NCBI GenBank assembly: GCA_019637115.1
Contig: JAHBWH010000012.1
Coordinates: 1 to 64,000 of the forward strand
Length of the DNA: 64,000 bases
Direction: 5' to 3'
Origin: Myxococcales bacterium
GTDB lineage: Bacteria > Myxococcota_A > Polyangia > Polyangiales > Houyiibacteriaceae
Under the pieces are notes generated by a model. The model did not search any database. It worked only from the letters and a program-made list of their open reading frames with translations, and was not told where the DNA came from. Of this stretch, positions 1 to 64,000 are shown piece by piece (positions within the stretch are counted from its first letter, which is position 1; each line of letters opens with the position of its first letter). Made by a program: the position numbers and the translations under genes.

Positions 1-224
1 TCTTTCGGAGTCGCTCGACGACGGACGCGCCGGCGCCTCGGGTATTCTCAGCACGGCCGGCCGCCACCGAGCAGGGCCGTGCTCCAGCCCTCGCCGAGCG
101 CATTCTCTCCCGACCAGAGCGCCGACGGCAACGTCTCTGGTTGGCGTGGGTGTCGAATTCCGATGAGGCGGTAGCTGGGGGCTCGTGTGGGGTCGCGCGT
201 CGGCCGATCCGCGCCGCAGCCGGC

Positions 225-1022
225 TCAGGCCAGGTCGAAGACCAGGAGCTCGGCGTCGGCGCCGTCCGTGAGCTCCAGCTCGCCGTCGCTCAGCGTGTAG
301 CCGGCGTCGCCCTGCTCGAGGCGGGTGCCGTTTAGGGTCACGGCGCCCCTCGCCACCTGCACCCAAGCGGCCCGGCCGGGAGCGATCGTGTGGGTCACGC
401 GCTGGCCAGCGTCGAGGCGCGTCGCGAGGATGCGCGCGTCGCTGTGGATCGTCACGGACGCGGCCTCGCCCGGAGGGGCGGCGAGGGGGACGAGGCGGCC
501 GCGCAGATCGCCGGCGGCGATGGGCTGCTCCTCGTAGCCTGGCGCGATCCCCCGGCGGGCGGGCTCGATCCAGATCTGCAAGAGGTGGGCGTCCGCGAGG
601 CGCGCGTACTCGCTGTGCTGGATCCCGGTGCCGGCGCTCATGCGCTGGGCCCGGCCAGGGACGATGACGCCGCCGTTGCCGAGGGTGTCGCGGTGCTCGA
701 GGCCGCCATCGAGGAGGTAGGTGACGATCTCCATGTCCCGGTGCGGGTGGGTCGGGAAGCCGCGGTCCTGGCGGATGCGGTCCTCGTTGATCACCCGCAG
801 GCCCCGGAAGCCCATCCATTCGCGGTCGAGGTAACGCGCGAAGGAGAAGCTGTGCTTCGCGTAGAGCCAGCCATGATCGGCGTGACCCCGCTCCGCCGAG
901 GCTCGGACGGCGACGCGGGCGAGCCGCTGGGCGGGCCGAGCCGCGCCCGCGGGGGCCGAGGGGGCGGCGCAGGCCACGAGGGGGGCCGCGGCGGCCAGTC
1001 CGAGGAAATCGCGACGATCCAT
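225..1022 (-). CDS. Pirin-family protein with N-terminal export signal
   Basis: This is a bicupin pirin-family protein of 265 residues. Pirins bind one metal ion in the N-terminal cupin, and some bacterial members oxidise quercetin. The metal site is visible as His-x-His in FPTHPHRDME, a further His in LEHRD, and His/Glu in GIQHSE. The protein begins MDRRDFLGLAAAA and continues into LVACAA. This looks like a twin-arginine signal with a possible lipobox, so export is inferred; most pirins are cytoplasmic. The start was chosen because GAGGA lies about 8 nt upstream and the signal begins there; a longer reading upstream has no such signal. It is divergent from the nucleotidyltransferase gene. 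Substrate unknown. Confidence 0.85.
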   Translation of the reverse strand: MDRRDFLGLAAAAPLVACAAPSAPAGAARPAQRLARVAVRASAERGHADHGWLYAKHSFSFARYLDREWMGFRGLRVINEDRIRQDRGFPTHPHRDMEIVTYLLDGGLEHRDTLGNGGVIVPGRAQRMSAGTGIQHSEYARLADAHLLQIWIEPARRGIAPGYEEQPIAAGDLRGRLVPLAAPPGEAASVTIHSDARILATRLDAGQRVTHTIAPGRAAWVQVARGAVTLNGTRLEQGDAGYTLSDGELELTDGADAELLVFDLA

Positions 1023-1230
1023 GGGGGAATCCTCGCGCCAGCCTGCCGAGTCCGCAACGGGGGCCGGGGGAACGCTCTGTTCGAGCCCAGCCGCGCGCGG
1101 GGGCGCGAGCCCGGGCCGGGAGCCGTCGCGTCCGGTCGATGAGGGCCGGCGCACGAGAAATAGGCGCCCTCCGCGCTCGAGCGCGCTATGTTCCACTCCC
1201 GTGGACGCCTGGTCCGAGACCCAAGCTGAG

Positions 1231-2583
1231 ATGTACGACGACGACGAGGAGGACATCGACGAGGTCCCGCCGCTCTCGCCCGTGCTGCTCGAGGGGCCGA
1301 CACCGGCGATCTACCCGATCACCTTCCCCGTCGAAGACGTCGACCCGGACGCCGCGAAGGTGGTCTACCGGCTCACCCGCTACGGCCACCAGGCGTACTT
1401 GGTCGGCGGCTGCGTGCGCGATCTGCTGCTCGGCCGGCGGCCCAAGGACTTCGACGTCGCCACCAGCGCCCGCCCAAGCGAGGTCCGGCGGCTCTTCCGC
1501 AACTGCCGGGTCATCGGGCGCCGCTTCCGGCTCGCCCACATCCTCTTCGCGGGCGGAAAGATCATCGAGGTCGCGACCTTCCGGCGGGATCCCGGGCAGA
1601 CCCACCGCGTCACTCCCTACGCCCAGCGGCCGCCTACCGCGCGGGCCGACACCCCCGACCCCGTCCGCCTGACGCCGATCTTCGAGGCCGTCGACGACGA
1701 CTCGGACCTGCTCATCCGCAATGACAACGTCTTCGGCATGCCGCACGAGGACGCGGTCCGACGCGACTTCACGATCAACGGGCTCTTCTACGACGTCCAG
1801 CGCGGCGAGGTCATCGACTACGTCGGCGGCATGCAGGACATCGCGGATCGCACGGTGCGCACGATCGGTGAGCCGGACGTCCGCCTGCGTGAGGACCCGG
1901 TCCGGATCCTGCGCGCGATCAAATTCAGCGCGCGCCTCGACCTCGGGGTCGCGCCGGACCTCTACGATGCGATGGTCGACTTCCGAGACGAGCTCACGCG
2001 GGCCGCGCGGCCGCGCCTGCTCGAGGAGCTCTTCCGGCTCATGCGCGGGGGCGCGGCGCAGCGGTCGATCTACCTCGCGTGGGATCTCGGCGTGCTCGCG
2101 GAGCTGCTCCCCGAGGTGACGAGCTTCCTCGACGACGACGCCCCCGGCGCGGCCGAGCTCTGGGGCCGCCTGCAGGCGATCGACCGCCTCAAGCGCGCGG
2201 AGCGGCTGCCGGACGACGCGGTCTTGCTCGCGGCCCTGCTGCTCGGTCCGATCGAGGAGGCCCTCGACGGCGCCCGCGAGCCGGGCGCGGTCTACGAAGA
2301 GTTCATGGAGGATTTGGCCCTCCGCCTGACGCTGCCCCGGCGCATCAAGGACCGCATCCGCCTGCTCGTCGGCAGCCAGCGCCGCTTGCGCGCGGGCAAG
2401 GTGGGCTCCCTCGCCCGCCGTGACTTCTTCGCGGACGCGGCGGCGCTTCACGCGCTCGATCTCGAGGCCCGAGGGCTCCCGATCCCCGACTGGGCGGTCA
2501 GCCCAGGCGCCACGGCCGCGGCCGACGACGACGAGCTGCGGCCGCGTCGGCGGCGGCGTCGCCGCCGTCGCGGCGGCGGCTGA
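1231..2583 (+). CDS. pcnB: Poly(A) polymerase / CCA-adding-type tRNA nucleotidyltransferase
   Basis: This is a class II nucleotidyltransferase of about 450 residues that adds A (or CCA) to RNA 3' ends. The N-terminal catalytic head carries LVGGCVRDLLLG followed by PKDFDVAT, giving the two metal-binding Asp residues, and later RRDFTINGLFYD and REDPVRILRAIKF, which are typical of the family. The body is the RNA-binding helical domain. The tail ends in about ten consecutive Arg residues plus Gly, encoded by a GGC/CGC-rich run, a common RNA-binding extension in PcnB. PcnB versus CCA-adding enzyme cannot be decided from the motifs. The ATG at 1231 was chosen; GTG at 1201 is in frame and possible. 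Confidence 0.88.
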   Translation: MYDDDEEDIDEVPPLSPVLLEGPTPAIYPITFPVEDVDPDAAKVVYRLTRYGHQAYLVGGCVRDLLLGRRPKDFDVATSARPSEVRRLFRNCRVIGRRFRLAHILFAGGKIIEVATFRRDPGQTHRVTPYAQRPPTARADTPDPVRLTPIFEAVDDDSDLLIRNDNVFGMPHEDAVRRDFTINGLFYDVQRGEVIDYVGGMQDIADRTVRTIGEPDVRLREDPVRILRAIKFSARLDLGVAPDLYDAMVDFRDELTRAARPRLLEELFRLMRGGAAQRSIYLAWDLGVLAELLPEVTSFLDDDAPGAAELWGRLQAIDRLKRAERLPDDAVLLAALLLGPIEEALDGAREPGAVYEEFMEDLALRLTLPRRIKDRIRLLVGSQRRLRAGKVGSLARRDFFADAAALHALDLEARGLPIPDWAVSPGATAAADDDELRPRRRRRRRRRGGG

Positions 2584-2585
2584 AC

Positions 2586-2665
2586 CATCGCGGCGGCGGC
2601 GGATTCATCGCGGCGGCGGCGGATCCATCGCGGCGGCGGCGGATCCATCGCGGCTGTGGCCGACT
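2586..2665. repeat. 20-bp tandem repeat after pcnB
   Basis: Three near-identical copies of CATCGCGGCGGCGGCGGATY and a degenerate fourth follow the pcnB stop codon directly. They extend the GGC-rich run that encodes the enzyme's Arg/Gly tail. The repeat lies between pcnB and nagZ. It could form stable secondary structure in the transcript, but no terminator U-tract is present. Confidence 0.85.
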
Positions 2666-2733
2666 CCCTCGCTGGGGTTCGCGCGTCTTCACCTTTCCGG
2701 CGCCCGAGACGGGCGATGAGGTAGGGTCCCCCG

Positions 2734-3825
2734 GTGGTGCTCGAAGCGCTCGCAGGTCGCGTGTTGGTGGCAGGGTTCCCGGCGGGGCCTCTGCCGATCG
2801 CCCTTCGCCGCGCGCTCTCCGAGGGGAGCCTCGGCGGGATCATCGTCTTCAAACGAAACCTCGAGGAGGGCGCCGCGGGCCTCGCGTCGCTCGTGCGCGC
2901 GCTCGCGAAGGAGGTCTCCCAGCCCGTGCTGGTCGGGATCGATCAGGAGGGCGGCCGGGTCGCCCGGCTCGGGGCGCCGGTGCTCCGGCTACCCCCGATG
3001 CGTGCGCTCGGGGACCGGGACGATCTGGCGCTGACCGAGCGCGCGGGGAGGGTGCTCGGCCGACAGCTTCGCGCGCTCGGCGTGACGATGGACTTCGCCC
3101 CCGTCCTCGACGTCGACACCAACCCCACGAACCCGGTCATCGGCGATCGCAGCTTCGGCGCGACGCCTGAGCGGGTCATCCGCCACGGCCTCGCCTTCGC
3201 CGCGGGGCTCGACGGATCGGGCGTCTCACCATGCGGCAAGCACTTCCCTGGCCACGGAGACACCGACCTCGACAGCCACCTCGCGCTGCCGATCCTTCGG
3301 CACGACGCCGCGCGCCTCGAGGCGGTCGAGCTCGCCCCCTTCCGGGCGGCGCGGGCGTTCCCGGCCCTGATGACGGCGCACGTGGTCTTCGAGGCGCTCG
3401 ACCCCTCCGTCCCGGCCACCCTCTCGCGCCGCGTGCTGGGAGATCTCTTGCGGGGCCACCTCGGGTACGATGGCGCGGTGATCAGCGACGACCTCGAGAT
3501 GAAGGCGCTCTCCGATCGCTGGCCGGTGCCCGAGAGCGCGGTGGCGGCGGTGGACGCCGGCTGCGACGTGCTGCTGGTCTGCCGTGACGTCGACGCGTGC
3601 TTCGCGGCGCGCGAGGCGCTCACGCGGTGCGCCGAGCGAGACCCGAGGTTTCGCGCGCGCCTCGAGGTGGCGGCCCAGCGCGCGGAGCGGCTCTACGCGC
3701 GAGCGCGCCCGGCGCCGCTCGAGGGGGACGCGCTGGCGGCGGCGCTCACGGATCCCGAGGTCGCGGCGCTCGAGGCGGCGCTCGTGCCTGGCGCGGCGGG
3801 CAGCGATCCCACGGAGCGGCCATGA
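2734..3825 (+). CDS. nagZ: Beta-N-acetylhexosaminidase (GH3), peptidoglycan recycling
   Basis: This is a glycoside hydrolase family 3 enzyme of 363 residues. NagZ removes N-acetylglucosamine from anhydromuropeptides in the cytoplasm during peptidoglycan recycling. The diagnostic motif KHFPGHGDTDLDSH supplies the His-Asp acid/base dyad. GIDQEGGRVARL and the nucleophile region ISDDLEMKAL follow the family pattern. No signal peptide is seen, which fits a cytoplasmic NagZ. The start is GTG, with a second in-frame GTG one codon later. Its stop codon overlaps the ATG of the following DUF2804 gene (ATGA), so the two are probably translationally coupled. Confidence 0.93.
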   Translation: MVLEALAGRVLVAGFPAGPLPIALRRALSEGSLGGIIVFKRNLEEGAAGLASLVRALAKEVSQPVLVGIDQEGGRVARLGAPVLRLPPMRALGDRDDLALTERAGRVLGRQLRALGVTMDFAPVLDVDTNPTNPVIGDRSFGATPERVIRHGLAFAAGLDGSGVSPCGKHFPGHGDTDLDSHLALPILRHDAARLEAVELAPFRAARAFPALMTAHVVFEALDPSVPATLSRRVLGDLLRGHLGYDGAVISDDLEMKALSDRWPVPESAVAAVDAGCDVLLVCRDVDACFAAREALTRCAERDPRFRARLEVAAQRAERLYARARPAPLEGDALAAALTDPEVAALEAALVPGAAGSDPTERP

Positions 3826-4865
3826 CGGCGATCGTCGACCACGGAGAGCGCGTGAGCACCTTGCCCGATCCTCCGAGCGCCGCGCGGGTCAACGGCGTGT
3901 GGCAGTGGGGGCGCTTCCGGCACCCGATTCCGTCGCCCGATCTCGGGGTGGGCTGGGTGCGCCGGTTCCGCCTGAAGGAGTGGCACTACGTCTCGGTCGT
4001 GACCGACCGACTCTACGTGGCGCTCGGGCTCGTGCAGCTCGGCTACGCGGCGAACGCCTTCCTCTACCTCGTCGATCGCAAACAAGCGGCGGTCGCGCGC
4101 GAGTACGAGTCGCTCAGCGTGCTCGGCCGGGCGCTTCGCTTCGCGGAGAGCTCCGTGAAGGGCGAGACCGTCTGGCGCCACCGCGACGCCGACGTGCGCA
4201 TCGCGGCCCGCCCGCCGCGCGACACAGCCGGCGCTGGAGGCAGCGGCGGCTGGGACGTGCGGCTCGACGTGGTGCTCGGCGAGCTCCCGGTCGCGGGCGG
4301 CTTCCACGTCGAGGCCGGGGAATCGCTCGCGCTGCTCGCCGACCTCGGCGGAGAGCGGCCGGCCTATACACACAAGGCGGCCGGGCTACGCGCGAGCGGA
4401 TCGTTGCGGCTCGGCGACGAGTCGGTCGACCTCTCGGGGGGGCTCGCGATCATCGATTGGACACGCTCGCTCGCGGCGCGCGAGACCCGGTGGAAGTGGG
4501 CGAGCTTCGCGGGGCGGAGCGGCGCGAGGAACGTAGGCCTGAACCTGTCGGCGGAGGTCTACGACGACGAGCGCGGCGACTCGCTCGAGAACGCCTTCTG
4601 GCTCGATGGCCGCGTCCGCCCGCTCGGCGGCGTCCAGTTCGAGGTGCCTCGCCAGCCAGGCGTCGAGGATTGGCGGATCCGTAGTCGGCGCGGAGACGAG
4701 GTGGAGCTCGTCTTCACACCGCTCGGCGCGCGCGCGCAGCACCTCGACCTGAAGATGGTGCGGAGCGACTTCGTGCAGCCCTACGGGACCTTCCGCGGCA
4801 AGGTCTGCGGGCAGGAGATCGACGAGGTCTTCGGCGTCGTCGAGGATCATACGAGCGTCTGGTAG
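3822..4865 (+). CDS. DUF2804 domain-containing protein
   Basis: This is a 347-residue protein matching the DUF2804 family, whose function is unknown. The recognisable part is IIDWTRSLAARETRWKWASF in the second half, with a beta-rich remainder. No signal peptide or membrane segment is evident. The ATG overlaps the nagZ stop as ATGA, which fixes the start and indicates cotranslation. A hexamer repeat tract begins 23 nt after the stop codon. A link to cell-wall or lipid metabolism is only suggested by the neighbour nagZ. Confidence 0.8.
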   Translation: MTAIVDHGERVSTLPDPPSAARVNGVWQWGRFRHPIPSPDLGVGWVRRFRLKEWHYVSVVTDRLYVALGLVQLGYAANAFLYLVDRKQAAVAREYESLSVLGRALRFAESSVKGETVWRHRDADVRIAARPPRDTAGAGGSGGWDVRLDVVLGELPVAGGFHVEAGESLALLADLGGERPAYTHKAAGLRASGSLRLGDESVDLSGGLAIIDWTRSLAARETRWKWASFAGRSGARNVGLNLSAEVYDDERGDSLENAFWLDGRVRPLGGVQFEVPRQPGVEDWRIRSRRGDEVELVFTPLGARAQHLDLKMVRSDFVQPYGTFRGKVCGQEIDEVFGVVEDHTSVW

Positions 4866-4888
4866 CGCGTAGCGCAGAGGACAAAGAC

Positions 4889-5171
4889 GTCCCCTGCCCG
4901 TGCCCCTGCCCGTGCCCGTGCGTGCCCGTGCGTGCCCGTGCGTGCCCGTCCACGTCCACGTCCCCATCCACGACGCCCACGTCCACGTCCACGTACGTCC
5001 ACGTCCACGACGTCCACGTCCACGCCCACGCCCACGTCCACGTGCGCGTGCGCGTGAGCGATCAGAACGTCCGTCGGGGCTCCGCGGGGATCGAAAAGCG
5101 CGGCCTCTTCGCACGACTCGGTCGGACACGGACACGGACACGGACCCGGACCCGGACACGGACACGGACTC
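4889..5171. repeat. Hexanucleotide repeat tracts between the DUF2804 gene and argS
   Basis: The 355-base gap before argS is almost entirely hexamer repeats. A head GTCCCCTGCCC leads into degenerate GTGCCC, GTGCGT and GTCCAC units up to about 5057. After a short unique spacer comes an array of eight GGACAC/GGACCC units at 5124-5171. The remaining 49 bases before argS show no repeat and must hold the ribosome-binding region. Reading frames through the repeats give only low-complexity peptides and are not genes. The head sequence recurs after two other genes in the window. Confidence 0.9.
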
Positions 5172-5220
5172 GCCGAGGTCCCGCGTGGACGCGCGCGGCG
5201 CGAGTGGCTATGGAGCGGCG

Positions 5221-7032
5221 ATGTTCCTCGAGCGACACCTCGCCACGATCGCCGCGCAGACCCTGCAGGAGGCCCTCGGGCTCGACGAGACCCCGAACGC
5301 CCTCCTGCGCTCGACGCAGGACCCGAAGTTCGGCGACTACCAGATCAACGGGGCCATCGCGCTCGCGAAGAAGCTCGGTCGCCCGCCGCACGAGCTCGCC
5401 GCGAAGGTCGCGGAGGCGCTGAAGGCGCGGCCGGAGATCGCCGACGCCTCGGTCGCGGGGCCGGGCTTCGTGAACCTCACGCTCGACGCTGCTTGGCTCG
5501 GTCGCCTCGCGAGCGACGCCCTCGCGGACGAGCGCCTCGGGGTTCCTTCGCTGACCGAGGGCGAGACGATCGTCGTCGACTTCTCGAGCCCGAACATCGC
5601 CAAGCAGATGCACGTCGGCCACCTGCGCTCGACCATCATCGGCGCCGCGATCGTGAAGCTCTTGCGCTTCGTCGGGCACGAGGTGGTGGGTGATAACCAC
5701 CTGGGCGATTGGGGCACGCAGTTCGGCCTGCTCATCGTCGGCATGCGCTCCTTCGGGGACGCCGCGGCGCTCGAGGCGGACGCGATCTCCGAGCTCGAGC
5801 GGGTCTACCGGCTCGCGAGCGACCGCGCGAAGGCGGACGAAGACTTCGCGGCGAGCGCGCGCGCCGAGCTCGCGAAGCTGCAGGCGGGCGACCCCGAGTC
5901 GCGGGCGCTCTGGGAGCGCTTCGTCGCCACGACGCGGGGGGCGCTCGATCGCAGCTACGCGCGCCTCGGCGTGAGCTTCGACGAGTGGCTCGGCGAGAGC
6001 TTCTACGACCCGATGCTCGCGGGCGTCGTGCAGGAGCTGCTCGACGCCGGCATCGCGCGCGAAGACGACGGCGCGATCTGCATCTTCTGGGGCGAGATCC
6101 CGAAGGAGCGGGTCCCGGCAGGCGAAGAGAAGCGCTTCGCGAAGCTCGCCAAGCAGAAGGAGCCCTTCATCATCCGCAAAAAGGACGGCGCCTTCCTCTA
6201 CTCGACGAGTGATCTGGCGACCCTGAAGTACCGCCGCGACCACTTCCGCGCCGATCGCTCGGTCTACGTCGTCGACGCGCGGCAGGCGCTGCACTTCGAG
6301 CAGGTCTTCGCCGCGGCGATCCTCCTCGGCTACGCCGGCGCCGACGCCGACGGCCGCCCGGTCGCGCGCATGCAGCTCCAGCACGTGCACTTCGGCACGG
6401 TGCTCGGCGATGACGGCAAGCCCATCAAGACCCGCGACGGAAAGGCGGTGACGCTGGCGTCGTTGCTCGACGAGGCGGAGGAGCGCGCGCTCGCGCTCAT
6501 CCGCGAGAAGGCGGGCGAGGGGAGCCTGCGCATCCCCGAGGCGGAGTGGGAGGAGGCCGCGCGCGTCATCGGCGTGGGCGCGGTGAAGTACGCCGACCTC
6601 GCGCAGAACCGCGCGAGCGACTACCGCTTCGACTGGGACAAGCTCATCAGCTTCAAGGGCAACGCGTCGCCCTACCTGCAGTACATGGTCGCGCGCTGCC
6701 GCTCGATCTTCGAGAACGCCGCGGGGGACCTCCGGCTCGAGTCGTTCTCCGCGGACGTCCGCCCCGAGCACCCGGCCGAGCTCGCGCTGGTCCGCCTGCT
6801 CGTGCGCTGGCCCGACGTGGTGGAGCGCGCGGCGGAGGATTACCTGCCGCATTACGTGTGCGAGCACCTCTACGAGCTCGCGTCGGCGTTCAGCGGCTTC
6901 TACACGGAGTGCAAGGTGCTCGTCGATGACGAGCCCGTGCGTGAGAGCCGCCTCGCGCTGACGGCGCTCACCGCCAAGCAGCTCGAGCTCGGGCTCGCGC
7001 TGCTCGGCATCGGGACCATCGCGAAGATGTGA
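5221..7032 (+). CDS. argS: Arginyl-tRNA synthetase
   Basis: This 603-residue class I aminoacyl-tRNA synthetase charges tRNA-Arg in the cytoplasm. Residues 1-110 form the Add-1 N-terminal domain, with the conserved FGDYQINGAI. The HIGH signature appears as HVGH at 131-134 within SSPNIAKQMHVGH. The KMSK loop is replaced by the usual bacterial ArgRS form around PIKTRDGKAVTL. The C-terminus is a DALR anticodon-binding domain ending LLGIGTIAKM. The ATG at 5221 gives the normal family N-terminus; the longer in-frame extension only translates the upstream repeats. It is probably a single-gene unit, separated from upstream genes by the repeat tract. Confidence 0.97.
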   Translation: MFLERHLATIAAQTLQEALGLDETPNALLRSTQDPKFGDYQINGAIALAKKLGRPPHELAAKVAEALKARPEIADASVAGPGFVNLTLDAAWLGRLASDALADERLGVPSLTEGETIVVDFSSPNIAKQMHVGHLRSTIIGAAIVKLLRFVGHEVVGDNHLGDWGTQFGLLIVGMRSFGDAAALEADAISELERVYRLASDRAKADEDFAASARAELAKLQAGDPESRALWERFVATTRGALDRSYARLGVSFDEWLGESFYDPMLAGVVQELLDAGIAREDDGAICIFWGEIPKERVPAGEEKRFAKLAKQKEPFIIRKKDGAFLYSTSDLATLKYRRDHFRADRSVYVVDARQALHFEQVFAAAILLGYAGADADGRPVARMQLQHVHFGTVLGDDGKPIKTRDGKAVTLASLLDEAEERALALIREKAGEGSLRIPEAEWEEAARVIGVGAVKYADLAQNRASDYRFDWDKLISFKGNASPYLQYMVARCRSIFENAAGDLRLESFSADVRPEHPAELALVRLLVRWPDVVERAAEDYLPHYVCEHLYELASAFSGFYTECKVLVDDEPVRESRLALTALTAKQLELGLALLGIGTIAKM

Positions 7033-7041
7033 GCCGCGGCC

Positions 7042-7677
7042 TCACCGCCATCGAGGGCCGCCGCTGAGGCCTCGCCCGAGCCCGAGCGTCAGGCGTAGGG
7101 TGGCGCCGATCGTCCACCCCGCCATCGACGCGGTCGGCGCCTCGGGCGCGCTCGCGCGGACGATGGTCTGACGGGCGAAGAGGCGCAGGCCGGCGCCGCG
7201 GAAGGCGCCGCGCGAGCGCGAGGGCCTCGAGAGAGGGACGTCGCAGGCGAGCCCCCAGATCATCGCGAGGCCGCGGCCCTCGCCCACGAGCGGGCCGAGG
7301 GCGGCGCCGAGATCGAGCGACCAGGACTGCAACCAAAGATCGAGGCGCTCGCGCCCCGTGGAGCGGTCGAGCAGGAAGAGGGCGGGCCACAGCGGGCGCA
7401 GCTCGACGCCGAACGCGAGGGCGCTCGTGGCGTCGGCGTCCCAGCCGAAGCTCACGAAGGGGCCGGCCGCGTCGAGCACGCGCGCGCGGAGCTCCACCAC
7501 CGGCCCCGCCGACCAGGCGTCCTGGCGTCGCGACGCGGCCGCGCCGGCGCCGACCTCGAGCCCGACGAAGGCGTCCCATCGCCGGTACGCGCCGTCACCT
7601 GGTTGGGCCTCCGCGGGGGCGGCGGCGAGAGCGAGGAGGGGCAAGAGGAGCCACGCGAACGATCGCGGGGAGCGCAC
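7042..7677 (-). CDS. Predicted exported (outer-membrane-like) protein
   Basis: This is an unrecognised 211-residue protein. From the GTG at 7677 it has a signal peptide (hydrophobic FAWLLLPLLALAAA, cleavage near AEA-QPG). The rest is rich in alternating hydrophobic and Gly/aromatic stretches, as in small outer-membrane barrels. Longer in-frame readings only translate the upstream repeat tract. The ribosome-binding site is weak, so the start is uncertain. It converges on argS, with stop codons 9 nt apart. Function unknown; an outer-membrane location is inferred. Confidence 0.55.
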   Translation of the reverse strand: MRSPRSFAWLLLPLLALAAAPAEAQPGDGAYRRWDAFVGLEVGAGAAASRRQDAWSAGPVVELRARVLDAAGPFVSFGWDADATSALAFGVELRPLWPALFLLDRSTGRERLDLWLQSWSLDLGAALGPLVGEGRGLAMIWGLACDVPLSRPSRSRGAFRGAGLRLFARQTIVRASAPEAPTASMAGWTIGATLRLTLGLGRGLSGGPRWR

Positions 7678-7822
7678 GGGCGGACGGTAGCACGCGGTGC
7701 ACGCGGAGGGTGCCCGCAGAGGAAGGTGCCCCTGCCCGAATCGGTCGGTCGGACGGGCGTGGGTTCCGTCGTCCGCGTCTCTGCCATCGCGAGCTCCGAC
7801 AGTCGGGCACGCGCACGTGTAT

Positions 7823-8086
7823 GTGGACGGGGACGGGGACGTGGACGGGGACGGGGACGTGGACGGGGACGTGGACGGGGACGGGGACGGGGACGGGGAC
7901 GGGGACGGGGACGGGGACGGGGACCGGCAGCGTCGCGGTCGGATCGATCTCGGTCGCGGTCTTGGTTGCGGTCTCAGGGGGAGCGAGGGGAAGAGGAGAG
8001 GCGAGAGGGAGGAGGGAAGAGGGCCCAGAGGGAGGAGGGGCAAGAGGAGGGGGGCAGGGGCAGGGGCAGGGGCAAGGGCAGGGGAC
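7823..8086. repeat. Hexanucleotide arrays (GGGGAC)n and (GGGGCA)n
   Basis: The 421-base gap between two minus-strand genes contains two arrays. The first, 7823-7924, is about 17 uninterrupted units of GGGGAC or GTGGAC. The second, about 8050-8086, is GGGGCA units ending in GGGGAC. In between are degenerate purine-rich GAGG/GGGA stretches. Read on the minus strand, the second array begins GTCCCCTGCCC 12 nt after the stop codon of the AgmX-type gene, the same head seen after the DUF2804 gene. Bases 7678-7822 show no recognised feature. No credible gene lies here. Confidence 0.9.
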
Positions 8087-8098
8087 TTTTGGCTCTTT

Positions 8099-9241
8099 TT
8101 ACCTCGAGAACGGCATCTGCATTTCCAGGCTTCCTCCTGGGGGCGGGGGGAGCTGCCAGCTCGCGACCTGAGAGGAGAGGCAGTTCCCGAGGGTCTCGTC
8201 GCCGGTCGTGTTGCGCATGACGCGCGTGTTGCGGACGTGCCCATCGGCGCCGACCGTCATCGACACCACGACCGTGCCGCTGACGTTCGGGTTGTTGCGG
8301 GTCGCTCGGTCGAAGCACGCCTGCGCGCGCGCGGCGTAATACGTGTTGATCACCGAGCGCACGCGGCTCGCGTAGAAGTCCGCCTCGAAGTCGCGCTCGA
8401 CCGGGCCGGTCGTCGGCGGCAGCGTCGAGCCGCCCGTCGTGGAGTCCATCGTGGTCGCGCTCGAATCCGTCGCGCCGCCCGTTGCGTCGCCGCCCGCCGA
8501 GGTGCCGCCAGTTGCGGTGCCGCCGGTCGTCCCCGTCGTGGCGCTCCCGGTCGTTCCCGTCATCGTGCTGCCGGTCGTCCCCGTCGTGGCGCCGCCGGTC
8601 GCTGCGGTCGTGGTGCTCGTCCCGCCCATGGTCGTTCCGCCGGTCGCCGCGCCGCCCGTGCTGGTCGTCGCCATGACCGTCGACGTCATCGTGGTCGCGC
8701 CCGTCGTCGAGGTCGGCGTCGTTGTCGTCATCGCCGTCATCGTCGCGCTCGGTTCCGCGGGCTCGTCGAAGGCCTCGCTCGTCTCCGGGAGCGCCTCACC
8801 CGCCGGGAGCGGGACGCCGATCACGAAGGGATCCTCCGGCCGGGCGTGCCCCTCCGCGACCTTCGGATCAGCGCGCAGCAACCAGCTCGCGAGCGCGCCG
8901 AGCGCGACGAGCCCCAGCGCGACGAGGAGCAACATCGCCCAGACCTTCTTCGACGAGCGGACCCCGATCGCCTCGAGCGACACGCTCATCATCGAGGTCC
9001 CGCCCCCGTGCATGCTCTGCTGCTCCCAAACGTTCACGTGGCCCCCGCCGCCGCTCGGCGCCGCGCCTGGCGTCGACGGGGGCGGGGCTGCCGGGGCCGG
9101 GGCTGCCGGGGCTGCTGGCGCCGCGGCCGACCCCGCCGCAACGGGCCCGCCGACGTCCCCAGCCCGGGCGATCCCCTTCCCGCACTGGTTACAGAACTTC
9201 GCGTCCTCGGAGTTCGCGGCGCCGCAGGCTTGGCAGTACAT
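8099..9241 (-). CDS. Zinc-ribbon, single-TM protein with AgmX/PglI-type C-terminal domain
   Basis: This is a 380-residue protein built of four parts. An N-terminal zinc ribbon has Cys 3, 6, 17 and 20 (YCQACG...FCNQCG). A Pro/Ala linker leads to one transmembrane helix (VWAMLLLVALGLVALGALAS). A long Thr/Gly/Met low-complexity stretch follows. The C-terminal domain of about 100 residues contains VRSVINTYYAARAQACFD and VSGTVVVSMTVGADG. The last resembles the TonB-like AgmX/PglI C-terminal domain of myxobacteria, linked there to gliding and envelope machinery. Topology would put the zinc ribbon in the cytoplasm and the C-terminus in the periplasm. The start is the ATG just before the zinc ribbon. 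It is divergent from the PilZ gene. Confidence 0.75.
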   Translation of the reverse strand: MYCQACGAANSEDAKFCNQCGKGIARAGDVGGPVAAGSAAAPAAPAAPAPAAPPPSTPGAAPSGGGGHVNVWEQQSMHGGGTSMMSVSLEAIGVRSSKKVWAMLLLVALGLVALGALASWLLRADPKVAEGHARPEDPFVIGVPLPAGEALPETSEAFDEPAEPSATMTAMTTTTPTSTTGATTMTSTVMATTSTGGAATGGTTMGGTSTTTAATGGATTGTTGSTMTGTTGSATTGTTGGTATGGTSAGGDATGGATDSSATTMDSTTGGSTLPPTTGPVERDFEADFYASRVRSVINTYYAARAQACFDRATRNNPNVSGTVVVSMTVGADGHVRNTRVMRNTTGDETLGNCLSSQVASWQLPPPPGGSLEMQMPFSR

Positions 9242-9337
9242 CGCGCAAGCATAGCCCCTCCGCTCGCCACCGAAACTTTGCGTCGTCCCGGTGGGCATGT
9301 GACCCTTGGTGTAGGTGTCAGTGCGAGGAGGTGTGTC

Positions 9338-9826
9338 ATGGGGTTGGACGTCGACTTGGATCTCGCATCGGTGGATGCGGACTTCGCGATCCTTCGCGCC
9401 GCCGAGCGGCGCTCCCTCCGGCGCGCGGTCCGGACCGAGTGCGAGGTGGTGGCGGAGGAGGGCTTCCGCCTCCTCGGCACCTGGACCCTCGATCTCTCGG
9501 CGGACGGCTTGCTGCTCGACAGCGGCGCCCCCGTGGTGATCGGCGAGCCGGTCCTCTTGAGCCTCCGCGTCCCACGCGGCACCACCTGGATCGACGCCGA
9601 GGGTCGCGTCGCGCGCGCGATCGTGGGTCAGCGCCTCGGAGATTGCGGGACCGCGCTCGGCATCCGGTTCGAGCGGATGGACGGCATCGACCGCGCCATC
9701 CTCGAGGCGAGCCTGCTGGGCCTGCCGCCGACCTTCCCGCGCCGCCACATGCGCATGGACTATGCCGCCACCGTGGGCGCGCTGCTCCCCACCCCCTGGT
9801 CGGACCCGCGACGTTCGAGCGTCTGA
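9338..9826 (+). CDS. PilZ-domain protein
   Basis: This is a 162-residue protein with a PilZ fold, the common cyclic-di-GMP receptor domain. The two ligand motifs are present in family order: an Arg-rich segment RRSLRRAVR, then DLSADG, matching the D/NxSxxG pattern. A strong ribosome-binding site (GAGGAGG) lies 6 nt before the ATG. It is divergent from the zinc-ribbon/AgmX gene and convergent with the TerB-like gene. A diguanylate cyclase gene lies less than 1 kb away, so local cyclic-di-GMP signalling is plausible. The output partner is unknown. Confidence 0.8.
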   Translation: MGLDVDLDLASVDADFAILRAAERRSLRRAVRTECEVVAEEGFRLLGTWTLDLSADGLLLDSGAPVVIGEPVLLSLRVPRGTTWIDAEGRVARAIVGQRLGDCGTALGIRFERMDGIDRAILEASLLGLPPTFPRRHMRMDYAATVGALLPTPWSDPRRSSV

Positions 9827-9910
9827 GGAACCGCCGCTCGCTCACCTGGTGGGGGAGCTGCCCTCCGCGCGCGGCGAACCCGTCGGTCCCGAGACCGAGG
9901 GCGCGAACGC

Positions 9911-10459
9911 TCAAGCGCTCGGCGGCTGGCTGACGCGGTCGGTGACGGCGTGCCGCAGCTCGTCGACCCGCCAAGCGTCGACCCCGAGGCGCTTGCCGAT
10001 GCCGGCCGCGAACGCCTCCTCGCTCGGGGCGACGCTGCCGTCGGAGCAGGCGAGCTCCCACGCGAGCGCGACCATCAGCTCACGGAGCACTGGATGGACG
10101 AGCTGATCCTCGATGCCGACCATGCTCGGCGGATCGTGGACCTCCGCGACGAGCGCGTCCTGGGTGTCCTCGTCGAGATCGCTGTTCGTGATGATCTCGC
10201 GCAGCAGATGCGACTCTTCGGGGTCGAGCTCCCGGTCGGCGTTCGCCATCCAGATGCAGATGCGGATCGCCGCGATCTGGTGCTCGCGGAGCGTCTCCTT
10301 CGACTGCCCGAGCATCCACTCCCGCAGCTCCGCGAGGCGCTCCTCGCCGACCACGTAGGCCGCGACGGTCACGCCGGCCTCCTCGAGTGGTGTCCGCAGC
10401 AGGCCCCCGTGGGCGAGCGTCCCGATCCAAGTGGTCATCGCCGATTGCGCTTCGGACAT
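9911..10459 (-). CDS. TerB-like acidic helical protein
   Basis: This is a 182-residue, acidic, all-helical protein. The middle (AAIRICIWMANADRELDPEE) and a second similar turn (LAWELACSDGSVAPSEE) resemble the paired Asp-containing motifs of the TerB/DUF533 family, named from tellurite-resistance loci and thought to bind metal. No other ter genes are nearby, so tellurite resistance is not claimed. The ATG with GGAGGG upstream was preferred over a longer start. It is divergent from the FHA-GGDEF gene across 80 bases, so the two probably share a regulatory region. A second, shorter TerB-like gene is at about 24.6 kb. Confidence 0.6.
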   Translation of the reverse strand: MSEAQSAMTTWIGTLAHGGLLRTPLEEAGVTVAAYVVGEERLAELREWMLGQSKETLREHQIAAIRICIWMANADRELDPEESHLLREIITNSDLDEDTQDALVAEVHDPPSMVGIEDQLVHPVLRELMVALAWELACSDGSVAPSEEAFAAGIGKRLGVDAWRVDELRHAVTDRVSQPPSA

Positions 10460-10539
10460 GGTCCCTCCGCGCGGGAGCATACCACCCGGCCCCCGCGATT
10501 GCGGGGTAGCGTCGTTCACGAGGCTGCTATCCTCTAGGC

Positions 10540-11430
10540 GTGCGGGACGGTGAAGAGGTCACGGGCAAGATCGCGATCGAGAGTCTGCGACCGGTCGCGA
10601 TCGGAGCGCGCGATCGCCTCGCGCTCGTGGCGCTCGTCGGTGAGCACGGCCGACCCTGGATCCCCATCGACGTCGACAGCGTCATCGGCCGTGATCCCGA
10701 CGTGGAGCTCCGCCTCGACGACGCCGCGCTGTCGCGGCGCCACGCTCGGATCTTTCGGCTCGCGGGGGTCTGGCGGGTAGAGGATCTCGGCAGCATCAAC
10801 GGCACCTTCGTCGACGGTCAGCGGATCACGGGCTCTCGTATCCTCGAGGACGGCGCGCGCTTGCAGATCGGGCGCGGCTGCATCTTCCGCGTCTCGCTGC
10901 AGGACTCCCTCGAGCACGAAGCGAGCCGCCGGCTCTACGAGTCCACCGTCACCGACCCGCTCACTGGCTTGCACAACCGCCGACACCTCGACGCGCGGCT
11001 CGAGGAAGAGGTCGCCTTCGCCCGTCGGCACGGGACACCGCTCTCCGTGCTCTTGCTCGACGTGGACCACTTCAAGCGCGTGAACGACGACCACGGCCAC
11101 CAGGCGGGCGACGCCGTCCTCCGGGTGCTGGGCGCGCTCCTGACCAAGCTGCTCCGGACCGAGGATCTCGTCGCGCGCTACGGCGGCGAGGAGATCGCGA
11201 TCGCGGCGCGCGGCACCGACGCGGTCAACGCGCTCATCCTGGCCGACCGCATCCGGCGCCGCGTCGAGGCGATGAGCATGCCGTGGGAGGGGGCGACGCT
11301 CCGCGTCACCGTCAGCGTCGGCGTCGCCACCTGGAGCGGTGAGATGGACGTCGCGGCCCTGCTCGGGGCCGCCGACGGTGCGCTCTATCGGGCGAAGGAC
11401 GAGGGGCGCAACCGCTGCTGCGTCGCGTGA
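10540..11430 (+). CDS. FHA-GGDEF diguanylate cyclase
   Basis: This 296-residue cytoplasmic protein joins an FHA phosphothreonine-binding domain to a GGDEF diguanylate cyclase domain. The FHA part (about 28-118) shows VIGRDPD, LSRRHARI and GSINGTFVDG. The cyclase part (about 130-296) has GGEEI at 215-219, and an RTED inhibitory site at 206-209 spaced exactly five residues upstream, so product feedback is expected. It should make cyclic di-GMP in response to a phosphorylated partner. Ser/Thr kinases are encoded elsewhere in the window, but which kinase acts is unknown. GTG start. Divergent from the TerB-like gene. Confidence 0.92.
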   Translation: MRDGEEVTGKIAIESLRPVAIGARDRLALVALVGEHGRPWIPIDVDSVIGRDPDVELRLDDAALSRRHARIFRLAGVWRVEDLGSINGTFVDGQRITGSRILEDGARLQIGRGCIFRVSLQDSLEHEASRRLYESTVTDPLTGLHNRRHLDARLEEEVAFARRHGTPLSVLLLDVDHFKRVNDDHGHQAGDAVLRVLGALLTKLLRTEDLVARYGGEEIAIAARGTDAVNALILADRIRRRVEAMSMPWEGATLRVTVSVGVATWSGEMDVAALLGAADGALYRAKDEGRNRCCVA

Positions 11431-11565
11431 ACGGCGTCGCGGCGTCGTGGAGCGCGTGAGACGTCGGCTCGCGAGACGTCCCGCGCTCGGCTGCGCCCTC
11501 TCGCCCCACCACAGACGCGCCGCCGAGGAGCGCGGGAAGGCATCGCGCGACGGCCGGCGTCGCTC

Positions 11566-11721
11566 AGTACAGTGAACCAGGAGTTCGTGACCAGGTGCAA
11601 AGAGGCGCGCGTCCAGCAAGGCGCGACGAAGGAGCGGGCTGTTGGCCCGTGACTGAGGAGCAACGCAGCTGGACGGGATGGATCTGCTGCACCTGGTCAC
11701 GAACTCCTGGGGAACTGTACT
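11566..11721. mobile_element. 156-bp inverted-repeat element (MITE-like)
   Basis: Two 34-bp arms, 11566-11599 and 11688-11721, are inverted repeats with 31 of 34 bases matching. They begin AGTACAGT and share CAGGAGTTCGTGACCAGG. A short inner pair, CGTCCAGC and GCTGGACG, is also inverted, so the transcript could fold into a long cruciform. No transposase is encoded. No clear target duplication was seen. The right end abuts and slightly overlaps the bactofilin stop codon. A non-autonomous transposable element or a transcription-ending element are both possible. Confidence 0.6.
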
Positions 11722-12422
11722 CAGTCGCCGCTCCGCTCGGGGCGGGGCGCGTCCTCGGCCTCGGCCGCGACCTGCGTCGTCGCGCGCTCTTCGTTCGGCG
11801 TCGCGCCGTCGGTCTGGATGTCGATCCGCGCCGCTCGCGCCGCCGCGACGGCGGCCAAGAGATCGGGGCCCGCGGCCGCGAGGCGTCGCTCGGGGAGCAC
11901 GACCTCGTCGGTGTCTTCGTCGTGAGGCGCGACCGCCACGCCGGGACGGTCGGCGCTCGCGTCCGGAGGAGCGCTGGGCGTCGCGGCCTCGTCGGCGAGC
12001 GGCAAGCGCTCGCTCTGCGCCGCGGGAATCGCGGCCTCGTCGGCGAGCGGCAAACGCTCGCTCGGCGTCCCATCGCTCATGCGGCAACGGCCGTCGAAGT
12101 GTGCGCCCTTGTCGATGAAGAGCCGCGGCGTCTCGACGTCGCCGACGACGCGGCTCTCGGCGTGCAGCTCGACGAGCTCCCGCGCACGCACGGCCCCGCG
12201 GACGGTGCCGCCCGCGAGCACCAGGAGCGAGCTGACGTCGACCTCGGCCTCGAGCTCGGCGCCTTCGCCCACGACCAACATCCCGTCGCCGTGCACCTCG
12301 CCGATCAATCGGCCGTCGACGCGCACGCGCCCTTCGAAGACGAGCTTGCCTCGGAACTCGGTCCCGCGACCGAGCAGCGCCGTAATCTCACCCGGCGCGG
12401 GCGTGAGGTCCTTCGAGGGCAT
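11721..12422 (-). CDS. Bactofilin with acidic C-terminal tail
   Basis: This 233-residue protein has a bactofilin (DUF583) beta-helix core at about 10-115, seen in GEITALLGRGTEFRGKLVFE, VRVDGRLIGEV and SRVVGDVETPRLFIDKGA. Bactofilins polymerise without nucleotide into cytoskeletal scaffolds that place cell-wall or polarity proteins. After the core comes a long disordered tail with a direct duplication of SERLPLADEAA, unlike short canonical bactofilins. The ATG at 12422 was chosen over an upstream TTG. The stop codon lies at the edge of the inverted-repeat element, so the insertion may have set the present C-terminus. It follows a barrel-protein gene in the same direction, 64 nt downstream. Confidence 0.85.
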   Translation of the reverse strand: MPSKDLTPAPGEITALLGRGTEFRGKLVFEGRVRVDGRLIGEVHGDGMLVVGEGAELEAEVDVSSLLVLAGGTVRGAVRARELVELHAESRVVGDVETPRLFIDKGAHFDGRCRMSDGTPSERLPLADEAAIPAAQSERLPLADEAATPSAPPDASADRPGVAVAPHDEDTDEVVLPERRLAAAGPDLLAAVAAARAARIDIQTDGATPNEERATTQVAAEAEDAPRPERSGD

Positions 12423-12486
12423 CGCGCGCGAAGGTATCCGAGCCTGTCCGCGCGTCAAACCGAGGCCGCGCGCCGCACCGAAGGCG

Positions 12487-13767
12487 TCAGTACGCGAAGC
12501 CGAGCTGGAGGCCGAAGTTCAGCGCCTTGTCGACCATCTCGGTCGCCTGCGCGGCCGCGGGGTGACCGCTGGCCGGGCCTTCGAAGGTCAGGCCGTAGCG
12601 CGTGAAACCGAGCCGCGCGCCGTAGGTCAGGCCGAAGTCGAGCCTGCCCTGGAGGGCCACCCCGATGTCGAAGCCGCCGACCCCGACGTCCTCGCCGAAG
12701 GTCGGCGAGAGCTCGCCGGTGCCGAGCGTGATGCGATACCCGACGTCGAGGCGCGCGCGGAGGAGCCGCTCGTAGAGCTTCACGTCGGCGACCGCGCCGA
12801 TTCGCAGGTAGCCGTAGCTCGACGACGCCATCGTCCCGTTGGACTCGATGCTGAAGTTGTCGAGCCCGTAGCCGACGATGGCGCCGATGCGGGCGACGTC
12901 CTCATCGAGCGGGTAGAGGTAGCCCACGTGCGCGCCGAACTGCATCGCGGTGGTCGCGAGCGTGGGGCCGGGGTTGCCTGCTGCGTCGAGCTCTTGCGAC
13001 GAGAGGCCGAGCGAGTAGCCGAAGTCGACCTGAGCGTAGAGCCCACGCGCCGCCCCGCGCATACCGCGAAGCGGGAAGAGCTGCAGCGCCAGGGTGAGCG
13101 ACGGGAAGATGCCCGCCTGGTATTCGCGGCCTCCACCCGCCGCGAGGTCGATGTTCGCGCGGCGCGTCCGGCCGTCGAGGCCGACGAGCGCCACGATGAG
13201 CGGCAGCCGGTGCGGATCCTCGACGCCGTCATCCTCCGTCGAGGGCGGCGGCTCGTCGTCGAAGGTGTCACGGGCCTCTTGGGCGCGTCGGAGCTCCTCC
13301 ATCTCACGCTGCCGCTCTCGCTCCCGCGCCTCGGCCTCGCGTCGCTCGATGCCGACGAGCGCCTGATCGAGCGCCTCGGACGCCGCGCGCGCGATGGCCG
13401 AGACCCGCGCGCCCCCGAGCGGTGCGGGGCCTTGCCGCTGCGCGACCTCGTTGCCGGAGGCGTCGTAGACACGCACGGTCGTGCGCGCGCGCGCGCCGCG
13501 TCCCTGGACGTCGCCGCGGATGAACACGGTGACGGCGAGCTGTTGGGCGACGCTCGCGAGCCCCTCCGCGCTCGACGTGTCGGCGCCGGTGTTGCGGATC
13601 TCGGCGGTCGATACGAGGTCGAGTCGGTCCCGAACCCCACGAAGCGCGGCCGCGCGGGCCTGGCTCCCGCGCCACCCGCGGAACTCGAGCAGGGCGCCAC
13701 GACGGCTTTGCGCTTCGACCGCGGAGGCGGCCGAGAGCACGACGAGGAGGGCGAGCAACCAACGCAT
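12487..13767 (-). CDS. Exported barrel protein with coiled-coil linker
   Basis: This is an unrecognised 426-residue protein with a signal peptide (LLALLVVLSAASAVEA). Residues about 20-135 form an alpha/beta domain that looks somewhat like TolB/CsgG-type periplasmic domains; this is a weak resemblance. Residues about 145-170 are a charged Arg/Glu coiled coil. The remaining 230 residues alternate in the way of an outer-membrane beta-barrel and end in the aromatic residues GFAY, as barrel proteins do. It sits between a lipoprotein gene and the bactofilin gene, all on the minus strand with gaps near 60 nt, so they may be cotranscribed. Confidence 0.6.
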   Translation of the reverse strand: MRWLLALLVVLSAASAVEAQSRRGALLEFRGWRGSQARAAALRGVRDRLDLVSTAEIRNTGADTSSAEGLASVAQQLAVTVFIRGDVQGRGARARTTVRVYDASGNEVAQRQGPAPLGGARVSAIARAASEALDQALVGIERREAEARERERQREMEELRRAQEARDTFDDEPPPSTEDDGVEDPHRLPLIVALVGLDGRTRRANIDLAAGGGREYQAGIFPSLTLALQLFPLRGMRGAARGLYAQVDFGYSLGLSSQELDAAGNPGPTLATTAMQFGAHVGYLYPLDEDVARIGAIVGYGLDNFSIESNGTMASSSYGYLRIGAVADVKLYERLLRARLDVGYRITLGTGELSPTFGEDVGVGGFDIGVALQGRLDFGLTYGARLGFTRYGLTFEGPASGHPAAAQATEMVDKALNFGLQLGFAY

Positions 13768-13828
13768 GCGACTACCTTCTACCGCGGACTCGCCGCTCTC
13801 GTCACCCCTGGCTTGCAGCGGGCGCGCG

Positions 13829-14845
13829 TCACGGCGTGACGACGTCGCCCTGAATCGCCGAGGCGCCGTCGAAGACGAGGGCGATGGAGACGCTCGTGCA
13901 TCGACCCGCCGCCGCGTCGCGGTCGAGGTCCGCGACGAGCGGGAGGAACGCGCGCACGGCGCCCTCGTCGATGCCCTCGATGCCCGCGAGCTCTTCGACG
14001 GTCTCGTCGACGTTCAGCGCGCCCCCGACGACGCCCCGCGAGAGCGCGCTCTCCGTGATGTCGAAGCGGATGCGGACGCGGTCGAGGCCGAGCGTGATCA
14101 CCTCGGGCCCGAAGGGGACGGTGAGCGACAACGTGCCGGGGCCGGCGTCCAGCCGTCCGTTCACGATGCGACCGGGCAGGGTCACCATCGGCTCGAGGGA
14201 GCGCGCGTCGACGTCGAAGGTCTGCCCCGGGACGAAGCGGCCGGACGCCTCGAGCTGCGGCGCGAACGCGCCCTCGGGCAGGACGCCGAAGAGGATGTCG
14301 AGCTCGACGCGGTCGTCGTTCACGAAGTCGTCGACGCCTCGCACCTGGGCGAGCACGAGCAGCGTGCCCGCCTGCACGCTGAGCTCGAGGTTGCGGCGAA
14401 GGCCGAAGCGCTCCTCGTTCGCGCCGAGGATGGGCCCGAGCGCGTTGTCGACGCCGCCCTCGTCGTCGGGCGGCGGCGACGTGTGGTCACGGACGCGGCA
14501 GCTGCTCGGATCGAGCATCGTCCGGTTGTCTTGGCCGTCGAGGTCGAAGCCGGGCACGATCGTGCTGTCGCCGTCGGGGTCCGGCGCGCCGACATCGAGG
14601 CGGTCGAGCACGTAGAAATAGCTCTCGCCCGTGAGCGGCCCCGCGTCCACGGGGCCCGCGTCGACGCCTGCGTCGTCGACGCCCGCGTCGACGCCGCCCG
14701 CGTCGACCTCCGCGTCGGTGGAGCCAGCGTCGACGCCGGCGTCGACGTCCGGGGGCGCGTCGCGCCCCGAGCAGCCGACCACCACGAACCCGAGCGCGAG
14801 CCCCACGAGCCCGACGAGCCTCCCGAACCTCCCACGGTCTCCCAT
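13829..14845 (-). CDS. Predicted lipoprotein with Asp-Ala-Gly stalk
   Basis: This 338-residue protein has a lipoprotein signal ending at the lipobox VVVGC-SG. A stalk of repeated DAG, VDAG and DDAG units follows, typical of myxobacterial surface lipoproteins. The rest has no recognised domain. It contains a beta-rich region and Cys pairs that may form disulfides. It is the first gene of a possible three-gene minus-strand unit with the barrel protein and the bactofilin. Surface or periplasmic placement is inferred; function unknown. Confidence 0.6.
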   Translation of the reverse strand: MGDRGRFGRLVGLVGLALGFVVVGCSGRDAPPDVDAGVDAGSTDAEVDAGGVDAGVDDAGVDAGPVDAGPLTGESYFYVLDRLDVGAPDPDGDSTIVPGFDLDGQDNRTMLDPSSCRVRDHTSPPPDDEGGVDNALGPILGANEERFGLRRNLELSVQAGTLLVLAQVRGVDDFVNDDRVELDILFGVLPEGAFAPQLEASGRFVPGQTFDVDARSLEPMVTLPGRIVNGRLDAGPGTLSLTVPFGPEVITLGLDRVRIRFDITESALSRGVVGGALNVDETVEELAGIEGIDEGAVRAFLPLVADLDRDAAAGRCTSVSIALVFDGASAIQGDVVTP

Positions 14846-14930
14846 GGCCGCGGGTGTAGCGAACCTAGTTCGCGGTGTCTAGTGCGCCCCTCGTCGCCCT
14901 CTGCGCTGGTCGTCGGCTCGGCTCGCTCAT

Positions 14931-15026
14931 GGACGCGGTCTCGGACGCGGTCTCGGGCGCGGCCTCGGACGCGGTCTCGGACGCGGCCTCGGACGCGGCC
15001 TCGGACGCGGCCTCGGACGCGGTCTC
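14931..15026. repeat. 12-bp tandem array in the gap before the TetR gene
   Basis: Eight copies of GGACGCGGYCTC lie in the 408-base gap between a lipoprotein gene and the TetR-type regulator. Each unit is itself two related hexamers, so the array resembles the other hexamer tracts. The rest of the gap (14846-14930 and 15027-15253) holds the two divergent promoters by position, but no clear promoter or operator palindrome was recognised. A reading frame through the array gives only Asp-Ala-Ala-Ser repeats and is not called a gene. Confidence 0.88.
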
Positions 15027-15253
15027 GGGCCTGGGCGTGAGCGGTGCGGTGGCGGACTCATGCCCACGACGGCGAGACGACCCGCACGTAACGTATGGTT
15101 TTCCCGGACGACTCGTGTTTGACCGGCGTCGACGTGGGCGCCATCCTGATCGAGCGCCTAGGGCACCCCACGATTGGGCGACGACTCGTCGGCCCCAGCC
15201 GTCGGGGCAGCCGAGCAGGGCCCGAGCATGGCCCCGCAGGCCAAGGAATCGTG

Positions 15254-15859
15254 ATGCGAGGTGGAAGGCCGAGAGAGTTCGACGAAGACGCAGTGCTCGA
15301 GAGGGCGCTCGAGCTCTTCTGGCGCGACGGCTACGCCGCGACCTCGCTTCAGGCGCTCGTCGCGCACATGGGCATCAGCCGACAGAGCCTCTACAACACC
15401 TTCGGCGATAAGCGACGCCTCTTCCTCGCCGCGCTCGATCGCTACGTCGATCGTCGCGCGCAAGAGATGCTCGGGGCGCTCGAGGCGCCGAGCGCCGGCC
15501 TCGCGACCATCTACACCTTCTTCGCGGGGCTCGAGCGCGCGAACACTTGCGAGGCGTCGAGCCAAGGCTGCCTCATCGGCAAGAGCTGCATGGAGCTCGG
15601 CGCCGAGGACCCGGAGGTCTCTGCGCGCATCCAGGGGTTCTTCGACCGGACCGTGCGCGCCTTCCAGACCGCGCTCGAGCAGGCGAGCGCGCGCGGCGAG
15701 ATCGAGCCGCTGGACACCGCGGCGACCGCCCGCCACCTCACCGCGACGCTCAACGGGCTCGGGATCCTTCATCGCGCGGGCGTGAGGACCGAGGAGCTCC
15801 GCGACGTCGCGAAGGTCGCCCTCTCCGTCCTCCGCCCCCGGCGCGCCGCCCTCTCTTGA
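15254..15859 (+). CDS. TetR/AcrR-family transcriptional regulator
   Basis: This is a 201-residue repressor-type regulator. The N-terminal helix-turn-helix covers about 10-55, with GYAATSLQALVAHMGISRQS and LYNTFGDKRRLF typical of TetR. The C-terminal half resembles the TetR_C ligand-binding region of regulators that sense small organic molecules; CEASSQGCLIGKSC contains Cys residues often seen in that subgroup. The ATG was chosen for AAGGA just upstream. No obvious divergently transcribed target is adjacent, so it may act on itself or elsewhere. Confidence 0.9.
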   Translation: MRGGRPREFDEDAVLERALELFWRDGYAATSLQALVAHMGISRQSLYNTFGDKRRLFLAALDRYVDRRAQEMLGALEAPSAGLATIYTFFAGLERANTCEASSQGCLIGKSCMELGAEDPEVSARIQGFFDRTVRAFQTALEQASARGEIEPLDTAATARHLTATLNGLGILHRAGVRTEELRDVAKVALSVLRPRRAALS

Positions 15860-15925
15860 GCCCAGAGCAGCCCGGCGGGCGCTCGGGCCGTTGCGCGCGC
15901 GGCGGCTCAGCCGTCCTTCGCGCGC

Positions 15926-16447
15926 TCACCGCCGCTTGCGGCGCCGGCGGGCGATGGCCTCGTCGTCCGGCAGATCGAGGCGCACGGGGACACGCTCGGT
16001 GTGTGTCGACAAGATGACCATCGTCTCCGTGTGCGAGATGCCGTCGAGCGAGCGGATGCTCCGGATGAGCCCCTCGAGCGCCGAGGTGTTCCGCACCTTC
16101 ACCTTGATGAGCAGCGTATGGCCGCCCGTGACGTGGTGCATCTCGAGGATCGACGGCACCTCGTCGACCCAACGCTCGAAAGCCTCGACTCGTCGAGGGT
16201 CGGAGATGGTCACGCCGATGAACGCCGCCACGTCGATGCCGACGCGGCGCGCGTCGATCTTCGCGTGGTAGCCCTGGATGACGCCGGCTTGCTCCATCTT
16301 GCGGACCCGCTCCATGACGGCGGGGGCGCTCAGGCCGACCTTCTCGCCGACGCGCTTGAGCGAGATCTTGGCGTCGTCCTGCAGCTCGTTGAGGAGCTGC
16401 GCGTCGATCGCGTCGAGCTCGAAGATCTCGTCTTGCACGTCGTCCAT
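15926..16447 (-). CDS. Lrp/AsnC-family transcriptional regulator
   Basis: This is a 173-residue regulator with an N-terminal winged helix-turn-helix (LDAIDAQLLNELQDDAKISL, VGLSAPAVMERVRKME) and a C-terminal RAM amino-acid-binding domain. GVIQGYHAKID and VTGGHTLLIKVKVRN match the family closely. Such proteins sense amino acids and form octamers. It ends in a basic RRRRKRR tail. A GTG two codons upstream is an alternative start. It converges with the TetR-type gene. The glgX gene ends about 100 nt upstream on the same strand; functional linkage is not evident. Confidence 0.92.
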   Translation of the reverse strand: MDDVQDEIFELDAIDAQLLNELQDDAKISLKRVGEKVGLSAPAVMERVRKMEQAGVIQGYHAKIDARRVGIDVAAFIGVTISDPRRVEAFERWVDEVPSILEMHHVTGGHTLLIKVKVRNTSALEGLIRSIRSLDGISHTETMVILSTHTERVPVRLDLPDDEAIARRRRKRR

Positions 16448-16554
16448 CGACACCGTCCAGGGCCGCTCGGAGGCCCCCGTGGAGCCCTTCGCTGCGCGGC
16501 TTGCGCGGGGTTAGCGCGTCCGAGCCCGCGCTGTCAATCGACGGCGTTCCGCGA

Positions 16555-18684
<2,130 letters not shown>

Positions 18685-19000
18685 CGAAAGTCTCGGGGAC
18701 TGTACCCCCGCTCCGAAGCGCGTTCCGGGTTGCCGTGGATGATCGGCGTGGAGGTCGTTTGCCGCGCCGACGAAGGACAGGCCGAAGCCTATTCGAGGAG
18801 GTCGTCGAGCGAGATCCGGGGCGAGGGCCGCGGATACCTGGAACGAGCTTCGGAGCGGCGGTACTACCTCAGTCTGCCCCAGCGCACCAGGGGGTGGGGG
18901 GCAATCCCGTCGACAGCGAGCGGAGGACGGGACGGCGCGCTCGCCGGGGAACGCGAACGAGCTCTTGGCGGGGCGTGCCGCATGAGATAGTCACGCGTGC
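18685..19000. promoter_or_regulatory. Divergent glgX-glgB intergenic region
   Basis: This 316-base gap must contain the promoters of both glycogen genes by position. No consensus promoter, operator palindrome, tandem repeat or convincing small gene was recognised. The short reading frames through it lack ribosome-binding sites and a plausible protein composition. Confidence 0.4.
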
Positions 19001-20887
19001 GTGACCTGGCCGACCGAGCACGACCTCTACCTCTTCAACGAGGGGAGCCACTTTCGTCTCTGGGAGATCCTCGGAGCGCACCCCGACGACTCGGGGACCC
19101 GCTTCGGCGTGTGGGCCCCCTCCGCGCGAGCCGTCCACGTGATGGGAGACTTCAACGGCTGGAGCCGCACGAGTCACCCGCTGCAACCGCAGGGCAGCTC
19201 GGGCATCTGGGCAGGTCACGTGCCGGGGGTCGGCCAAGGGACGATCTACAAATACGCGATCCACACCCGAGACGGCGAGATCCTCGAGAAGGCCGATCCG
19301 GTCGGCGTGCACCACGAGACGCCGCCCAAGACCGGCTCGATCGTATGGCCGACAGCGTACGAGTGGGGCGATGCGGAGTGGATGGCGAGGCGGGCCGAGC
19401 ACAACCACCGCGAGGCGCCCATCTCGATCTACGAGCTCCACCTCGGCTCGTTCCGGCGGGTGCCGGAGGACGGCAACCGCTCGCTCTCCTTCCGAGAGCT
19501 GGCGCCGGTCGTCGCCGACCATTGCGTCGCGCATGGCTTCACGCACGTGGAGCTGCTCCCGGTGTCCGAGCACCCCTTCGACGGGAGCTGGGGCTACCAG
19601 GTCACGGGTTATTTCGCGCCCACGAGCCGCTTCGGCACACCGCAGGACTTCATGTACTTCGTCGACGTGCTGCACCAGCGCGGGGTCGGCGTGATCGTCG
19701 ACTGGGTCCCCGCGCACTTCCCGACCGACGTGCATGGGCTCGCGCGCTTCGACGGGACGGCGCTCTACGAGCACGACGATCCGCGCAAGGGCTTCCACCC
19801 GGACTGGACGACGTACATCTTCAATTACGGTCGCCACGAGGTCCGGAGCTTCCTCATCAGCAGCGCGGCGTGCTGGATCGATCTCTTCCACGTCGACGGG
19901 ATCCGCGTCGACGGCGTCGCGTCGATGCTCTACCTCGACTACTCGCGCAACGAAGGGGAGTGGATCCCCAACGAGCACGGCGGCCGCGAGAACCTCGACG
20001 CGGTCGCCTTCTTGCGGCGGCTCAACGAGCACCTCTACGGGATGTACCCGGGGATCCAGACCTATGCCGAGGAGTCGACTGCGTGGCCCGCCGTCACGCA
20101 GCCGACCTACCTCGGCGGGCTCGGCTTCGGCCTGAAGTGGGACATGGGCTGGATGCACGACACGCTGCTCTACGTGTCGCGCGAGCCGGTTCACCGGAAG
20201 TATCACCACGGTGAGATCACCTTCCGCGCCATCTACCACTCGACCGAGAGCTACGTGCTGCCGCTCAGCCACGACGAGGTCGTGCACGGGAAGGGCTCGC
20301 TCCTCTCGAAGATGCCAGGAGACGAGTGGCAGCGCTTCGCGAACCTGCGGCTGCTCTATGCCTACCAGTGGGCGGTGCCCGGCAAGAAGCTGCTCTTCAT
20401 GGGCGGAGAGCTCGCCCAGCCGGGGGAGTGGAACCACGACGGAAGCCTCGACTGGCACCTGCTCGACGTCCCCGCGCACGCTGGGATCGGCCGGACGGTC
20501 GCGCGCCTGAACGCGCTCTATCGGGAGGAGCCCGCGCTCCACGAGCGGGACCTGCGACCCGAGGAGCTGCCGCGGGGCTTCGACTGGGTGCGGGGCGACG
20601 ACGCGGAGTCCAGCACGCTCGCGTTCTTGCGGTGGTCGAAGGCGGGCGAGCCGCTGCTCGTCGCGTGCAATTTCACGCCGGTGCCTCGTCACGACGTGGT
20701 GTTCGGTGTGCCTCGAGGCGGGTACTGGGAAGAGCTCTTCAACAGCGACGCGACGGAGTACGGTGGCGGGGGCGTCGGGAACCTCGGCGGCGTCGAGGCG
20801 CGCGCGGAGGGCGCGGACGGACGCCCGTTCTCGGTGTCGGTGACGCTGCCGCCGCTCGCTTGCGTCTATCTGCGGCCTCGCGCGTGA
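19001..20887 (+). CDS. glgB: 1,4-alpha-glucan branching enzyme
   Basis: This 628-residue GH13 enzyme makes the alpha-1,6 branches of glycogen. A CBM48 domain (about 25-110, VWAPSARAVHVMGDFNGW) precedes the barrel. The nucleophile is Asp304 in DGIRVDGVASM, the acid/base Glu is in TYAEEST near 357, and the third carboxylate is in LPLSHDEV. It lacks the extra N1 module of the longer E. coli enzyme, as is common. The start is GTG; the family motif begins within 20 residues. It lies divergently beside glgX. Confidence 0.96.
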   Translation: MTWPTEHDLYLFNEGSHFRLWEILGAHPDDSGTRFGVWAPSARAVHVMGDFNGWSRTSHPLQPQGSSGIWAGHVPGVGQGTIYKYAIHTRDGEILEKADPVGVHHETPPKTGSIVWPTAYEWGDAEWMARRAEHNHREAPISIYELHLGSFRRVPEDGNRSLSFRELAPVVADHCVAHGFTHVELLPVSEHPFDGSWGYQVTGYFAPTSRFGTPQDFMYFVDVLHQRGVGVIVDWVPAHFPTDVHGLARFDGTALYEHDDPRKGFHPDWTTYIFNYGRHEVRSFLISSAACWIDLFHVDGIRVDGVASMLYLDYSRNEGEWIPNEHGGRENLDAVAFLRRLNEHLYGMYPGIQTYAEESTAWPAVTQPTYLGGLGFGLKWDMGWMHDTLLYVSREPVHRKYHHGEITFRAIYHSTESYVLPLSHDEVVHGKGSLLSKMPGDEWQRFANLRLLYAYQWAVPGKKLLFMGGELAQPGEWNHDGSLDWHLLDVPAHAGIGRTVARLNALYREEPALHERDLRPEELPRGFDWVRGDDAESSTLAFLRWSKAGEPLLVACNFTPVPRHDVVFGVPRGGYWEELFNSDATEYGGGGVGNLGGVEARAEGADGRPFSVSVTLPPLACVYLRPRA

Positions 20888-21050
20888 CGGCGACGTCGGC
20901 GCTCCCCGCCGCCGCGCGCGGGCCTCGGGGCCCCAACGCCTCCCCGACGATCATCTCGCTCCCCGGCCACCCGGCGTCGTCCCCGTGCGTCCGCGACGTT
21001 GCCGCGGCGGCCTCGAACTTCCGGGCGGGTGTACTACGCTGCGCCCTCCG

Positions 21051-21224
21051 ATGAGCGAGCCGAGCCGACCCTCACGTCCGAAGCGCCACGTGCTGGCTGC
21101 GGGTTTGTTCGTCGTGGTGGCCTCCGCGGTCGCCCTCGTGTGGGCACTCTCGCGCGACGAGGCACCTGCGGCGCCTCCGGCCTCTCCCGGCGTCATCTCG
21201 CCGCGCGGGGCGGACGCCCCATGA
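21051..21224 (+). CDS. Small single-pass membrane protein
   Basis: This is a 57-residue protein with a basic N-terminus (SRPSRPKRH), one transmembrane helix (VLAAGLFVVVASAVALVWAL) and a short Pro/Ala tail. It was accepted because its stop codon overlaps the start of the next gene as ATGA, a common sign of a real translationally coupled pair. No family recognised. It might be a partner or assembly factor of the exported protein that follows. Confidence 0.5.
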   Translation: MSEPSRPSRPKRHVLAAGLFVVVASAVALVWALSRDEAPAAPPASPGVISPRGADAP

Positions 21225-21847
21225 ACGCCGCGCGCCCGCGAGCGGGCCGTGCGTGGGTGGCGGCGCTCGCGTTCGCCCTCCTCGCCTCGGGCCTGGGTCC
21301 CGCGACGCGTGCGAGCGCGCAGGAGGGCGAGCTCACACCGCTTCGCGCGCCGAGCATGTGGCGCGTCACCGCGGGCGGCGGCGCCCGAGTCACGCTCGGC
21401 GCGCTGCCCTCGTTCACGCCGGGGCTTGACGCGTTCATCGGCGTTCGACGCGCGGGCCTCCGGCTCGACCTCGGCCTCGGCGTCGACCCCTTCGGTCGAG
21501 GCGTCGTCGAGGACCGCGTCGAGGTGACGCTCCGATCGGGCCGGGCGTTCCTGCGCGGGTGTGGCGCGACCGAGCAGCCCGTCCGGCTCGGCATCTGTGT
21601 CGAGGTCACGGGCGCGCTCCTCTTCGCGCGCTTCTTCACCGAGCCCAACGAGCGCGCGCGCGCCCCTTATGTGAGCGTGGCGATGGGGCCTTTCCTCGGG
21701 ATCCAGGGCCCGCGCGTCGACGTCGACATCATCGGGCTCATCGGCGGCGCGCTCACGCGCCCGCGCTTCGTGGTGGGCGAGGTCGGCGCGTTGCCCGAGC
21801 CGCACGCTTGGACCGCCGCGGCCGTCATCGTCATCCGTCGCCGGTGA
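21221..21847 (+). CDS. Predicted exported barrel-like protein
   Basis: This is an unrecognised 208-residue protein with a signal peptide (VAALAFALLASGLGPATRASA). The mature part has alternating hydrophobic, Gly- and Arg-rich strands typical of small outer-membrane proteins, and a single Cys pair. Its ATG overlaps the stop of the small membrane protein gene. It converges with a PilZ gene whose stop codon is only 6 nt away. Outer-membrane location is inferred from composition. Confidence 0.6.
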   Translation: MNAARPRAGRAWVAALAFALLASGLGPATRASAQEGELTPLRAPSMWRVTAGGGARVTLGALPSFTPGLDAFIGVRRAGLRLDLGLGVDPFGRGVVEDRVEVTLRSGRAFLRGCGATEQPVRLGICVEVTGALLFARFFTEPNERARAPYVSVAMGPFLGIQGPRVDVDIIGLIGGALTRPRFVVGEVGALPEPHAWTAAAVIVIRRR

Positions 21848-21853
21848 GCGCGT

Positions 21854-22210
21854 TCACGACGCGGGTGGTGGCTGCGAGCTCCGACTGACGCGCTCGAGCA
21901 GCGCCTCGAGCCCCTCGACGCGAGCGTCGAGCGCGACCGCGACCCGGTGGCGCCACAAGCCCTCGGCGTCTTGCTCGTTCGGCTCGACCCGGACGATGGT
22001 GCCTTCGAGCTCGCGCGCGCCGGCTTCGTCGTCGGGGAGCTGCATGGTGAGGCTGACGCGCGCGCCGACCTCCGGAGCGGCGGCCGCGACGACGAGCACC
22101 CCCACCTCGCTCACGTCGCGACTGATGGCGAGGATCGAATCGCCGTCGTTCGTCAGCTGCATCGGAAACCAGATCACGAACCGGGGCGCCTGCCGTCTGT
22201 CGTCCGTCAT
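21854..22210 (-). CDS. PilZ-domain protein
   Basis: This is a 118-residue single-domain PilZ protein. It opens with DDRRQAPRFVIWFPMQL, supplying the Arg motif, followed by DVSEVG in place of the D/NxSxxG motif. Such small PilZ proteins often act as cyclic-di-GMP adaptors. It lies downstream of the metallo-beta-lactamase-fold gene on the same strand, separated by about 110 nt that contain a GC-rich hairpin. It is the second PilZ gene in the window. Confidence 0.8.
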   Translation of the reverse strand: MTDDRRQAPRFVIWFPMQLTNDGDSILAISRDVSEVGVLVVAAAAPEVGARVSLTMQLPDDEAGARELEGTIVRVEPNEQDAEGLWRHRVAVALDARVEGLEALLERVSRSSQPPPAS

Positions 22211-22286
22211 GGACGAAGCCTACGCCGATCCGGCGGACGGCCGCGAGAGCCCCGCGTGAGGAACGCATGGGGAGGAACGAAGCTCC

Positions 22287-22308
22287 GGCCGGCTCCGGAC
22301 GGCCGGCC
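22287..22308 (-). terminator. GC-rich hairpin between hydrolase and PilZ genes
   Basis: The sequence GGCCGGC-TCCGGAC-GGCCGGCC can form a strong stem just downstream of the hydrolase stop codon. CAGCCGGCCTTCAG beside it repeats part of the stem. There is no U-run, so intrinsic termination is uncertain. Confidence 0.3.
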
Positions 22309-22320
22309 TTCAGCCGGCCT

Positions 22321-23139
22321 TCAGATCGGGACGGTCTCGCCCTCGACCGCGACGAACGCCCCCTCCATCGCCTCGGCGGCTTCGGCGGCGACCCCATCCA
22401 TGAAGTCGTCCTCGTGATCGGGGTCGTGGTGGAAGATCGCGAGGCGCTTGGCGTTCGCGCGCTTCGCGAGCCGGACGCCCTCTTGCCACGTCGAGTGTCC
22501 CCAGCCGACGTGGGTCACGAACTCCTCGTCGGTGTACGTGCAGTCGTAGGCGACGAGGTCCGCGCCGTCGATGAGCGCGAGCACGGTCTCGTCCGGAGCC
22601 CCCGGCACGTGCTCGGTGTCCGTGACGTAGCAGAAGGCCTTGCCGCCGTACTCGAGTCGGTAGCCCGTCGCGCCGTCCGGGTGCTGCAGGGGCGCCGTGC
22701 GGACCTTGACCGCCCCGAGCTCGAACGAGTCCCCAGCGCGGAAGTCGATGTACGTCATCTCGGCCTGGAGGGCGGAGAGCGGGACGGGGAAGGTCGGGCG
22801 CGCCATCTGTCCGGCCAGAACCCGCTCGACGCCACCTGCGTCCGAGAGGTGGCCCGCGTAGATGCTGAAGTGGTGGTCGGGCGCGTAGGCCGGGGTGAAG
22901 AAAGGGAAGCCGTTGATGTGGTCCCAGTGCGTGTGCGTGAGCAGGAGATCGGCGCGTTGGATCTTCCGCTGCAGGAGGGACTGGCCCAGGTTCCGGATGC
23001 CGGTGCCGGCGTCGAGGATGATGGTCTGATCGCCCGCGTGGACCTCGAGGCAGCTGGTGTTCCCGCCGTACCGGACGTGGTTCGGGGACGGACACGCGAT
23101 CGAGCCTCGGACCCCCCAGAAGCGAACCCAGAAGTCCAT
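22321..23139 (-). CDS. Metallo-beta-lactamase-fold hydrolase
   Basis: This 272-residue cytoplasmic protein has the MBL fold. The dinuclear metal motif is HTHWDHINGF, with LDAGTGIRNLG before it and TDTEHVPG and FHHDPDHEDD after it. It resembles the RNase Z / cyclic-nucleotide phosphodiesterase-like branch (FWGVRGSIACP at the N-terminus), but substrate cannot be assigned. GAGGAC precedes the ATG at a suitable distance. A 15-bp tandem array starts only 15 nt upstream of the ATG, so promoter and leader spacing depend on that array. Confidence 0.85.
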   Translation of the reverse strand: MDFWVRFWGVRGSIACPSPNHVRYGGNTSCLEVHAGDQTIILDAGTGIRNLGQSLLQRKIQRADLLLTHTHWDHINGFPFFTPAYAPDHHFSIYAGHLSDAGGVERVLAGQMARPTFPVPLSALQAEMTYIDFRAGDSFELGAVKVRTAPLQHPDGATGYRLEYGGKAFCYVTDTEHVPGAPDETVLALIDGADLVAYDCTYTDEEFVTHVGWGHSTWQEGVRLAKRANAKRLAIFHHDPDHEDDFMDGVAAEAAEAMEGAFVAVEGETVPI

Positions 23140-23154
23140 CAGCGTACTGTCCTC

Positions 23155-23334
23155 GCGTTAGTGGGCCTCGCGTTAGTGGGCCTCGCGTTAGTGGGCCTCG
23201 CGTTAGTGGGCCTCGCGTTAGTGGGCCTCGCGTTCGTGGGCCTCGCGTTCGTGGGCCTCGCGTTCGTGGGCCTCACATTCGTGGGCCTCGCGGTCGTGGG
23301 CCTCGCGGTCGTGGGCCTCGCGCTGGTAGCCCCC
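23155..23334. repeat. 15-bp tandem array upstream of the MBL-fold gene
   Basis: Eleven full copies and a degenerate twelfth of GCGTTAGTGGGCCTC lie head to tail. The five copies nearest the hydrolase gene are identical, the next three carry one change, and farther copies diverge, which suggests recent expansion from the gene-proximal end. The unit keeps reading frame (15 = 5 codons). Two other 15-bp arrays in the window end in GGCCT too. The remaining 300 bases to the methyltransferase gene (23335-23634) show no recognised gene or signal. Confidence 0.95.
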
Positions 23335-23634
23335 GCGCTCGGCGCGACGCGCGCGCAGCGTCGCGGAGCCTGCGACGAGCGGATGGACGGACCCGACGCG
23401 AGCGGGCCGCGAGCCTCCCACATCCCCGAACGGAGCTTCATCGGCACCATGCTACCCGAAGGCGGCACGAACGAAAGTATTTCCGGCGTACTGGACATCC
23501 GTTGCGGTATTGGGCCTCGGCCCGCGTGTGGGGGCATGGCTCGCCTCATACGTCCGGCGGCATCGAGATCTCCCGTCGGAGACGACGGATGATGCGGGAA
23601 GGCCCCCCGGCCACGCGCGGGCGTGCGCCGAGCC

Positions 23635-24546
23635 TCAGCGCCGCGCGACCAAGAGCTGCATCCGGTAGAGCTGGACCTCGCGCGGTCCATGCTCCCGAAC
23701 CCAGAGCAGGTCGTCCTCGAAGACGTCGAGCGAGAGCCCGACGTGGGCGAGCATCGCCTCGGCGGTCTCGGGGTCCTCCTCCCAGGGCCACGGGTCGGGC
23801 GTGGTGAGGACCAACGTCCCGCCAGGTCGCAGCGCCTCGGAGGCGCGCATGAGGAACGCCATGGGATCACCCAAGAGGTCGATGACGTTGGCCGCCACGA
23901 TCGCGTCGGTCGAACGCGGCGCGAGCGGCAGGGCCTCTGCCTCGGCGAGGAGCAGCTGCGCGCCCTTCGCGTGCCGCGACGCCGTGAAGAGCGCGCGGAG
24001 GGAGCGGTCGAGCAACACCACGTGGCGATCGCGCCCGAGCAGCGCGGTGAGCGGCCCTGCGCCAGGCCCCACCTCGACGACGTGGCGTGCCTCCGCCGGG
24101 ACGGCGTCCGCGATGCGCGGCCACGGGTTGCCCTGACGGACGAGCCCGCGGACGAGCTCTCCCGCGGTGCCCTCGGGAACGTCGAAGCCAGGCGCCTTCG
24201 TGTCGACCTCGCGCGCGGTCCAATCTTCGGCGAAGGCCTCGTAGTCGTCTCCTCGGACCCCGTCGACGAGCTCGTGGAGCAGCGCGACGGTCGCGCGTGA
24301 GACGCGGCCCTCCTCGGCGAGGGCCGCGATCACGGCGTCCCGGTGGCGCGCGAGGAACGCGGCGGCGTCGGGCACGAGGACGGGGATGCCCCCGAGCAGC
24401 GGGTACTCGTGAGACTCGGCGTCCTCGCCCGGCAGGCCCGCGCTGAGGATGCCCTCGTCCGCGTCACCCTCGACCAAGGTGAGGGCAGCGCCCGAGAGCG
24501 GGCAGCGGACGAGCGCGAGCAGAGCGTCCAGACGGTCGTCGCTCAT
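23635..24546 (-). CDS. Class I SAM-dependent methyltransferase
   Basis: This is a 303-residue protein. The first 60 residues resemble a Trm112/Trm112p-like small domain (RCPLSGAALT, YPLLGGIPVLVPD). The Rossmann methyltransferase core then shows motif I HVVEVGPGAGPLTALLG, an acidic motif II VLLDRS, and LRPGGTLVLTTPDPW. The fusion is common in methyltransferases of small molecules or quinones. Substrate unknown. Its start lies 7 nt after the stop codon of the TerB-like gene on the same strand, so they form an operon. Confidence 0.85.
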   Translation of the reverse strand: MSDDRLDALLALVRCPLSGAALTLVEGDADEGILSAGLPGEDAESHEYPLLGGIPVLVPDAAAFLARHRDAVIAALAEEGRVSRATVALLHELVDGVRGDDYEAFAEDWTAREVDTKAPGFDVPEGTAGELVRGLVRQGNPWPRIADAVPAEARHVVEVGPGAGPLTALLGRDRHVVLLDRSLRALFTASRHAKGAQLLLAEAEALPLAPRSTDAIVAANVIDLLGDPMAFLMRASEALRPGGTLVLTTPDPWPWEEDPETAEAMLAHVGLSLDVFEDDLLWVREHGPREVQLYRMQLLVARR

Positions 24547-24553
24547 GAGGGGC

Positions 24554-24910
24554 TCACGCGCTCCACGTCTCGTCGAGCCAGTCGAGCAGGCGCTGCTCGG
24601 CGGGGACGATGGTCTCGGCGCGCGCGATGCTCTCGAGCGCGTCCCGGATCAGGACCCGAGCGTCGGAGCGGACGACGCCACGCGCGGCGTCGCGGATCGC
24701 GTCGTCGTTCCGGTGCTCCTGCGCCGAGCGCGAGATGAGCGCCCAGAGCGCCTCCCGGCCGCCGATCTCCTCGGCGACGCGCTCGAGGTGCTCCTCCTCG
24801 AGCTCCGAGAAGTGTCCGTCGAGCCGGATGAGCACCCTGATGAGGCCGCCGAAGGCGAGCTGCTCGTGGGGCTCGAGGTCGTCGATGGTGGCTACGCTCG
24901 ATCGATACAT
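24554..24910 (-). CDS. Short TerB-like helical protein
   Basis: This is a 118-residue acidic helical protein. LIRVLIRLDGHFSELEEEHL resembles the first TerB motif (Asp followed by Glu-rich helix), but the second motif is poor, so the family assignment is tentative. A strong GGAGGAGAG ribosome-binding site selects this ATG over one ten codons upstream. It is the first gene of a pair with the methyltransferase. Confidence 0.55.
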   Translation of the reverse strand: MYRSSVATIDDLEPHEQLAFGGLIRVLIRLDGHFSELEEEHLERVAEEIGGREALWALISRSAQEHRNDDAIRDAARGVVRSDARVLIRDALESIARAETIVPAEQRLLDWLDETWSA

Positions 24911-25014
24911 TCGCTCTCTCCTCCCGCGGGAGCTTCCCACGGCGTGGCGATTCGCGCAGCACGGATCTCATGCGGCGACGAGCAGACGAAGCGCCGACCC
25001 CGTCGACGCCACGT

Positions 25015-25037
25015 CCGCCGAGCCGCCGGCTCGGCGG
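25015..25037 (-). terminator. Hairpin downstream of the MYXO-CTERM gene
   Basis: A perfect 10-bp stem, CCGCCGAGCC and GGCTCGGCGG with loop GCC, lies about 70 nt after the stop codon. No U-tract follows, so its role as a terminator is uncertain. Confidence 0.35.
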
Positions 25038-25108
25038 CGGCGGCGTCCTCGGCGGTGGGCCGCCCGCTCGCGCGACCCGGCGTCGACACCCGCAGCAGGG
25101 CCGCTGGC

Positions 25109-27466
25109 TCAACGCCGACGGAGGCGTCGTCGCAAGAGGGCCGCCGCGACGCCCAGGAACGCGAGCGCGCCGCCCGAGGTCCCGCCCGCGCCAGGCGTCG
25201 CGCAGCCACACCCGCCCTCATCGGGATCGCCGCCGACGCCGCCGTCGCCCACGCCGCCGTCGCCGCAGCCGGCCATCGGGGAGTGCGAGCACGAGCGATC
25301 GTCGTTGCACACGTCGACCGTGCACGGGTCACCGTCGTCACAATGGTCCGCGGGGCACGGGCAGGAGGGATCGTCGCCGTCGACGAGCCCGTTGCAGTTG
25401 TCGTCGATGCCGTTGTCGCAGACCTCGCGCGCCCGCGGGTTCACGTTGGGGTTCGTGTCGTCGCAGTCCATCCCGAAGCGATCTTCGGCCTCGTCGAGGC
25501 AGTCCCCGTCCCCGTTGTCGTCGATGCCCATCGGGCAGAAGCCGTCGCCGTCGCGGTCGAGGAAGATCCAGCAGTCGCGATCGAAGAGATCGACGTCTCC
25601 GTCGCAGTCGTCGTCGATCCAGTTCGTGCACGTCGGGATCGTCGACTCGATCGAGTCGGGATTCCGCGCGGGGTCGCGCTCGTCGCAGTCGGAGCGGGCC
25701 AGGTTCTCGCCGAGCTCGTCGTCGAGACAGTCGCCATCGCCGTTCACGTCGCGGCCGATCGGGCACCACCCGTCGCCATCGTGGTCGACGTCGCGCGTGC
25801 AGTACGTGCCGGGATCGACCCGGCCCTCGTCGATGAGCCCGTCCTGGTCGTTGTCCTTGAGGTCGAAGCAGTTCTCCGGCGCCTGCGGGTAGATCGTCGG
25901 ATCACGCGGCGCCCAATCGCCGATCTCGCCTTGCTCGTCCGGGCCGGAGCAGTCGCCGTTGCGGTCGAGATCCGGACCGACCGTGCACCAACCGTCACGA
26001 TCGTGGTCGACGTAGTCCTCGAAGCACACGGGGTCGTAGGCGTCGATGCTCCCGTTGCAGTCGTTGTCGATGCCGTCGGTGCAGATCTCCGTGGCCGTCG
26101 GGTTCACGGCGGGGTCGGTGTCGTCGCAGTCGATCGAGCCGCCCTCTTCGCCGGGGTCGGCGCAGTGGCCGTTTCGGTTCATGTCGAAGCCGACGAAGCA
26201 GTAACGGTCCCCGTCGAGATCGAGGTAGATGACGCACTCGGGGTCCGCGAGGCTGACGAGGCCGTTGCAGTTGTCGTCGCGGTCGTTGGTGCAGACCTCG
26301 GGGGCGCGGGGGCTCACCGTCGGGTCGGTGTCGTCGCAGTCGAAGGGCTCGACGTTCGCCTCACCAGGCCCGGTGCAATTGCCGTCGCGATCGAGATCGA
26401 CCCCGAGCGGGCAGTAGCCGTCGCCGTCCGCGTCGAAATAACCCGCGCACGCGGGGTCGCGGAAATCGACGAGGCCGTTGCAGTCGTTGTCGAGCCCGTC
26501 GTCGCAGATCTCGACCGCGCCGGAGTTCACCGCGGGGTTCGTGTCGTCGCAGTCGAAGCCTGCGAGGTCCTCGCCGTCGTCGGTGCAGTCGCCGTCACCG
26601 TTGAGGTCGCGGCCGATCGGACAGTAGCCGTCCGCGTCGTTGTCGACGTCGGCTCGGCACATCGGGTCGGCGAGGTCGATGAGCCCGTTGCAGTCGTTGT
26701 CGAGCCCGTCGGTGCAGTTCTCGCGCGCGCCGGGGTAGACGGTCGGGTTGTCGTCGTCGCAGTCGCCCGGACCCGTGCGTTCGGCGGCGGTGGTGCAGAA
26801 GCCGTCGCGGTTGAGGTCGGGGCCGACGGGGCAGAAGCCGTCGCGGTCCCGGTCGACGATCTCCGCGCAGGCGGGGTCGAAGCGCGTCGTCAGGCCGTTG
26901 CAGTCGTTGTCGACCTCGTTGGTGCAGATCTCCATCGCCCCCGAGTGGGTCTGCGGGTCGGAGTCGTTGCAGTCGAAGGCGCCGTTGTTCTCGCCGGGAT
27001 CGGTGCAGCGGCCGTTGCCGTTCAGGTCGCGACCGAACCAGCAATAGCCGTCGCCGTCCATATCCGTCTGGCCGGGGTTGCTCGACGCATCGCCCGGGCG
27101 CGTGACGTAGGCGGCGTTGCCGGGCGGCTCGAAGCCCGGCCGCCAGCTGCCGACGGGGTCTTGGAGCTCTTGGCCGTTCGTGAAGGTGTCGCCGTCCGAG
27201 TCCAGGCCCGCGAGCGTCCCGTCCCAGCGGAACGAGTTGAGGCGGAACGCCGCCCCGAAGCCGTTCAGGCAAGGCCGCGTGCCTCCCATCGGCTCGCAGC
27301 CCGCGCCGCCGTCGGCGTTGTCGTGGCAGGTGATGCAGGGCCTCGCCATGCCGGAGGAGCTCAGCGCCATCGCGGTGCGTGGCACCCGCGTAGCGTAGAA
27401 CTCGTGCGCCGAAGCGATCGAGGAGAAGGCGAGGGTGGCGTACAGCACGACGACGAAGCGGCGCAT
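25109..27466 (-). CDS. Temptin-like / MopE-repeat surface protein with MYXO-CTERM anchor
   Basis: This is a 785-residue secreted protein. After the signal peptide (ATLAFSSIASA) comes a Cys-rich domain at about 25-115 with RPCITCHDNADGG and DSDGDTFTNGQELQDP, resembling the temptin domain; CITCH also fits a heme c motif. About ten repeats of roughly 60 residues follow, each with a DGDGYC-type strand, CDDTDP and CTDGIDNDCNG. These are the putative metal-binding motifs of copper-binding MopE. The C-terminus GGCGCATPGAG, a hydrophobic helix, and Arg-rich LLRRRLRRR form a MYXO-CTERM sorting tail. It is the last gene of a three-gene operon. Metal binding at the cell surface is inferred. Confidence 0.88.
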   Translation of the reverse strand: MRRFVVVLYATLAFSSIASAHEFYATRVPRTAMALSSSGMARPCITCHDNADGGAGCEPMGGTRPCLNGFGAAFRLNSFRWDGTLAGLDSDGDTFTNGQELQDPVGSWRPGFEPPGNAAYVTRPGDASSNPGQTDMDGDGYCWFGRDLNGNGRCTDPGENNGAFDCNDSDPQTHSGAMEICTNEVDNDCNGLTTRFDPACAEIVDRDRDGFCPVGPDLNRDGFCTTAAERTGPGDCDDDNPTVYPGARENCTDGLDNDCNGLIDLADPMCRADVDNDADGYCPIGRDLNGDGDCTDDGEDLAGFDCDDTNPAVNSGAVEICDDGLDNDCNGLVDFRDPACAGYFDADGDGYCPLGVDLDRDGNCTGPGEANVEPFDCDDTDPTVSPRAPEVCTNDRDDNCNGLVSLADPECVIYLDLDGDRYCFVGFDMNRNGHCADPGEEGGSIDCDDTDPAVNPTATEICTDGIDNDCNGSIDAYDPVCFEDYVDHDRDGWCTVGPDLDRNGDCSGPDEQGEIGDWAPRDPTIYPQAPENCFDLKDNDQDGLIDEGRVDPGTYCTRDVDHDGDGWCPIGRDVNGDGDCLDDELGENLARSDCDERDPARNPDSIESTIPTCTNWIDDDCDGDVDLFDRDCWIFLDRDGDGFCPMGIDDNGDGDCLDEAEDRFGMDCDDTNPNVNPRAREVCDNGIDDNCNGLVDGDDPSCPCPADHCDDGDPCTVDVCNDDRSCSHSPMAGCGDGGVGDGGVGGDPDEGGCGCATPGAGGTSGGALAFLGVAAALLRRRLRRR

Positions 27467-27474
27467 GTCGGACC

Positions 27475-28605
27475 TCAGTCGTTGCGGATGCGGAGGCGGT
27501 ATGGAAGCGGGAAGCGGCGATCGGCGCGGGCGTCGCGCAGGACGATGAAGAACTCGCCGGCGGCGGCGAAGCCCACGTCGACGACGGCGCAGCCGTTCAT
27601 GGCGGTGCTCGTGCCGCGGGTCTCGCCACGCCGGTTCTGGATGGCGATGTCGAGCGGTGCCGCGCCGGACCCCGTGCAGGGGTTGCCATCGGGGCCGAGC
27701 TGCTCGACCACCAGCCGCGTCCCGGCCGCGACCGTGACTGCGAAGACGTCGGGATACGCGCAGCCCTCGAAGCCGCCGATGTCACCCTCGATGACGAGCT
27801 CGTTCGAGGCCGGGAGCTGGACGACGTTCGACTCGAAGAAGTTGAAGTTGAAGCCCTTCTCCTGGATCGACTCTTCGGTGAGGATCCATCGGCAGTCCGC
27901 GCTGCAACCCGGGTCTCCGTCGCAGGCCTCGCCGTGCTCGGGGACGCCATCGCAGACGGGTCGGATCGCGTCGAGCAGATAGACGCCGCCGCCGGTGTTC
28001 GCGTCGTCGACGCCGACGTACCAGCGGCCGGACTCGGTGAACTGGAAGCCGAAGTGCTCGTCCTGGTTCTGCTCGCAGTAGTTCGCGAAGAGGTCGCGGT
28101 TGCACTGCGTCGTCGCGCAGGAGCTGTTGAGCAGGTAGAGGATCGGGTTCCGGCTCGTCACGTCCGGATCGTCGGGCGAGACGCGGAGGTGGAAGTGCCA
28201 ATACTCGCCGGCCTGCACGTCGACCGCGAAGAAGGCGTCGCGCCCCGGCGCCGAGACGTTGCAGCTGCCGGGTAGGCTGTTGACCGTGCTCGTGAAGACG
28301 CGCGTGTCGATGAGGATGTCCTCCTCCGTATTGCGGATGACGTAGACGTCATCGGCGCCGCAACGATCGACGCCGCGTTGCTCTACGCCGCCGCCGTCCT
28401 GCTCGGCGTCGCCGGGCGGCATGTCGCCGTCGCGGCCGGTGCCGCCGTCGTCGCGGGTCTCGGGGAGGGCCTGGTAGAGGCTCGGATCGGCGAGTGAGCA
28501 GCCCAGGAGCGACGCCGCGATCAGGCAAGCGACCACGGGCGCCGGGGACGCCGCGCGTTGGACCGGGGGATGGGTCGGAGGGTGGGTGCGCATGTGGTCG
28601 TCCAT
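27475..28605 (-). CDS. Cys-rich predicted lipoprotein
   Basis: This 376-residue protein has a lipoprotein signal (ACLIAASLLGC-S). A short Gly/Asp stalk leads to two beta-rich domains. Conserved-looking Cys pairs occur, including CDGVPEHGEACDGDPGCSADC, which is like the Cys-rich linkers of myxobacterial surface proteins. Each domain (SGRWYVGVDDANTG, GEFFIVLRDARAD) resembles pre-peptidase-C-type beta sandwiches, a weak call. The ATG is one base past the stop codon of the TPR gene, so coupling is likely. An ATG four codons later is an alternative start. The MYXO-CTERM gene begins 8 nt downstream. Confidence 0.65.
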   Translation of the reverse strand: MDDHMRTHPPTHPPVQRAASPAPVVACLIAASLLGCSLADPSLYQALPETRDDGGTGRDGDMPPGDAEQDGGGVEQRGVDRCGADDVYVIRNTEEDILIDTRVFTSTVNSLPGSCNVSAPGRDAFFAVDVQAGEYWHFHLRVSPDDPDVTSRNPILYLLNSSCATTQCNRDLFANYCEQNQDEHFGFQFTESGRWYVGVDDANTGGGVYLLDAIRPVCDGVPEHGEACDGDPGCSADCRWILTEESIQEKGFNFNFFESNVVQLPASNELVIEGDIGGFEGCAYPDVFAVTVAAGTRLVVEQLGPDGNPCTGSGAAPLDIAIQNRRGETRGTSTAMNGCAVVDVGFAAAGEFFIVLRDARADRRFPLPYRLRIRND

Positions 28606-28606
28606 C

Positions 28607-29419
28607 TCAGAAGCGGTGCGTGACGCCGGCGTGCGCGGCGCGAGGGCCGACGCCGAACGACGCGGTCGTGGAGCCGGAGCCGAAGCTCCAATCGCTGAAG
28701 ATCGCGAGCACGACCGCGGCGGCGGCGAGCCCACCCGCGACGCCGATGAGCACGTTCGTGCGCACCTCGGCGCTGCGGACGTCGTCGTAGAGCGACTGCC
28801 CTTGGCCTCGGACCGCGTCGTCGCGCGCGACGTACGCTTCGTAGTCGTCGTTGCGGGAGACGGCGTCGAGGCCGCTCCAGAGCACGAGGCCGCCCGCGAC
28901 GACGGCGGCGCCCGCGACGGTGAGGGCGATGGCGGGGTGAAGGCCGGAGGAGCGCGGAGGCTCCGTCGGCGGGGGCGTGACGACGATCGGCTCGGGGTCG
29001 GGCGTCGTCGCCGCGGCGGCCGCGCGCGCGGCCTCTTCGGCCTGGCGCTCCGCGATCCCTCGGTCGAGTACCCGGATGCGCGCCTCGACCTCCTCGCGAT
29101 CGGGCGCGTCGGGCACCCGCTCGAGGTACTCCCGGAAGCGGGCGACGGCGTCCTCGTCGCGCCGGAGGCGGTCGAGGGTGACACCGATGTTGTAGAGCAG
29201 GACGGGCCTCGGGCTCAGGCGGTAGGCTTGCTCGAAGCGCTCGAGCGCGAGCTCGTACTCCCCGCGCGAGAAGGCCTCGCGCGCCGAGTTGAACGTGAGG
29301 CGCGCTGCTTGATCGAGCTCCTCGTCGACGCGCGGAGCGGCCTCGCTCCCGTCTTGTGCTCGGACCACACCCGTGACGGACAGCGCGAGGCACGCACCGA
29401 CCCAGATCCATCGCTGCAT
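28607..29419 (-). CDS. TPR-containing exported membrane protein
   Basis: This is a 270-residue protein with a signal peptide (ACLALSVTGVVRA) and two TPR units at about 40-110 (FNSAREAFSRGEYELALERF, LLYNIGVTLDRLRRDEDAV). An Arg/Ala coiled segment, a Pro-rich linker and two hydrophobic helices follow. This architecture is frequent in Myxococcota, often next to kinases or surface proteins. AAGGGGAAAC precedes the ATG. It is the first gene of the operon with the lipoprotein and the MYXO-CTERM protein, and may support assembly of that surface complex. Confidence 0.72.
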   Translation of the reverse strand: MQRWIWVGACLALSVTGVVRAQDGSEAAPRVDEELDQAARLTFNSAREAFSRGEYELALERFEQAYRLSPRPVLLYNIGVTLDRLRRDEDAVARFREYLERVPDAPDREEVEARIRVLDRGIAERQAEEAARAAAAATTPDPEPIVVTPPPTEPPRSSGLHPAIALTVAGAAVVAGGLVLWSGLDAVSRNDDYEAYVARDDAVRGQGQSLYDDVRSAEVRTNVLIGVAGGLAAAAVVLAIFSDWSFGSGSTTASFGVGPRAAHAGVTHRF

Positions 29420-29607
29420 TGTTTCCCCTTCGATGCCTCGCACGTCGCACGACGCCGTCCGGCGCCCGAAGCATACTCGCTCTCGGCGGACCTGGTCACG
29501 TCCCAGATTGGGCCCCACCCTGCTCGGCAGGGCCCGACTCGAATCTCGTTCGCGTGGCCGCCCGGGCCAGCTATGTTGGGGCCACCACGGTGGATCGAGG
29601 GAGGACG

Positions 29608-30687
29608 ATGGATCCGCGCCTACGGAACGTCTGGTTGGGGTCGTTGATGATCGCGCTCCTCGCCTGCGGCGACGACGACGCGCCGGGCGAGGACGCGGGC
29701 GCGCGCGACGCCGAGGTGCCCGTCGACGCGCCGGACGACGCGGGCGACGAGCCCGACGCGGGCTTCGACGCCGGGCCGCCCCCGCCCCCCTGCGCCCCAG
29801 CGCTCGAGCTCTACGCCGATCACGGCTGCGACGCGCTGCGGGCGGGTATCGACCCTTACGCGCCTCGATTCTGGCTCTGGAGCGACGGCACGGACAAGGA
29901 GCGCTTCATCCACCTCCCCGCCGTCATCGACACCCGGGATCCGGACGCGTGGGTCTTCCCCGTGGGCACGAAGGTCTGGAAGACCTTCTCGCTTGACGGC
30001 AGGCGCCTCGAGACTCGCATCATGGAGAAGGTGCGGGCGGGGATGGGGGTCGCGTCGTGGACCTTCCGCACGTTCCGGTGGAACGAGGGGCAGGACGACG
30101 TCACGGAGGTGGAGAACGGCGAGCGGGACGTGCTCGGAACGACCCACGACATCCCCTCGCAGGCGGCGTGTGTGCGCTGCCACGCGCCCGCCGGTGGCGG
30201 CTCGCCCGACATCCTGCTCGGCTTCGGCACGGTGCAGCTCGCGCACGAGGACGCGGGGCTCACGCTCGCCGCCCTGGCGGCGGCTGGGCGGCTCTCGGAC
30301 CCCGTCACGGACGCGATGGGCGCCGTCCCCGGTGACGAGGTGGCGGTCGCCGCGCTCGGTTACCTGCACGCGAACTGTGGCCACTGCCATGGAGACTCGG
30401 GGGCGGCCCCGGCCGGGCTCAGCCTCTGGCTCCGTGGCGCGCACCCGGACCTCGAGGCGACGGGGGTGTTTCGGACGGCCATCGGCGTGACGAGCAATTG
30501 GCGCGACCCCACGCGGCCGGAGCAGACGCTTTTTCGCGTGCTCGCGGGGCGGCCCGAAGACAGCACCCTCTTCATCCGGACTGGCCTCCGAGACGAGGGC
30601 GCCGGCCAGATGCCCCCGCTCGCGACCGAGCAGGTCCACGAGGCGGGCCGCGACGCGCTGCGGGTGTGGATCGAGTCCCTCGACTGA
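29608..30687 (+). CDS. Diheme c-type cytochrome-like lipoprotein
   Basis: This 359-residue lipoprotein (LMIALLAC-GDD, then a DAG-rich stalk) carries two heme c motifs, CVRCH near 190 and CGHCH near 260. It also has the phrase GQMPPLATEQV close to the C-terminus, as in periplasmic diheme proteins where Met or another residue gives the second ligand. It would bind two covalent hemes on the periplasmic or outer face. GAGGGAGG precedes the ATG. It is divergent from the TPR/MYXO-CTERM operon. Its electron partner is unknown; another heme lipoprotein is at about 38.5-39.6 kb. Confidence 0.78.
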   Translation: MDPRLRNVWLGSLMIALLACGDDDAPGEDAGARDAEVPVDAPDDAGDEPDAGFDAGPPPPPCAPALELYADHGCDALRAGIDPYAPRFWLWSDGTDKERFIHLPAVIDTRDPDAWVFPVGTKVWKTFSLDGRRLETRIMEKVRAGMGVASWTFRTFRWNEGQDDVTEVENGERDVLGTTHDIPSQAACVRCHAPAGGGSPDILLGFGTVQLAHEDAGLTLAALAAAGRLSDPVTDAMGAVPGDEVAVAALGYLHANCGHCHGDSGAAPAGLSLWLRGAHPDLEATGVFRTAIGVTSNWRDPTRPEQTLFRVLAGRPEDSTLFIRTGLRDEGAGQMPPLATEQVHEAGRDALRVWIESLD

Positions 30688-30717
30688 GCGCGCGCTTGGC
30701 GGTCGCGCTCGTGCTGC

Positions 30718-30908
30718 GGGTTGGGGCGCGGTCGAGCTGCGGCGCGGGAGGGGTGAGCCCCGCACCACGGATCCGCTGAACTGACTCGCAGGGTTGGGGC
30801 GGTCGAGCTGCCCGGGAGGAAGCCCCGCGCCGTGGATCCGCTGAACTGACTCGCAGGGTTGGGGCGCGGCCGGGCTGCGGCGCGGGAGGGGTGGCCCCGC
30901 GCCGCGAG
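30718..30908. repeat. Three direct repeats between convergent genes
   Basis: Copies at 30718-30790, 30791-30855 and 30856-30908 share GGGTTGGGGCG, the central GGGAGG and CCCCGC, and (copies 1 and 2) GGATCCGCTGAACTGACTCG. Lengths are 73, 65 and about 53 bases, so small deletions separate the copies. The third runs into the adjacent inverted repeat. Together they fill most of the 431-base gap between two convergent genes. No coding capacity is apparent. Confidence 0.8.
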
Positions 30909-31019
30909 TCGGTGGAGCGAAGCGGGCACCTCGAGGTCGACCGCGCGAAGCGCGCGGTCGACCTCGAGGTGAGTGAGGATCTTCTGCTCTCCGCCTCGCG
31001 GCGCGGGGCCACCCCTCCC
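30884..31019. repeat. Nested long inverted repeat (136 bp)
   Basis: An inner perfect 21-bp inverted repeat (30927-30947 and 30951-30971) has only AAG as the loop; its arms start CACCTCGAGGTCGACC. It is nested inside a perfect outer 25-bp pair (30884-30908 and 30995-31019). The unmatched spacers are 18 and 23 bases. The structure would form a very stable hairpin in either transcript and may end transcription from both convergent genes, or be a non-autonomous element. The 99 bases from 31020 to the next stop codon show nothing further. Confidence 0.85.
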
Positions 31020-31118
31020 ACGCCTGGGGCGCTTCGGTCGGAGAGGCTGCCGGACCCGACGGTGCGTCGCAGCCGAGCGCTCTGCTGCGCAGTCGTCGTC
31101 GTCCGGCATCCTCGACCG

Positions 31119-32819
31119 TCAGTCCCCAAAGCAGCCGAATCGGTGTAGTCGATGGCCCGCTGAGGGGGAGCTCGCCGAAGCGGCAACCAAGGGTCCGTTC
31201 GAACTCCGCCCGACGCTGACCGTGCTGTCGACGACGACACTCGGGCCGACCACCTCCGAGCCCATTGCCCCACTCGACCGAATCGGCCGTAGGACCCAGC
31301 GACCATCTCGAATGAATCCCACGTCCCAGCCGTCCGAAAGATCCGTCAAATCGAAGCGTCGCCGTCCAGAATCAACAGGGCCGAGGTCGAGCGTAATCAG
31401 TGAACCGGTGGCGTCGTCTGTGATCATGGCTCCCGATCCATCAATAAATGCTGCCTCTAAATGGGAGCCTCGTCGAGTCAGCAGAAGGCCACGCGAGGTG
31501 CCGCTGGAAATCTGCGACATAATCATGGTCCCAAGCCAACACTCTCCCTCGACGAGCTCGTTGTCTTCCGGATCGGTAGGGATTCCGATCGTGCAGATTC
31601 CTCTGGTTGTGGAAGCCGGTTGCCGGAACGCGAAGATCGCTCTGTCGTTGATGGTTGCGCCGGAGGATGTTCCCGCGGTGCCCCAAGCCATTCTCCAGGT
31701 CGAGAATGGAAGGCTGAACTGCGACTCTTGGCGAAGATCCTCTGTTCGGTGAGCGGAGACCTGAAGCGCGTATCCGTTCGCGCCGGAAGCCGCGGAGTAC
31801 CCAGGATCGATGGTGATTGTCGAGCCCGCCCATGAAGTTGAGTGTCGAAGTGCGTGGAGGACGTATACTCGGTTCGTGGTGACGGCCATCGCAACATTTG
31901 TCGATTCCGTGCCAAGTGTCTGGATATAAGATGGGCAGCTTGATGTCGGTGTTCCGGGTTGTGCATCGCAGTACTCGGTTGTCCACGACGTCACCGTAAC
32001 CCGGTCGGCTTCGCCGACGAGCGTTCCCGAAGCGTCCACCGCGTAGGTGCGGAGGTATACGGTGTCGTTGGTGCCCGACCGCGCGATCCAGGCGATCGCG
32101 AGTGTGTTCGCGGAAACGGGCTTTGCGTCGAACGCAAGCACGGAGCCGCCGACGTTGGGCACCGAGCGTGTGGGGCCAGCCACGCCCCCATCTGCGTGGA
32201 GAACCCGGTAGCGAAGGCCATCGTTCGGTCCGGTGACGTAGACGAGATGCTCGGCTGTGGTCACGAGTGTCCCCGTGGAGCCACGCTGGTCCAAGACCTG
32301 CGGGGTGTCACTCCAGCTCGCCAGGCCTTCATCGACGAAGCCGTCGCAGTCGTCGTCGCGGTGGTTGCAGACTTCGGCCGGTGGCTCGCACGCCTCCCAG
32401 GCGCAGGAGTCGGTGCAACCTTGTGTCCCCGTGGAGCCGCACGACGTGGTGCACGATTGCGTCGGAGAGCCGAGGACGCAGTCGAAGGCGTCGTCGGCTT
32501 CTCCGCTGCAGTCGTCGTCCAGCCCGTTGCAGATCTCTTCGGAGGGGGTGCAGGTTGCCGCGTCGTCGGTGTTGGGACCTGCGTCGAGGTCGTGGTCCGG
32601 CACGTCGATTCCGCCGTCCGCGCCAGGGGCGTTGGGGTCGCGGATCGTGCCGCCATCCGGCAAGTGGCAAACCCAGGGCTCGACCTCGTCCGCGGTGCTT
32701 CCGGGAGGGCAGACGCATCGATCGCCTGACCGAATCAGCTCGCCGCACGGATTGGCGGGGAGCGTCGAGCACCCTGTCCCTGCTGCGGCTACGACGAGTG
32801 AAAGGAATAGTCTTCGCAT
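31119..32819 (-). CDS. MopE-type Cys-rich lipoprotein with beta-rich C-terminal domain
   Basis: This 566-residue lipoprotein (VVAAAGTGC-S) has a Cys-rich N-terminal quarter with two copies of the MopE-like motif, CNGLDDDCSG and CNHRDDDCDG, plus GSTGTQGCTDSC between them. The C-terminal 380 residues have repeated short beta segments (LVYVTGPNDG, LAIAWIARSG) that suggest a propeller; no family is assigned. A good AGGGG ribosome-binding site supports the ATG. Its base composition is visibly less GC-rich than its neighbours over the propeller part (for example 31,300-32,300). It is divergent from the RCC1 lipoprotein. Confidence 0.72.
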   Translation of the reverse strand: MRRLFLSLVVAAAGTGCSTLPANPCGELIRSGDRCVCPPGSTADEVEPWVCHLPDGGTIRDPNAPGADGGIDVPDHDLDAGPNTDDAATCTPSEEICNGLDDDCSGEADDAFDCVLGSPTQSCTTSCGSTGTQGCTDSCAWEACEPPAEVCNHRDDDCDGFVDEGLASWSDTPQVLDQRGSTGTLVTTAEHLVYVTGPNDGLRYRVLHADGGVAGPTRSVPNVGGSVLAFDAKPVSANTLAIAWIARSGTNDTVYLRTYAVDASGTLVGEADRVTVTSWTTEYCDAQPGTPTSSCPSYIQTLGTESTNVAMAVTTNRVYVLHALRHSTSWAGSTITIDPGYSAASGANGYALQVSAHRTEDLRQESQFSLPFSTWRMAWGTAGTSSGATINDRAIFAFRQPASTTRGICTIGIPTDPEDNELVEGECWLGTMIMSQISSGTSRGLLLTRRGSHLEAAFIDGSGAMITDDATGSLITLDLGPVDSGRRRFDLTDLSDGWDVGFIRDGRWVLRPIRSSGAMGSEVVGPSVVVDSTVSVGRSSNGPLVAASASSPSAGHRLHRFGCFGD

Positions 32820-33007
32820 GAGAGTCCCCTGGTGGCTGGTGATACTGGCGCGTTCTCGACCCACCCACCACCGAGTTGCGTCCGAAACGCACGAGGCGCG
32901 ACGAGGGGCCTTGGGGCGGGCGCTCACGGGGGCCGGTTTGACCGCGCGGGGGCGTCCGCGGTAAGTGACCGCGTTCGCGCGCGCTTGCGCGGTGTGGAGG
33001 GCTTTTC

Positions 33008-34384
33008 ATGTTTCGTACTTCGACTCTCTTGCTCTTGGGCGCCTTGCTCGCGCTCGGCTGCGGTGATGATGACGACACGGTGGTGACGGACGCGGGCACC
33101 GACGCGACCACGCCGGAGGTGGACGGTGGCGGCGAGGACGCGGGGCCGCGGCCTCGTGACTCGGGCGTCGACGCTGGACCGAGCTGCACCGAGGGCTGCG
33201 AGATCGTGCAGGTCGTGGTCGGCCACCGCCATACGTGCGCCCGCCGAGAGAACGGCCAAGTTTTGTGCTGGGGCAACAACTCCGAGGGCGAGCTGGGAGA
33301 CGGGATCCAGGTTCACGAGGCCTGCCGTCCGACTGGCGTTACTCCGGGGGATTGCACCGCCCGTCCGGTCGTCGTGGTCGGTGTGGACGCCAACGTGATC
33401 TCCGCCCGTGCCGGCTTTCAGACGTGCGCGATCACGGACGAGGATACCCGTTGTTGGGGACTATCCGACGTACCTCCTCCCGGCTCCGAGGGCCGGCAAC
33501 AGCGCTTCGTTGCAGTTCCCATCGCGGGGCTCTCACCCGCCGCCGAGGTCCAGGCCGCTGGGAGCACCACGTGCGTCCGGTTGTTGAGCGGTACGGTCGC
33601 GTGTACCGGCGCGAACGGCTTCGGCCAGCTTCTGGGCGAGGACGACATGGATCGACGAGAGGCGGTCATCCTGCCCGGGCTCGAGTCCGTGCTCGAGATC
33701 GACAACGGGGCCCACGGGGCGTTCGCTTGCGCGCGGACCGCGGATTCTCTGTCGTGTTGGGGGGCGAACGACGCGCTCCAGCTCGGAAGGCTCGCAACCG
33801 AAGAGGATCCCGACTCGGAGTGCGGCATTGCGCCCTCCGTGATCCCCTGTCGGCGAACCCCGGTGACGGTCGATGGCCTCGACGCCGCAGAGGTCACGCA
33901 GGTGGAACTCGGCTCGTTGTACGGGTGTGCGTTGCTCGCGGATGGGACCGTGTGGTGCTGGGGCTCGAACGGAATGGGCCAGCTTGGCGATCCCGAGTTC
34001 AGCGAGCCGCGCTCTCTCCCGCGGCAGGTCCCTGGCCTGGCGAACATCACCCAGATCGCCGTCGGGTACGCCCACGCTTGTGCGCTCCGGAACGATGGCG
34101 AGCTTTGGTGCTGGGGCCGAAACGACGAGGGCCAGGTGGGCGACGGGCTCGATATCGACAGCGCCGAAGCCCGCTGTGATAGCAACACGGTCGTCTGCAC
34201 GTTGGCGCCAACCCGCGTGGTCGGCGACCTTCGCTTCGTCCAAGTCGCCGCAGGTTATAAGTCGACCTGTGGCGTCACCGACGACGGTGACGTGTTCTGC
34301 TGGGGATGGAACGAGTACCGTCAGATCGGCCAAACCGACCGGATCCGCCGCACCATGCCCACTCGCGTGGCCGGGTTGAACTGA
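33008..34384 (+). CDS. RCC1-repeat lipoprotein
   Basis: This 458-residue lipoprotein (LLGALLALGC-GDD) has a short DAG-type stalk, then about seven RCC1-like blades. Blades show the pattern GHRHTCARRENGQVLCWGNN, GSLYGCALLADGTVWCWGSN and GYAHACALRNDGELWCWGRN, each with a Cys pair that probably staples the blade. Secreted Cys-containing RCC1 propellers are abundant in myxobacteria and probably bind proteins or ligands at the surface. GGAGGG precedes the ATG. A strong hairpin follows the stop codon. Confidence 0.9.
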   Translation: MFRTSTLLLLGALLALGCGDDDDTVVTDAGTDATTPEVDGGGEDAGPRPRDSGVDAGPSCTEGCEIVQVVVGHRHTCARRENGQVLCWGNNSEGELGDGIQVHEACRPTGVTPGDCTARPVVVVGVDANVISARAGFQTCAITDEDTRCWGLSDVPPPGSEGRQQRFVAVPIAGLSPAAEVQAAGSTTCVRLLSGTVACTGANGFGQLLGEDDMDRREAVILPGLESVLEIDNGAHGAFACARTADSLSCWGANDALQLGRLATEEDPDSECGIAPSVIPCRRTPVTVDGLDAAEVTQVELGSLYGCALLADGTVWCWGSNGMGQLGDPEFSEPRSLPRQVPGLANITQIAVGYAHACALRNDGELWCWGRNDEGQVGDGLDIDSAEARCDSNTVVCTLAPTRVVGDLRFVQVAAGYKSTCGVTDDGDVFCWGWNEYRQIGQTDRIRRTMPTRVAGLN

Positions 34385-34406
34385 GCTGACAAGCCCAGCT
34401 CGCTCG

Positions 34407-34443
34407 AAATGAAGAAGCCCCGCTCTGCGGGGCTTCTTCATTT
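34407..34443. terminator. Bidirectional intrinsic terminator
   Basis: A perfect 17-bp stem, AAATGAAGAAGCCCCGC with its complement and a TCT loop, ends in TTT on the plus strand and also ends in TTT on the minus strand because of the AAA at the left. It lies between the convergent RCC1 and fabI genes. This is the clearest intrinsic terminator in the window. Confidence 0.92.
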
Positions 34444-34479
34444 CTGGAGGCTGCGGGTGCCTGCGGCGCGGGTCGCAGG

Positions 34480-35394
34480 TCAGCTCGTTGGGCGGAGGGC
34501 GGCCTCGATGTCGATGGGGACCGCCATCGCGTGGTAGCCCTTGTCGACGTGCAGGACCGTGCCCGTGATGCCGCTCGCGAGCGGGCTCGCGAGGAAGGCG
34601 GCGGCGTGGCCGACCTCGGTGGCGGTGAGGGCCTCGGGGAGGGGGGCGTTCTGCTCGTAGTAGGCGACGACCTTCTGGATGAAGCCGATCGCGCTCGCGG
34701 CGCGGGAGGCGTAGGGGCCCGCGCTCAGCGAGTTCACGCGCACGCCCCACTTCTGGCCGGCCTCGAAGGCGAGCACGCGCGTGTCGCTCTCGAGGGCCGC
34801 CTTCGCGCTCGACATGCCGCCGCCGTAGCCGGGGACGACGCGCTCGGCCGCGAGGTAGGTGAGGTTCAAGAACGAGCCGCCCGGCCTCATCAGCGGGCCG
34901 AAGCGCTGCACGAGCGACACGAAGGAGTAGGCGCTCGCAGAGAGCGCGCCGAGGTAGCCCCGGCGGCTCGTCTCGAGGAGCGGCAGCTTCACCTCGGGGC
35001 CGTTGGCGAGCGAGTGCACCACGACGTCGAAGCACGGGCTGCCGAGCTGCTCGGCGAAGCGCTTGGCGGCGCCCTCGATGGTGAAGTCCCCGCGCTCGCG
35101 GTAGCGGCGGTTCTCGCGCACGTCCGCGGGGACGTCCGCCATCGTGTCGTACTCGGCGTCCAGCGCGACGACGTGCTCGAACTCGAGCTTGGTGCCGTCC
35201 GAGAGGGCGCGCGAGGCGTCGAGCTTTCCGCGCGAGAGCAGCGTCTCGAAGATGCCCATCGCCGGCGGCCACGTCCCGACGGAGACTCGCGCGCCCGCCT
35301 CGGCGAGGCTCTTGGCGATCGCGAACCCGAACCCACCGTCATCGGCCACTCCCGCGACGAACGCGCGCTTCCCCTCGAGGTCGATCTTGAGCAT
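34480..35394 (-). CDS. fabI: Enoyl-[acyl-carrier-protein] reductase, plant/chlamydial type
   Basis: This 304-residue short-chain dehydrogenase performs the last reduction of type II fatty-acid elongation using NADH. The N-terminus (GKRAFVAGVADDGGFGFAIA) is the nucleotide-binding loop of FabI. The active site Tyr and Lys are in GYGGGMSSAKAALESDTRVL. That segment and SPLASGITGTVLHVD are much closer to plant chloroplast and Chlamydia enzymes, which have longer insertions, than to E. coli FabI. The protein is about 40 residues longer than E. coli FabI. A single-gene unit facing the RCC1 gene across the terminator. Confidence 0.93.
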   Translation of the reverse strand: MLKIDLEGKRAFVAGVADDGGFGFAIAKSLAEAGARVSVGTWPPAMGIFETLLSRGKLDASRALSDGTKLEFEHVVALDAEYDTMADVPADVRENRRYRERGDFTIEGAAKRFAEQLGSPCFDVVVHSLANGPEVKLPLLETSRRGYLGALSASAYSFVSLVQRFGPLMRPGGSFLNLTYLAAERVVPGYGGGMSSAKAALESDTRVLAFEAGQKWGVRVNSLSAGPYASRAASAIGFIQKVVAYYEQNAPLPEALTATEVGHAAAFLASPLASGITGTVLHVDKGYHAMAVPIDIEAALRPTS

Positions 35395-35607
35395 GGCGCG
35401 TTTCTTCGCGGGGCCGCCCGAGATGTCAAGCGATGCGCGGCCCAGAGGGAGGGCGCCGTGTCTCCGCCCGCGAACGTGCCGCCGCCACGCCCGTTGCTCG
35501 CCGTCCGGAGCGGCGGCTTCAGCAATCCCCCGCCGAGGGTGGGGGGAACGCGCGCTTCGACCACGGCCGTTGACATGGTCGCCCGCGCGCTTTAGCGATC
35601 CGCTCCG

Positions 35608-35862
35608 ATGGTCGAAGCTCACCTCGTCGAAGCGCGCCTGCGCGCCCACATCCCAGACGTCACCCACCTCGAGGTCAAGGACCTCACGGGGACGAAGGAT
35701 CACTACGAGGCGGTCATCGTCTCGCCTGCCTTCGAGGGGAAGAGCCGGGTGGATCAGCAGCGGCTGGTCTTCACGGCGCTCGGCGAGCTGATGGACGGCC
35801 CGATCCACGCGCTCACCTTCAAGACCTACACCCCGGAGCGCTGGGCGGCGCTCGCCGGCTGA
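35608..35862 (+). CDS. bolA: BolA/IbaG-family protein
   Basis: This is an 84-residue BolA-like protein. Conserved features are the N-terminal VEAHLVEARLRAHIPD helix, the mid KDHYEAVIVS strand and GPIHALTFKTYTPERW at the C-terminus, with the His that can help ligate a [2Fe-2S] cluster together with a monothiol glutaredoxin. It is directly followed, 16 nt on, by that glutaredoxin gene. The pair probably handles iron-sulfur trafficking or iron sensing. Confidence 0.93.
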   Translation: MVEAHLVEARLRAHIPDVTHLEVKDLTGTKDHYEAVIVSPAFEGKSRVDQQRLVFTALGELMDGPIHALTFKTYTPERWAALAG

Positions 35863-35878
35863 AGCGCAGGAGCCACCG

Positions 35879-36202
35879 ATGGACGACGCCACCCGCGAAC
35901 GCATCCAGACCCTCGTCGACACCCACCCCGTGCTCCTCTTCATGAAGGGCAACCGGCTCTTCCCACGCTGCGGCTTCTCCGCGACGGTGGTCGAGGTGCT
36001 CAAGCGCAGCGGCGTCGACTTCGAGGTGATCGACGTGCTGACCGACCCCGAGATCCGCCAGGGGATCAAGGAGTTCACCAATTGGCCGACGATCCCCCAG
36101 CTCTACGTCCAGGGGAAGTTCGTCGGTGGCTGCGACATCGTCCGCGACCTGTACGAGAACGGCGAGCTCGACGAGGTGCTCGCGCCCGTGAAGAACGGGT
36201 GA
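35879..36202 (+). CDS. grxD: Monothiol CGFS glutaredoxin (Grx4 type)
   Basis: This is a 107-residue monothiol glutaredoxin. The active site is CGFS within MKGNRLFPRCGFSATVV, followed by WPTIPQLYVQGKFVGGCDIV for glutathione binding. Such proteins carry a glutathione-bridged [2Fe-2S] cluster and pair with BolA. The bolA gene immediately upstream, in the same direction, makes this a clear functional pair. The symbol follows the E. coli name. Confidence 0.95.
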   Translation: MDDATRERIQTLVDTHPVLLFMKGNRLFPRCGFSATVVEVLKRSGVDFEVIDVLTDPEIRQGIKEFTNWPTIPQLYVQGKFVGGCDIVRDLYENGELDEVLAPVKNG

Positions 36203-36250
36203 CGCCAGCCGGGCGCGCGCGGCGCGCGTGATCTACGCTCGGGCCCTCCG

Positions 36251-37105
36251 ATGCGAGCCCACATGCGAGCCCACTCCCTCCTCTGCGTCGCGCTCGCGGC
36301 GGTCGCGCTCTTGGTCCAAGGCTGCCCGAGGTCGGCTTGTCCGACGACGCCGCACGTCGACGCGCGCCGCGCGCTGCGTTTCCATCGCTCGCTCCACCGC
36401 ACGGTGCGGGCCCTGCGCGCCGAGGCGCGGGTCGAGCAGCGCGGCGAGAACGGCCGCATCCGCGGCACGGTGATGCTCATGCTCGCGCGCCCCGACCGCG
36501 TGCGCTTCGACGCGCTCACCCAGCTCGGCCCGGCCGCCGTGCTGACGAGCGACGGGGAGGACTTCCAGCTCCTCGACATGCGCGAGAACCGCTTCTTCGA
36601 GGGGCCGACCTGCCCCATGAACATCGAGCGGCTGCTCGGCGTCGCGCTCTCGGGCGCCGAGCTGGCCCGCTTCCTCCTCGGCGACTCCCCGCGCCTCGAG
36701 ACGGACGCGGTGGCGATCGGCTGCGGCCGCGAGGGCTACGTCGTCACGCTGACGGCGCCCGACGGGCGGCGTCAGGAGCTCGCCTTCGCGGTGCGTGAGG
36801 GCGACGAGTCGGCGCCGCCGGACGAGCAACACCTGCGCCTCGTCCGCTCGGAGCTCTTCCACGCGGACGGCCGCACGGATTGGCGCGCGACCTTCGAGCG
36901 CCACACGCTCGTCCGGGACCCCAACGATCCCGAGGGCAGGGGGGTCGCCATCCCCTACCGCGTCCGCTTCGTGGACCCCGACACGGGCGCGGACACCGAG
37001 GTCCGCCTCAAGACGGTGGAGCTCCTCGAGGCCCCACCCGACGCCGCGGTCTTCCGCCAGACGCCGCCGCCCGGGATCACCGTCGAGCCCGTCCTCTGCG
37101 AGTGA
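36251..37105 (+). CDS. DUF4292/LolB-like lipoprotein
   Basis: This 284-residue protein has a signal with lipobox LLVQGC-PRS. The mature region (LRAEARVEQRGENGRIRGTV, LMLARPDRVRFDAL, VLTSDGEDFQLLDMRENRFF) follows the pattern of DUF4292/LolA-LolB-like half-barrel lipoproteins that carry lipid-modified cargo. This is a family-level inference. Two in-frame ATGs occur four codons apart; the first was chosen. It is 48 nt downstream of grxD and may be cotranscribed. It converges with the zincin-like gene. Confidence 0.68.
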   Translation: MRAHMRAHSLLCVALAAVALLVQGCPRSACPTTPHVDARRALRFHRSLHRTVRALRAEARVEQRGENGRIRGTVMLMLARPDRVRFDALTQLGPAAVLTSDGEDFQLLDMRENRFFEGPTCPMNIERLLGVALSGAELARFLLGDSPRLETDAVAIGCGREGYVVTLTAPDGRRQELAFAVREGDESAPPDEQHLRLVRSELFHADGRTDWRATFERHTLVRDPNDPEGRGVAIPYRVRFVDPDTGADTEVRLKTVELLEAPPDAAVFRQTPPPGITVEPVLCE

Positions 37106-37120
37106 GGACGCCGCGAGCGC

Positions 37121-38482
37121 TCACTCGATGAGCCCGAGCGCGAGCGCGCCACCGAGCAGCGCGGCGCAGATGAGCAGGCCCCAGAGGAAGAAGCGGCCCA
37201 TCTCGCGGAGCTCGCTCGCGAGCGCGCGGCGCTCGGCGTGACGCACGGTCTGGCGCCCGAACGTCCGCTCGAGATCGCGGCGGGCCTCGCGGCGTTCCTC
37301 TTCGTCCATCGGGTCGTGGCCCGCGAGGTGATAGAGGTGGTGCTCGACCTCGTGGTCGATCGTGTCGCGGATCTCGGCGTCGACGTCGTAGGGGGCCTCC
37401 TCGAACATCGACGCGAAGGTCCGGTAGTAGAGCGTGATGACGAAGCGGACCTCGGTGTACCCGGCGACGTCGCCCTCGTAGAGGGGCTCGTAGCTCCCCA
37501 TCAAAGGCTCGCCGCCGTCGTCGACGGGAGGGACGCCGTCGTCGACGACGAGCTCGATGTTCGCGACGCGCCGCGCCGCGTAGACCTCGTCGCGGAGCGT
37601 CATCGCGCGCTCGACGAACTGCTCGAGCGACGGGAAGGTCGCGGGGATGGGCGCGTCGTCTTCGTCCTCGTCGTTCTCTGGGGCGGCGAGCGCGAGGGCG
37701 GCGCCCTCGGCTCGGAGCTCCTCGAGGAGCGAAGGATCGTCGTGCACCTCACGGCTCGAAGGGGTCGGGAGCTCGTGGATCGCGCCGCAGCGCGCGCAGA
37801 AGCATGGCAGGCGCAGCCTGGGCGGGTAGTTCAGCTCGGCGTAGAGGGCCTCGACGATCGCGAAGAGGCGCTCGTCCGGGTCGCGCGCGAGCACGCGCGC
37901 GATCGCCTCAGGGCTCCGGATCCGGCGGCGCTCGGTATGGAGCGCGCCGACCCCCAGCGCGCGGACGACGCGGCCGTCGAGGGGGAGGCGGGGTGACGCG
38001 GCGAAGCGGAAGAGCGGGCGGGCTTGCCGGATCGTGACCGGCCGCAGCTCGAGCGCGACGACGCCGTCGATCGGCGCGCGGAGGTGGAAGGGCCCCGCGG
38101 GGGGCGCGTCGTCCTCCGACGCCTCGAGGAGGGGCTCGAGGGGCGCCCCCGCCGGATCCGGGGCGAGCGCCTCGTCGCAGTTGCGGCAGGTGAGGCCCGA
38201 CGCGGGCTCCCGCGCGATCACGCCGCGCCGCTCCGCGAGATCGCGGACGAGGTGGAAGTCGGCGACGCGCAGCGCGTCGAGCGCGACGGGGCCCTCGCCG
38301 CTCGACGAGAGGCGCAGGTGCCCGCGCTCGACGGCGTTCCAGAGGCGCCCCGCGAAGCGTCGCGCTCGCTGGCGGCCATCGCCGACGCGATCGTCGTCGA
38401 TCGGCGCGCCCTCGGGCGCGAGCCGTACGACCAGCGGCCGCCCGTCGATCCGCGCGAGTCGGTAGACCTCCTCGTCGGCCAT
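37121..38482 (-). CDS. Zincin-like membrane protein with zinc-ribbon motifs
   Basis: This 453-residue protein has two Cys pairs that look like split zinc ribbons, CRNCD near 100 and CFCARCGAIHE near 230. A metalloprotease-type motif DHEVEHHLYHLAGHD lies near 395; it has HExxH plus a downstream His and Asp, as in minimal zincins. One C-terminal transmembrane helix (FFLWGLLICAALLGGALAL) anchors it. Protease activity is inferred from the motif only. A helical acidic stretch (NDEDEDDAP) precedes the catalytic part. No named family is certain. Confidence 0.65.
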   Translation of the reverse strand: MADEEVYRLARIDGRPLVVRLAPEGAPIDDDRVGDGRQRARRFAGRLWNAVERGHLRLSSSGEGPVALDALRVADFHLVRDLAERRGVIAREPASGLTCRNCDEALAPDPAGAPLEPLLEASEDDAPPAGPFHLRAPIDGVVALELRPVTIRQARPLFRFAASPRLPLDGRVVRALGVGALHTERRRIRSPEAIARVLARDPDERLFAIVEALYAELNYPPRLRLPCFCARCGAIHELPTPSSREVHDDPSLLEELRAEGAALALAAPENDEDEDDAPIPATFPSLEQFVERAMTLRDEVYAARRVANIELVVDDGVPPVDDGGEPLMGSYEPLYEGDVAGYTEVRFVITLYYRTFASMFEEAPYDVDAEIRDTIDHEVEHHLYHLAGHDPMDEEERREARRDLERTFGRQTVRHAERRALASELREMGRFFLWGLLICAALLGGALALGLIE

Positions 38483-38540
38483 GCCGGAGCTTTGGTCGAA
38501 CGCCGCCCGCGTTCAACCGCCGCGTTCGACGCTCACGGCA

Positions 38541-39635
38541 TCAGGGGTTCGCGCCAGCCGTGATCCACTGCCGGATCGGGGCGAGGACCTCGTCGGGCAG
38601 GCCCGTCTCCCGGCCGAGCGGCATGATGTCGCCGCAGGTCGGCGTGCTCGTCATCTTCGTGTAGAAGACGCTGTCCATCGGGCTGCCGGGCGAGATCAGC
38701 AGGTCGCCGTCGTCGGCGCACGCGCTGCCCTCGGCGGCGACGTTCAGCATCGCCGTGAGCGCGCCCATCCGATCCGAGTAGTCGAGCTCCTGCTCCCCCG
38801 GGCCGAAGAAGGGGTTGCCGGGGCGGTGGCAGTCGAGGCAGAGGGGCCGGACGATTCGGTCGTAGATGGAGTTCCAGGTCGGGTCTGGGGGCTCGATGGC
38901 GCCCGCGCGGAAGGCGCAGAGGCCGACCTCGCCGTCCTCGGCCATGCAGCGGGCGCCGGGCTGGTCCATCGCGCCGGGGTTGCGAGACGCCTCGAGCACT
39001 GGGCTGCCGCACGCGAGCCAGTTGCGGATGATCTCGCGGCCCTCGGGGGTGTCCGCCTCGGGGAGCGGGTTCGTGAAGCTCGCGCCGTCGAACTCGCGGT
39101 AGTAATCGACGCTCGGTCGCACCGATTGGCCCGCGGCGCCGGGCGGCATCGAGCCGTCCCGCAGCGTGCGGAGGATGTCGTGCCGGTACCGGAAGACGAC
39201 CTCCTGGTTCGCGGCCAGGCGCGCCGACGCCCGCCGCACCCGGGCCATCTGGGTCTCGAAGGTCTCCATCTGACACGCCGCGCGCTCGCCCTCGGGCCGT
39301 GAGTTGCAGCTCGTGCGGGCGTAGGCCTCGCACGAGGCCTCGGTGCAGCAAGGGGCGTCGGGCGGGCAAGCGAGCGCCACGTCGAAGTCGAGCCCCGCGG
39401 GGGCGCCCGCCCGCCCGGCGCCGGTGGCGGCGGGGGAGTGGCAGAACCCACCGTTGCCGCAGTGCAGCTGCGTCATCGCTTGGCCCGCGTAGAGCGGAAG
39501 GCCGTCGTCGATGCCGCTGCCGCCCAAGAAGACGACCTGCCGCGCGGCGTTCTCGTTGCACTCGCCGAGGTCGGGGCGGCACCCGGTGACGAGGACGAGC
39601 GGGGCGAGCGCGAGGAGCGCGTGTCGAAGAGACAT
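38541..39635 (-). CDS. Heme-binding predicted lipoprotein
   Basis: This 364-residue protein has a lipoprotein signal (APLVLVTGC-R). A c-type heme motif CLDCH lies near 265 in PLCLDCHRPGNPFFGPGEQ, and CGNGGFCHSP near 60 is a CxxxxCH variant. The central region carries several Cys pairs (CPPDAPCCTEASC) and the phrase DGSMPPG. This layout recalls Planctomycete/Myxococcota cytochrome-like lipoproteins. Attachment of a second heme at CGNGGFC is uncertain because the spacing is not the standard CxxCH. Divergent from the Crp/Fnr regulator. Confidence 0.68.
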   Translation of the reverse strand: MSLRHALLALAPLVLVTGCRPDLGECNENAARQVVFLGGSGIDDGLPLYAGQAMTQLHCGNGGFCHSPAATGAGRAGAPAGLDFDVALACPPDAPCCTEASCEAYARTSCNSRPEGERAACQMETFETQMARVRRASARLAANQEVVFRYRHDILRTLRDGSMPPGAAGQSVRPSVDYYREFDGASFTNPLPEADTPEGREIIRNWLACGSPVLEASRNPGAMDQPGARCMAEDGEVGLCAFRAGAIEPPDPTWNSIYDRIVRPLCLDCHRPGNPFFGPGEQELDYSDRMGALTAMLNVAAEGSACADDGDLLISPGSPMDSVFYTKMTSTPTCGDIMPLGRETGLPDEVLAPIRQWITAGANP

Positions 39636-39892
39636 CCCCCGTAGGTTGTCGGTGGGGCGCGATCTGGGTCAAGCGAAGTCGTCGAAGGTGCGTTCGGGGG
39701 GCGACGCGGGGGCCGCGTCGGGGGGGCGTCCGACGTCGGGGACGCCCGCCTCGGTGGGGTTGGGGGCGGCCGTGTGGGGGCGGCCGTGCGGGGCCGGCCC
39801 GGACGCCTGTCGCCGGGGGGCCGAGGTGGTCGGGCGGGCTCCCCGCCCTCCGGGCTCGACTCGGGTTCGGTTCCGCTGTACACCCACGCGCC

Positions 39893-40564
39893 ATGGATCA
39901 GCTCGGAGAGGACGAGCGTCAGCGTCTCTTCGCGCGCTTCGGACGCCGCTTCGAAGCCGGCCAGACGATCTACGCCGAAGGGAGCGCGGCGGCGGAGTGT
40001 TTCCTCGTCGAGGAGGGGCGCGTCCGGCTGGTCAAGCGCATCCGCTCGTCCGAGCGCAGCTTGACGGTCCTCAGGCCGGGAGATCTCTTTGGCGAGGACG
40101 CCCTGCTCTCGTCCAGCGCCCGGACGGCGACCGCGGTGGCGCTGACCGACCTGCAGGTGCTCGCCCTCGACCGCGAGACCTTCGCCGTCCTGCTCGCGGG
40201 CAACCGCGAGGTGGCCCTCCGCCTCGTCGAGCAGCTCGTCCGGCGCCTGCGGGACGCCGAGGAGCAGCTCGAGAACGCGATGCTGCGCGATCACCCCTCG
40301 CGCGTGATCAACACCTTGCTGCGGCTCGCCGCGACCTCCAAGGGCCGGGAGGGAAACCACGCCTCCCTTCAGCTCTCCCCGCTCGAGCTGTCGAGCCGCG
40401 TCGGCCTCGACGTGGACACGGTCAAGCGAGCGGTGCAGCAGCTCCGGGACGGTGGCTACCTCCGGATCGTCGACGAGCTCATCGTCTTGCCGGACCTCGA
40501 AGCGCTGCAGCGCCTCTACGAGCTGCTCGGGTCCAAGGAAGAAGTCCGTGGCGTCGGCTCCTGA
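39893..40564 (+). CDS. Crp/Fnr-family transcriptional regulator
   Basis: This 223-residue protein has an N-terminal cyclic-nucleotide-type beta roll (about 15-120, EGSAAAECFLVEEGRVRLVK, LRPGDLFGEDALL) and a C-terminal winged helix (LSPLELSSRVGLDVDTVKRA). The Arg/Ser pair needed for cAMP binding is not clearly present: the region reads SSSARTATAVAL. No Fnr-type N-terminal Cys cluster exists, so the ligand is unknown. It is upstream of a type IV pilus/RodZ/RecO set, and divergent from the heme lipoprotein. Confidence 0.9.
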   Translation: MDQLGEDERQRLFARFGRRFEAGQTIYAEGSAAAECFLVEEGRVRLVKRIRSSERSLTVLRPGDLFGEDALLSSSARTATAVALTDLQVLALDRETFAVLLAGNREVALRLVEQLVRRLRDAEEQLENAMLRDHPSRVINTLLRLAATSKGREGNHASLQLSPLELSSRVGLDVDTVKRAVQQLRDGGYLRIVDELIVLPDLEALQRLYELLGSKEEVRGVGS

Positions 40565-40568
40565 CCGC

Positions 40569-41471
40569 GTGCGCGTAGCCAACCGGGGGGGCTTGACCCG
40601 ACCGCGGCGCCTCGGTAGATCCAGCCACTTGCCGGGGCCTCGCAGGTTCGGGCTCCTCCTTGGGTTGGCTTTTTCGATGGGCGCGTTGGGCCCGGGGTGT
40701 TTCCGTGGACCGTCCACGGCCGACATCGACCGATCTCGACGAGAGCTGGAGCTCGCGGCGGCGTTGCACGAAGAGCAGAACATCCCTGGGGCGATCGGCC
40801 ACCTCCGACAAGCGCTGGAGCTCGACCCCGGCAACGCGGAGGCTCACCTGCTGATGGCGGTGATCCAGGCGCAGCGCGGCAATACGCCCAGCGCCGAGGA
40901 GCACGCGCGGCAGGGGGTCGACACGCTCGTGCGCGAGGATCGCCGCGGTGCGACCCTCGCCGAGGCGCGCAACGTGCTGGGCAACATCCTGCTCGCCCGG
41001 GGCAAATTCGAGGAGGCGACCACCACCCTCTACGCGGCCGCCTCGGACGAGATGAACACCGCTCCGCACCTCGCCTGGGGGACGCTCGGCCGCGCGTACC
41101 TCGAGTGGGGACGTCCCGGAGAGGCGATCGAGCCCCTCCGCAACGCGACCCAGATTCAGCCGCGTTTCTGCGTCGGCTACCACTTCCTCGGACGGGCGCT
41201 CTTCGAGCTGGACCGTCTACGGGACGCCGAGGAAGCGCTCGTGCAGGCCCTCGAGGCCGACCCGAGCTGCTCGGACGCGCCCCAACTTCAGAACGCATGG
41301 CGCCTCCGGGGGGAGGTTCGCGCGCGGCTCGGTCGGAGGACCGACGCCATCGCGGATCTAGAGCGCTGCGCAGCGCTGGCGCCCGACACGGCAGACGGTC
41401 GGGCCTGTCAGCGTCTCCTCGACTCGGTGCCCGAAGGCACCCCAGCCCCGTCGGAGGCCCTCGATGAGTGA
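40569..41471 (+). CDS. TPR lipoprotein, PilF/PilW-like
   Basis: This is a protein of up to 300 residues with a hydrophobic signal ending at LGPGC, then five or six TPR units (LHEEQNIPGAIGHLRQALEL, HLAWGTLGRAYLEWGRPGEA, FHFLGRALFELDRLRDAEEA-type). This matches PilF/PilW pilotins, which assemble the outer-membrane secretin of type IV pili, and other TPR lipoproteins. The start is uncertain: GTG at 40569, TTG at 40593 and ATG at 40677 are in frame. The stop overlaps the rodZ-like gene. The pilF-rodZ order is also found in E. coli. Confidence 0.75.
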   Translation: MRVANRGGLTRPRRLGRSSHLPGPRRFGLLLGLAFSMGALGPGCFRGPSTADIDRSRRELELAAALHEEQNIPGAIGHLRQALELDPGNAEAHLLMAVIQAQRGNTPSAEEHARQGVDTLVREDRRGATLAEARNVLGNILLARGKFEEATTTLYAAASDEMNTAPHLAWGTLGRAYLEWGRPGEAIEPLRNATQIQPRFCVGYHFLGRALFELDRLRDAEEALVQALEADPSCSDAPQLQNAWRLRGEVRARLGRRTDAIADLERCAALAPDTADGRACQRLLDSVPEGTPAPSEALDE

Positions 41472-42255
41472 TTTTCCCGCCCGGGAGCCCGAGCGCCGCA
41501 GGCCGTCCGCCAAATCGACGACGCCGAAGAAGGTGCGGCGGCCCGTCTCTGGGATGTCTCGCCGCGTCGCGAGGCCGGCCCGAGACGGACGCCGAGAGCC
41601 CTCGGTGCGGATCGTCCACGAGCCGGCGTTCGAACGCGTGGTCTTGCCGAGCGAGCCCGCCGAGGAGACCGAGGGGCGGATCAGCGCCGAGCACGCGATC
41701 GGCGCGTCCGCCCTCGTCGCGCCTGCGGTCGCCTCGGAGGCCCCTGTCGTCGATCGGCTCGAGCAAGCGATCGCCAGCGCGGAGCAGAGCGCGGCGGACC
41801 GGCTCCTGATCGTCCCGCCCCACGAACCGGCCCGCGCGCCAGGCATCGGGGCGCACCTGCGCCGCGAGCGCGAGCTGCGCGCGGTCTCGCTCGAAGAGAT
41901 CGCCCGCACGACGCGGATCCCCCTCAACGTCCTGCGGAGCCTCGAGGCCGACGACGCGAAGTCGCTGCCGGGCGACGTCTTCGTCCGAGGGTTCCTCCGC
42001 TCGTACGCCCGCGCGCTCGGCCTCGACGCCGAGCCATTGGTCGCTCGTTACGACGCGGGGCGGGGCCCCACGGTCGTGGCGTCGACCCTCGCCACGTCCA
42101 CCCCCGAGCGCGGCCGGCGCTTCGGCCTCGCGATCGCGGTGGTCGTGTTGCTCATCCTCTTCACGTTGGCGCTCTCCATCGTGCTCCGGCCGAGGCATCG
42201 CAACGTCCCCGTCGAGCTCTCGTCGGCGCCGACGTCCTCGCTCGATCTCGCGTGA
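41464..42255 (+). CDS. RodZ-like helix-turn-helix membrane protein
   Basis: This is a 263-residue protein. After a basic, disordered 120-residue region comes a helix-turn-helix of the RodZ type (GIGAHLRRERELRAVSLEE, IARTTRIPLNVLRSLEADD, VFVRGFLRSYARALGLD). One transmembrane helix (RFGLAIAVVVLLILFTLALS) and only a short periplasmic tail follow, so the usual RodZ periplasmic domain is missing. RodZ links MreB to the membrane during cell elongation. Overlaps the TPR gene, and is overlapped by recO. Confidence 0.78.
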   Translation: MSDFPAREPERRRPSAKSTTPKKVRRPVSGMSRRVARPARDGRREPSVRIVHEPAFERVVLPSEPAEETEGRISAEHAIGASALVAPAVASEAPVVDRLEQAIASAEQSAADRLLIVPPHEPARAPGIGAHLRRERELRAVSLEEIARTTRIPLNVLRSLEADDAKSLPGDVFVRGFLRSYARALGLDAEPLVARYDAGRGPTVVASTLATSTPERGRRFGLAIAVVVLLILFTLALSIVLRPRHRNVPVELSSAPTSSLDLA

Positions 42256-42959
42256 GCGAGGCCGCCCACGCCTTCGTGCTTCGGGCGGTCGATTACCGAG
42301 ACCACGATCGCATCGTGACCCTGCTGACGCGGGAGCACGGCCGCGTGGGGGTCTTGGCGCGCGGTGCGCGGCGGAGCCGACGGCGCTTCGCGGGCGCGAT
42401 CGAGCCGTTCCAGCGGCTGCGAGTCCGGTGGCGGCCGACCCGCGGGAGCCTCGGCGCGCTCGACGAGGCCGTCGTCGAGCGGAGCTTCGCGGGGCTGCTG
42501 AGCTCACTTCCGCGGATGGAAGCGGCGGGCCAGGCCGTGCGCCTGGTGAGGGAGCTGGCCGCAGAGGATCACCCCGAGCCGGAGCTCTTCGACGGGCTCG
42601 AGGCGCTCTTCGAGCTCCTCGCGCTAGCGGAGGGCCCCCAGGTGGGAGGGCTCGAGCTCGCGTTTCGCCTGCGCGCGTTGCAGCTCGCAGGCCTCGAGCC
42701 GGGGCTCGAGGCCTGCGGCGTGAGCGGGACGCCTTGTCCCCCAGGTCGCCCCGCGCTCTTCGATCCGATGCGGGGCACGGTGGTCGCCCGCGCGCACGGC
42801 GGGGGGCCGTTCCTCCTCTCGGCGCGCGTCCGCGCGAAGATGCGCGCGGCGGCTGGGCCGGGGTGGCACGAGCTCGCGTGGGAGGCCGACGAGCTCGCGG
42901 AGGCGACCCCCGCGCTGGACGCCTTCGTGACGGTTCACGTTCGCGCTCGGCCCGCGTGA
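42252..42959 (+). CDS. recO: DNA repair protein RecO
   Basis: This 235-residue recombination mediator loads RecA with RecF/RecR. The N-terminal OB fold is recognised by HAFVLRAVDYRDHDRIVTLL and HGRVGVLARGARRSRRRF. The C-terminal zinc site of canonical RecO is incomplete, with only CGVSGTPC and no second Cys pair. GTG start overlaps the stop of the RodZ-like gene (GTGA), so the three genes are translationally coupled. Confidence 0.9.
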   Translation: MSEAAHAFVLRAVDYRDHDRIVTLLTREHGRVGVLARGARRSRRRFAGAIEPFQRLRVRWRPTRGSLGALDEAVVERSFAGLLSSLPRMEAAGQAVRLVRELAAEDHPEPELFDGLEALFELLALAEGPQVGGLELAFRLRALQLAGLEPGLEACGVSGTPCPPGRPALFDPMRGTVVARAHGGGPFLLSARVRAKMRAAAGPGWHELAWEADELAEATPALDAFVTVHVRARPA

Positions 42960-42982
42960 CGGGCCGTTCGCCATCAGAGCCT

Positions 42983-43087
42983 GACCGCGAAGGCCCGACC
43001 GCGAAGGCCCGACCGCGAAGGCCTGACCGCGAAGGCCTGACCGCGAAAGCCCGACCGCGAAAGCCTGACCGCGAAAGCCTGGCATAT
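42983..43087. repeat. 15-bp tandem array before the chemosensory operon
   Basis: Seven head-to-tail copies of GACCGCGAAGGCCYG occupy the start of the 321-base gap before the first cheY. Copies near the operon read AAAGCC in place of AAGGCC. The unit length and the GGCC core are like those of the arrays upstream of the MBL-fold gene and inside the kinase gene. The 190 bases between the array and the cheY start contain no recognised signal, but by position should hold the operon promoter. Confidence 0.93.
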
Positions 43088-43280
43088 GGTGCCGCCGGGG
43101 CGCGCTCGGGCCAGCCATCCCGCGGACGCGGGGCGTCGTCGCCCAGCTCGCACGCGTCGGCCGATCTTGCACGACCTGACGGGGGGGGCCTGGTCGACGT
43201 CGCAGGCCGCGCCGACGGCTTCGGCGGGCGGACGCGAAGTTGCCCTATGGCGGAGGCTCGGGTTTGGATACGATCCCTAG

Positions 43281-43664
43281 GTGCTTCGTGTGCTCGTCGT
43301 CGATGACAGCAGCGCGATGCGCGCATTCGTGCGCGCATCGCTCGAGGCCGATCTCGGCGCGGACGTGGACGAGGCGAAGAGCGGCTTCGAAGCCCTGCGC
43401 ATGCTGCCGAGAGAGGCGTGGGGGCTCGTGGTGGTCGACGTGAACATGCCCGACATCAACGGCCTCGAGCTCATCTCCTTCCTGCGCAAGAGCGAGCGTC
43501 ACCGCAACACGCCGGTGATCCTGATCAGCACCGAGGCGAGCGCGCGCGATCAGCAGCGCGGCCTCGAGCTCGGGGCGGACGCCTTCCTCGCCAAGCCCTT
43601 CGCCCCCGAGGCGCTCTCGGCGCTCGCCAAGGGCATCCTCTCGCGCGGCGAGGCGGGGCAGTGA
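43281..43664 (+). CDS. CheY-like response regulator
   Basis: This is a 127-residue stand-alone receiver. The acidic pocket is Asp8/Asp9, the phosphoacceptor is Asp53 in VVDVNMPDING, and the conserved Lys lies in DAFLAKPF. GTG start. It is the first gene of the chemosensory operon, and its stop overlaps the cheA start as GTGA. It is probably phosphorylated by that CheA. Whether it acts on a motor, a pilus or a sink cannot be decided. Confidence 0.93.
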   Translation: MLRVLVVDDSSAMRAFVRASLEADLGADVDEAKSGFEALRMLPREAWGLVVVDVNMPDINGLELISFLRKSERHRNTPVILISTEASARDQQRGLELGADAFLAKPFAPEALSALAKGILSRGEAGQ

Positions 43665-45784
43665 GCGAGCTGCGCGAGGAGTTCCTCGCCGAGGCGCAGG
43701 AGATCGTCGAGGCGCTCTCTCGCGACCTGCTCCTGCTCGATCAAGCCCACAAGGACGGGACGTCGACCCAAGACCTCATCAACGAGGTCTTCCGCGGCGT
43801 GCACACGCTCAAGGGAATCGCCGGCATGTTCGGCTACGTGCGCCTCGGGGAGGTCGCGCACGCCCTCGAGGATCTCCTCGACGCGCTCCGCCTCGGCCGG
43901 CGAGAGGTCTCGATCGGGCTGCTCGACGCGCTCTTCGAGGGCGTCGAGGTCTTCCAGCGCCTCCTCGTCGAGTCGCCCGAGTCACCGAGCTCGGAGGTCG
44001 ACCTCCCCGCGTTTCTCTCGCGGCTCGCGTCGTCCGAGAGCCCGGGCAAGCGGGACGCTCCCGACGAGCTCGCGGCCTATGCGCTCGACGAGTCGGTCCT
44101 CGCGGTGCTGACTGAGTACGAGGAGCACCGCCTGCGCACGAACGTGAGCAAGGGGATGGGCCTCTTTCGGCTCCGGGTGCGCTTCAGCCTGATGACGATC
44201 GACACGCAGCTCGAGGACCTCAAGACCCGAGCGAAGTCGGTCGCGGAGATCATCACGTATCTGCCGAGCGCGAGCGGCGGCGACGGGGACGCGATCGAGC
44301 TCGACGTCGTGCTCGCGAGCAGCGCCCCCTTCGAGCGGCTCGAGGAGATCCTCGGAGGCGACGGCGCGGTGCTCGAGCGGGTGGGGCGCCGCCCGAGCCG
44401 CGCTCCGGAGCTCGCGGCCCCTCGTCCGGCCGCGAGGGCGCAGAGCACCGAGCATCCAGCGGTCATCCTCCCGCCGGCGCGCCCGACCTCGGCTCCGCCC
44501 GCGCCTTCGCCGACCCCACGCGACGTCCCCGCGCCCCGCAAGGAGCTGACCGCCGATCAGCTCGCGCTCCGCTCGGTCGCGCACACGGTGCGGGTCGACA
44601 TCCGCAAGCTCGACCACCTGATGAACGTCGTCGGTGAGCTCGCGATCGTGCGCAGCGCCGTCACCCGCCTCACCGAGAAGCTCCGGGGACGGCCCGAGCT
44701 GCGACAGCTCGCGATCGATCTCCACCGCGTCAACCGAGGCTTCGAGCGCCACCTCGAGGAGCTCCAGGATGGAATCCTCGACGTGCGGATGGTGCCGCTC
44801 GGCCAGACCTTCGACCGCCTCGCGCGCATCGTCCGGCAGCTCGCCCGCGAGCACGACAAGGAAGTGCAGCTCGTGGTCTCCGGTGCGGAGACGGAGATCG
44901 ACAAGCTGATCGTCGAGGAGCTGAGCGACCCGCTCATGCACCTCATCCGCAACGCCATCGACCACGGCATCGAGACGCCGAAGCGGCGTGAGCTCGCGGG
45001 CAAGCCGGCGATGGGGACGCTCGTGCTCAACGCCTACCAGAAGGGCAACCACGTCGTCATCGAGATCGAGGACGACGGCGCGGGCATGAACCCGCAGGTG
45101 ATCATCGAGACGGCGATCAGCCGGGGCCTGGTGTCGGAGGAGGCGGCGGCCGAGCTCAGCCGCGACGAGGCGCTCCAGCTCATCTTCCTGCCCGGCTTCA
45201 GCACGAGCGCGCAGGTCACCGATCTGTCGGGCCGCGGCGTCGGGATGGACGTCGTGAAGACGAACATCGCGCGCCTCGGTGGTGTCATCGATCTCCACTC
45301 GGAGCTCGCGACCGGAACCAAGCTGACGATCACGCTCCCCGTCACGCTCGCGATCATGAGCGCGCTGCTCGTCCGGGTCGGCAGCCGCGAGTACGCGCTG
45401 CCGATCACCGCCGTGCAGGAGGCGATCGCCTTCGAGGAGCGACGGGTGCGGAACGTCGAGGGGCGCGAGGTGTTGACGCTCCGCGGCTCGACGTTGCCGA
45501 TCGCGCGGCTCGACCACCTCTTCCGGCTCCCACCCGCGGGGGCGGCGAAGCGCTTCTTGGTCGTCGCCTCGGTCGGGCAGAAGCGCGCCGGGCTGGTGGT
45601 CGACGCGCTCGAGGGGCAGCAGGACATCGTCATCAAGCCGCTCGGCAAGAGCTTGTCGAAGGTCCGCGGCTTCGCCGGCGCGACCGACCTCGGCGACCAG
45701 CGCGTCGCGCTCGTGCTCGACGCGCCTGGTCTGCTCGACGAGATCTTGGCGCACGAGCGCGTCCTCGGTGAGGCCCGTCGATGA
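43661..45784 (+). CDS. cheA: Chemotaxis-type histidine kinase CheA
   Basis: This 707-residue kinase has all core domains. The HPt domain carries His48 in GVHTLKGIAGMFG. A P2-like regulator-binding domain spans about 140-245. A Pro-rich linker and the dimerisation helices (from about 295, SVAHTVRVDIRKLDHLMNVV) follow. The ATPase domain has the N box at about 425 (LMHLIRNAIDHGIE), DDGAGM and GRGVGMDVV. A CheW-like domain runs from about 563. The kinase is expected to phosphorylate both CheY proteins and CheB. GTG start overlapping the upstream gene; the ATGA overlap with cheW follows. Confidence 0.96.
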   Translation: MSELREEFLAEAQEIVEALSRDLLLLDQAHKDGTSTQDLINEVFRGVHTLKGIAGMFGYVRLGEVAHALEDLLDALRLGRREVSIGLLDALFEGVEVFQRLLVESPESPSSEVDLPAFLSRLASSESPGKRDAPDELAAYALDESVLAVLTEYEEHRLRTNVSKGMGLFRLRVRFSLMTIDTQLEDLKTRAKSVAEIITYLPSASGGDGDAIELDVVLASSAPFERLEEILGGDGAVLERVGRRPSRAPELAAPRPAARAQSTEHPAVILPPARPTSAPPAPSPTPRDVPAPRKELTADQLALRSVAHTVRVDIRKLDHLMNVVGELAIVRSAVTRLTEKLRGRPELRQLAIDLHRVNRGFERHLEELQDGILDVRMVPLGQTFDRLARIVRQLAREHDKEVQLVVSGAETEIDKLIVEELSDPLMHLIRNAIDHGIETPKRRELAGKPAMGTLVLNAYQKGNHVVIEIEDDGAGMNPQVIIETAISRGLVSEEAAAELSRDEALQLIFLPGFSTSAQVTDLSGRGVGMDVVKTNIARLGGVIDLHSELATGTKLTITLPVTLAIMSALLVRVGSREYALPITAVQEAIAFEERRVRNVEGREVLTLRGSTLPIARLDHLFRLPPAGAAKRFLVVASVGQKRAGLVVDALEGQQDIVIKPLGKSLSKVRGFAGATDLGDQRVALVLDAPGLLDEILAHERVLGEARR

Positions 45785-46320
45785 GCGAGCTTGCGAAACG
45801 GTCCACGTTGATGCCCGCAGCGCCGGCCGCGCCGCCGTCCCGACAAGCGGATCTCCGGGAGCTGCTCGCGTTCGTGCTCGCGGGCGAGGCGTACGCCTTC
45901 CCGCTCTATCGCGTGCGCGAGATCCTCAAGCCGCCTCCCATCACGCCCGTGCCTCGCGCGTCGCGCCACGTGCTCGGCATCGTCTCGGTCCGCGGCGTGA
46001 TCACCACCGTGGTGGACCTGCGACGCCTGATGCAGGTGGAGGAGACGCCGCCCAACAAGAGCTCGCGGATCCTGCTCGTCGATACGGGCGGAGAGGTGCT
46101 CGGGGCGCTCGTGGACGAGGTGCTGCAGGTCTATCGCTTGGCGGAGGACGAGGTCGAGCTCGCGGGGGTCGTCGGGGGCGAGCTCTCGGACCACGTGCTC
46201 GGCATCGGGCGTCCGCGGGTGCGCACCCGGGATGGCGAGGGGGTCGCGCGCGAGGCGGGGCGCGATCTGCTGATCCTCCTCGACCCTCAGCCGCTGCTCG
46301 CGCGCATCGAACGGGGATGA
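45781..46320 (+). CDS. cheW: CheW-like coupling protein (first copy)
   Basis: This is a 179-residue CheW with a 25-residue Ala/Pro extension before the SH3-like fold. Core motifs are GEAYAFPLYRVREIL, VLGIVSVRGVITTVVDLR and VLGALVDEVLQVYRL. CheW couples receptors to CheA. The ATGA overlap with cheA fixes its start. The second half is less typical (VGGELSDHVLGIGRPRVRTR), so the receptor interface may be adapted. Confidence 0.93.
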   Translation: MSELAKRSTLMPAAPAAPPSRQADLRELLAFVLAGEAYAFPLYRVREILKPPPITPVPRASRHVLGIVSVRGVITTVVDLRRLMQVEETPPNKSSRILLVDTGGEVLGALVDEVLQVYRLAEDEVELAGVVGGELSDHVLGIGRPRVRTRDGEGVAREAGRDLLILLDPQPLLARIERG

Positions 46321-46324
46321 CGTC

Positions 46325-46807
46325 ATGGCCGAAGCACGTCTACGCAGCGATCGAAACAAGAACCTCGTGGGTTTCCTCGTCGGCGACGTGCGCTACGCGG
46401 TCGAGATCCTGCGCGTACGCGAGATCATCAACCCGCTCCCGCTCGTCGGGCTGCCTCACGCGCCGCTGACGGTCCTCGGCGTCGCGGATCACCGCGGCGA
46501 GGTCGTCCCGGTGATCGACCTCCGTCGGCGGTTCGGGTTGCCGCCGGTCGCGACGACGCGGCGCACCAAATGGATCATCGTCAACCTCGCCGGGAGGTCG
46601 GTGGGGCTCGCGGTCGACGCCGTCACGGACGTCTTCGGGGCGACCGCCGAGGCGCAGCGCGACGTCCCGCGGCTCGGCGCGGGTGACGAGGCGCGCGGCA
46701 TCGGCGCCGTGTTCGCGACCTCTCAAGGGTTGGTCTTCGTCGTCGACGTCGACCGCGTGGCGGAGGCTGCCCACGAGGTCGACGTCCCGGTGGCGCTGCC
46801 AGGGTGA
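46325..46807 (+). CDS. cheW: CheW-like coupling protein (second copy)
   Basis: This is a 160-residue CheW domain protein with GFLVGDVRYAVEILRVREII, VLGVADHRGEVVPVIDLRRR and VGLAVDAVTDVF. It begins 4 nt after the first cheW stop. It is only moderately similar to the first copy, so the two probably serve different contacts in the array. With no receptor gene nearby, both may connect distant MCPs or the GAF/coiled-coil protein. Confidence 0.94.
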   Translation: MAEARLRSDRNKNLVGFLVGDVRYAVEILRVREIINPLPLVGLPHAPLTVLGVADHRGEVVPVIDLRRRFGLPPVATTRRTKWIIVNLAGRSVGLAVDAVTDVFGATAEAQRDVPRLGAGDEARGIGAVFATSQGLVFVVDVDRVAEAAHEVDVPVALPG

Positions 46808-46834
46808 GGTGAGCGAGGTGGAGGAGCCGCGGCG

Positions 46835-48871
46835 ATGACGAGAGACGACGACAGCGCGGAGGTCCGGCGGCGATCGTTGAGGGCTCCCGCGGCGGATCCC
46901 ACCGAGCAGGTGGAGCGGTGGCTCGGCGCGCTCGGCGATCCCGACTGGCGGGTCCGCCAAGAGGCGGTGGAGCTGCTCGCCGCGGAGGCCCCGACCGAGT
47001 CGTTGCTCGAGGTGCTCGTGGCGGACGTCGCGCAGCGCGAGAACGTCGGCCTCCGCAACGCCGCGCTCGAGGTCTTGGCGGGCCTCGGCGCCCCCGCCGT
47101 GGCGCGGCTCCGGCGCGCGCTCGCCGAGTGCGCAGGCGGCGAGCGGAAGTTCTACGCCGAGGCCCTCGGCGAAGCAGGCGATCCGAGCGCGGCGGACGAT
47201 CTCGCGGCGCTCGCGCGCGACGACGATCCCAACGTCGCGTCCGCGGCGCTCGACGCCCTCGTGCGCCTCGGCGGCAGCGTCGCCGAGCGCGAGCTGCGCC
47301 ATCGCCTCGGGAGCGACGACGCCTTCCATCGCGTCAGCGCGCTCGACGGACTCGCGCGCATCGGCGCGCGGCTCTCCTGGCGCGAGCTCGCGCCGCTGCT
47401 CGAAGACCGCGTCACGCGGCGCGCCGCGCTGCCCTTGCTCGGCCGCTCGGGGGATCTCGCGGCGGTGGCGCCGCTGAGCCAGGGCCTCGGCGACTCGCCT
47501 CACTCGGCGCGGAGCGCCCTCGGCTCGCTCGCGGAGCTCGCGGAGGAGCTCGGCGTCGTCCCCGTGGCCGAGGCGATGGAGCGCTCGGGGGCGCGCGAGA
47601 CGCTGCGCGCCGCGCTGGGACGCACGCTCGCCGATGGCGATCGCGACACGCGGCGGCGCGCCACATCGGTCGCGTTCATGGTCCGCGAGCTGCTCGGGCC
47701 TGCGCTCGACGCGGCCGCGGAGGACGTCCTCGCGCCCGTAGCCGCGGAGGCGCTCCGCGAGTGGGGCGCCGACGCGGTCTTGCCTCTGCTCGAGGCCTCG
47801 CGCGCGTGCGTCGCGAGCGGGGCCGCGCTCGCGATCGAGCTCGCGGCCGAGCTCTCGACCCTCGCTGCCCCCGACTCGGCGGTGCGGCAGGTCCTCCACG
47901 ATGCGTTGTTGGAGGGCGCGAGCGCCAGCTCGCCCGACCTCGTGGTGGCCGCGCTGCGAGGGCTCGTCGTGCACGCGCGCGCGGAGGACGCGCCACAGCT
48001 CGTCGCCATCAGCCAGCGACCGAGCGAGGTCGAGGCGGCGGCCGCGTGTGAAGCCCTCGCGGGGCTCGCGGAGCGCGACGCCGACGCTACTCGGGCCGCG
48101 CTCGCGGACGTCGACGTGGAGCGGGCCTCGCCCGCGATGCTGCAGCTCCTGGCGCGCCTCCGAGGAGACGAGTCGATCGGGGTGCTCCGGGCCGCCATCT
48201 CGGCGGAGGCGCCCGCGCTCCGCGCGGCGGCGGTCGAGGCGCTCGGTACGCTCGACGACGCGCGGGTCGTCGACGACCTCGCGCTGGCGCTCGCGGACGA
48301 AGACGACCGCGTCTGCCTCGCGGCGGTCGAGGGGCTCGCGAGGATCGGCGGAGAGAGCGCGGCGGCGGTCCTCCTCCAGGCGATCGAGGGCTCATCGGTC
48401 GCGGTCCAAGCGGAGGCGGCCCGGGCGCTCGGGGCCATCGGCCACGCGCCGGCGGCCGTTCGTCTCCGCGACCTGCTCGAGGGGAGCCCCGCGGTCGCGA
48501 GCGCGGCGATCGAGGCGCTCGGCAGGATCGTGCGCGTCGCGCCCGAGCCGAGCGCCGCTCTCGGAGATGCGCTCGCAGCCGACATCGCTCGGGCGCAGGC
48601 GCACGAGGATCCGGAGGTCACCCGCGCGGCGGCGCTCGCCGCGTCCGCGCTGCCGCCCGCGCTCGCCGTCGCGCGCTGGCGCCGCGCGCTCGAGAGCGAG
48701 AGCTGGCACGTGCGCCAGGTCGCGGTCCGTGGCCTGACGGGCCTCCTCGGGGGGCCAGCCGACGACGACGCCCGCGCGCTCCTCGGGGACGCGGCATCGG
48801 GAGAGCGTGACCCGATGGTGCTCGAGGCCATCGAGGACGCGTTCGCGGGAGAGCGGAGGGGGGCGCGCTGA
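46835..48871 (+). CDS. HEAT-repeat protein of the chemosensory operon
   Basis: This 678-residue protein is built almost wholly of HEAT/PBS-lyase-like repeats (about 18), e.g. DPDWRVRQEAVELLAAEAPT, DDPNVASAALDALVRLGG and DEDDRVCLAAVEGLARIGG. No signal or membrane segment; Ala- and Glu-rich solenoid. HEAT proteins are known in some myxobacterial che clusters (for example Cpc7 in the M. xanthus Che7 system), where they work downstream. The stop overlaps the cheR start (TGATG). Confidence 0.85.
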   Translation: MTRDDDSAEVRRRSLRAPAADPTEQVERWLGALGDPDWRVRQEAVELLAAEAPTESLLEVLVADVAQRENVGLRNAALEVLAGLGAPAVARLRRALAECAGGERKFYAEALGEAGDPSAADDLAALARDDDPNVASAALDALVRLGGSVAERELRHRLGSDDAFHRVSALDGLARIGARLSWRELAPLLEDRVTRRAALPLLGRSGDLAAVAPLSQGLGDSPHSARSALGSLAELAEELGVVPVAEAMERSGARETLRAALGRTLADGDRDTRRRATSVAFMVRELLGPALDAAAEDVLAPVAAEALREWGADAVLPLLEASRACVASGAALAIELAAELSTLAAPDSAVRQVLHDALLEGASASSPDLVVAALRGLVVHARAEDAPQLVAISQRPSEVEAAAACEALAGLAERDADATRAALADVDVERASPAMLQLLARLRGDESIGVLRAAISAEAPALRAAAVEALGTLDDARVVDDLALALADEDDRVCLAAVEGLARIGGESAAAVLLQAIEGSSVAVQAEAARALGAIGHAPAAVRLRDLLEGSPAVASAAIEALGRIVRVAPEPSAALGDALAADIARAQAHEDPEVTRAAALAASALPPALAVARWRRALESESWHVRQVAVRGLTGLLGGPADDDARALLGDAASGERDPMVLEAIEDAFAGERRGAR

Positions 48872-49734
48872 TGTCGCTGCTCTTCGACCAGGGCCCCTCG
48901 ATGAGCCACGAGGAGTTCCGGCTCATCCGGGACCTGGTCAACGAGCTGTGCGGGATCGCGTTCGGCGACGACGCGAAGTTCGTGGTCGAGCGGAGGCTGC
49001 GCGAGCGCCTGACGGCGCTCGGCCTCAGCGACTACGGGGAGTACTACCGCCTCTTGCGCTTCGACCTCGGCGGCCAAGCCGAGCTCGAGCGCGCGATCGA
49101 GCTGCTCACGACCAACGAGACGTACTTCTTCCGGGAGGCCTACCAGCTGCAGGCCTTCGAGGAGGAGATCCTCCCGTCACTCGCGGCGCGAAACGCCGCG
49201 AGGAAGCGGCTCACGATCTGGAGCGCTGGTTGTTCGTCGGGGGAAGAGGTCTACACGATCGCGATGCTCGTGGCGCAAACCGAGCGCTTCGACGGGTGGG
49301 AGGTCCGCGTCTTCGGGAGCGACATCAGCCGCCGGGTGCTCGCGCAGGCGCGTCGCGCCGTGTATCGCGAGCCGAGCTTTCGCGCGATGCCCTCGCGCTT
49401 CGATCGTCACTTCGTCGAGACCTCCGAGGGGCGGGCGGTGCGGCCGGAGATCCGCGCGATGTGTCATTTTGGGCAGCTCAACCTGCTCGACCACGGGCGC
49501 TCCGCCATCGTCGGGGCCGTCGACGTGATCTTCTGTCGCAACGTGCTCATCTACTTCGACCCCACCTCACGCGCGCGGGTGGTCCGGACCTTCTTCGACC
49601 GCCTCGTCCCAGGCGGCTACCTGCTGCTCGGGCACAGCGAGTCTCTCTTGCGCAGCTCGACCGACTTCGAGCTCGTCCATCTTCGGAGCGACATGGTCTA
49701 CCGACGTCCCCTGGTCGAGGAGCACGCACGATGA
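48871..49734 (+). CDS. cheR: Chemoreceptor methyltransferase CheR
   Basis: This 287-residue enzyme methylates glutamates of receptors with SAM. The N-terminal helical domain precedes the Rossmann fold with WSAGCSSGEEVYTIAM, GSDISRRVL, CHFGQLNLLD and DVIFCRNVLIYFDP, all typical. It keeps the receptor-binding region, which implies a real methylatable partner exists somewhere in the genome. Start overlaps the HEAT gene; end overlaps cheB by ATGA. Confidence 0.96.
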   Translation: MSLLFDQGPSMSHEEFRLIRDLVNELCGIAFGDDAKFVVERRLRERLTALGLSDYGEYYRLLRFDLGGQAELERAIELLTTNETYFFREAYQLQAFEEEILPSLAARNAARKRLTIWSAGCSSGEEVYTIAMLVAQTERFDGWEVRVFGSDISRRVLAQARRAVYREPSFRAMPSRFDRHFVETSEGRAVRPEIRAMCHFGQLNLLDHGRSAIVGAVDVIFCRNVLIYFDPTSRARVVRTFFDRLVPGGYLLLGHSESLLRSSTDFELVHLRSDMVYRRPLVEEHAR

Positions 49735-50768
49735 GCCCGAAGGTCCTCCGTGCGCTCGTGGTCGACGACTCCGCGTACAACCGTCGGACGATCACCGAGC
49801 TCTTGCAGGAGCTCCCGGACCTCGAGGTGGTGGGCAAGGCGACGGACGGCGACGAAGCGCTCCGGCTCGTGCGCGAGCTACAGCCGGACGTGATCACGCT
49901 CGATCTCGAGATGCCGCGCATGGACGGGTTCACGTTCTTGCGGCTCTTGATGGCGAGCCAGCCGACGCCGGTCATCGTCGTCAGCGGCTACGCGAACAAG
50001 GAGAACGTCTTCCGCGCGCTCGAGCTCGGTGCGCTCGACTTCGTCGCGAAGCCGAGCCGCTCGATCACCACCGACCTCGCGGGCATCCGCGCGGAGCTGC
50101 TCGAGAAGGTCGCGCTCGTTCGCAACCTCTCCCACCTCCGTCGGCCGGTGATCGCGGCGCGCGCGGCCCCGGGACCGCGCCCCGCCGGCGCGGCGGCGCC
50201 CTTGCACGTGGTCGTGATCGGGGCGTCGACGGGCGGACCCTCGGCGCTCGTCGAGCTCTTCCGGCGGGTGCCGGCCAACGTCGACGCGGCCTTCGTGATC
50301 GCGCAGCACATGCCGCCCCGCTTCACGCAGACCTTCGCGGATCGGCTCGATCGCCTCGGCGGGGTTCAAGTGCGCGAGGCCGACGACCGGCACCCGCTCA
50401 TGGCCGGTCAGGCGTGGATCTGTCCGGGGGGGCGGTGCATCGAGATCGGCGCCGACGCGCAGATCGCCGTCGTGGATGCTTCGCCGGTCGATCGCTACGT
50501 CCCGAGCGTCGATCGGCTCTTCGCGACGGCGGCTCGCAAGCTCCGCGAGCAGGTGATCGGCGTCGTGCTGACGGGGATGGGCGATGACGGCGCCGAGGGC
50601 GTCGTGGCGGTCGCGAAGCAAGGAGGGCGGGCCTTCGCCGAGTCGGCCGAGAGCGCGGTGATCTTCGGCATGCCTCAGGCTGCGCTCGCGACCGGGTCGG
50701 TGGAGCGCGCGCTCCCGCTCGAAGCGCTCGCGGACGAGCTCGTGCGGCTGCTCGGGACCGTGAAGTAG
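49731..50768 (+). CDS. cheB: Chemotaxis methylesterase CheB
   Basis: This 345-residue protein has an N-terminal receiver (Asp58 in ITLDLEMPRMDG) and a C-terminal methylesterase/deamidase. The catalytic triad Ser166 (IGASTGG), His193 (AQHMPP) and Asp286 (TGMGDDG) is complete. It removes methyl groups or deamidates receptors, opposing CheR. Together they form an adaptation pair. A GAF/coiled-coil gene and a second cheY follow within 100 nt. Confidence 0.97.
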   Translation: MSPKVLRALVVDDSAYNRRTITELLQELPDLEVVGKATDGDEALRLVRELQPDVITLDLEMPRMDGFTFLRLLMASQPTPVIVVSGYANKENVFRALELGALDFVAKPSRSITTDLAGIRAELLEKVALVRNLSHLRRPVIAARAAPGPRPAGAAAPLHVVVIGASTGGPSALVELFRRVPANVDAAFVIAQHMPPRFTQTFADRLDRLGGVQVREADDRHPLMAGQAWICPGGRCIEIGADAQIAVVDASPVDRYVPSVDRLFATAARKLREQVIGVVLTGMGDDGAEGVVAVAKQGGRAFAESAESAVIFGMPQAALATGSVERALPLEALADELVRLLGTVK

Positions 50769-50844
50769 TTGCTGCGTCGGTTGGGCGGGTGAGCCGGTGA
50801 TTTTTGCTTCGATCCGGCCGGTCGCTCTCTGGTACCTTCGGGGC

Positions 50845-51699
50845 GTGAGCGAGGAGCGCGACGACGACGAGCGGCATGGTCGAGCGAGCGACGTGCCCAT
50901 GGATCTCGTCAAGGAGCGCGATGCCTTCGTCCGCTCCTTCCTGAAGAAGGGGGTCGAGTACACGGAGCTGCTCCTGCGCGAGAACCGAGAGCTCCGCGAA
51001 GAGCTCGACCAGCTTCGAGGCGAGAACACGCAGCTCCGGTCGCAGGTCGCCAGTGACGACGCGATCCGCGACCTCCTCCGAACGGTGGAGCGGCTCGAGG
51101 CGGAGCGCCGGGGGCTGCTCGAGCGCTCGAAGTCGCTCGAGCGGACCGAGCAGGAGCACGAGACCCGCCAGGCTCAGATCGAGCAGGAGATGAACGACCT
51201 CGCGAACCTCTACGTCGCGAGCTTCCAGCTCCATGGGTCGTTGTCGGTGCGCCGCGTGGTGCGCCACCTCCAGGACATGATGGGGCAGCTCGTCGGCGCC
51301 GACGCCTTCGTCATCTACCTGATCGACGAGGAGACGCACCGAGTCGTGCCGATCGCGCACGAGGTGATCGACCCCGCAGAGGTGCGGCCCTTCGACCTCG
51401 GCGAAGGGCCGGTCGGCGAGGCGTGCATGACCGGCCTGCGGCGCATCCGCGAGCACGACCTCCAGCGGGCCGACCGCTCGGATCCGGTGGCGGTCATCCC
51501 CTTGATGGCGGATGGCAAGCCCATCGGCGTCGTCGAGGTCGTCACGGCCCTCGAGCAGAAGCACGAGTGGGCCTCGGTCGACCACGAGCTCTTCGAGCTG
51601 CTCGCCGCCCACGCGGGGGCAGCGCTCATCGCCGCCAATCTATACGATCCCGCCGCGGGCCCGCTCGGCGCGCTCCGCGGGCTCCTTCAGAAGCTCTGA
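50845..51699 (+). CDS. Coiled-coil/GAF-domain protein
   Basis: This 284-residue protein begins with a charged N-terminus, a long heptad-rich coiled coil at about 30-125 (LREELDQLRGENTQLRSQ) and then a GAF domain (NDLANLYVASFQLHGSLSVR, HLQDMMGQLVGADAFVIYLI, HEWASVDHELFELLAAHAGA). No MCP signalling hairpin or transmembrane segment. It lies between cheB and cheY, so may be the sensor or assembly protein of the receptor-less system. GTG start at 50845 is provisional; ATG at 50899 is possible. Confidence 0.75.
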   Translation: MSEERDDDERHGRASDVPMDLVKERDAFVRSFLKKGVEYTELLLRENRELREELDQLRGENTQLRSQVASDDAIRDLLRTVERLEAERRGLLERSKSLERTEQEHETRQAQIEQEMNDLANLYVASFQLHGSLSVRRVVRHLQDMMGQLVGADAFVIYLIDEETHRVVPIAHEVIDPAEVRPFDLGEGPVGEACMTGLRRIREHDLQRADRSDPVAVIPLMADGKPIGVVEVVTALEQKHEWASVDHELFELLAAHAGAALIAANLYDPAAGPLGALRGLLQKL

Positions 51700-51738
51700 C
51701 TTCATCCTCTGACGAGACGCGATCGAGAGAACGAACGC

Positions 51739-52116
51739 ATGGCCGAGCTTTCATGTCTTGTAGTCGAGGACTCGCCGATGATGCGGCAGCTCCTGGTGTT
51801 CGCCTTGGCGAGGATCAAGAAGCTCCACGTCACCGAGGCTGAGGACGGCGTCGATGGTCTCCGGAAGCTCGCGCAGGGCAAGTTCGATTTGATCATCACC
51901 GACATCAACATGCCGATCATGGACGGCCTGAAGCTCGTCAAGCGCATCCGCAGCGACGAGGCGCACAAGGACGTGCCGATCATCATCATCACGACCGAGG
52001 GGTCGCAAGAGGATCGGCAGCGCGCGATGGCGCTCGGGGCGACGGCGTACATCACGAAGCCGATCCAGGCGCCTCAGGTGATCGCGAAGGTGAAGGAGCT
52101 GCTGGCGCTCGAGTGA
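51739..52116 (+). CDS. CheY-like response regulator (second copy)
   Basis: This is a 125-residue receiver, with phosphoacceptor Asp55 in IITDINMPIMDG, a Thr in ITTEGS and Lys107 in AYITKPIQ. It is closer to flagellar/pilus CheY than the first copy, and ends the operon. AGAGAGAACG precedes the ATG. It may be the output regulator, with the first acting as a sink or second output. A hexamer-type repeat follows its stop. Confidence 0.94.
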   Translation: MAELSCLVVEDSPMMRQLLVFALARIKKLHVTEAEDGVDGLRKLAQGKFDLIITDINMPIMDGLKLVKRIRSDEAHKDVPIIIITTEGSQEDRQRAMALGATAYITKPIQAPQVIAKVKELLALE

Positions 52117-52120
52117 AGGA

Positions 52121-52149
52121 CGGGGAGGGGCAGGGGAGGGGCAGGGGAC
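52121..52149. repeat. Hexamer-type tract between cheY and korB stops
   Basis: Read on the minus strand, GTCCCCTGCCCC starts 13 nt after the korB stop codon and continues as alternating CTCCCC and TGCCCC units. It fills most of the 46-base gap between the two convergent stop codons. The head matches the tracts downstream of the DUF2804 gene and the AgmX-type gene. Confidence 0.85.
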
Positions 52150-52162
52150 TCCTGCCCTGCTT

Positions 52163-53167
52163 TCACGTCACGTCCCACACATGCCCCGACCGGAGCAGCG
52201 CGTCGATGTCGCCGCCGCCCTTCTGCCGGGCCATCTCCGACTGCGCGCGGACGGCGTCGTCGTACACGGGGGCGCTCGGGTCGCGGTAGAGGACGCCCAG
52301 GGCCTTCACCTCGGGCAGGTCGCTGATGAGCCACGCGAGCGTCGCGTTCGTCTCGTCGTGTACGAGCAGGTCGTCCTCGGTCACGCCGCCCTCGCCGAGG
52401 GTGACCACCTCGACCTGGAGCGTCTTCGGGTCGAGTCGCACGCCCTTCTTGCCGTCCGCGGTGATCATCGGGCGGCCGTCCTCGAGCCAGAGCTGGTGCT
52501 GTGGGCCCTGCTTGCGGTCGGTGATCAGGTCGAACACGCCGTCGTTGAAGACCGGGCAGTTCTGGAGCACCTCGACGAAGGCCGACCCGCGGAACTCGTA
52601 CGCGGCCTTGAAGAGGTCGGGGAGCTGCTTGCTGACGTCGTAGCCACGCGCGACGAAGCGCGCGTTCGCGCCGAGCGCCACCCGCGCCGGGCAGATGGGC
52701 TGGTCGATCGAGCCGACGGGAGAGCTCGGCGTGACCTTGCCGACCGCGCTCGTCGGTGAGTACTGCCCCTTCGTGAGCCCGTAGATCTGGTTGTTGAAGA
52801 GGATGATCTGTAGGTTCACGTTGCGACGGAGCACGTGCAGGAGGTGGTTGCCGCCGATCGAGAGGCCGTCGCCGTCGCCGGTGATCACCCAGACGTCGAG
52901 CTCGGGTCGGCTGATCTTCAAACCGGTCGCCACCGCTGGGGCGCGCCCGTGGATCGTGTGGAACCCGTACGTGCTCATGTAGTAGGGGAAGCGGCTCGAG
53001 CAGCCGATCCCGGAGACGAAGACCGTCGTCTCGGGCTTCGCGCCGACCTCGGGGAGCGTGCGCTGCATCGCGGCGAGGATCGCGTAGTCGCCGCAGCCGG
53101 GGCACCAGCGGACCTCCTGGTCGGAGGAGAAGTCCTTCTTGCTCAGCGTGGGAGGGTTCTTCGTCAT
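52163..53167 (-). CDS. korB: 2-oxoacid:ferredoxin oxidoreductase, beta subunit
   Basis: This 334-residue subunit binds thiamine diphosphate. The TPP motif is seen as ITGDGDGLSIGGNHLLHVLR, preceded by WCPGCGDYAIL with the Cys pair. It carries out oxidative decarboxylation of 2-oxoglutarate (or another 2-oxoacid) to acyl-CoA with ferredoxin as acceptor; Kor versus Por cannot be settled from sequence alone. Fragment IGCSSRFPYYMSTYGFHTIH is highly conserved in KorB. It follows the alpha-subunit gene by 35 nt, forming a two-gene operon. Confidence 0.92.
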   Translation of the reverse strand: MTKNPPTLSKKDFSSDQEVRWCPGCGDYAILAAMQRTLPEVGAKPETTVFVSGIGCSSRFPYYMSTYGFHTIHGRAPAVATGLKISRPELDVWVITGDGDGLSIGGNHLLHVLRRNVNLQIILFNNQIYGLTKGQYSPTSAVGKVTPSSPVGSIDQPICPARVALGANARFVARGYDVSKQLPDLFKAAYEFRGSAFVEVLQNCPVFNDGVFDLITDRKQGPQHQLWLEDGRPMITADGKKGVRLDPKTLQVEVVTLGEGGVTEDDLLVHDETNATLAWLISDLPEVKALGVLYRDPSAPVYDDAVRAQSEMARQKGGGDIDALLRSGHVWDVT

Positions 53168-53202
53168 GTCGTGGCTCGGAAAAGAAGCGGAAGGGCAGGC
53201 GG

Positions 53203-55098
53203 TCAGGCGCGCACGTCGACGTTCGCGTGGGGGCTCGGGGCGACCCCGAGGCGGCGCTCGATCTCTGCGGCGAGCTCCGCGATGCGGAAGGGCTGGCCCG
53301 CGATCTTGTTGAAGCCGCGCGCGTCCACGAGCAGCTCGGCGCGGAGCAGCCGGTCGAGCTGCCCGTTGTTCATCTCGGGGACCATGATCTGGTCGAAGCC
53401 CCGCAAGAGCGCCGCGAGCCCGCGCGGGAGCGGCCACAGGTTGCGCAGGTGCAGGTGCGCGACGTTGCGGCCCTTCGCGCGCACCTGCGCGACGGCCTGA
53501 CGGATGGCGCCGTAGGTCGAGCCCCAGCCGACCACCACGAGCTCACCGCCCGGCTCGCCGCTGTCGAGCGTCGCCTCCGGGACGTCGTCGGCCACGCGCG
53601 CGACCTTCTCGGCGCGGAGCTTCGTCATCGCGTGGTGGTTGTCGGGGTCGTAGCTGATGTTGCCGCTGTCCTGCCCCTTCTCGATGCCGCCGATGCGGTG
53701 CATGAGGCCGGGAGTGCCGGGCTTCACCCACACACGACCGTAGGTCTTCGGGTCGCGCAGCGAGGGATGGAACCCCTCCACCGGGCCGGTGTGGTGGTGG
53801 ACGGGGAAGGGCTCGAAGTCCGAGAAGCGCGGGAGCTTCCACGGCTCGGCGCTGTTCGCGATGAAGCCGTCGCTGAGCAGCATCACGGGCGTCATGTACT
53901 TGGTCGCGAGGCGCACGGCCTCGATGCCCATGTAGAAGCAGTCGCCGGGCGTCGCGGCCGCGAGCACCACGAGCGGCGCGTCTCCGTTGCGGCCCCACAC
54001 GGCCTGGAAGAGATCCGACTGCTCGGTCTTGGTCGGCAGACCCGTCGACGGTCCGCCGCGCTGCACGTCGCAGATCACGAGCGGGAGCTCGGTCGCGATC
54101 GCGAGGCCGATGGCCTCGGTCTTGAGCGCGACGCCCGGGCCGCTCGTGCCCGTCACGCCGAGCGAGCCGCCGAAGCTCGCGCCGATCGCCGCCGCGACGG
54201 CCGCGATCTCGTCTTCGGCCTGGAAGGTCACGACGTCGAAGCTCTTCAGCTTCGCCAGCGCGTGCAGGAGCGTCGACGCGGGGGTGATCGGGTAGCTGCC
54301 GTAGAAGAGCGGCAAGCCCGCGAGCTGGGCGCCCGCGACGAGGCCCCACGCGAGCGCGTCGTTGCCGTTCACGTTGCGGTACGTGCCCGGCGCGAGCTCG
54401 GCCTTCGCGACTTGGTAGATGCCGACGCCCTGCGGGAGCTCCGCGGTCTCACCGTAGACGTGACCCGCGTTCAACGCGGCGACGTTCGCCTCCGCGAGGT
54501 TCGGGTCTTTCGCGAACTTCCGCCGCAGCCACTCGACCGTGCTCTCGCGCGAGCGCCCGAAGAGCCAGAACATCAGCCCGAGGGTCCAGAGGTTCTTGCA
54601 GCGCCCGGCCGCCTTCGCGCCGAGGTTGAAGTCCTGCACGGACGCGAGCGTGAGCGCCGTGATGTCGATCGCGAGGACGCGGTAGGGCGCCAGGCTCCCG
54701 TCCTCGAGCGGGTTCGTCGTGTAGCCCGCCTTGTCGAGGTTCTGCCGCGTGAACGCGCCCGTGTTGATGATCAGCAGGCCGCCGCGGACGAGGGCCGGCA
54801 GGTTGACCTTGAGCGCGGCCGGGTTCATCGCGACGAGCACCTCGGGCTCGTCGCCCGGCGTGAGGATGTCGTGGTCCGCGAAGTGAATTTGGAAGCCGCT
54901 GACGCCGTAGGTCGTCCCCGCGGGGGCGCGGATCTCGGCCGGGAAGTCCGGGAACGTCGCGAGGTCGTTGCCCATCAGGGCCGTCGCGGTCGTGAACTGG
55001 GTTCCCGTGAGCTGCATTCCGTCGCCAGAGTCTCCGGCGAATCGGATGACGACGCTCTGCCGGAGCTCGCGCTCCACTTCCTGGGTCGGGGTCTGCAT
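53203..55098 (-). CDS. korA: 2-oxoacid:ferredoxin oxidoreductase, fused gamma-alpha subunit
   Basis: This 631-residue protein fuses the gamma domain (about 1-200, VVIRFAGDSGDGMQLTGTQF) to the pyrimidine-binding alpha domain (about 220-631, ALAWGLVAGAQLAGLPLFYG, YPITPASTLLHALAKLKS, FQAEDEIAAVAAAIGASFGG). Such fusions typify aerobic/actinobacterial KorAB. The enzyme supplies or bypasses TCA-cycle 2-oxoglutarate dehydrogenase. First gene of the operon with korB. Symbol as for KorA; a pyruvate-type substrate remains possible. Confidence 0.92.
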   Translation of the reverse strand: MQTPTQEVERELRQSVVIRFAGDSGDGMQLTGTQFTTATALMGNDLATFPDFPAEIRAPAGTTYGVSGFQIHFADHDILTPGDEPEVLVAMNPAALKVNLPALVRGGLLIINTGAFTRQNLDKAGYTTNPLEDGSLAPYRVLAIDITALTLASVQDFNLGAKAAGRCKNLWTLGLMFWLFGRSRESTVEWLRRKFAKDPNLAEANVAALNAGHVYGETAELPQGVGIYQVAKAELAPGTYRNVNGNDALAWGLVAGAQLAGLPLFYGSYPITPASTLLHALAKLKSFDVVTFQAEDEIAAVAAAIGASFGGSLGVTGTSGPGVALKTEAIGLAIATELPLVICDVQRGGPSTGLPTKTEQSDLFQAVWGRNGDAPLVVLAAATPGDCFYMGIEAVRLATKYMTPVMLLSDGFIANSAEPWKLPRFSDFEPFPVHHHTGPVEGFHPSLRDPKTYGRVWVKPGTPGLMHRIGGIEKGQDSGNISYDPDNHHAMTKLRAEKVARVADDVPEATLDSGEPGGELVVVGWGSTYGAIRQAVAQVRAKGRNVAHLHLRNLWPLPRGLAALLRGFDQIMVPEMNNGQLDRLLRAELLVDARGFNKIAGQPFRIAELAAEIERRLGVAPSPHANVDVRA

Positions 55099-55344
55099 GT
55101 CGGGCCTTCGTATAAGGGCTGCAGTGCGGGTCTTCCACTCGAACTGAGCCGTCCGTCACAGGTCGGGCCGATCGCCACGATCCGGACGGTGAGGCGCAGT
55201 TTGAGGGGTGTGTCCAGGCCGCGCCATCGAAATTTGATGAGTTATCCGACCGGTTAAGTCGGGAATGTCGCGCGCGGCGGACGCGCCTTCCTGCCGGCCT
55301 ACCAGGGCGGAGAACGAAAAACGAGAAGGAACTCAGGTGTTTCG

Positions 55345-55959
55345 ATGGTCGGAGTGAAGGTCTGCGGGGTGCGAACGGTCGACCAGGCACGGGCCTGCGT
55401 GGACGCGGGTGTGGACGCGCTGGGGTTGAACTTCTGGGCGGGCACGCCTCGACAGGTGAGCTTGGACACGGCCGCAGCCATCTCGGAGGCGGTCGGGGCA
55501 GAGGTCGAGCTCGTCGCGGTCTTCGTCGACGCGACGGAGACGGAGATCCGTCACGTGCGCGCGGTCACGGGCATCCAGTGGGTGCAGCTGCACGGCAGCG
55601 AGCCCCCTTCGCTCGTCGCCGCGCTCGGACCCGAGGCCTACAAGGCGGTCGGGGTGGCGGTCGCAGCGGATGCGCAGGCCGCGCTCGCGTATCCTGGAGA
55701 GCGGCTCTTGCTCGACGCGCGGGTGGTGGGCGAGATGCCTGGCGGCACGGGTCACGCCTTCGACTGGGCGCTCGCGGTCGAGGTCGCGCGCGCCCGGCAG
55801 CTGATCCTCGCGGGCGGCCTGAGCGCCAGCAACGTGGCGGAGGCGGTGCGGCGCGTGCAGCCGTGGCGCGTCGACGTCGCCAGCGGAGTCGAGTCGAGCC
55901 CTGGCGTCAAGGACGCCTCGAAGGTCCGGGCTTTCGTCGCGGCCGCGCGGGGGGCGTGA
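55345..55959 (+). CDS. trpF: Phosphoribosylanthranilate isomerase
   Basis: This 204-residue TIM-barrel enzyme of tryptophan synthesis performs the Amadori rearrangement of phosphoribosylanthranilate. Catalytic Cys7 lies in KVCGVRTVDQA and Asp124 in RLLLDARVVG. LGLNFWAGTPRQVS, VQLHGSE and the phosphate-binding LAGGLSASNVAEA and DVASGVESSPGVKD are all conserved. It is unaccompanied by other trp genes here, as is common where trp genes are scattered. Confidence 0.97.
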   Translation: MVGVKVCGVRTVDQARACVDAGVDALGLNFWAGTPRQVSLDTAAAISEAVGAEVELVAVFVDATETEIRHVRAVTGIQWVQLHGSEPPSLVAALGPEAYKAVGVAVAADAQAALAYPGERLLLDARVVGEMPGGTGHAFDWALAVEVARARQLILAGGLSASNVAEAVRRVQPWRVDVASGVESSPGVKDASKVRAFVAAARGA

Positions 55960-56188
55960 GCACGCGCTCCTCGCGAGAGGCCGTGGAGCCACTCCGTTCA
56001 GCCGATCGTCGAGCGAGCTTGCGGCACGGGCCGCCGCGCGCGGCTCGCGGCCTCACCGAAGCGCCCCGGCGGCCCGGCGAACGTGGTGTGGCCGAGGCGC
56101 CCTAGATGTGGACTCGAAGGGATCGGTGAGTGTCGGGGACCGACCGACGCCCCCATCTTCGGCCTTTCCGTGGCCGCGGCCATGTTGA

Positions 56189-57997
56189 ATGCTCTCTGAC
56201 GTGACGTCCGATCTGAGCGCTGTGCCTTCGCCTCTCGCGCGGGTGGAGATTCACGATGGAGCGGCCCTCGTGGTCGGCGCCTCTCCTCGCTTTCGCGCGA
56301 TGCTGGGCGATCGCCCGAGCGGGCGGCTCGGGGTCTCCGAAGGCACGTTCGTGGGGTGGGTGAGGCAGGCGCTGGCGGATGGGGAGCTGAGCGTCGACGC
56401 CCGCCTCGACGGAGGCGCCGTCCGCCTGCTCTTCGCGCGCGAGAGCGAGCGCGCTGCGCTGCTCGCGCTCGAGCCGCAGCCGAACACGCGCTTTCGCGAC
56501 ATCGTCGAGGAGTCGCCCGACATCATCGCGGTGATCGATCGCGAGCTACGGCACGTCTTCGTGAACCGCGCGATCACCGCCGCGACGGGGATGAGCCCCG
56601 CCGACTTCGAGGGGAAGACACACGCCGACCTCGGTATGCCCGAAGAGCTCGTTCGCTACTTCCAGGGTGTTTACCGCAAGGTCTTCGAGACCGGACAGGA
56701 GGGCGCGAAGGACTTCTCCTTCCAGACGCCTTCGGGCGAGACCCGCGAGTACTCCTCGCGCGTCGTGCCGCTGCGCGAGCCCGACGGACGCATCGAGGTC
56801 TTGCTCTCGTACGCGCGCGACTCCACCGAGCGCAACCGCGCTCAGGCCGATCGGCTCGCGCTCGAGCGCAAGCTCCAGGAGACGCAGCGGCTCGAGAGCC
56901 TCGGCCTGCTCGCGGGCGGGATCGCGCACGACTTCAACAACCTCCTGACCACCATCCTCGGCACCGCGTCGCTCGTACGCGTCGCGTCGGGCGTGACGGG
57001 GGACGTCCACCTGGCGCTCGGACAGATCGAGCAAGCGGCGATGCGGGCCGCCGATCTCTGCTTGCAGATGCTCGCGTACGCGGGGCTGCGGCAGCGTCAC
57101 GAGGAGCCCGTCGCGATCGGGCCGCTCGTGCGGGACGTCGTCGACCTCGTCGGCGCGTCGGGCTCGAAGAACGCGACGATCGAGGTGCACGTCGCGCCCG
57201 ATCTCCCGTGGGCGCATGCGGACCGGAGCCAGGTGCAGCAGGTCGTCATGAACTTCGTGCTCAACGGCCTCGAGGCGTTGCCCGCTGGCGCGGGTTCCTT
57301 GCGCGTCGACGTCCGCGCGGTGGACGCGGCGGACGTCGACTGGTCGGAGGCGGTGGTGGTGCCCACCGATGCGACGGGCGCGCTCGTCGAGATCGTCGTG
57401 CGAGACGACGGCGCAGGCATGGACGCGGCGACGCTCGCGCGTGTCTTCGATCCCTTCTTCACGACGAAGTTCGCGGGGCGCGGGCTCGGCCTGGCGGCGA
57501 CGTTGGGCATCGTCCGCGGTCACGGCGGCGGGCTCGCGGTGCAGAGCGCGCCAGGCGAAGGCACGACGTTCACCGTCTGGCTCCGCGCGGCTGCGCCTCG
57601 CCCGGCGGAGGAGCGCGTCACCGCGGACGCCGCGCCCCCCTCTCGGGTGCTCCTCGTCGACGACGAGGACTCGGTGCGAAACGTGACGTCGATGTTGCTC
57701 ATCTCTGCCGGCCACTCCGTGACCGCATGTGGAGGTGGGGCCGAGGCCCTCGAGCGCTTCGAAGAGGCACGCCCCGATCTCGTGCTGCTCGACCTCACGA
57801 TGCCCGGAATCGACGGCCTCGAGACCCTGGAGCGCCTGCGACAGCGGGGCGTGACGACGCCGGTCGTGCTTATGAGCGGCTACGGCGAGGAGCGCCTTCA
57901 AGGGTTGCTCGCGCGAGATCCCGCGACGCGTTTCCTCCAGAAGCCGTTCAGCTACGAGGATCTGCAGGGCTTACTGCACGAGATGCTCGTCGGTTGA
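56189..57997 (+). CDS. PAS hybrid sensor histidine kinase with C-terminal receiver
   Basis: This 602-residue cytoplasmic hybrid kinase has a PAS domain at about 100-215 (RFRDIVEESPDIIAVIDREL), the phospho-His247 in GGIAHDFNNLLTTILG, an HATPase domain with NGLEALP, DDGAGM and GRGLGLAATLGIV, and a receiver at about 485-600 (VLLVDDEDSVRN, VLLDLTMPGIDG, LQKPF). Such kinases are frequent in myxobacteria and feed phosphotransfer relays. No output domain and no partner gene next to it. The first 95 residues are an unassigned second sensor-like domain. The start is the ATG at 56189. Confidence 0.93.
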   Translation: MLSDVTSDLSAVPSPLARVEIHDGAALVVGASPRFRAMLGDRPSGRLGVSEGTFVGWVRQALADGELSVDARLDGGAVRLLFARESERAALLALEPQPNTRFRDIVEESPDIIAVIDRELRHVFVNRAITAATGMSPADFEGKTHADLGMPEELVRYFQGVYRKVFETGQEGAKDFSFQTPSGETREYSSRVVPLREPDGRIEVLLSYARDSTERNRAQADRLALERKLQETQRLESLGLLAGGIAHDFNNLLTTILGTASLVRVASGVTGDVHLALGQIEQAAMRAADLCLQMLAYAGLRQRHEEPVAIGPLVRDVVDLVGASGSKNATIEVHVAPDLPWAHADRSQVQQVVMNFVLNGLEALPAGAGSLRVDVRAVDAADVDWSEAVVVPTDATGALVEIVVRDDGAGMDAATLARVFDPFFTTKFAGRGLGLAATLGIVRGHGGGLAVQSAPGEGTTFTVWLRAAAPRPAEERVTADAAPPSRVLLVDDEDSVRNVTSMLLISAGHSVTACGGGAEALERFEEARPDLVLLDLTMPGIDGLETLERLRQRGVTTPVVLMSGYGEERLQGLLARDPATRFLQKPFSYEDLQGLLHEMLVG

Positions 57998-58115
57998 GAG
58001 CCGACCGAGAGGGCGTCGCGTTTCGTCTCGCTCTCACCCGAACGATCGGGGAGGGCTCCTCGCGACCCCGGATACGCGGTTCGAACTTCGCGGCAGAGGG
58101 ATTAGGCTTCGTGTC

Positions 58116-58859
58116 ATGCGTTGGTGCCTCCTGCTCACGTCGTGGTCGCTCGTGCTCGGCGGTTGTGACGACGATCGCCCGCCGCCCGAGCGTGGGATCG
58201 GGCGGGCGCCGGCCGCCGCGCCTCCATCCCCGGGCGAGCTGCGCGCCCGCGACCCCATGCGCGCGCCCGCGCCCGACCTGCGCCCAGAGCCCCGGGTCTA
58301 CGTGCCGGGCACCCTCGAAGTGCGTCGCACGGAGGTCGTCGAGGGCGAGGTGCCCGCGCGAGCGGGGCGCGACTACGCGAGCGAGCTGCGGGCGGCGGCG
58401 GGGAGCCTCGCTGGATGTGGCGAGGTGCGAGCGACGGGCGAGCTGCGCATCCCGCTGGCGGCGCGCGTCACCGACAACGGCGTCGTGGTGTCGGCGACCG
58501 TCGGCGGGCCGCTCTCCGCCGAGGTGCGCGATTGTCTTCGGCGTCGCATCGAGGGCCACCGCTTCGGCCCCATGTCGGGCGACGAGCGTGACCTGCGCGC
58601 GGAGCTCGTCGTGCAGCACGAGGTGACGACCACACGCACCGAAGAGACCGTCGAGGAGCGGGTGGGGTGGGGCGCCGGCTTCGACCTACAGCCGGGGCAG
58701 GTCTACGGATCACAAGAGGGCGCGGCCATCATGGCGCCGGCGCCCATCCCGATCGCGCCCGCGCCTGGCTCGCGCGAGATCGGCGGGCCGTCGACGAACG
58801 AGGTCGCGCCGAGCGGCGTGACGATCATGGGGCCGATGGGCGTGCCGATCGTCCGCTAA
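58116..58859 (+). CDS. Predicted lipoprotein with AgmX-like domain
   Basis: This 247-residue protein has a lipobox (WSLVLGGC-DDD), a Pro/Arg linker and a region at about 90-170 (GELRIPLAARVTDNGVVVSA, DCLRRRIEGHRFGP) that follows the TonB/AgmX-type pattern. The C-terminus is Pro/Gly-rich. Function unknown. The insertion of a 148-bp inverted-repeat element begins immediately after its TAA stop, with the stop inside the 4-bp target duplication CTAA, so the reading frame is unaffected. Confidence 0.65.
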   Translation: MRWCLLLTSWSLVLGGCDDDRPPPERGIGRAPAAAPPSPGELRARDPMRAPAPDLRPEPRVYVPGTLEVRRTEVVEGEVPARAGRDYASELRAAAGSLAGCGEVRATGELRIPLAARVTDNGVVVSATVGGPLSAEVRDCLRRRIEGHRFGPMSGDERDLRAELVVQHEVTTTRTEETVEERVGWGAGFDLQPGQVYGSQEGAAIMAPAPIPIAPAPGSREIGGPSTNEVAPSGVTIMGPMGVPIVR

Positions 58860-59007
58860 CAGCCCGTTGAAGAACCTAGTTCTTCAACGGAGCCGCGTGT
58901 TTTGGGGAGGCTCCGGTGGGCTTGGCCCACTGGAGGGGGTCTTTTCGAAAGACCCCAGAAAGAAGAGGCAGTCCGTTGAGGGACTCCAAGAGTTCTTCAA
59001 CGGGCTG
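58860..59007. mobile_element. 148-bp non-autonomous element (MITE) with CTAA target duplication
   Basis: Perfect 16-bp terminal inverted repeats, CAGCCCGTTGAAGAAC and its complement, bound the element. CTAA is duplicated on both sides (58856-58859 and 59008-59011). Inside are strong hairpins: CCGTTGAAGAAC-CTA-GTTCTTCAACGG at the left end, GGGGTCTTT-TCG-AAAGACCCC and CCGGTGGGC-TTG-GCCCACTGG. No transposase is encoded. The terminal sequence resembles that of known IS-related MITEs from memory (IS1182-like), which should be checked. It separates the lipoprotein gene from the convergent kinase gene and may terminate both. Confidence 0.85.
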
Positions 59008-59020
59008 CTAAGGCCCCTCG

Positions 59021-59926
59021 TCAGTCGACGTCGTCGTCCTTGACGGCGCGGTTGAGCGCTTCGTCGCACGCCCGCTTCATCTCGAGGCAATTCTCGTAGC
59101 GCTCCTCGGGCGCGCGCGCGCAGGCGCGGAGCACGAGCTCGTCGACGTACGCAGGGATCTTCGGGCGCAACAGGCTCGGGGGGGCGGGCACCTTCGTCAG
59201 CACCGCCTGCAGCGTGTGCTCGATGCGCCGGTGGGATTGCACCCAGGGCACGCCGACCAGCGCCTCGTAGAGGGTGGCGCCGATGCCGTAGACGTCGCTG
59301 CGAGGGTCGGCTGGTTTGCCGAGCAGGACCTCGGGCGCGAGGTAGCTCGGGGTGCCCATCACGCGCCCCGGCTCGGTGATCTGGTCGACGTCCTGGAACG
59401 ACTTGCTCATGCCGAAGTCGATCAGCTTCGCGGTGATGCCGAGCGCGCGGATGAGGATCACGTTGGCGGGCTTGAGATCGCGGTGGACGATGCCCGTCGC
59501 GTGCACCGCTTCGGCGGCGGCGCAGAGCTGGCTCGCGAGCGAGCAGGCGTCGGCCACCTTCAGCACGCCGAGCGTGTGGATGCGGCGATGGAGCGACACT
59601 CCGTCGAGCAGCTCCATCACGAGGAAGGGGCGGGTCTCGTCATAGAAGCCCGCGTCGAGGACCTTCACCACGTGCGGGTGTCCGACGCTGGCCGCGAGGC
59701 GCGCTTCGCGGAGGAAACGCTCGCGCTTGCTGCCATGGTCGAGCGAGCGCGGCAGCACCTTCACCGCGACCGGCCGGTCGGTGTCGACGTCGCGCCCGAC
59801 GTAGACGACGCCGACGCCTCCGCGGGCGAGCAAGCCGTCGAGGCGGTAGCGACCGCCGAGACGCGCGCCGACCGGGGGCAGCTCCGATTGGGGCTCGAAT
59901 GCCATGACGTCGGTGGGGTCTATCAT
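59021..59926 (-). CDS. Ser/Thr protein kinase (Pkn2 type, short)
   Basis: This 301-residue protein is a kinase domain with little else and no transmembrane segment, so it is cytoplasmic. The glycine loop is LLARGGVGVVYVGRDVD, the Lys is in VAVKVLP, the catalytic loop is HRDLKPANV, and the metal site is DFGMSK. APE, DVYGIGATLYEAL and ending EERYEN complete the fold. A short acidic tail (VKDDDVD) follows. The ATG with GAGG upstream was chosen. It converges on the upstream lipoprotein gene with the MITE in between. Confidence 0.92.
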   Translation of the reverse strand: MIDPTDVMAFEPQSELPPVGARLGGRYRLDGLLARGGVGVVYVGRDVDTDRPVAVKVLPRSLDHGSKRERFLREARLAASVGHPHVVKVLDAGFYDETRPFLVMELLDGVSLHRRIHTLGVLKVADACSLASQLCAAAEAVHATGIVHRDLKPANVILIRALGITAKLIDFGMSKSFQDVDQITEPGRVMGTPSYLAPEVLLGKPADPRSDVYGIGATLYEALVGVPWVQSHRRIEHTLQAVLTKVPAPPSLLRPKIPAYVDELVLRACARAPEERYENCLEMKRACDEALNRAVKDDDVD

Positions 59927-60089
59927 GAAATGCGAACCTCGTTCGCCTCGGGTGTGAGGTGGCGCGTGAGCCGAGGGCAGTATGGTAAGCGCGCACGGCT
60001 CCCGCCGTCGGGCGACGGCTGACGCCACGGCGCGCGCGAAGCGTCCCGCGATCGCGGTCACTGTCCCTCAGGCACCGCGGTGGAGGCGG

Positions 60090-60665
60090 CTACTCGCGGA
60101 AACGCGGGCGCGCGTGGACCTCTCGCAGCGCCGCCTCGCACGGGCGCGCGGCCTCGGTGTCCCACGCCGAGAGCGGCGTCGCGTGATCGCACGACAGGTC
60201 CGGGAGCCGGAGCTGCAGCTGGATCCGTGGCCCGTCGCTCGGGCTGATCCACGCGCCGTCGGTGAAGAGCTCGCAGCACCTCGCCTCGCGCAGTCGGTCG
60301 CGGAGCGCCTCGAGCTCTCTCGGTGGCAAGCTGCGATCGACCCGCACCTCGTGGCCGTCTCGCGCGCGGGCAAGGAAGCTCGCCTCGCCATCGCGACGCA
60401 CGGTGAAGCGCTCGACGCCCCACGCGTCGACCACGTCCCATCGGACCACGAGCCCCGTCGCTCCTCCTGGCGCTCCCCCAGGCGCTCCTCCGGTCGCGCC
60501 TCCAGGCGGGGCCTCCTCGCGCGCCTCCACGGAGTCGTCGATCGGCGGCGGCCACACGGCTCGCTCCCAGGCCGCGCTCCCCCCGTCTCCAGAGCCACAC
60601 GCCGCGACCAGGGTCACGAGGAGCGCCTCTGCCGAGGCTCGGCGTGCCGACGACCGTCGTCCCAT
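60090..60665 (-). CDS. Predicted lipoprotein coupled to the kinase fusion gene
   Basis: This 191-residue protein has a lipobox (LLVTLVAAC-GSG), a low-complexity linker with GATGGAPGGAPGGATG repeats and an unassigned C-terminal domain with two Cys (RCCELF, LPDLSCDHAT, PCEAALRE). Its ATG overlaps the stop codon of the kinase fusion gene (TGATG), so they are translationally coupled and probably functionally linked. Function unknown. The gap after it to the next kinase gene (163 bases) shows no feature. Confidence 0.65.
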   Translation of the reverse strand: MGRRSSARRASAEALLVTLVAACGSGDGGSAAWERAVWPPPIDDSVEAREEAPPGGATGGAPGGAPGGATGLVVRWDVVDAWGVERFTVRRDGEASFLARARDGHEVRVDRSLPPRELEALRDRLREARCCELFTDGAWISPSDGPRIQLQLRLPDLSCDHATPLSAWDTEAARPCEAALREVHARPRFRE

Positions 60666-63040
60666 CACTCCGTCGCGTCGTCGAGGCCGTTCCCGACCTC
60701 CCCGACGTCCCCGACCTCCCCGACCTCCCGCACGACCTCCCCGTTCGCGCCGCCGAGGTCCTGCCGCGCGCGGCGCGCCGCCCGCTCCGAGGCTCGCCGC
60801 GCCGTGATCGCCTCCTCGAGCTGCGACTCGAGCGCGCTCGCGCGGGCGTCGGCGGCGGCGCGACGCGCGCGCTCGATCCCGAGCTGCGTCTCGACACGGT
60901 CGCGCTCGGCCTCGAGGTGATCGGCGCGCTCGCGGGCGCGTTGGCGCGCCTGGCGCTCGCGCTCGAGCTCGCTGGCGAGCCCCTCACCGCGCTCGCGGGC
61001 GGCGGCGAGCTCGAGCTGCCGGTCGCGGAGGCTCGCCTCGGCGGCGGCGCGCGCGGTCTCCTCGGCGCTCAGCCGGTCGCGCGCGCGGGTCAGCTGGCTC
61101 TCGGCGCGCTGGAGCGTGGCGCTCGCCTCGGCGAGTCGGCGCTCGAGCTCGGTGCGCCCGAGCCGCTCACGCTCGAGGCGCCCCCGGATGGCCTCCGCGT
61201 CCGCTGCGAGCTGCCGCTGGGCGGTGCTCATGGCCTCGAGGTCCTGTCGCGCCGCCGCGACGCGCTCGGCCGCGGCGTGGGTCTCCTCCGCGGCGACGGC
61301 GCGGGTGTGGAGGACCGCGGCCGTCGCCCCCGCGCCCAGCAGGGCGACGAGCGGGAGCAGCCACCGCCAGAGCGCCCAGCGACGTCGGCGTCGGTCCTCG
61401 GGGGCGGTGAGGACGCCGAGCTCGATCGCGAGCTCCTCGGCGGTCGGGCGCGCGTCGGGGTCGAGGTTGAGCCAGCGGGCGAAGCTCGGGTGCAGGTAGC
61501 GGAGGCCACGCGCGACCGGGAAGTCGGGGCGCTCGATCGCGCGGCGCTCGATGAAGCTCTCGATCGCTCCCGCCGGGACGTCCTCTTCGGTCTCGGGCTC
61601 GAGCGCGTTGCGGAGGGCGAGCGCGAGGCTGAAGACGTCGGCTTTCGAGGTGACGCGCGGCTTCTGGGTGACGCCGCTCGCGAACTGCGCGGCGACCTCG
61701 GGAGCGAAGTACGTGGGCGTGCCGGCGACGAGCATCTCCGCCTCGGTGGCCGCGACCCCGAGGTCGATGAGGATGGGGAGCACGCGCTCTCCGCCGAAGC
61801 CGGGGACCTCCGCGAGGAAGACGTTCTCCGGTTTGACGTCCTGATGCCGCAGGCCGGCGGCGTGGACGGCCGCGAGCGCGCGCGCCAGCGGCTCGAAGAT
61901 CCGTCGCGCCTCGGCGCGACCGAGGCCGCCGCGCTGCAGGCGCGACTCCAGCGTCTCGCCGTCGTACCACGGCATCACGAACCAGAGCCGACCGTCGAAC
62001 CAGCCGTGATCCTTGAGCGAGACGACGCTCGGATGGAAGACGCTCGCCAGGTGTCGGAGCTCGCGCAGGGCGGTCTGACGCGCCTGCCCGGAGTAGGCGG
62101 GCTGGTGCAGGAGCTTGAGCGCCACGACGTGGCCGGGGACCTCGACGTCCTCCGCGCGGTAGACGTCGCCGAAGGCCCCCGTGCCGACGCGGCATTGGAT
62201 CCGGTAGCGATCGGCGACGAGCGCGCCCGGCGCGAGGGGCTCGGGCCCGGCGAGCAGCGCCTCGTCCCGCGACGTCCCCCCGCGGCGGAGCGCGAACGCC
62301 TCCAACAAGAGCGCGCGCAGGCGGCCGTCGGCCTCGGACGCGCGCGAAGCTCGGGCGTCCTCGTGCACCAAGTGCGCGGCGCGCTCGGTCGCGGTCGCTA
62401 GGGCCACGAGCACGTCCTCGACCGGCAGGTCGACGACGTGGGCGATCTCGATGGGGCGGAGCTCCCGCGCGTAGCGGAGCTCGAGCAGCTCCGCCTCGGC
62501 GTGCTCGAGCGACTCCCGGAGGGCCACCAGCTTCCCCTGCTGGTGCGTGTCCTTCGCGTCGCGCCACGGGAGGGGGACGTCGGCGCCGGCCCCGCGCGAA
62601 CCGGCCTCGCACGATCCGGCCTCGCGCGAACCGGCCTCGCGCGAACCGGCCTGGCGAGACCCGGCCTGGCGGGACGAGGGGTCGAGCTCCCAGCGCCACG
62701 CGATGTCGCGCGCGATGCGGTAGAGGCGGGCGCGTACGCCCGGGGCCTGGACGAGCTCGTCGGTCCCGCACGCGGCCACGACGATCCGGACCTGCCGGAA
62801 CGCCCGCGCCGCGTCACGAATGGAGCCGAGGCGGATCGCGAGGTATTGCTCGAGCCCCTCGGCGTAGTGGCTCAACGCGCGCGCGTGCAGGACGTCGACG
62901 ACGGTGTGGGCGCGGCCCGCGGCCGTGATGCTCCGCGCGGCGCGGTCGAGGAGGGCGTCACCCTCCTCGAAGCGCTCGCTCGGAACGGGTACGCCCGCGA
63001 CGGGCGGCGCAATCACGGTCCCCGAGCTACTCGACGCCAT
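60665..63040 (-). CDS. Sigma-like / Ser/Thr kinase / coiled-coil fusion protein
   Basis: This is a 791-residue protein. Residues about 50-117 (VVDVLHARALSHYAEGLEQY, LYRIARDIAWRWE) look like sigma-factor region 2, and about 170-226 (LLELRYARELRPIEIAHVVD, LPVEDVLVALATATERA) like region 4; the two are split by a 15-bp-repeat linker of GSREA units. A kinase domain at 277-545 has GTGAFGDVYRAE, Lys309, HQDVKPEN (HRD changed to HQD at 399-401), DLG in place of DFG (426-428) and APE. One transmembrane helix (555-580) and a long Arg/Glu coiled coil end the protein. The sigma resemblance is by eye. Confidence 0.72.
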   Translation of the reverse strand: MASSSSGTVIAPPVAGVPVPSERFEEGDALLDRAARSITAAGRAHTVVDVLHARALSHYAEGLEQYLAIRLGSIRDAARAFRQVRIVVAACGTDELVQAPGVRARLYRIARDIAWRWELDPSSRQAGSRQAGSREAGSREAGSCEAGSRGAGADVPLPWRDAKDTHQQGKLVALRESLEHAEAELLELRYARELRPIEIAHVVDLPVEDVLVALATATERAAHLVHEDARASRASEADGRLRALLLEAFALRRGGTSRDEALLAGPEPLAPGALVADRYRIQCRVGTGAFGDVYRAEDVEVPGHVVALKLLHQPAYSGQARQTALRELRHLASVFHPSVVSLKDHGWFDGRLWFVMPWYDGETLESRLQRGGLGRAEARRIFEPLARALAAVHAAGLRHQDVKPENVFLAEVPGFGGERVLPILIDLGVAATEAEMLVAGTPTYFAPEVAAQFASGVTQKPRVTSKADVFSLALALRNALEPETEEDVPAGAIESFIERRAIERPDFPVARGLRYLHPSFARWLNLDPDARPTAEELAIELGVLTAPEDRRRRRWALWRWLLPLVALLGAGATAAVLHTRAVAAEETHAAAERVAAARQDLEAMSTAQRQLAADAEAIRGRLERERLGRTELERRLAEASATLQRAESQLTRARDRLSAEETARAAAEASLRDRQLELAAARERGEGLASELERERQARQRARERADHLEAERDRVETQLGIERARRAAADARASALESQLEEAITARRASERAARRARQDLGGANGEVVREVGEVGDVGEVGNGLDDATE
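62594..62668. repeat. In-frame 15-bp tandem array in the kinase fusion gene
   Basis: Five copies of GCGCGAACCGGCCTC-type units code on the minus strand for repeats of Gly-Ser-Arg-Glu-Ala. They form the linker between the two sigma-like parts. Unit length of five codons keeps the frame with any copy number. The unit shares GGCCT and size with the two intergenic 15-bp arrays. Confidence 0.92.
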
Positions 63041-63311
63041 GCCTCCAGCGTCCGCCTCGCAGAGACTGGTGTCTAGAAAACGACATGTGGGTTCGTGTGG
63101 GTTGGCTCCGGGGGCTGGGCGCACGTTTGCGCCGATCGGCCCCTCCGTGCTTCGATGCGCTTCGTTGAAGAGGTGGGTCTCGCGCGTCGTCTCTGGAGGG
63201 ACGCTCGACATCGACCTCCGAGTCTCGCTCGGGCGGCTTCGCACGGTCCGCCCACAACCCGCAGCTCTCGACGGGCGCTCCTCGACGGGACGCCACCGAC
63301 ACGCACGACTC

Positions 63312-64000
63312 ATGTCCACTCGCCTCTTCCTCTTCGTCGCGCTCGGCCTCGTGTCGTGCGTCTCTCCGCGTCGGGTCGTCATCGACCCCTCGCAGAACCA
63401 AGGCATCAGCCCGATGGGGCAGCCGGGGCAGCCGACGGTAACGCCGATGGCGAACGGCGGGGGCGCGCCAGTCGCGGCTGCGTCGGGCGCGCCGCGTCAG
63501 CGCCTCGAGACGGTCGATGCGCACATGCGCCGCGTCGGCTTCGAGCGGGTGGGACCCGCGGTCCGCAACGCGAACATGCAGAGCGGCGGCTTGGTCGCCT
63601 ACCCGGTCGACGCGCAGCGGGCCGGGGAGTGCTTCGTGCCGATCGCGCTCTCGGCGGTGGGCACGACCATGAACCTCTTCATCATCGACCCGATGGGACG
63701 GACGGTCGCGAACTCGGTCGCGACGCCGAACCCGTGGGTGAAGGTCTGCGCGAGCCAGCCGGGCCGTTTCATCGCGCGCCTGCAGATGGGCCAGGGCAGC
63801 GGCGAGTACTATTACGCGCTCTATCGCGGGGCGCCGCAGGCGGATCCGCAGCTCGCGGCGGTCCTCGGCGGGGTGGGGGCGGCGGCGCCCTCCGCGCAGA
63901 TCGACCCGGACTCGAACCAGCGCTTGCTCGCGCTCGACGCCGAGCTCCAGCCGCAGGGCTACAACCGCGTCGGGCCGCCCTTCGGCGTCACGCTCGGGCA
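63312..64000 (+). CDS. Predicted lipoprotein with internal duplication, cut by the window end
   Basis: This reading frame of at least 229 residues is open at the right end of the window. The lipobox is LVSC-VSP, followed by a Pro/Gly linker. A domain begins QRLETVDAHMRRVGFERVGP, and a similar stretch QRLLALDAELQPQGYNRVGP starts a second copy at the end of the window, so the protein is probably a tandem repeat of a roughly 140-residue domain with Cys pairs. Divergent from the kinase fusion. Family not recognised. Confidence 0.72.
   Translation, partial: MSTRLFLFVALGLVSCVSPRRVVIDPSQNQGISPMGQPGQPTVTPMANGGGAPVAAASGAPRQRLETVDAHMRRVGFERVGPAVRNANMQSGGLVAYPVDAQRAGECFVPIALSAVGTTMNLFIIDPMGRTVANSVATPNPWVKVCASQPGRFIARLQMGQGSGEYYYALYRGAPQADPQLAAVLGGVGAAAPSAQIDPDSNQRLLALDAELQPQGYNRVGPPFGVTLG

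Follow-up and report, generated by a model that had tools for sequence, protein, structure and literature searches.

The DNA analyzed, hereafter the window, is a 64,000-nucleotide stretch from a Myxococcales bacterium (contig JAHBWH010000012.1, positions 1 to 64,000). Near its end lies a minus-strand gene that starts with ATG at 63040, preceded by GGAGG, and encodes a protein of 791 aa, in which an N-terminal sigma-like domain (residues ∼28–250) and a kinase domain (residues ∼278–545) are followed by a transmembrane helix and a coiled coil (Table 1). The initial annotation had placed a GSREA linker in frame between two sigma-like parts, and this linker was recovered as a tandem repeat of period 15 bp (5.7 copies, 88%; TRF); the repeat was present in none of the relatives aligned, which carry other linkers at this position. 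A lipoprotein-like frame of 192 aa overlaps the stop codon of the kinase gene (TGATG). Translational coupling of the two genes had been proposed, and the overlap of the frames is indeed present, but it is a layout of this genome rather than a conserved feature, since homologues of the lipoprotein lie upstream of the fusion gene, in varying orientation, and among the loci fetched were found beside it only in two relatives (L032 and L035). Just past the lipoprotein frame, and likewise on the minus strand, is a second Ser/Thr kinase gene (59021–60061), of the HRD type and with a Pkinase match at E 8e-44.

Table 1 Features of the fusion gene, its neighbor, and a gene pair seen in related loci. Positions are those of the window unless a locus is named.
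Feature	Position	Strand	Basis or remark
Whole gene, 791 aa	60665..63040	−	pseudo-sigma domain, Hanks-type kinase, TM helix, coiled coil; same order in ∼50 relatives
Sigma region 2-like part, residues ∼46–118	62687..62905	−	hhalign, VIA-align, residue loss
GSREA linker between the two sigma-like parts	62586..62671	−	15-bp tandem repeat; TRF
Sigma region 4-like part, residues ∼164–226	62363..62551	−	recognition helix acidic, not basic; hhalign, Pfam, charge
Extra helix LLLEAFAL after region 4, residues 234–248	62297..62341	−	conserved; A1 alignment, models
Hanks-type Ser/Thr kinase domain, HQD and DLG	61406..62209	−	Pfam PF00069, E 4e-27; invariant catalytic residues
Single TM helix, residues ∼549–575	61316..61396	−	hydropathy peak; Arg-rich cytoplasmic side before it
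Coiled coil, residues 583–762, predicted periplasmic	60755..61294	−	one 180-residue helix in model
Lipoprotein-like frame, neighbor only	60090..60668	−	overlaps kinase stop codon; homologues near fusion gene in L032 and L035 only
ECF sigma gene, then c19 (bactofilin-like repeats)	L033:1313-3789; L174:3218-5596	−; +	

The kinase was the sole Pfam match of the whole protein (Pkinase, residues 280–484). Lys309, Glu327, Asp401, Asn406, and Asp426 were invariant among 28 relatives, so that the Hanks catalytic set is complete. As had been read from the sequence, HQD stands in place of HRD and DLG in place of DFG; Gln400 of the HQD motif was invariant in the 28 relatives (alignment A2), the Arg of the Hanks-kinase HRD motif thus being absent, and Leu at position 427 was nearly so. 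In a wider set of fused proteins, HQD was found in all except one (L056, with HRD), and DLG was usual. The HRD Arg is not common to all active kinases, and non-RD kinases can be active. With HQD in place of HRD, the fused kinase is a putatively active enzyme whose catalytic strength may be altered.

A hydropathy peak for the transmembrane helix was observed at the same place in nearly all relatives examined, following the kinase as in Hanks-type receptor kinases, and the C-terminal tail of the relatives had a median length of 219 aa. Because an Arg-rich stretch precedes the helix, the positive-inside rule for membrane topology predicts that the N-terminal domain and the kinase are cytoplasmic and that the coiled coil is periplasmic. 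The membrane helix and coiled coil initially described were both found, although the coiled coil comprises 180 residues in the model rather than 190. If fully helical, it would form a rod of ∼27 nm (180 residues × 1.5 Å, by arithmetic only), which could cross the periplasm. A cytoplasmic kinase, one transmembrane helix, and an extracytoplasmic part are shared with the Hanks receptor kinases PknB and PknS, from which the fused protein differs in its N-terminal pseudo-sigma domain, in HQD for HRD, and in having a coiled-coil rod rather than PASTA or a similar sensor.

Two stretches preceding the kinase had been noted, by eye, to resemble sigma regions 2 and 4. Residues 27–264 alone gave weak NCBIfam matches, almost purely sigma-type (best E 2.8e-4), and Pfam returned neither Sigma70_r2 nor Sigma70_r4 above cut-off for the window protein. 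Among 28 members of the N-terminal domain family, whose alignment is referred to as A1, Pfam Sigma70_r4 was matched weakly in eight (best E 8.7e-5), and nearly all NCBIfam matches were to sigma families. When A1 was aligned by hhalign with 20 ECF sigmas of the window's own genome, the match had a probability of 95.9% and an E of 5.5e-9 over 141 columns covering both regions, as compared to a best E of 0.025 for 60 column-shuffled controls of the whole alignment against the same sigmas. The region 4 half carried this whole-domain match (E 5.7e-10 against the own-genome ECF sigmas), with no significant match of the region 2 half to these general ECF sigmas. Against 25 free-standing ECF sigmas linked to Ser/Thr kinases (STK-linked), A1 exhibited a better match than against the general set (E 1.4e-11), and here the region 2 half also reached significance (E 7.1e-5; best of 100 shuffles, 0.0034).

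An AlphaFold model of the domain, derived from A1, was confident (pLDDT 86.5, pTM 0.80). Its best PDB matches in Foldseek (top E 3.3e-3, probability 1.00) were the ECF sigmas SigW, SigL, and RpoE, PhyR ranked lower, and sigma factors or PhyR made up nearly all of the 50 matches listed; the Foldseek E-values are modest, and the structural case lies in the uniformity of these matches together with the profile results. In VIA-align, RpoE in complex with NepR scored Z 13.8, SigW in complex with RsiW 12.6, CnrH 12.2, and PhyR 11.6 (10–11.6 across PhyR structures), scores that are to be read with the sequence evidence because helical folds reach such values more easily. The alignments ran through both sigma regions, including those with sigma 2 structures. 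The sigma resemblance of the N-terminal domain is therefore real, with a profile–profile E of 1e-11 and ECF sigmas and PhyR as best PDB matches. A chance match between unrelated helical domains would accord with the missing Pfam sigma match of the window protein alone and with the behavior of the region 2 half against general ECF sigmas, but it is extremely improbable given that regions 2 and 4 are collinear, that the shuffled controls were far weaker, and that the best PDB matches were all sigma-type.

The domain is present in all 34 genomes of the window's family, and in the complete frames read the kinase then follows. The domain order was common to about 50 homologues, so that both the sigma-type match and its retention in relatives agree with what the initial annotation had put forward. 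In a sample of 379 genomes of the phylum, the domain occurred in 25, every one of which belongs to the same order as the window (myxobacteria close to Sandaracinus); relatives that have a name are myxobacterial, and several bear the label Sandaracinus, Sandaracinaceae, or Polyangiaceae. The free-standing proteins of sister families that A1 matched best were ECF sigmas of ∼200 residues, and searching with one of them led to a large ECF group, one member of which is encoded by the window's genome itself. At 12 of the 25 free-standing sigma loci read with flanks (L162 left out), a Ser/Thr kinase domain in the same orientation starts no more than 300 bp downstream, as compared to none of the 41 own-genome sigmas above cut-off, two of which had a kinase within 3 kb, among the kinase matches listed. 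The order of sigma then kinase in the free-standing pairs matches that of the fusion, which makes the joining of such a pair the simplest origin, and the protein probably arose by fusion of adjacent ECF sigma and kinase genes. The 51 fused kinases formed one clade (support 0.88) with no specific closeness, in this tree, to the kinases beside free-standing sigmas; that this very pair was fused is for this reason something we infer rather than observe.

The residues by which sigma factors contact polymerase and promoter were compared between the fused family and free-standing sigmas, the loss of contacts described here being inferred from an alignment at 18–25% identity. In the 2.2 motif, Asp and Gln were each present in 18 of the 20 own-genome ECF sigmas, whereas the fused family exhibited no such consensus and carried Lys or Arg at the Glu site, the acidic motif that contacts the beta-prime clamp being replaced. 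The aromatic residue of region 2.3 was found in 0 of 54 fused proteins versus 25 of 25 free-standing relatives, and the mean charge of the recognition-helix stretch was −1.9 in the fused family versus +3.5 in ECF sigmas. At the 2.2 (DAED) site, no position had Ser or Thr in ≥40% of fused members. With the sigma fold kept and the polymerase and promoter contacts gone, transcription would not be expected to start from the fused domain, which is unlikely to work as a tethered sigma. The unusual layout of a membrane-tethered sigma that had been proposed thus stands in three respects, namely the sigma-like domain, the kinase joined to it, and the membrane tethering, but not as regards the working sigma that it implied, as polymerase, −10, and −35 contacts are lost.

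A working sigma that is held at the membrane and either phosphorylated by its own kinase or released by proteolysis would be reminiscent of ECF43 sigmas or of IutY, respectively. Both sigma regions are present in the fold, the sister genes are sigma–kinase pairs, and ECF43 sigmas themselves have no acidic 2.2 motif yet become active when a neighboring Hanks kinase phosphorylates them (PMC8999054, PMC13147305). However, the fused family has Lys or Arg instead of a conserved Ser/Thr at 2.2, and phosphorylation at 2.2 would not replace the lost 2.3 aromatic and basic recognition helix. We regard a working sigma as decidedly unlikely, and less likely than a decoy or self-regulation (both considered below). 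ECF43-like phospho-activation of the fused domain in particular was rejected for lack of a conserved Ser/Thr acceptor at 2.2. Like the fused protein, ECF43 and other STK-linked ECF sigmas (EcfP/PknT, EcfK/PknS) combine an ECF sigma that has lost the acidic 2.2 motif with a Hanks-type receptor kinase; they are encoded by separate genes, keep a conserved 2.2 Thr, and are transcriptionally active, whereas the fused protein is one polypeptide with no such Thr and with its DNA contacts lost. IutY and the sigma/anti-sigma membrane hybrids (ECF243, ECF48, ECF52, and ECF53) likewise tether a sigma domain to the inner membrane within one polypeptide, but they have an anti-sigma part and are released by proteolysis, while the fused protein has a kinase part and has lost sigma residues. 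Among the free-standing relatives, loci L143–L148 and L154–L173 belong to the large myxobacterial ECF group, which is possibly regulated by phosphorylation and in which about half of the loci read have a Ser/Thr kinase gene immediately downstream.

Neighboring genes varied among the relatives' loci, where no conserved operon partner was found; small groups of relatives share a PP2C-type phosphatase, a transporter-like protein, or lipoproteins. In two genomes of one sister family (L124 and L129), the gene directly downstream of the fusion gene encodes the PP2C-type phosphatase. In three close relatives (L032, L033, and L035), the fusion gene is preceded on its own strand by genes for an ECF sigma and a membrane protein, c19; the window's genome has this pair on a different contig (contig 33). 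Pfam gave only a weak bactofilin match for c19. As a universal partner c19 was rejected, being absent from most family genomes that carry the fusion; this absence and the weak bactofilin match make it a lead rather than a partner.

These loci bear on a PhyR-like reading, in which the kinase, once activated, would expose the pseudo-sigma domain, which would capture an anti-sigma and thereby free a true ECF sigma, with a Ser/Thr kinase taking the place of a histidine kinase. The sigma-like domain of PhyR likewise keeps its fold while its core and promoter contacts are degenerate, and it titrates an anti-sigma (PMC8103513). Structures of PhyR rank high among the matches to the fold, and in the three close relatives c19 would be a candidate anti-sigma. 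On the other hand, c19 has the weak Pfam match and the distribution given above, and the presumed ancestors of the domain pair with kinases, not anti-sigmas. A decoy of this kind appears unlikely; so does a class of envelope signaling in which a kinase with its own sigma decoy, triggered via a periplasm-spanning rod, would free ECF sigmas. PhyR, which belongs to the alphaproteobacterial general stress response, resembles the fused protein in having an N-terminal ECF sigma fold with degenerate contacts as part of a phosphorylation-controlled protein. It differs in being soluble with a C-terminal receiver, where the fused protein has a Ser/Thr kinase, a transmembrane helix, and a coiled coil, and no NepR was seen. 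If the decoy reading were true, mimicry of a sigma would have an evolutionary origin independent of PhyR, under Ser/Thr control.

Alternatively, the domain may serve the kinase alone, as an arm for structure or autoregulation (dimerization or self-inhibition) with no tie to transcription. Its mean identity among relatives (39–46%) is below that of the kinase (65%), the relatives' loci show no conserved sigma or anti-sigma neighbor, and the conserved extra helix LLLEAFAL joins the domain to the kinase. Three patches of the domain are nevertheless strongly conserved in A1 (EGLRQYLAIR, PPGxRARLY, and ELLELRxAREL), which suggests a binding surface, whether for a partner or for the protein itself. 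We hold an arm of this type to be rather doubtful, on a par with the decoy.

Our preferred reading, to which we assign a probability of roughly 0.6, is that the protein is a receptor-type Hanks kinase bearing a degenerate ECF sigma (regions 2 and 4) as a cytoplasmic protein-binding module. The decoy and self-regulation are special cases that are not separable by computation, and the confidences given here overlap, as the readings are not mutually exclusive. In the binding-module reading, a signal reaching the periplasmic coiled coil would alter the activity of the kinase, the rod serving to sense or to anchor, and the pseudo-sigma domain would recruit a partner to the kinase, be it an anti-sigma, a sigma, or some other substrate, or would instead retain that partner at the membrane. 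The protein thus looks like a Hanks receptor kinase whose regulatory domain was made from a sigma factor, in a conserved myxobacterial design. Fused ECF regulators (with SnoaL, WD40, or anti-sigma parts) and STK-linked ECF sigmas have been described in the literature; no description of a sigma–kinase fusion was found in the open-access literature searched, most subscription journals lying outside it, and an earlier description is possible. The free-standing pairs and the fused proteins together offer a testable series from a working sigma–kinase pair to a pseudo-sigma receptor.

Further features of the window and its genome were observed in passing. In the genome (G000, an 8.9 Mb assembly), matches above cut-off numbered at least 150 for protein kinase domains and 41 for sigmas. 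The plus strand at 56189–57997 encodes what looks, from its sequence only, like a sensor histidine kinase of the PAS type whose C-terminal part is receiver-like. Repeats of 15 bp recur in the window, another being found at 23151–23322 (11.5 copies, 96% match), and a tandem repeat with a 14-bp unit lies at 42979–43081 (7.4 copies, 94% match), which would shift any coding frame because 14 is not a multiple of three.
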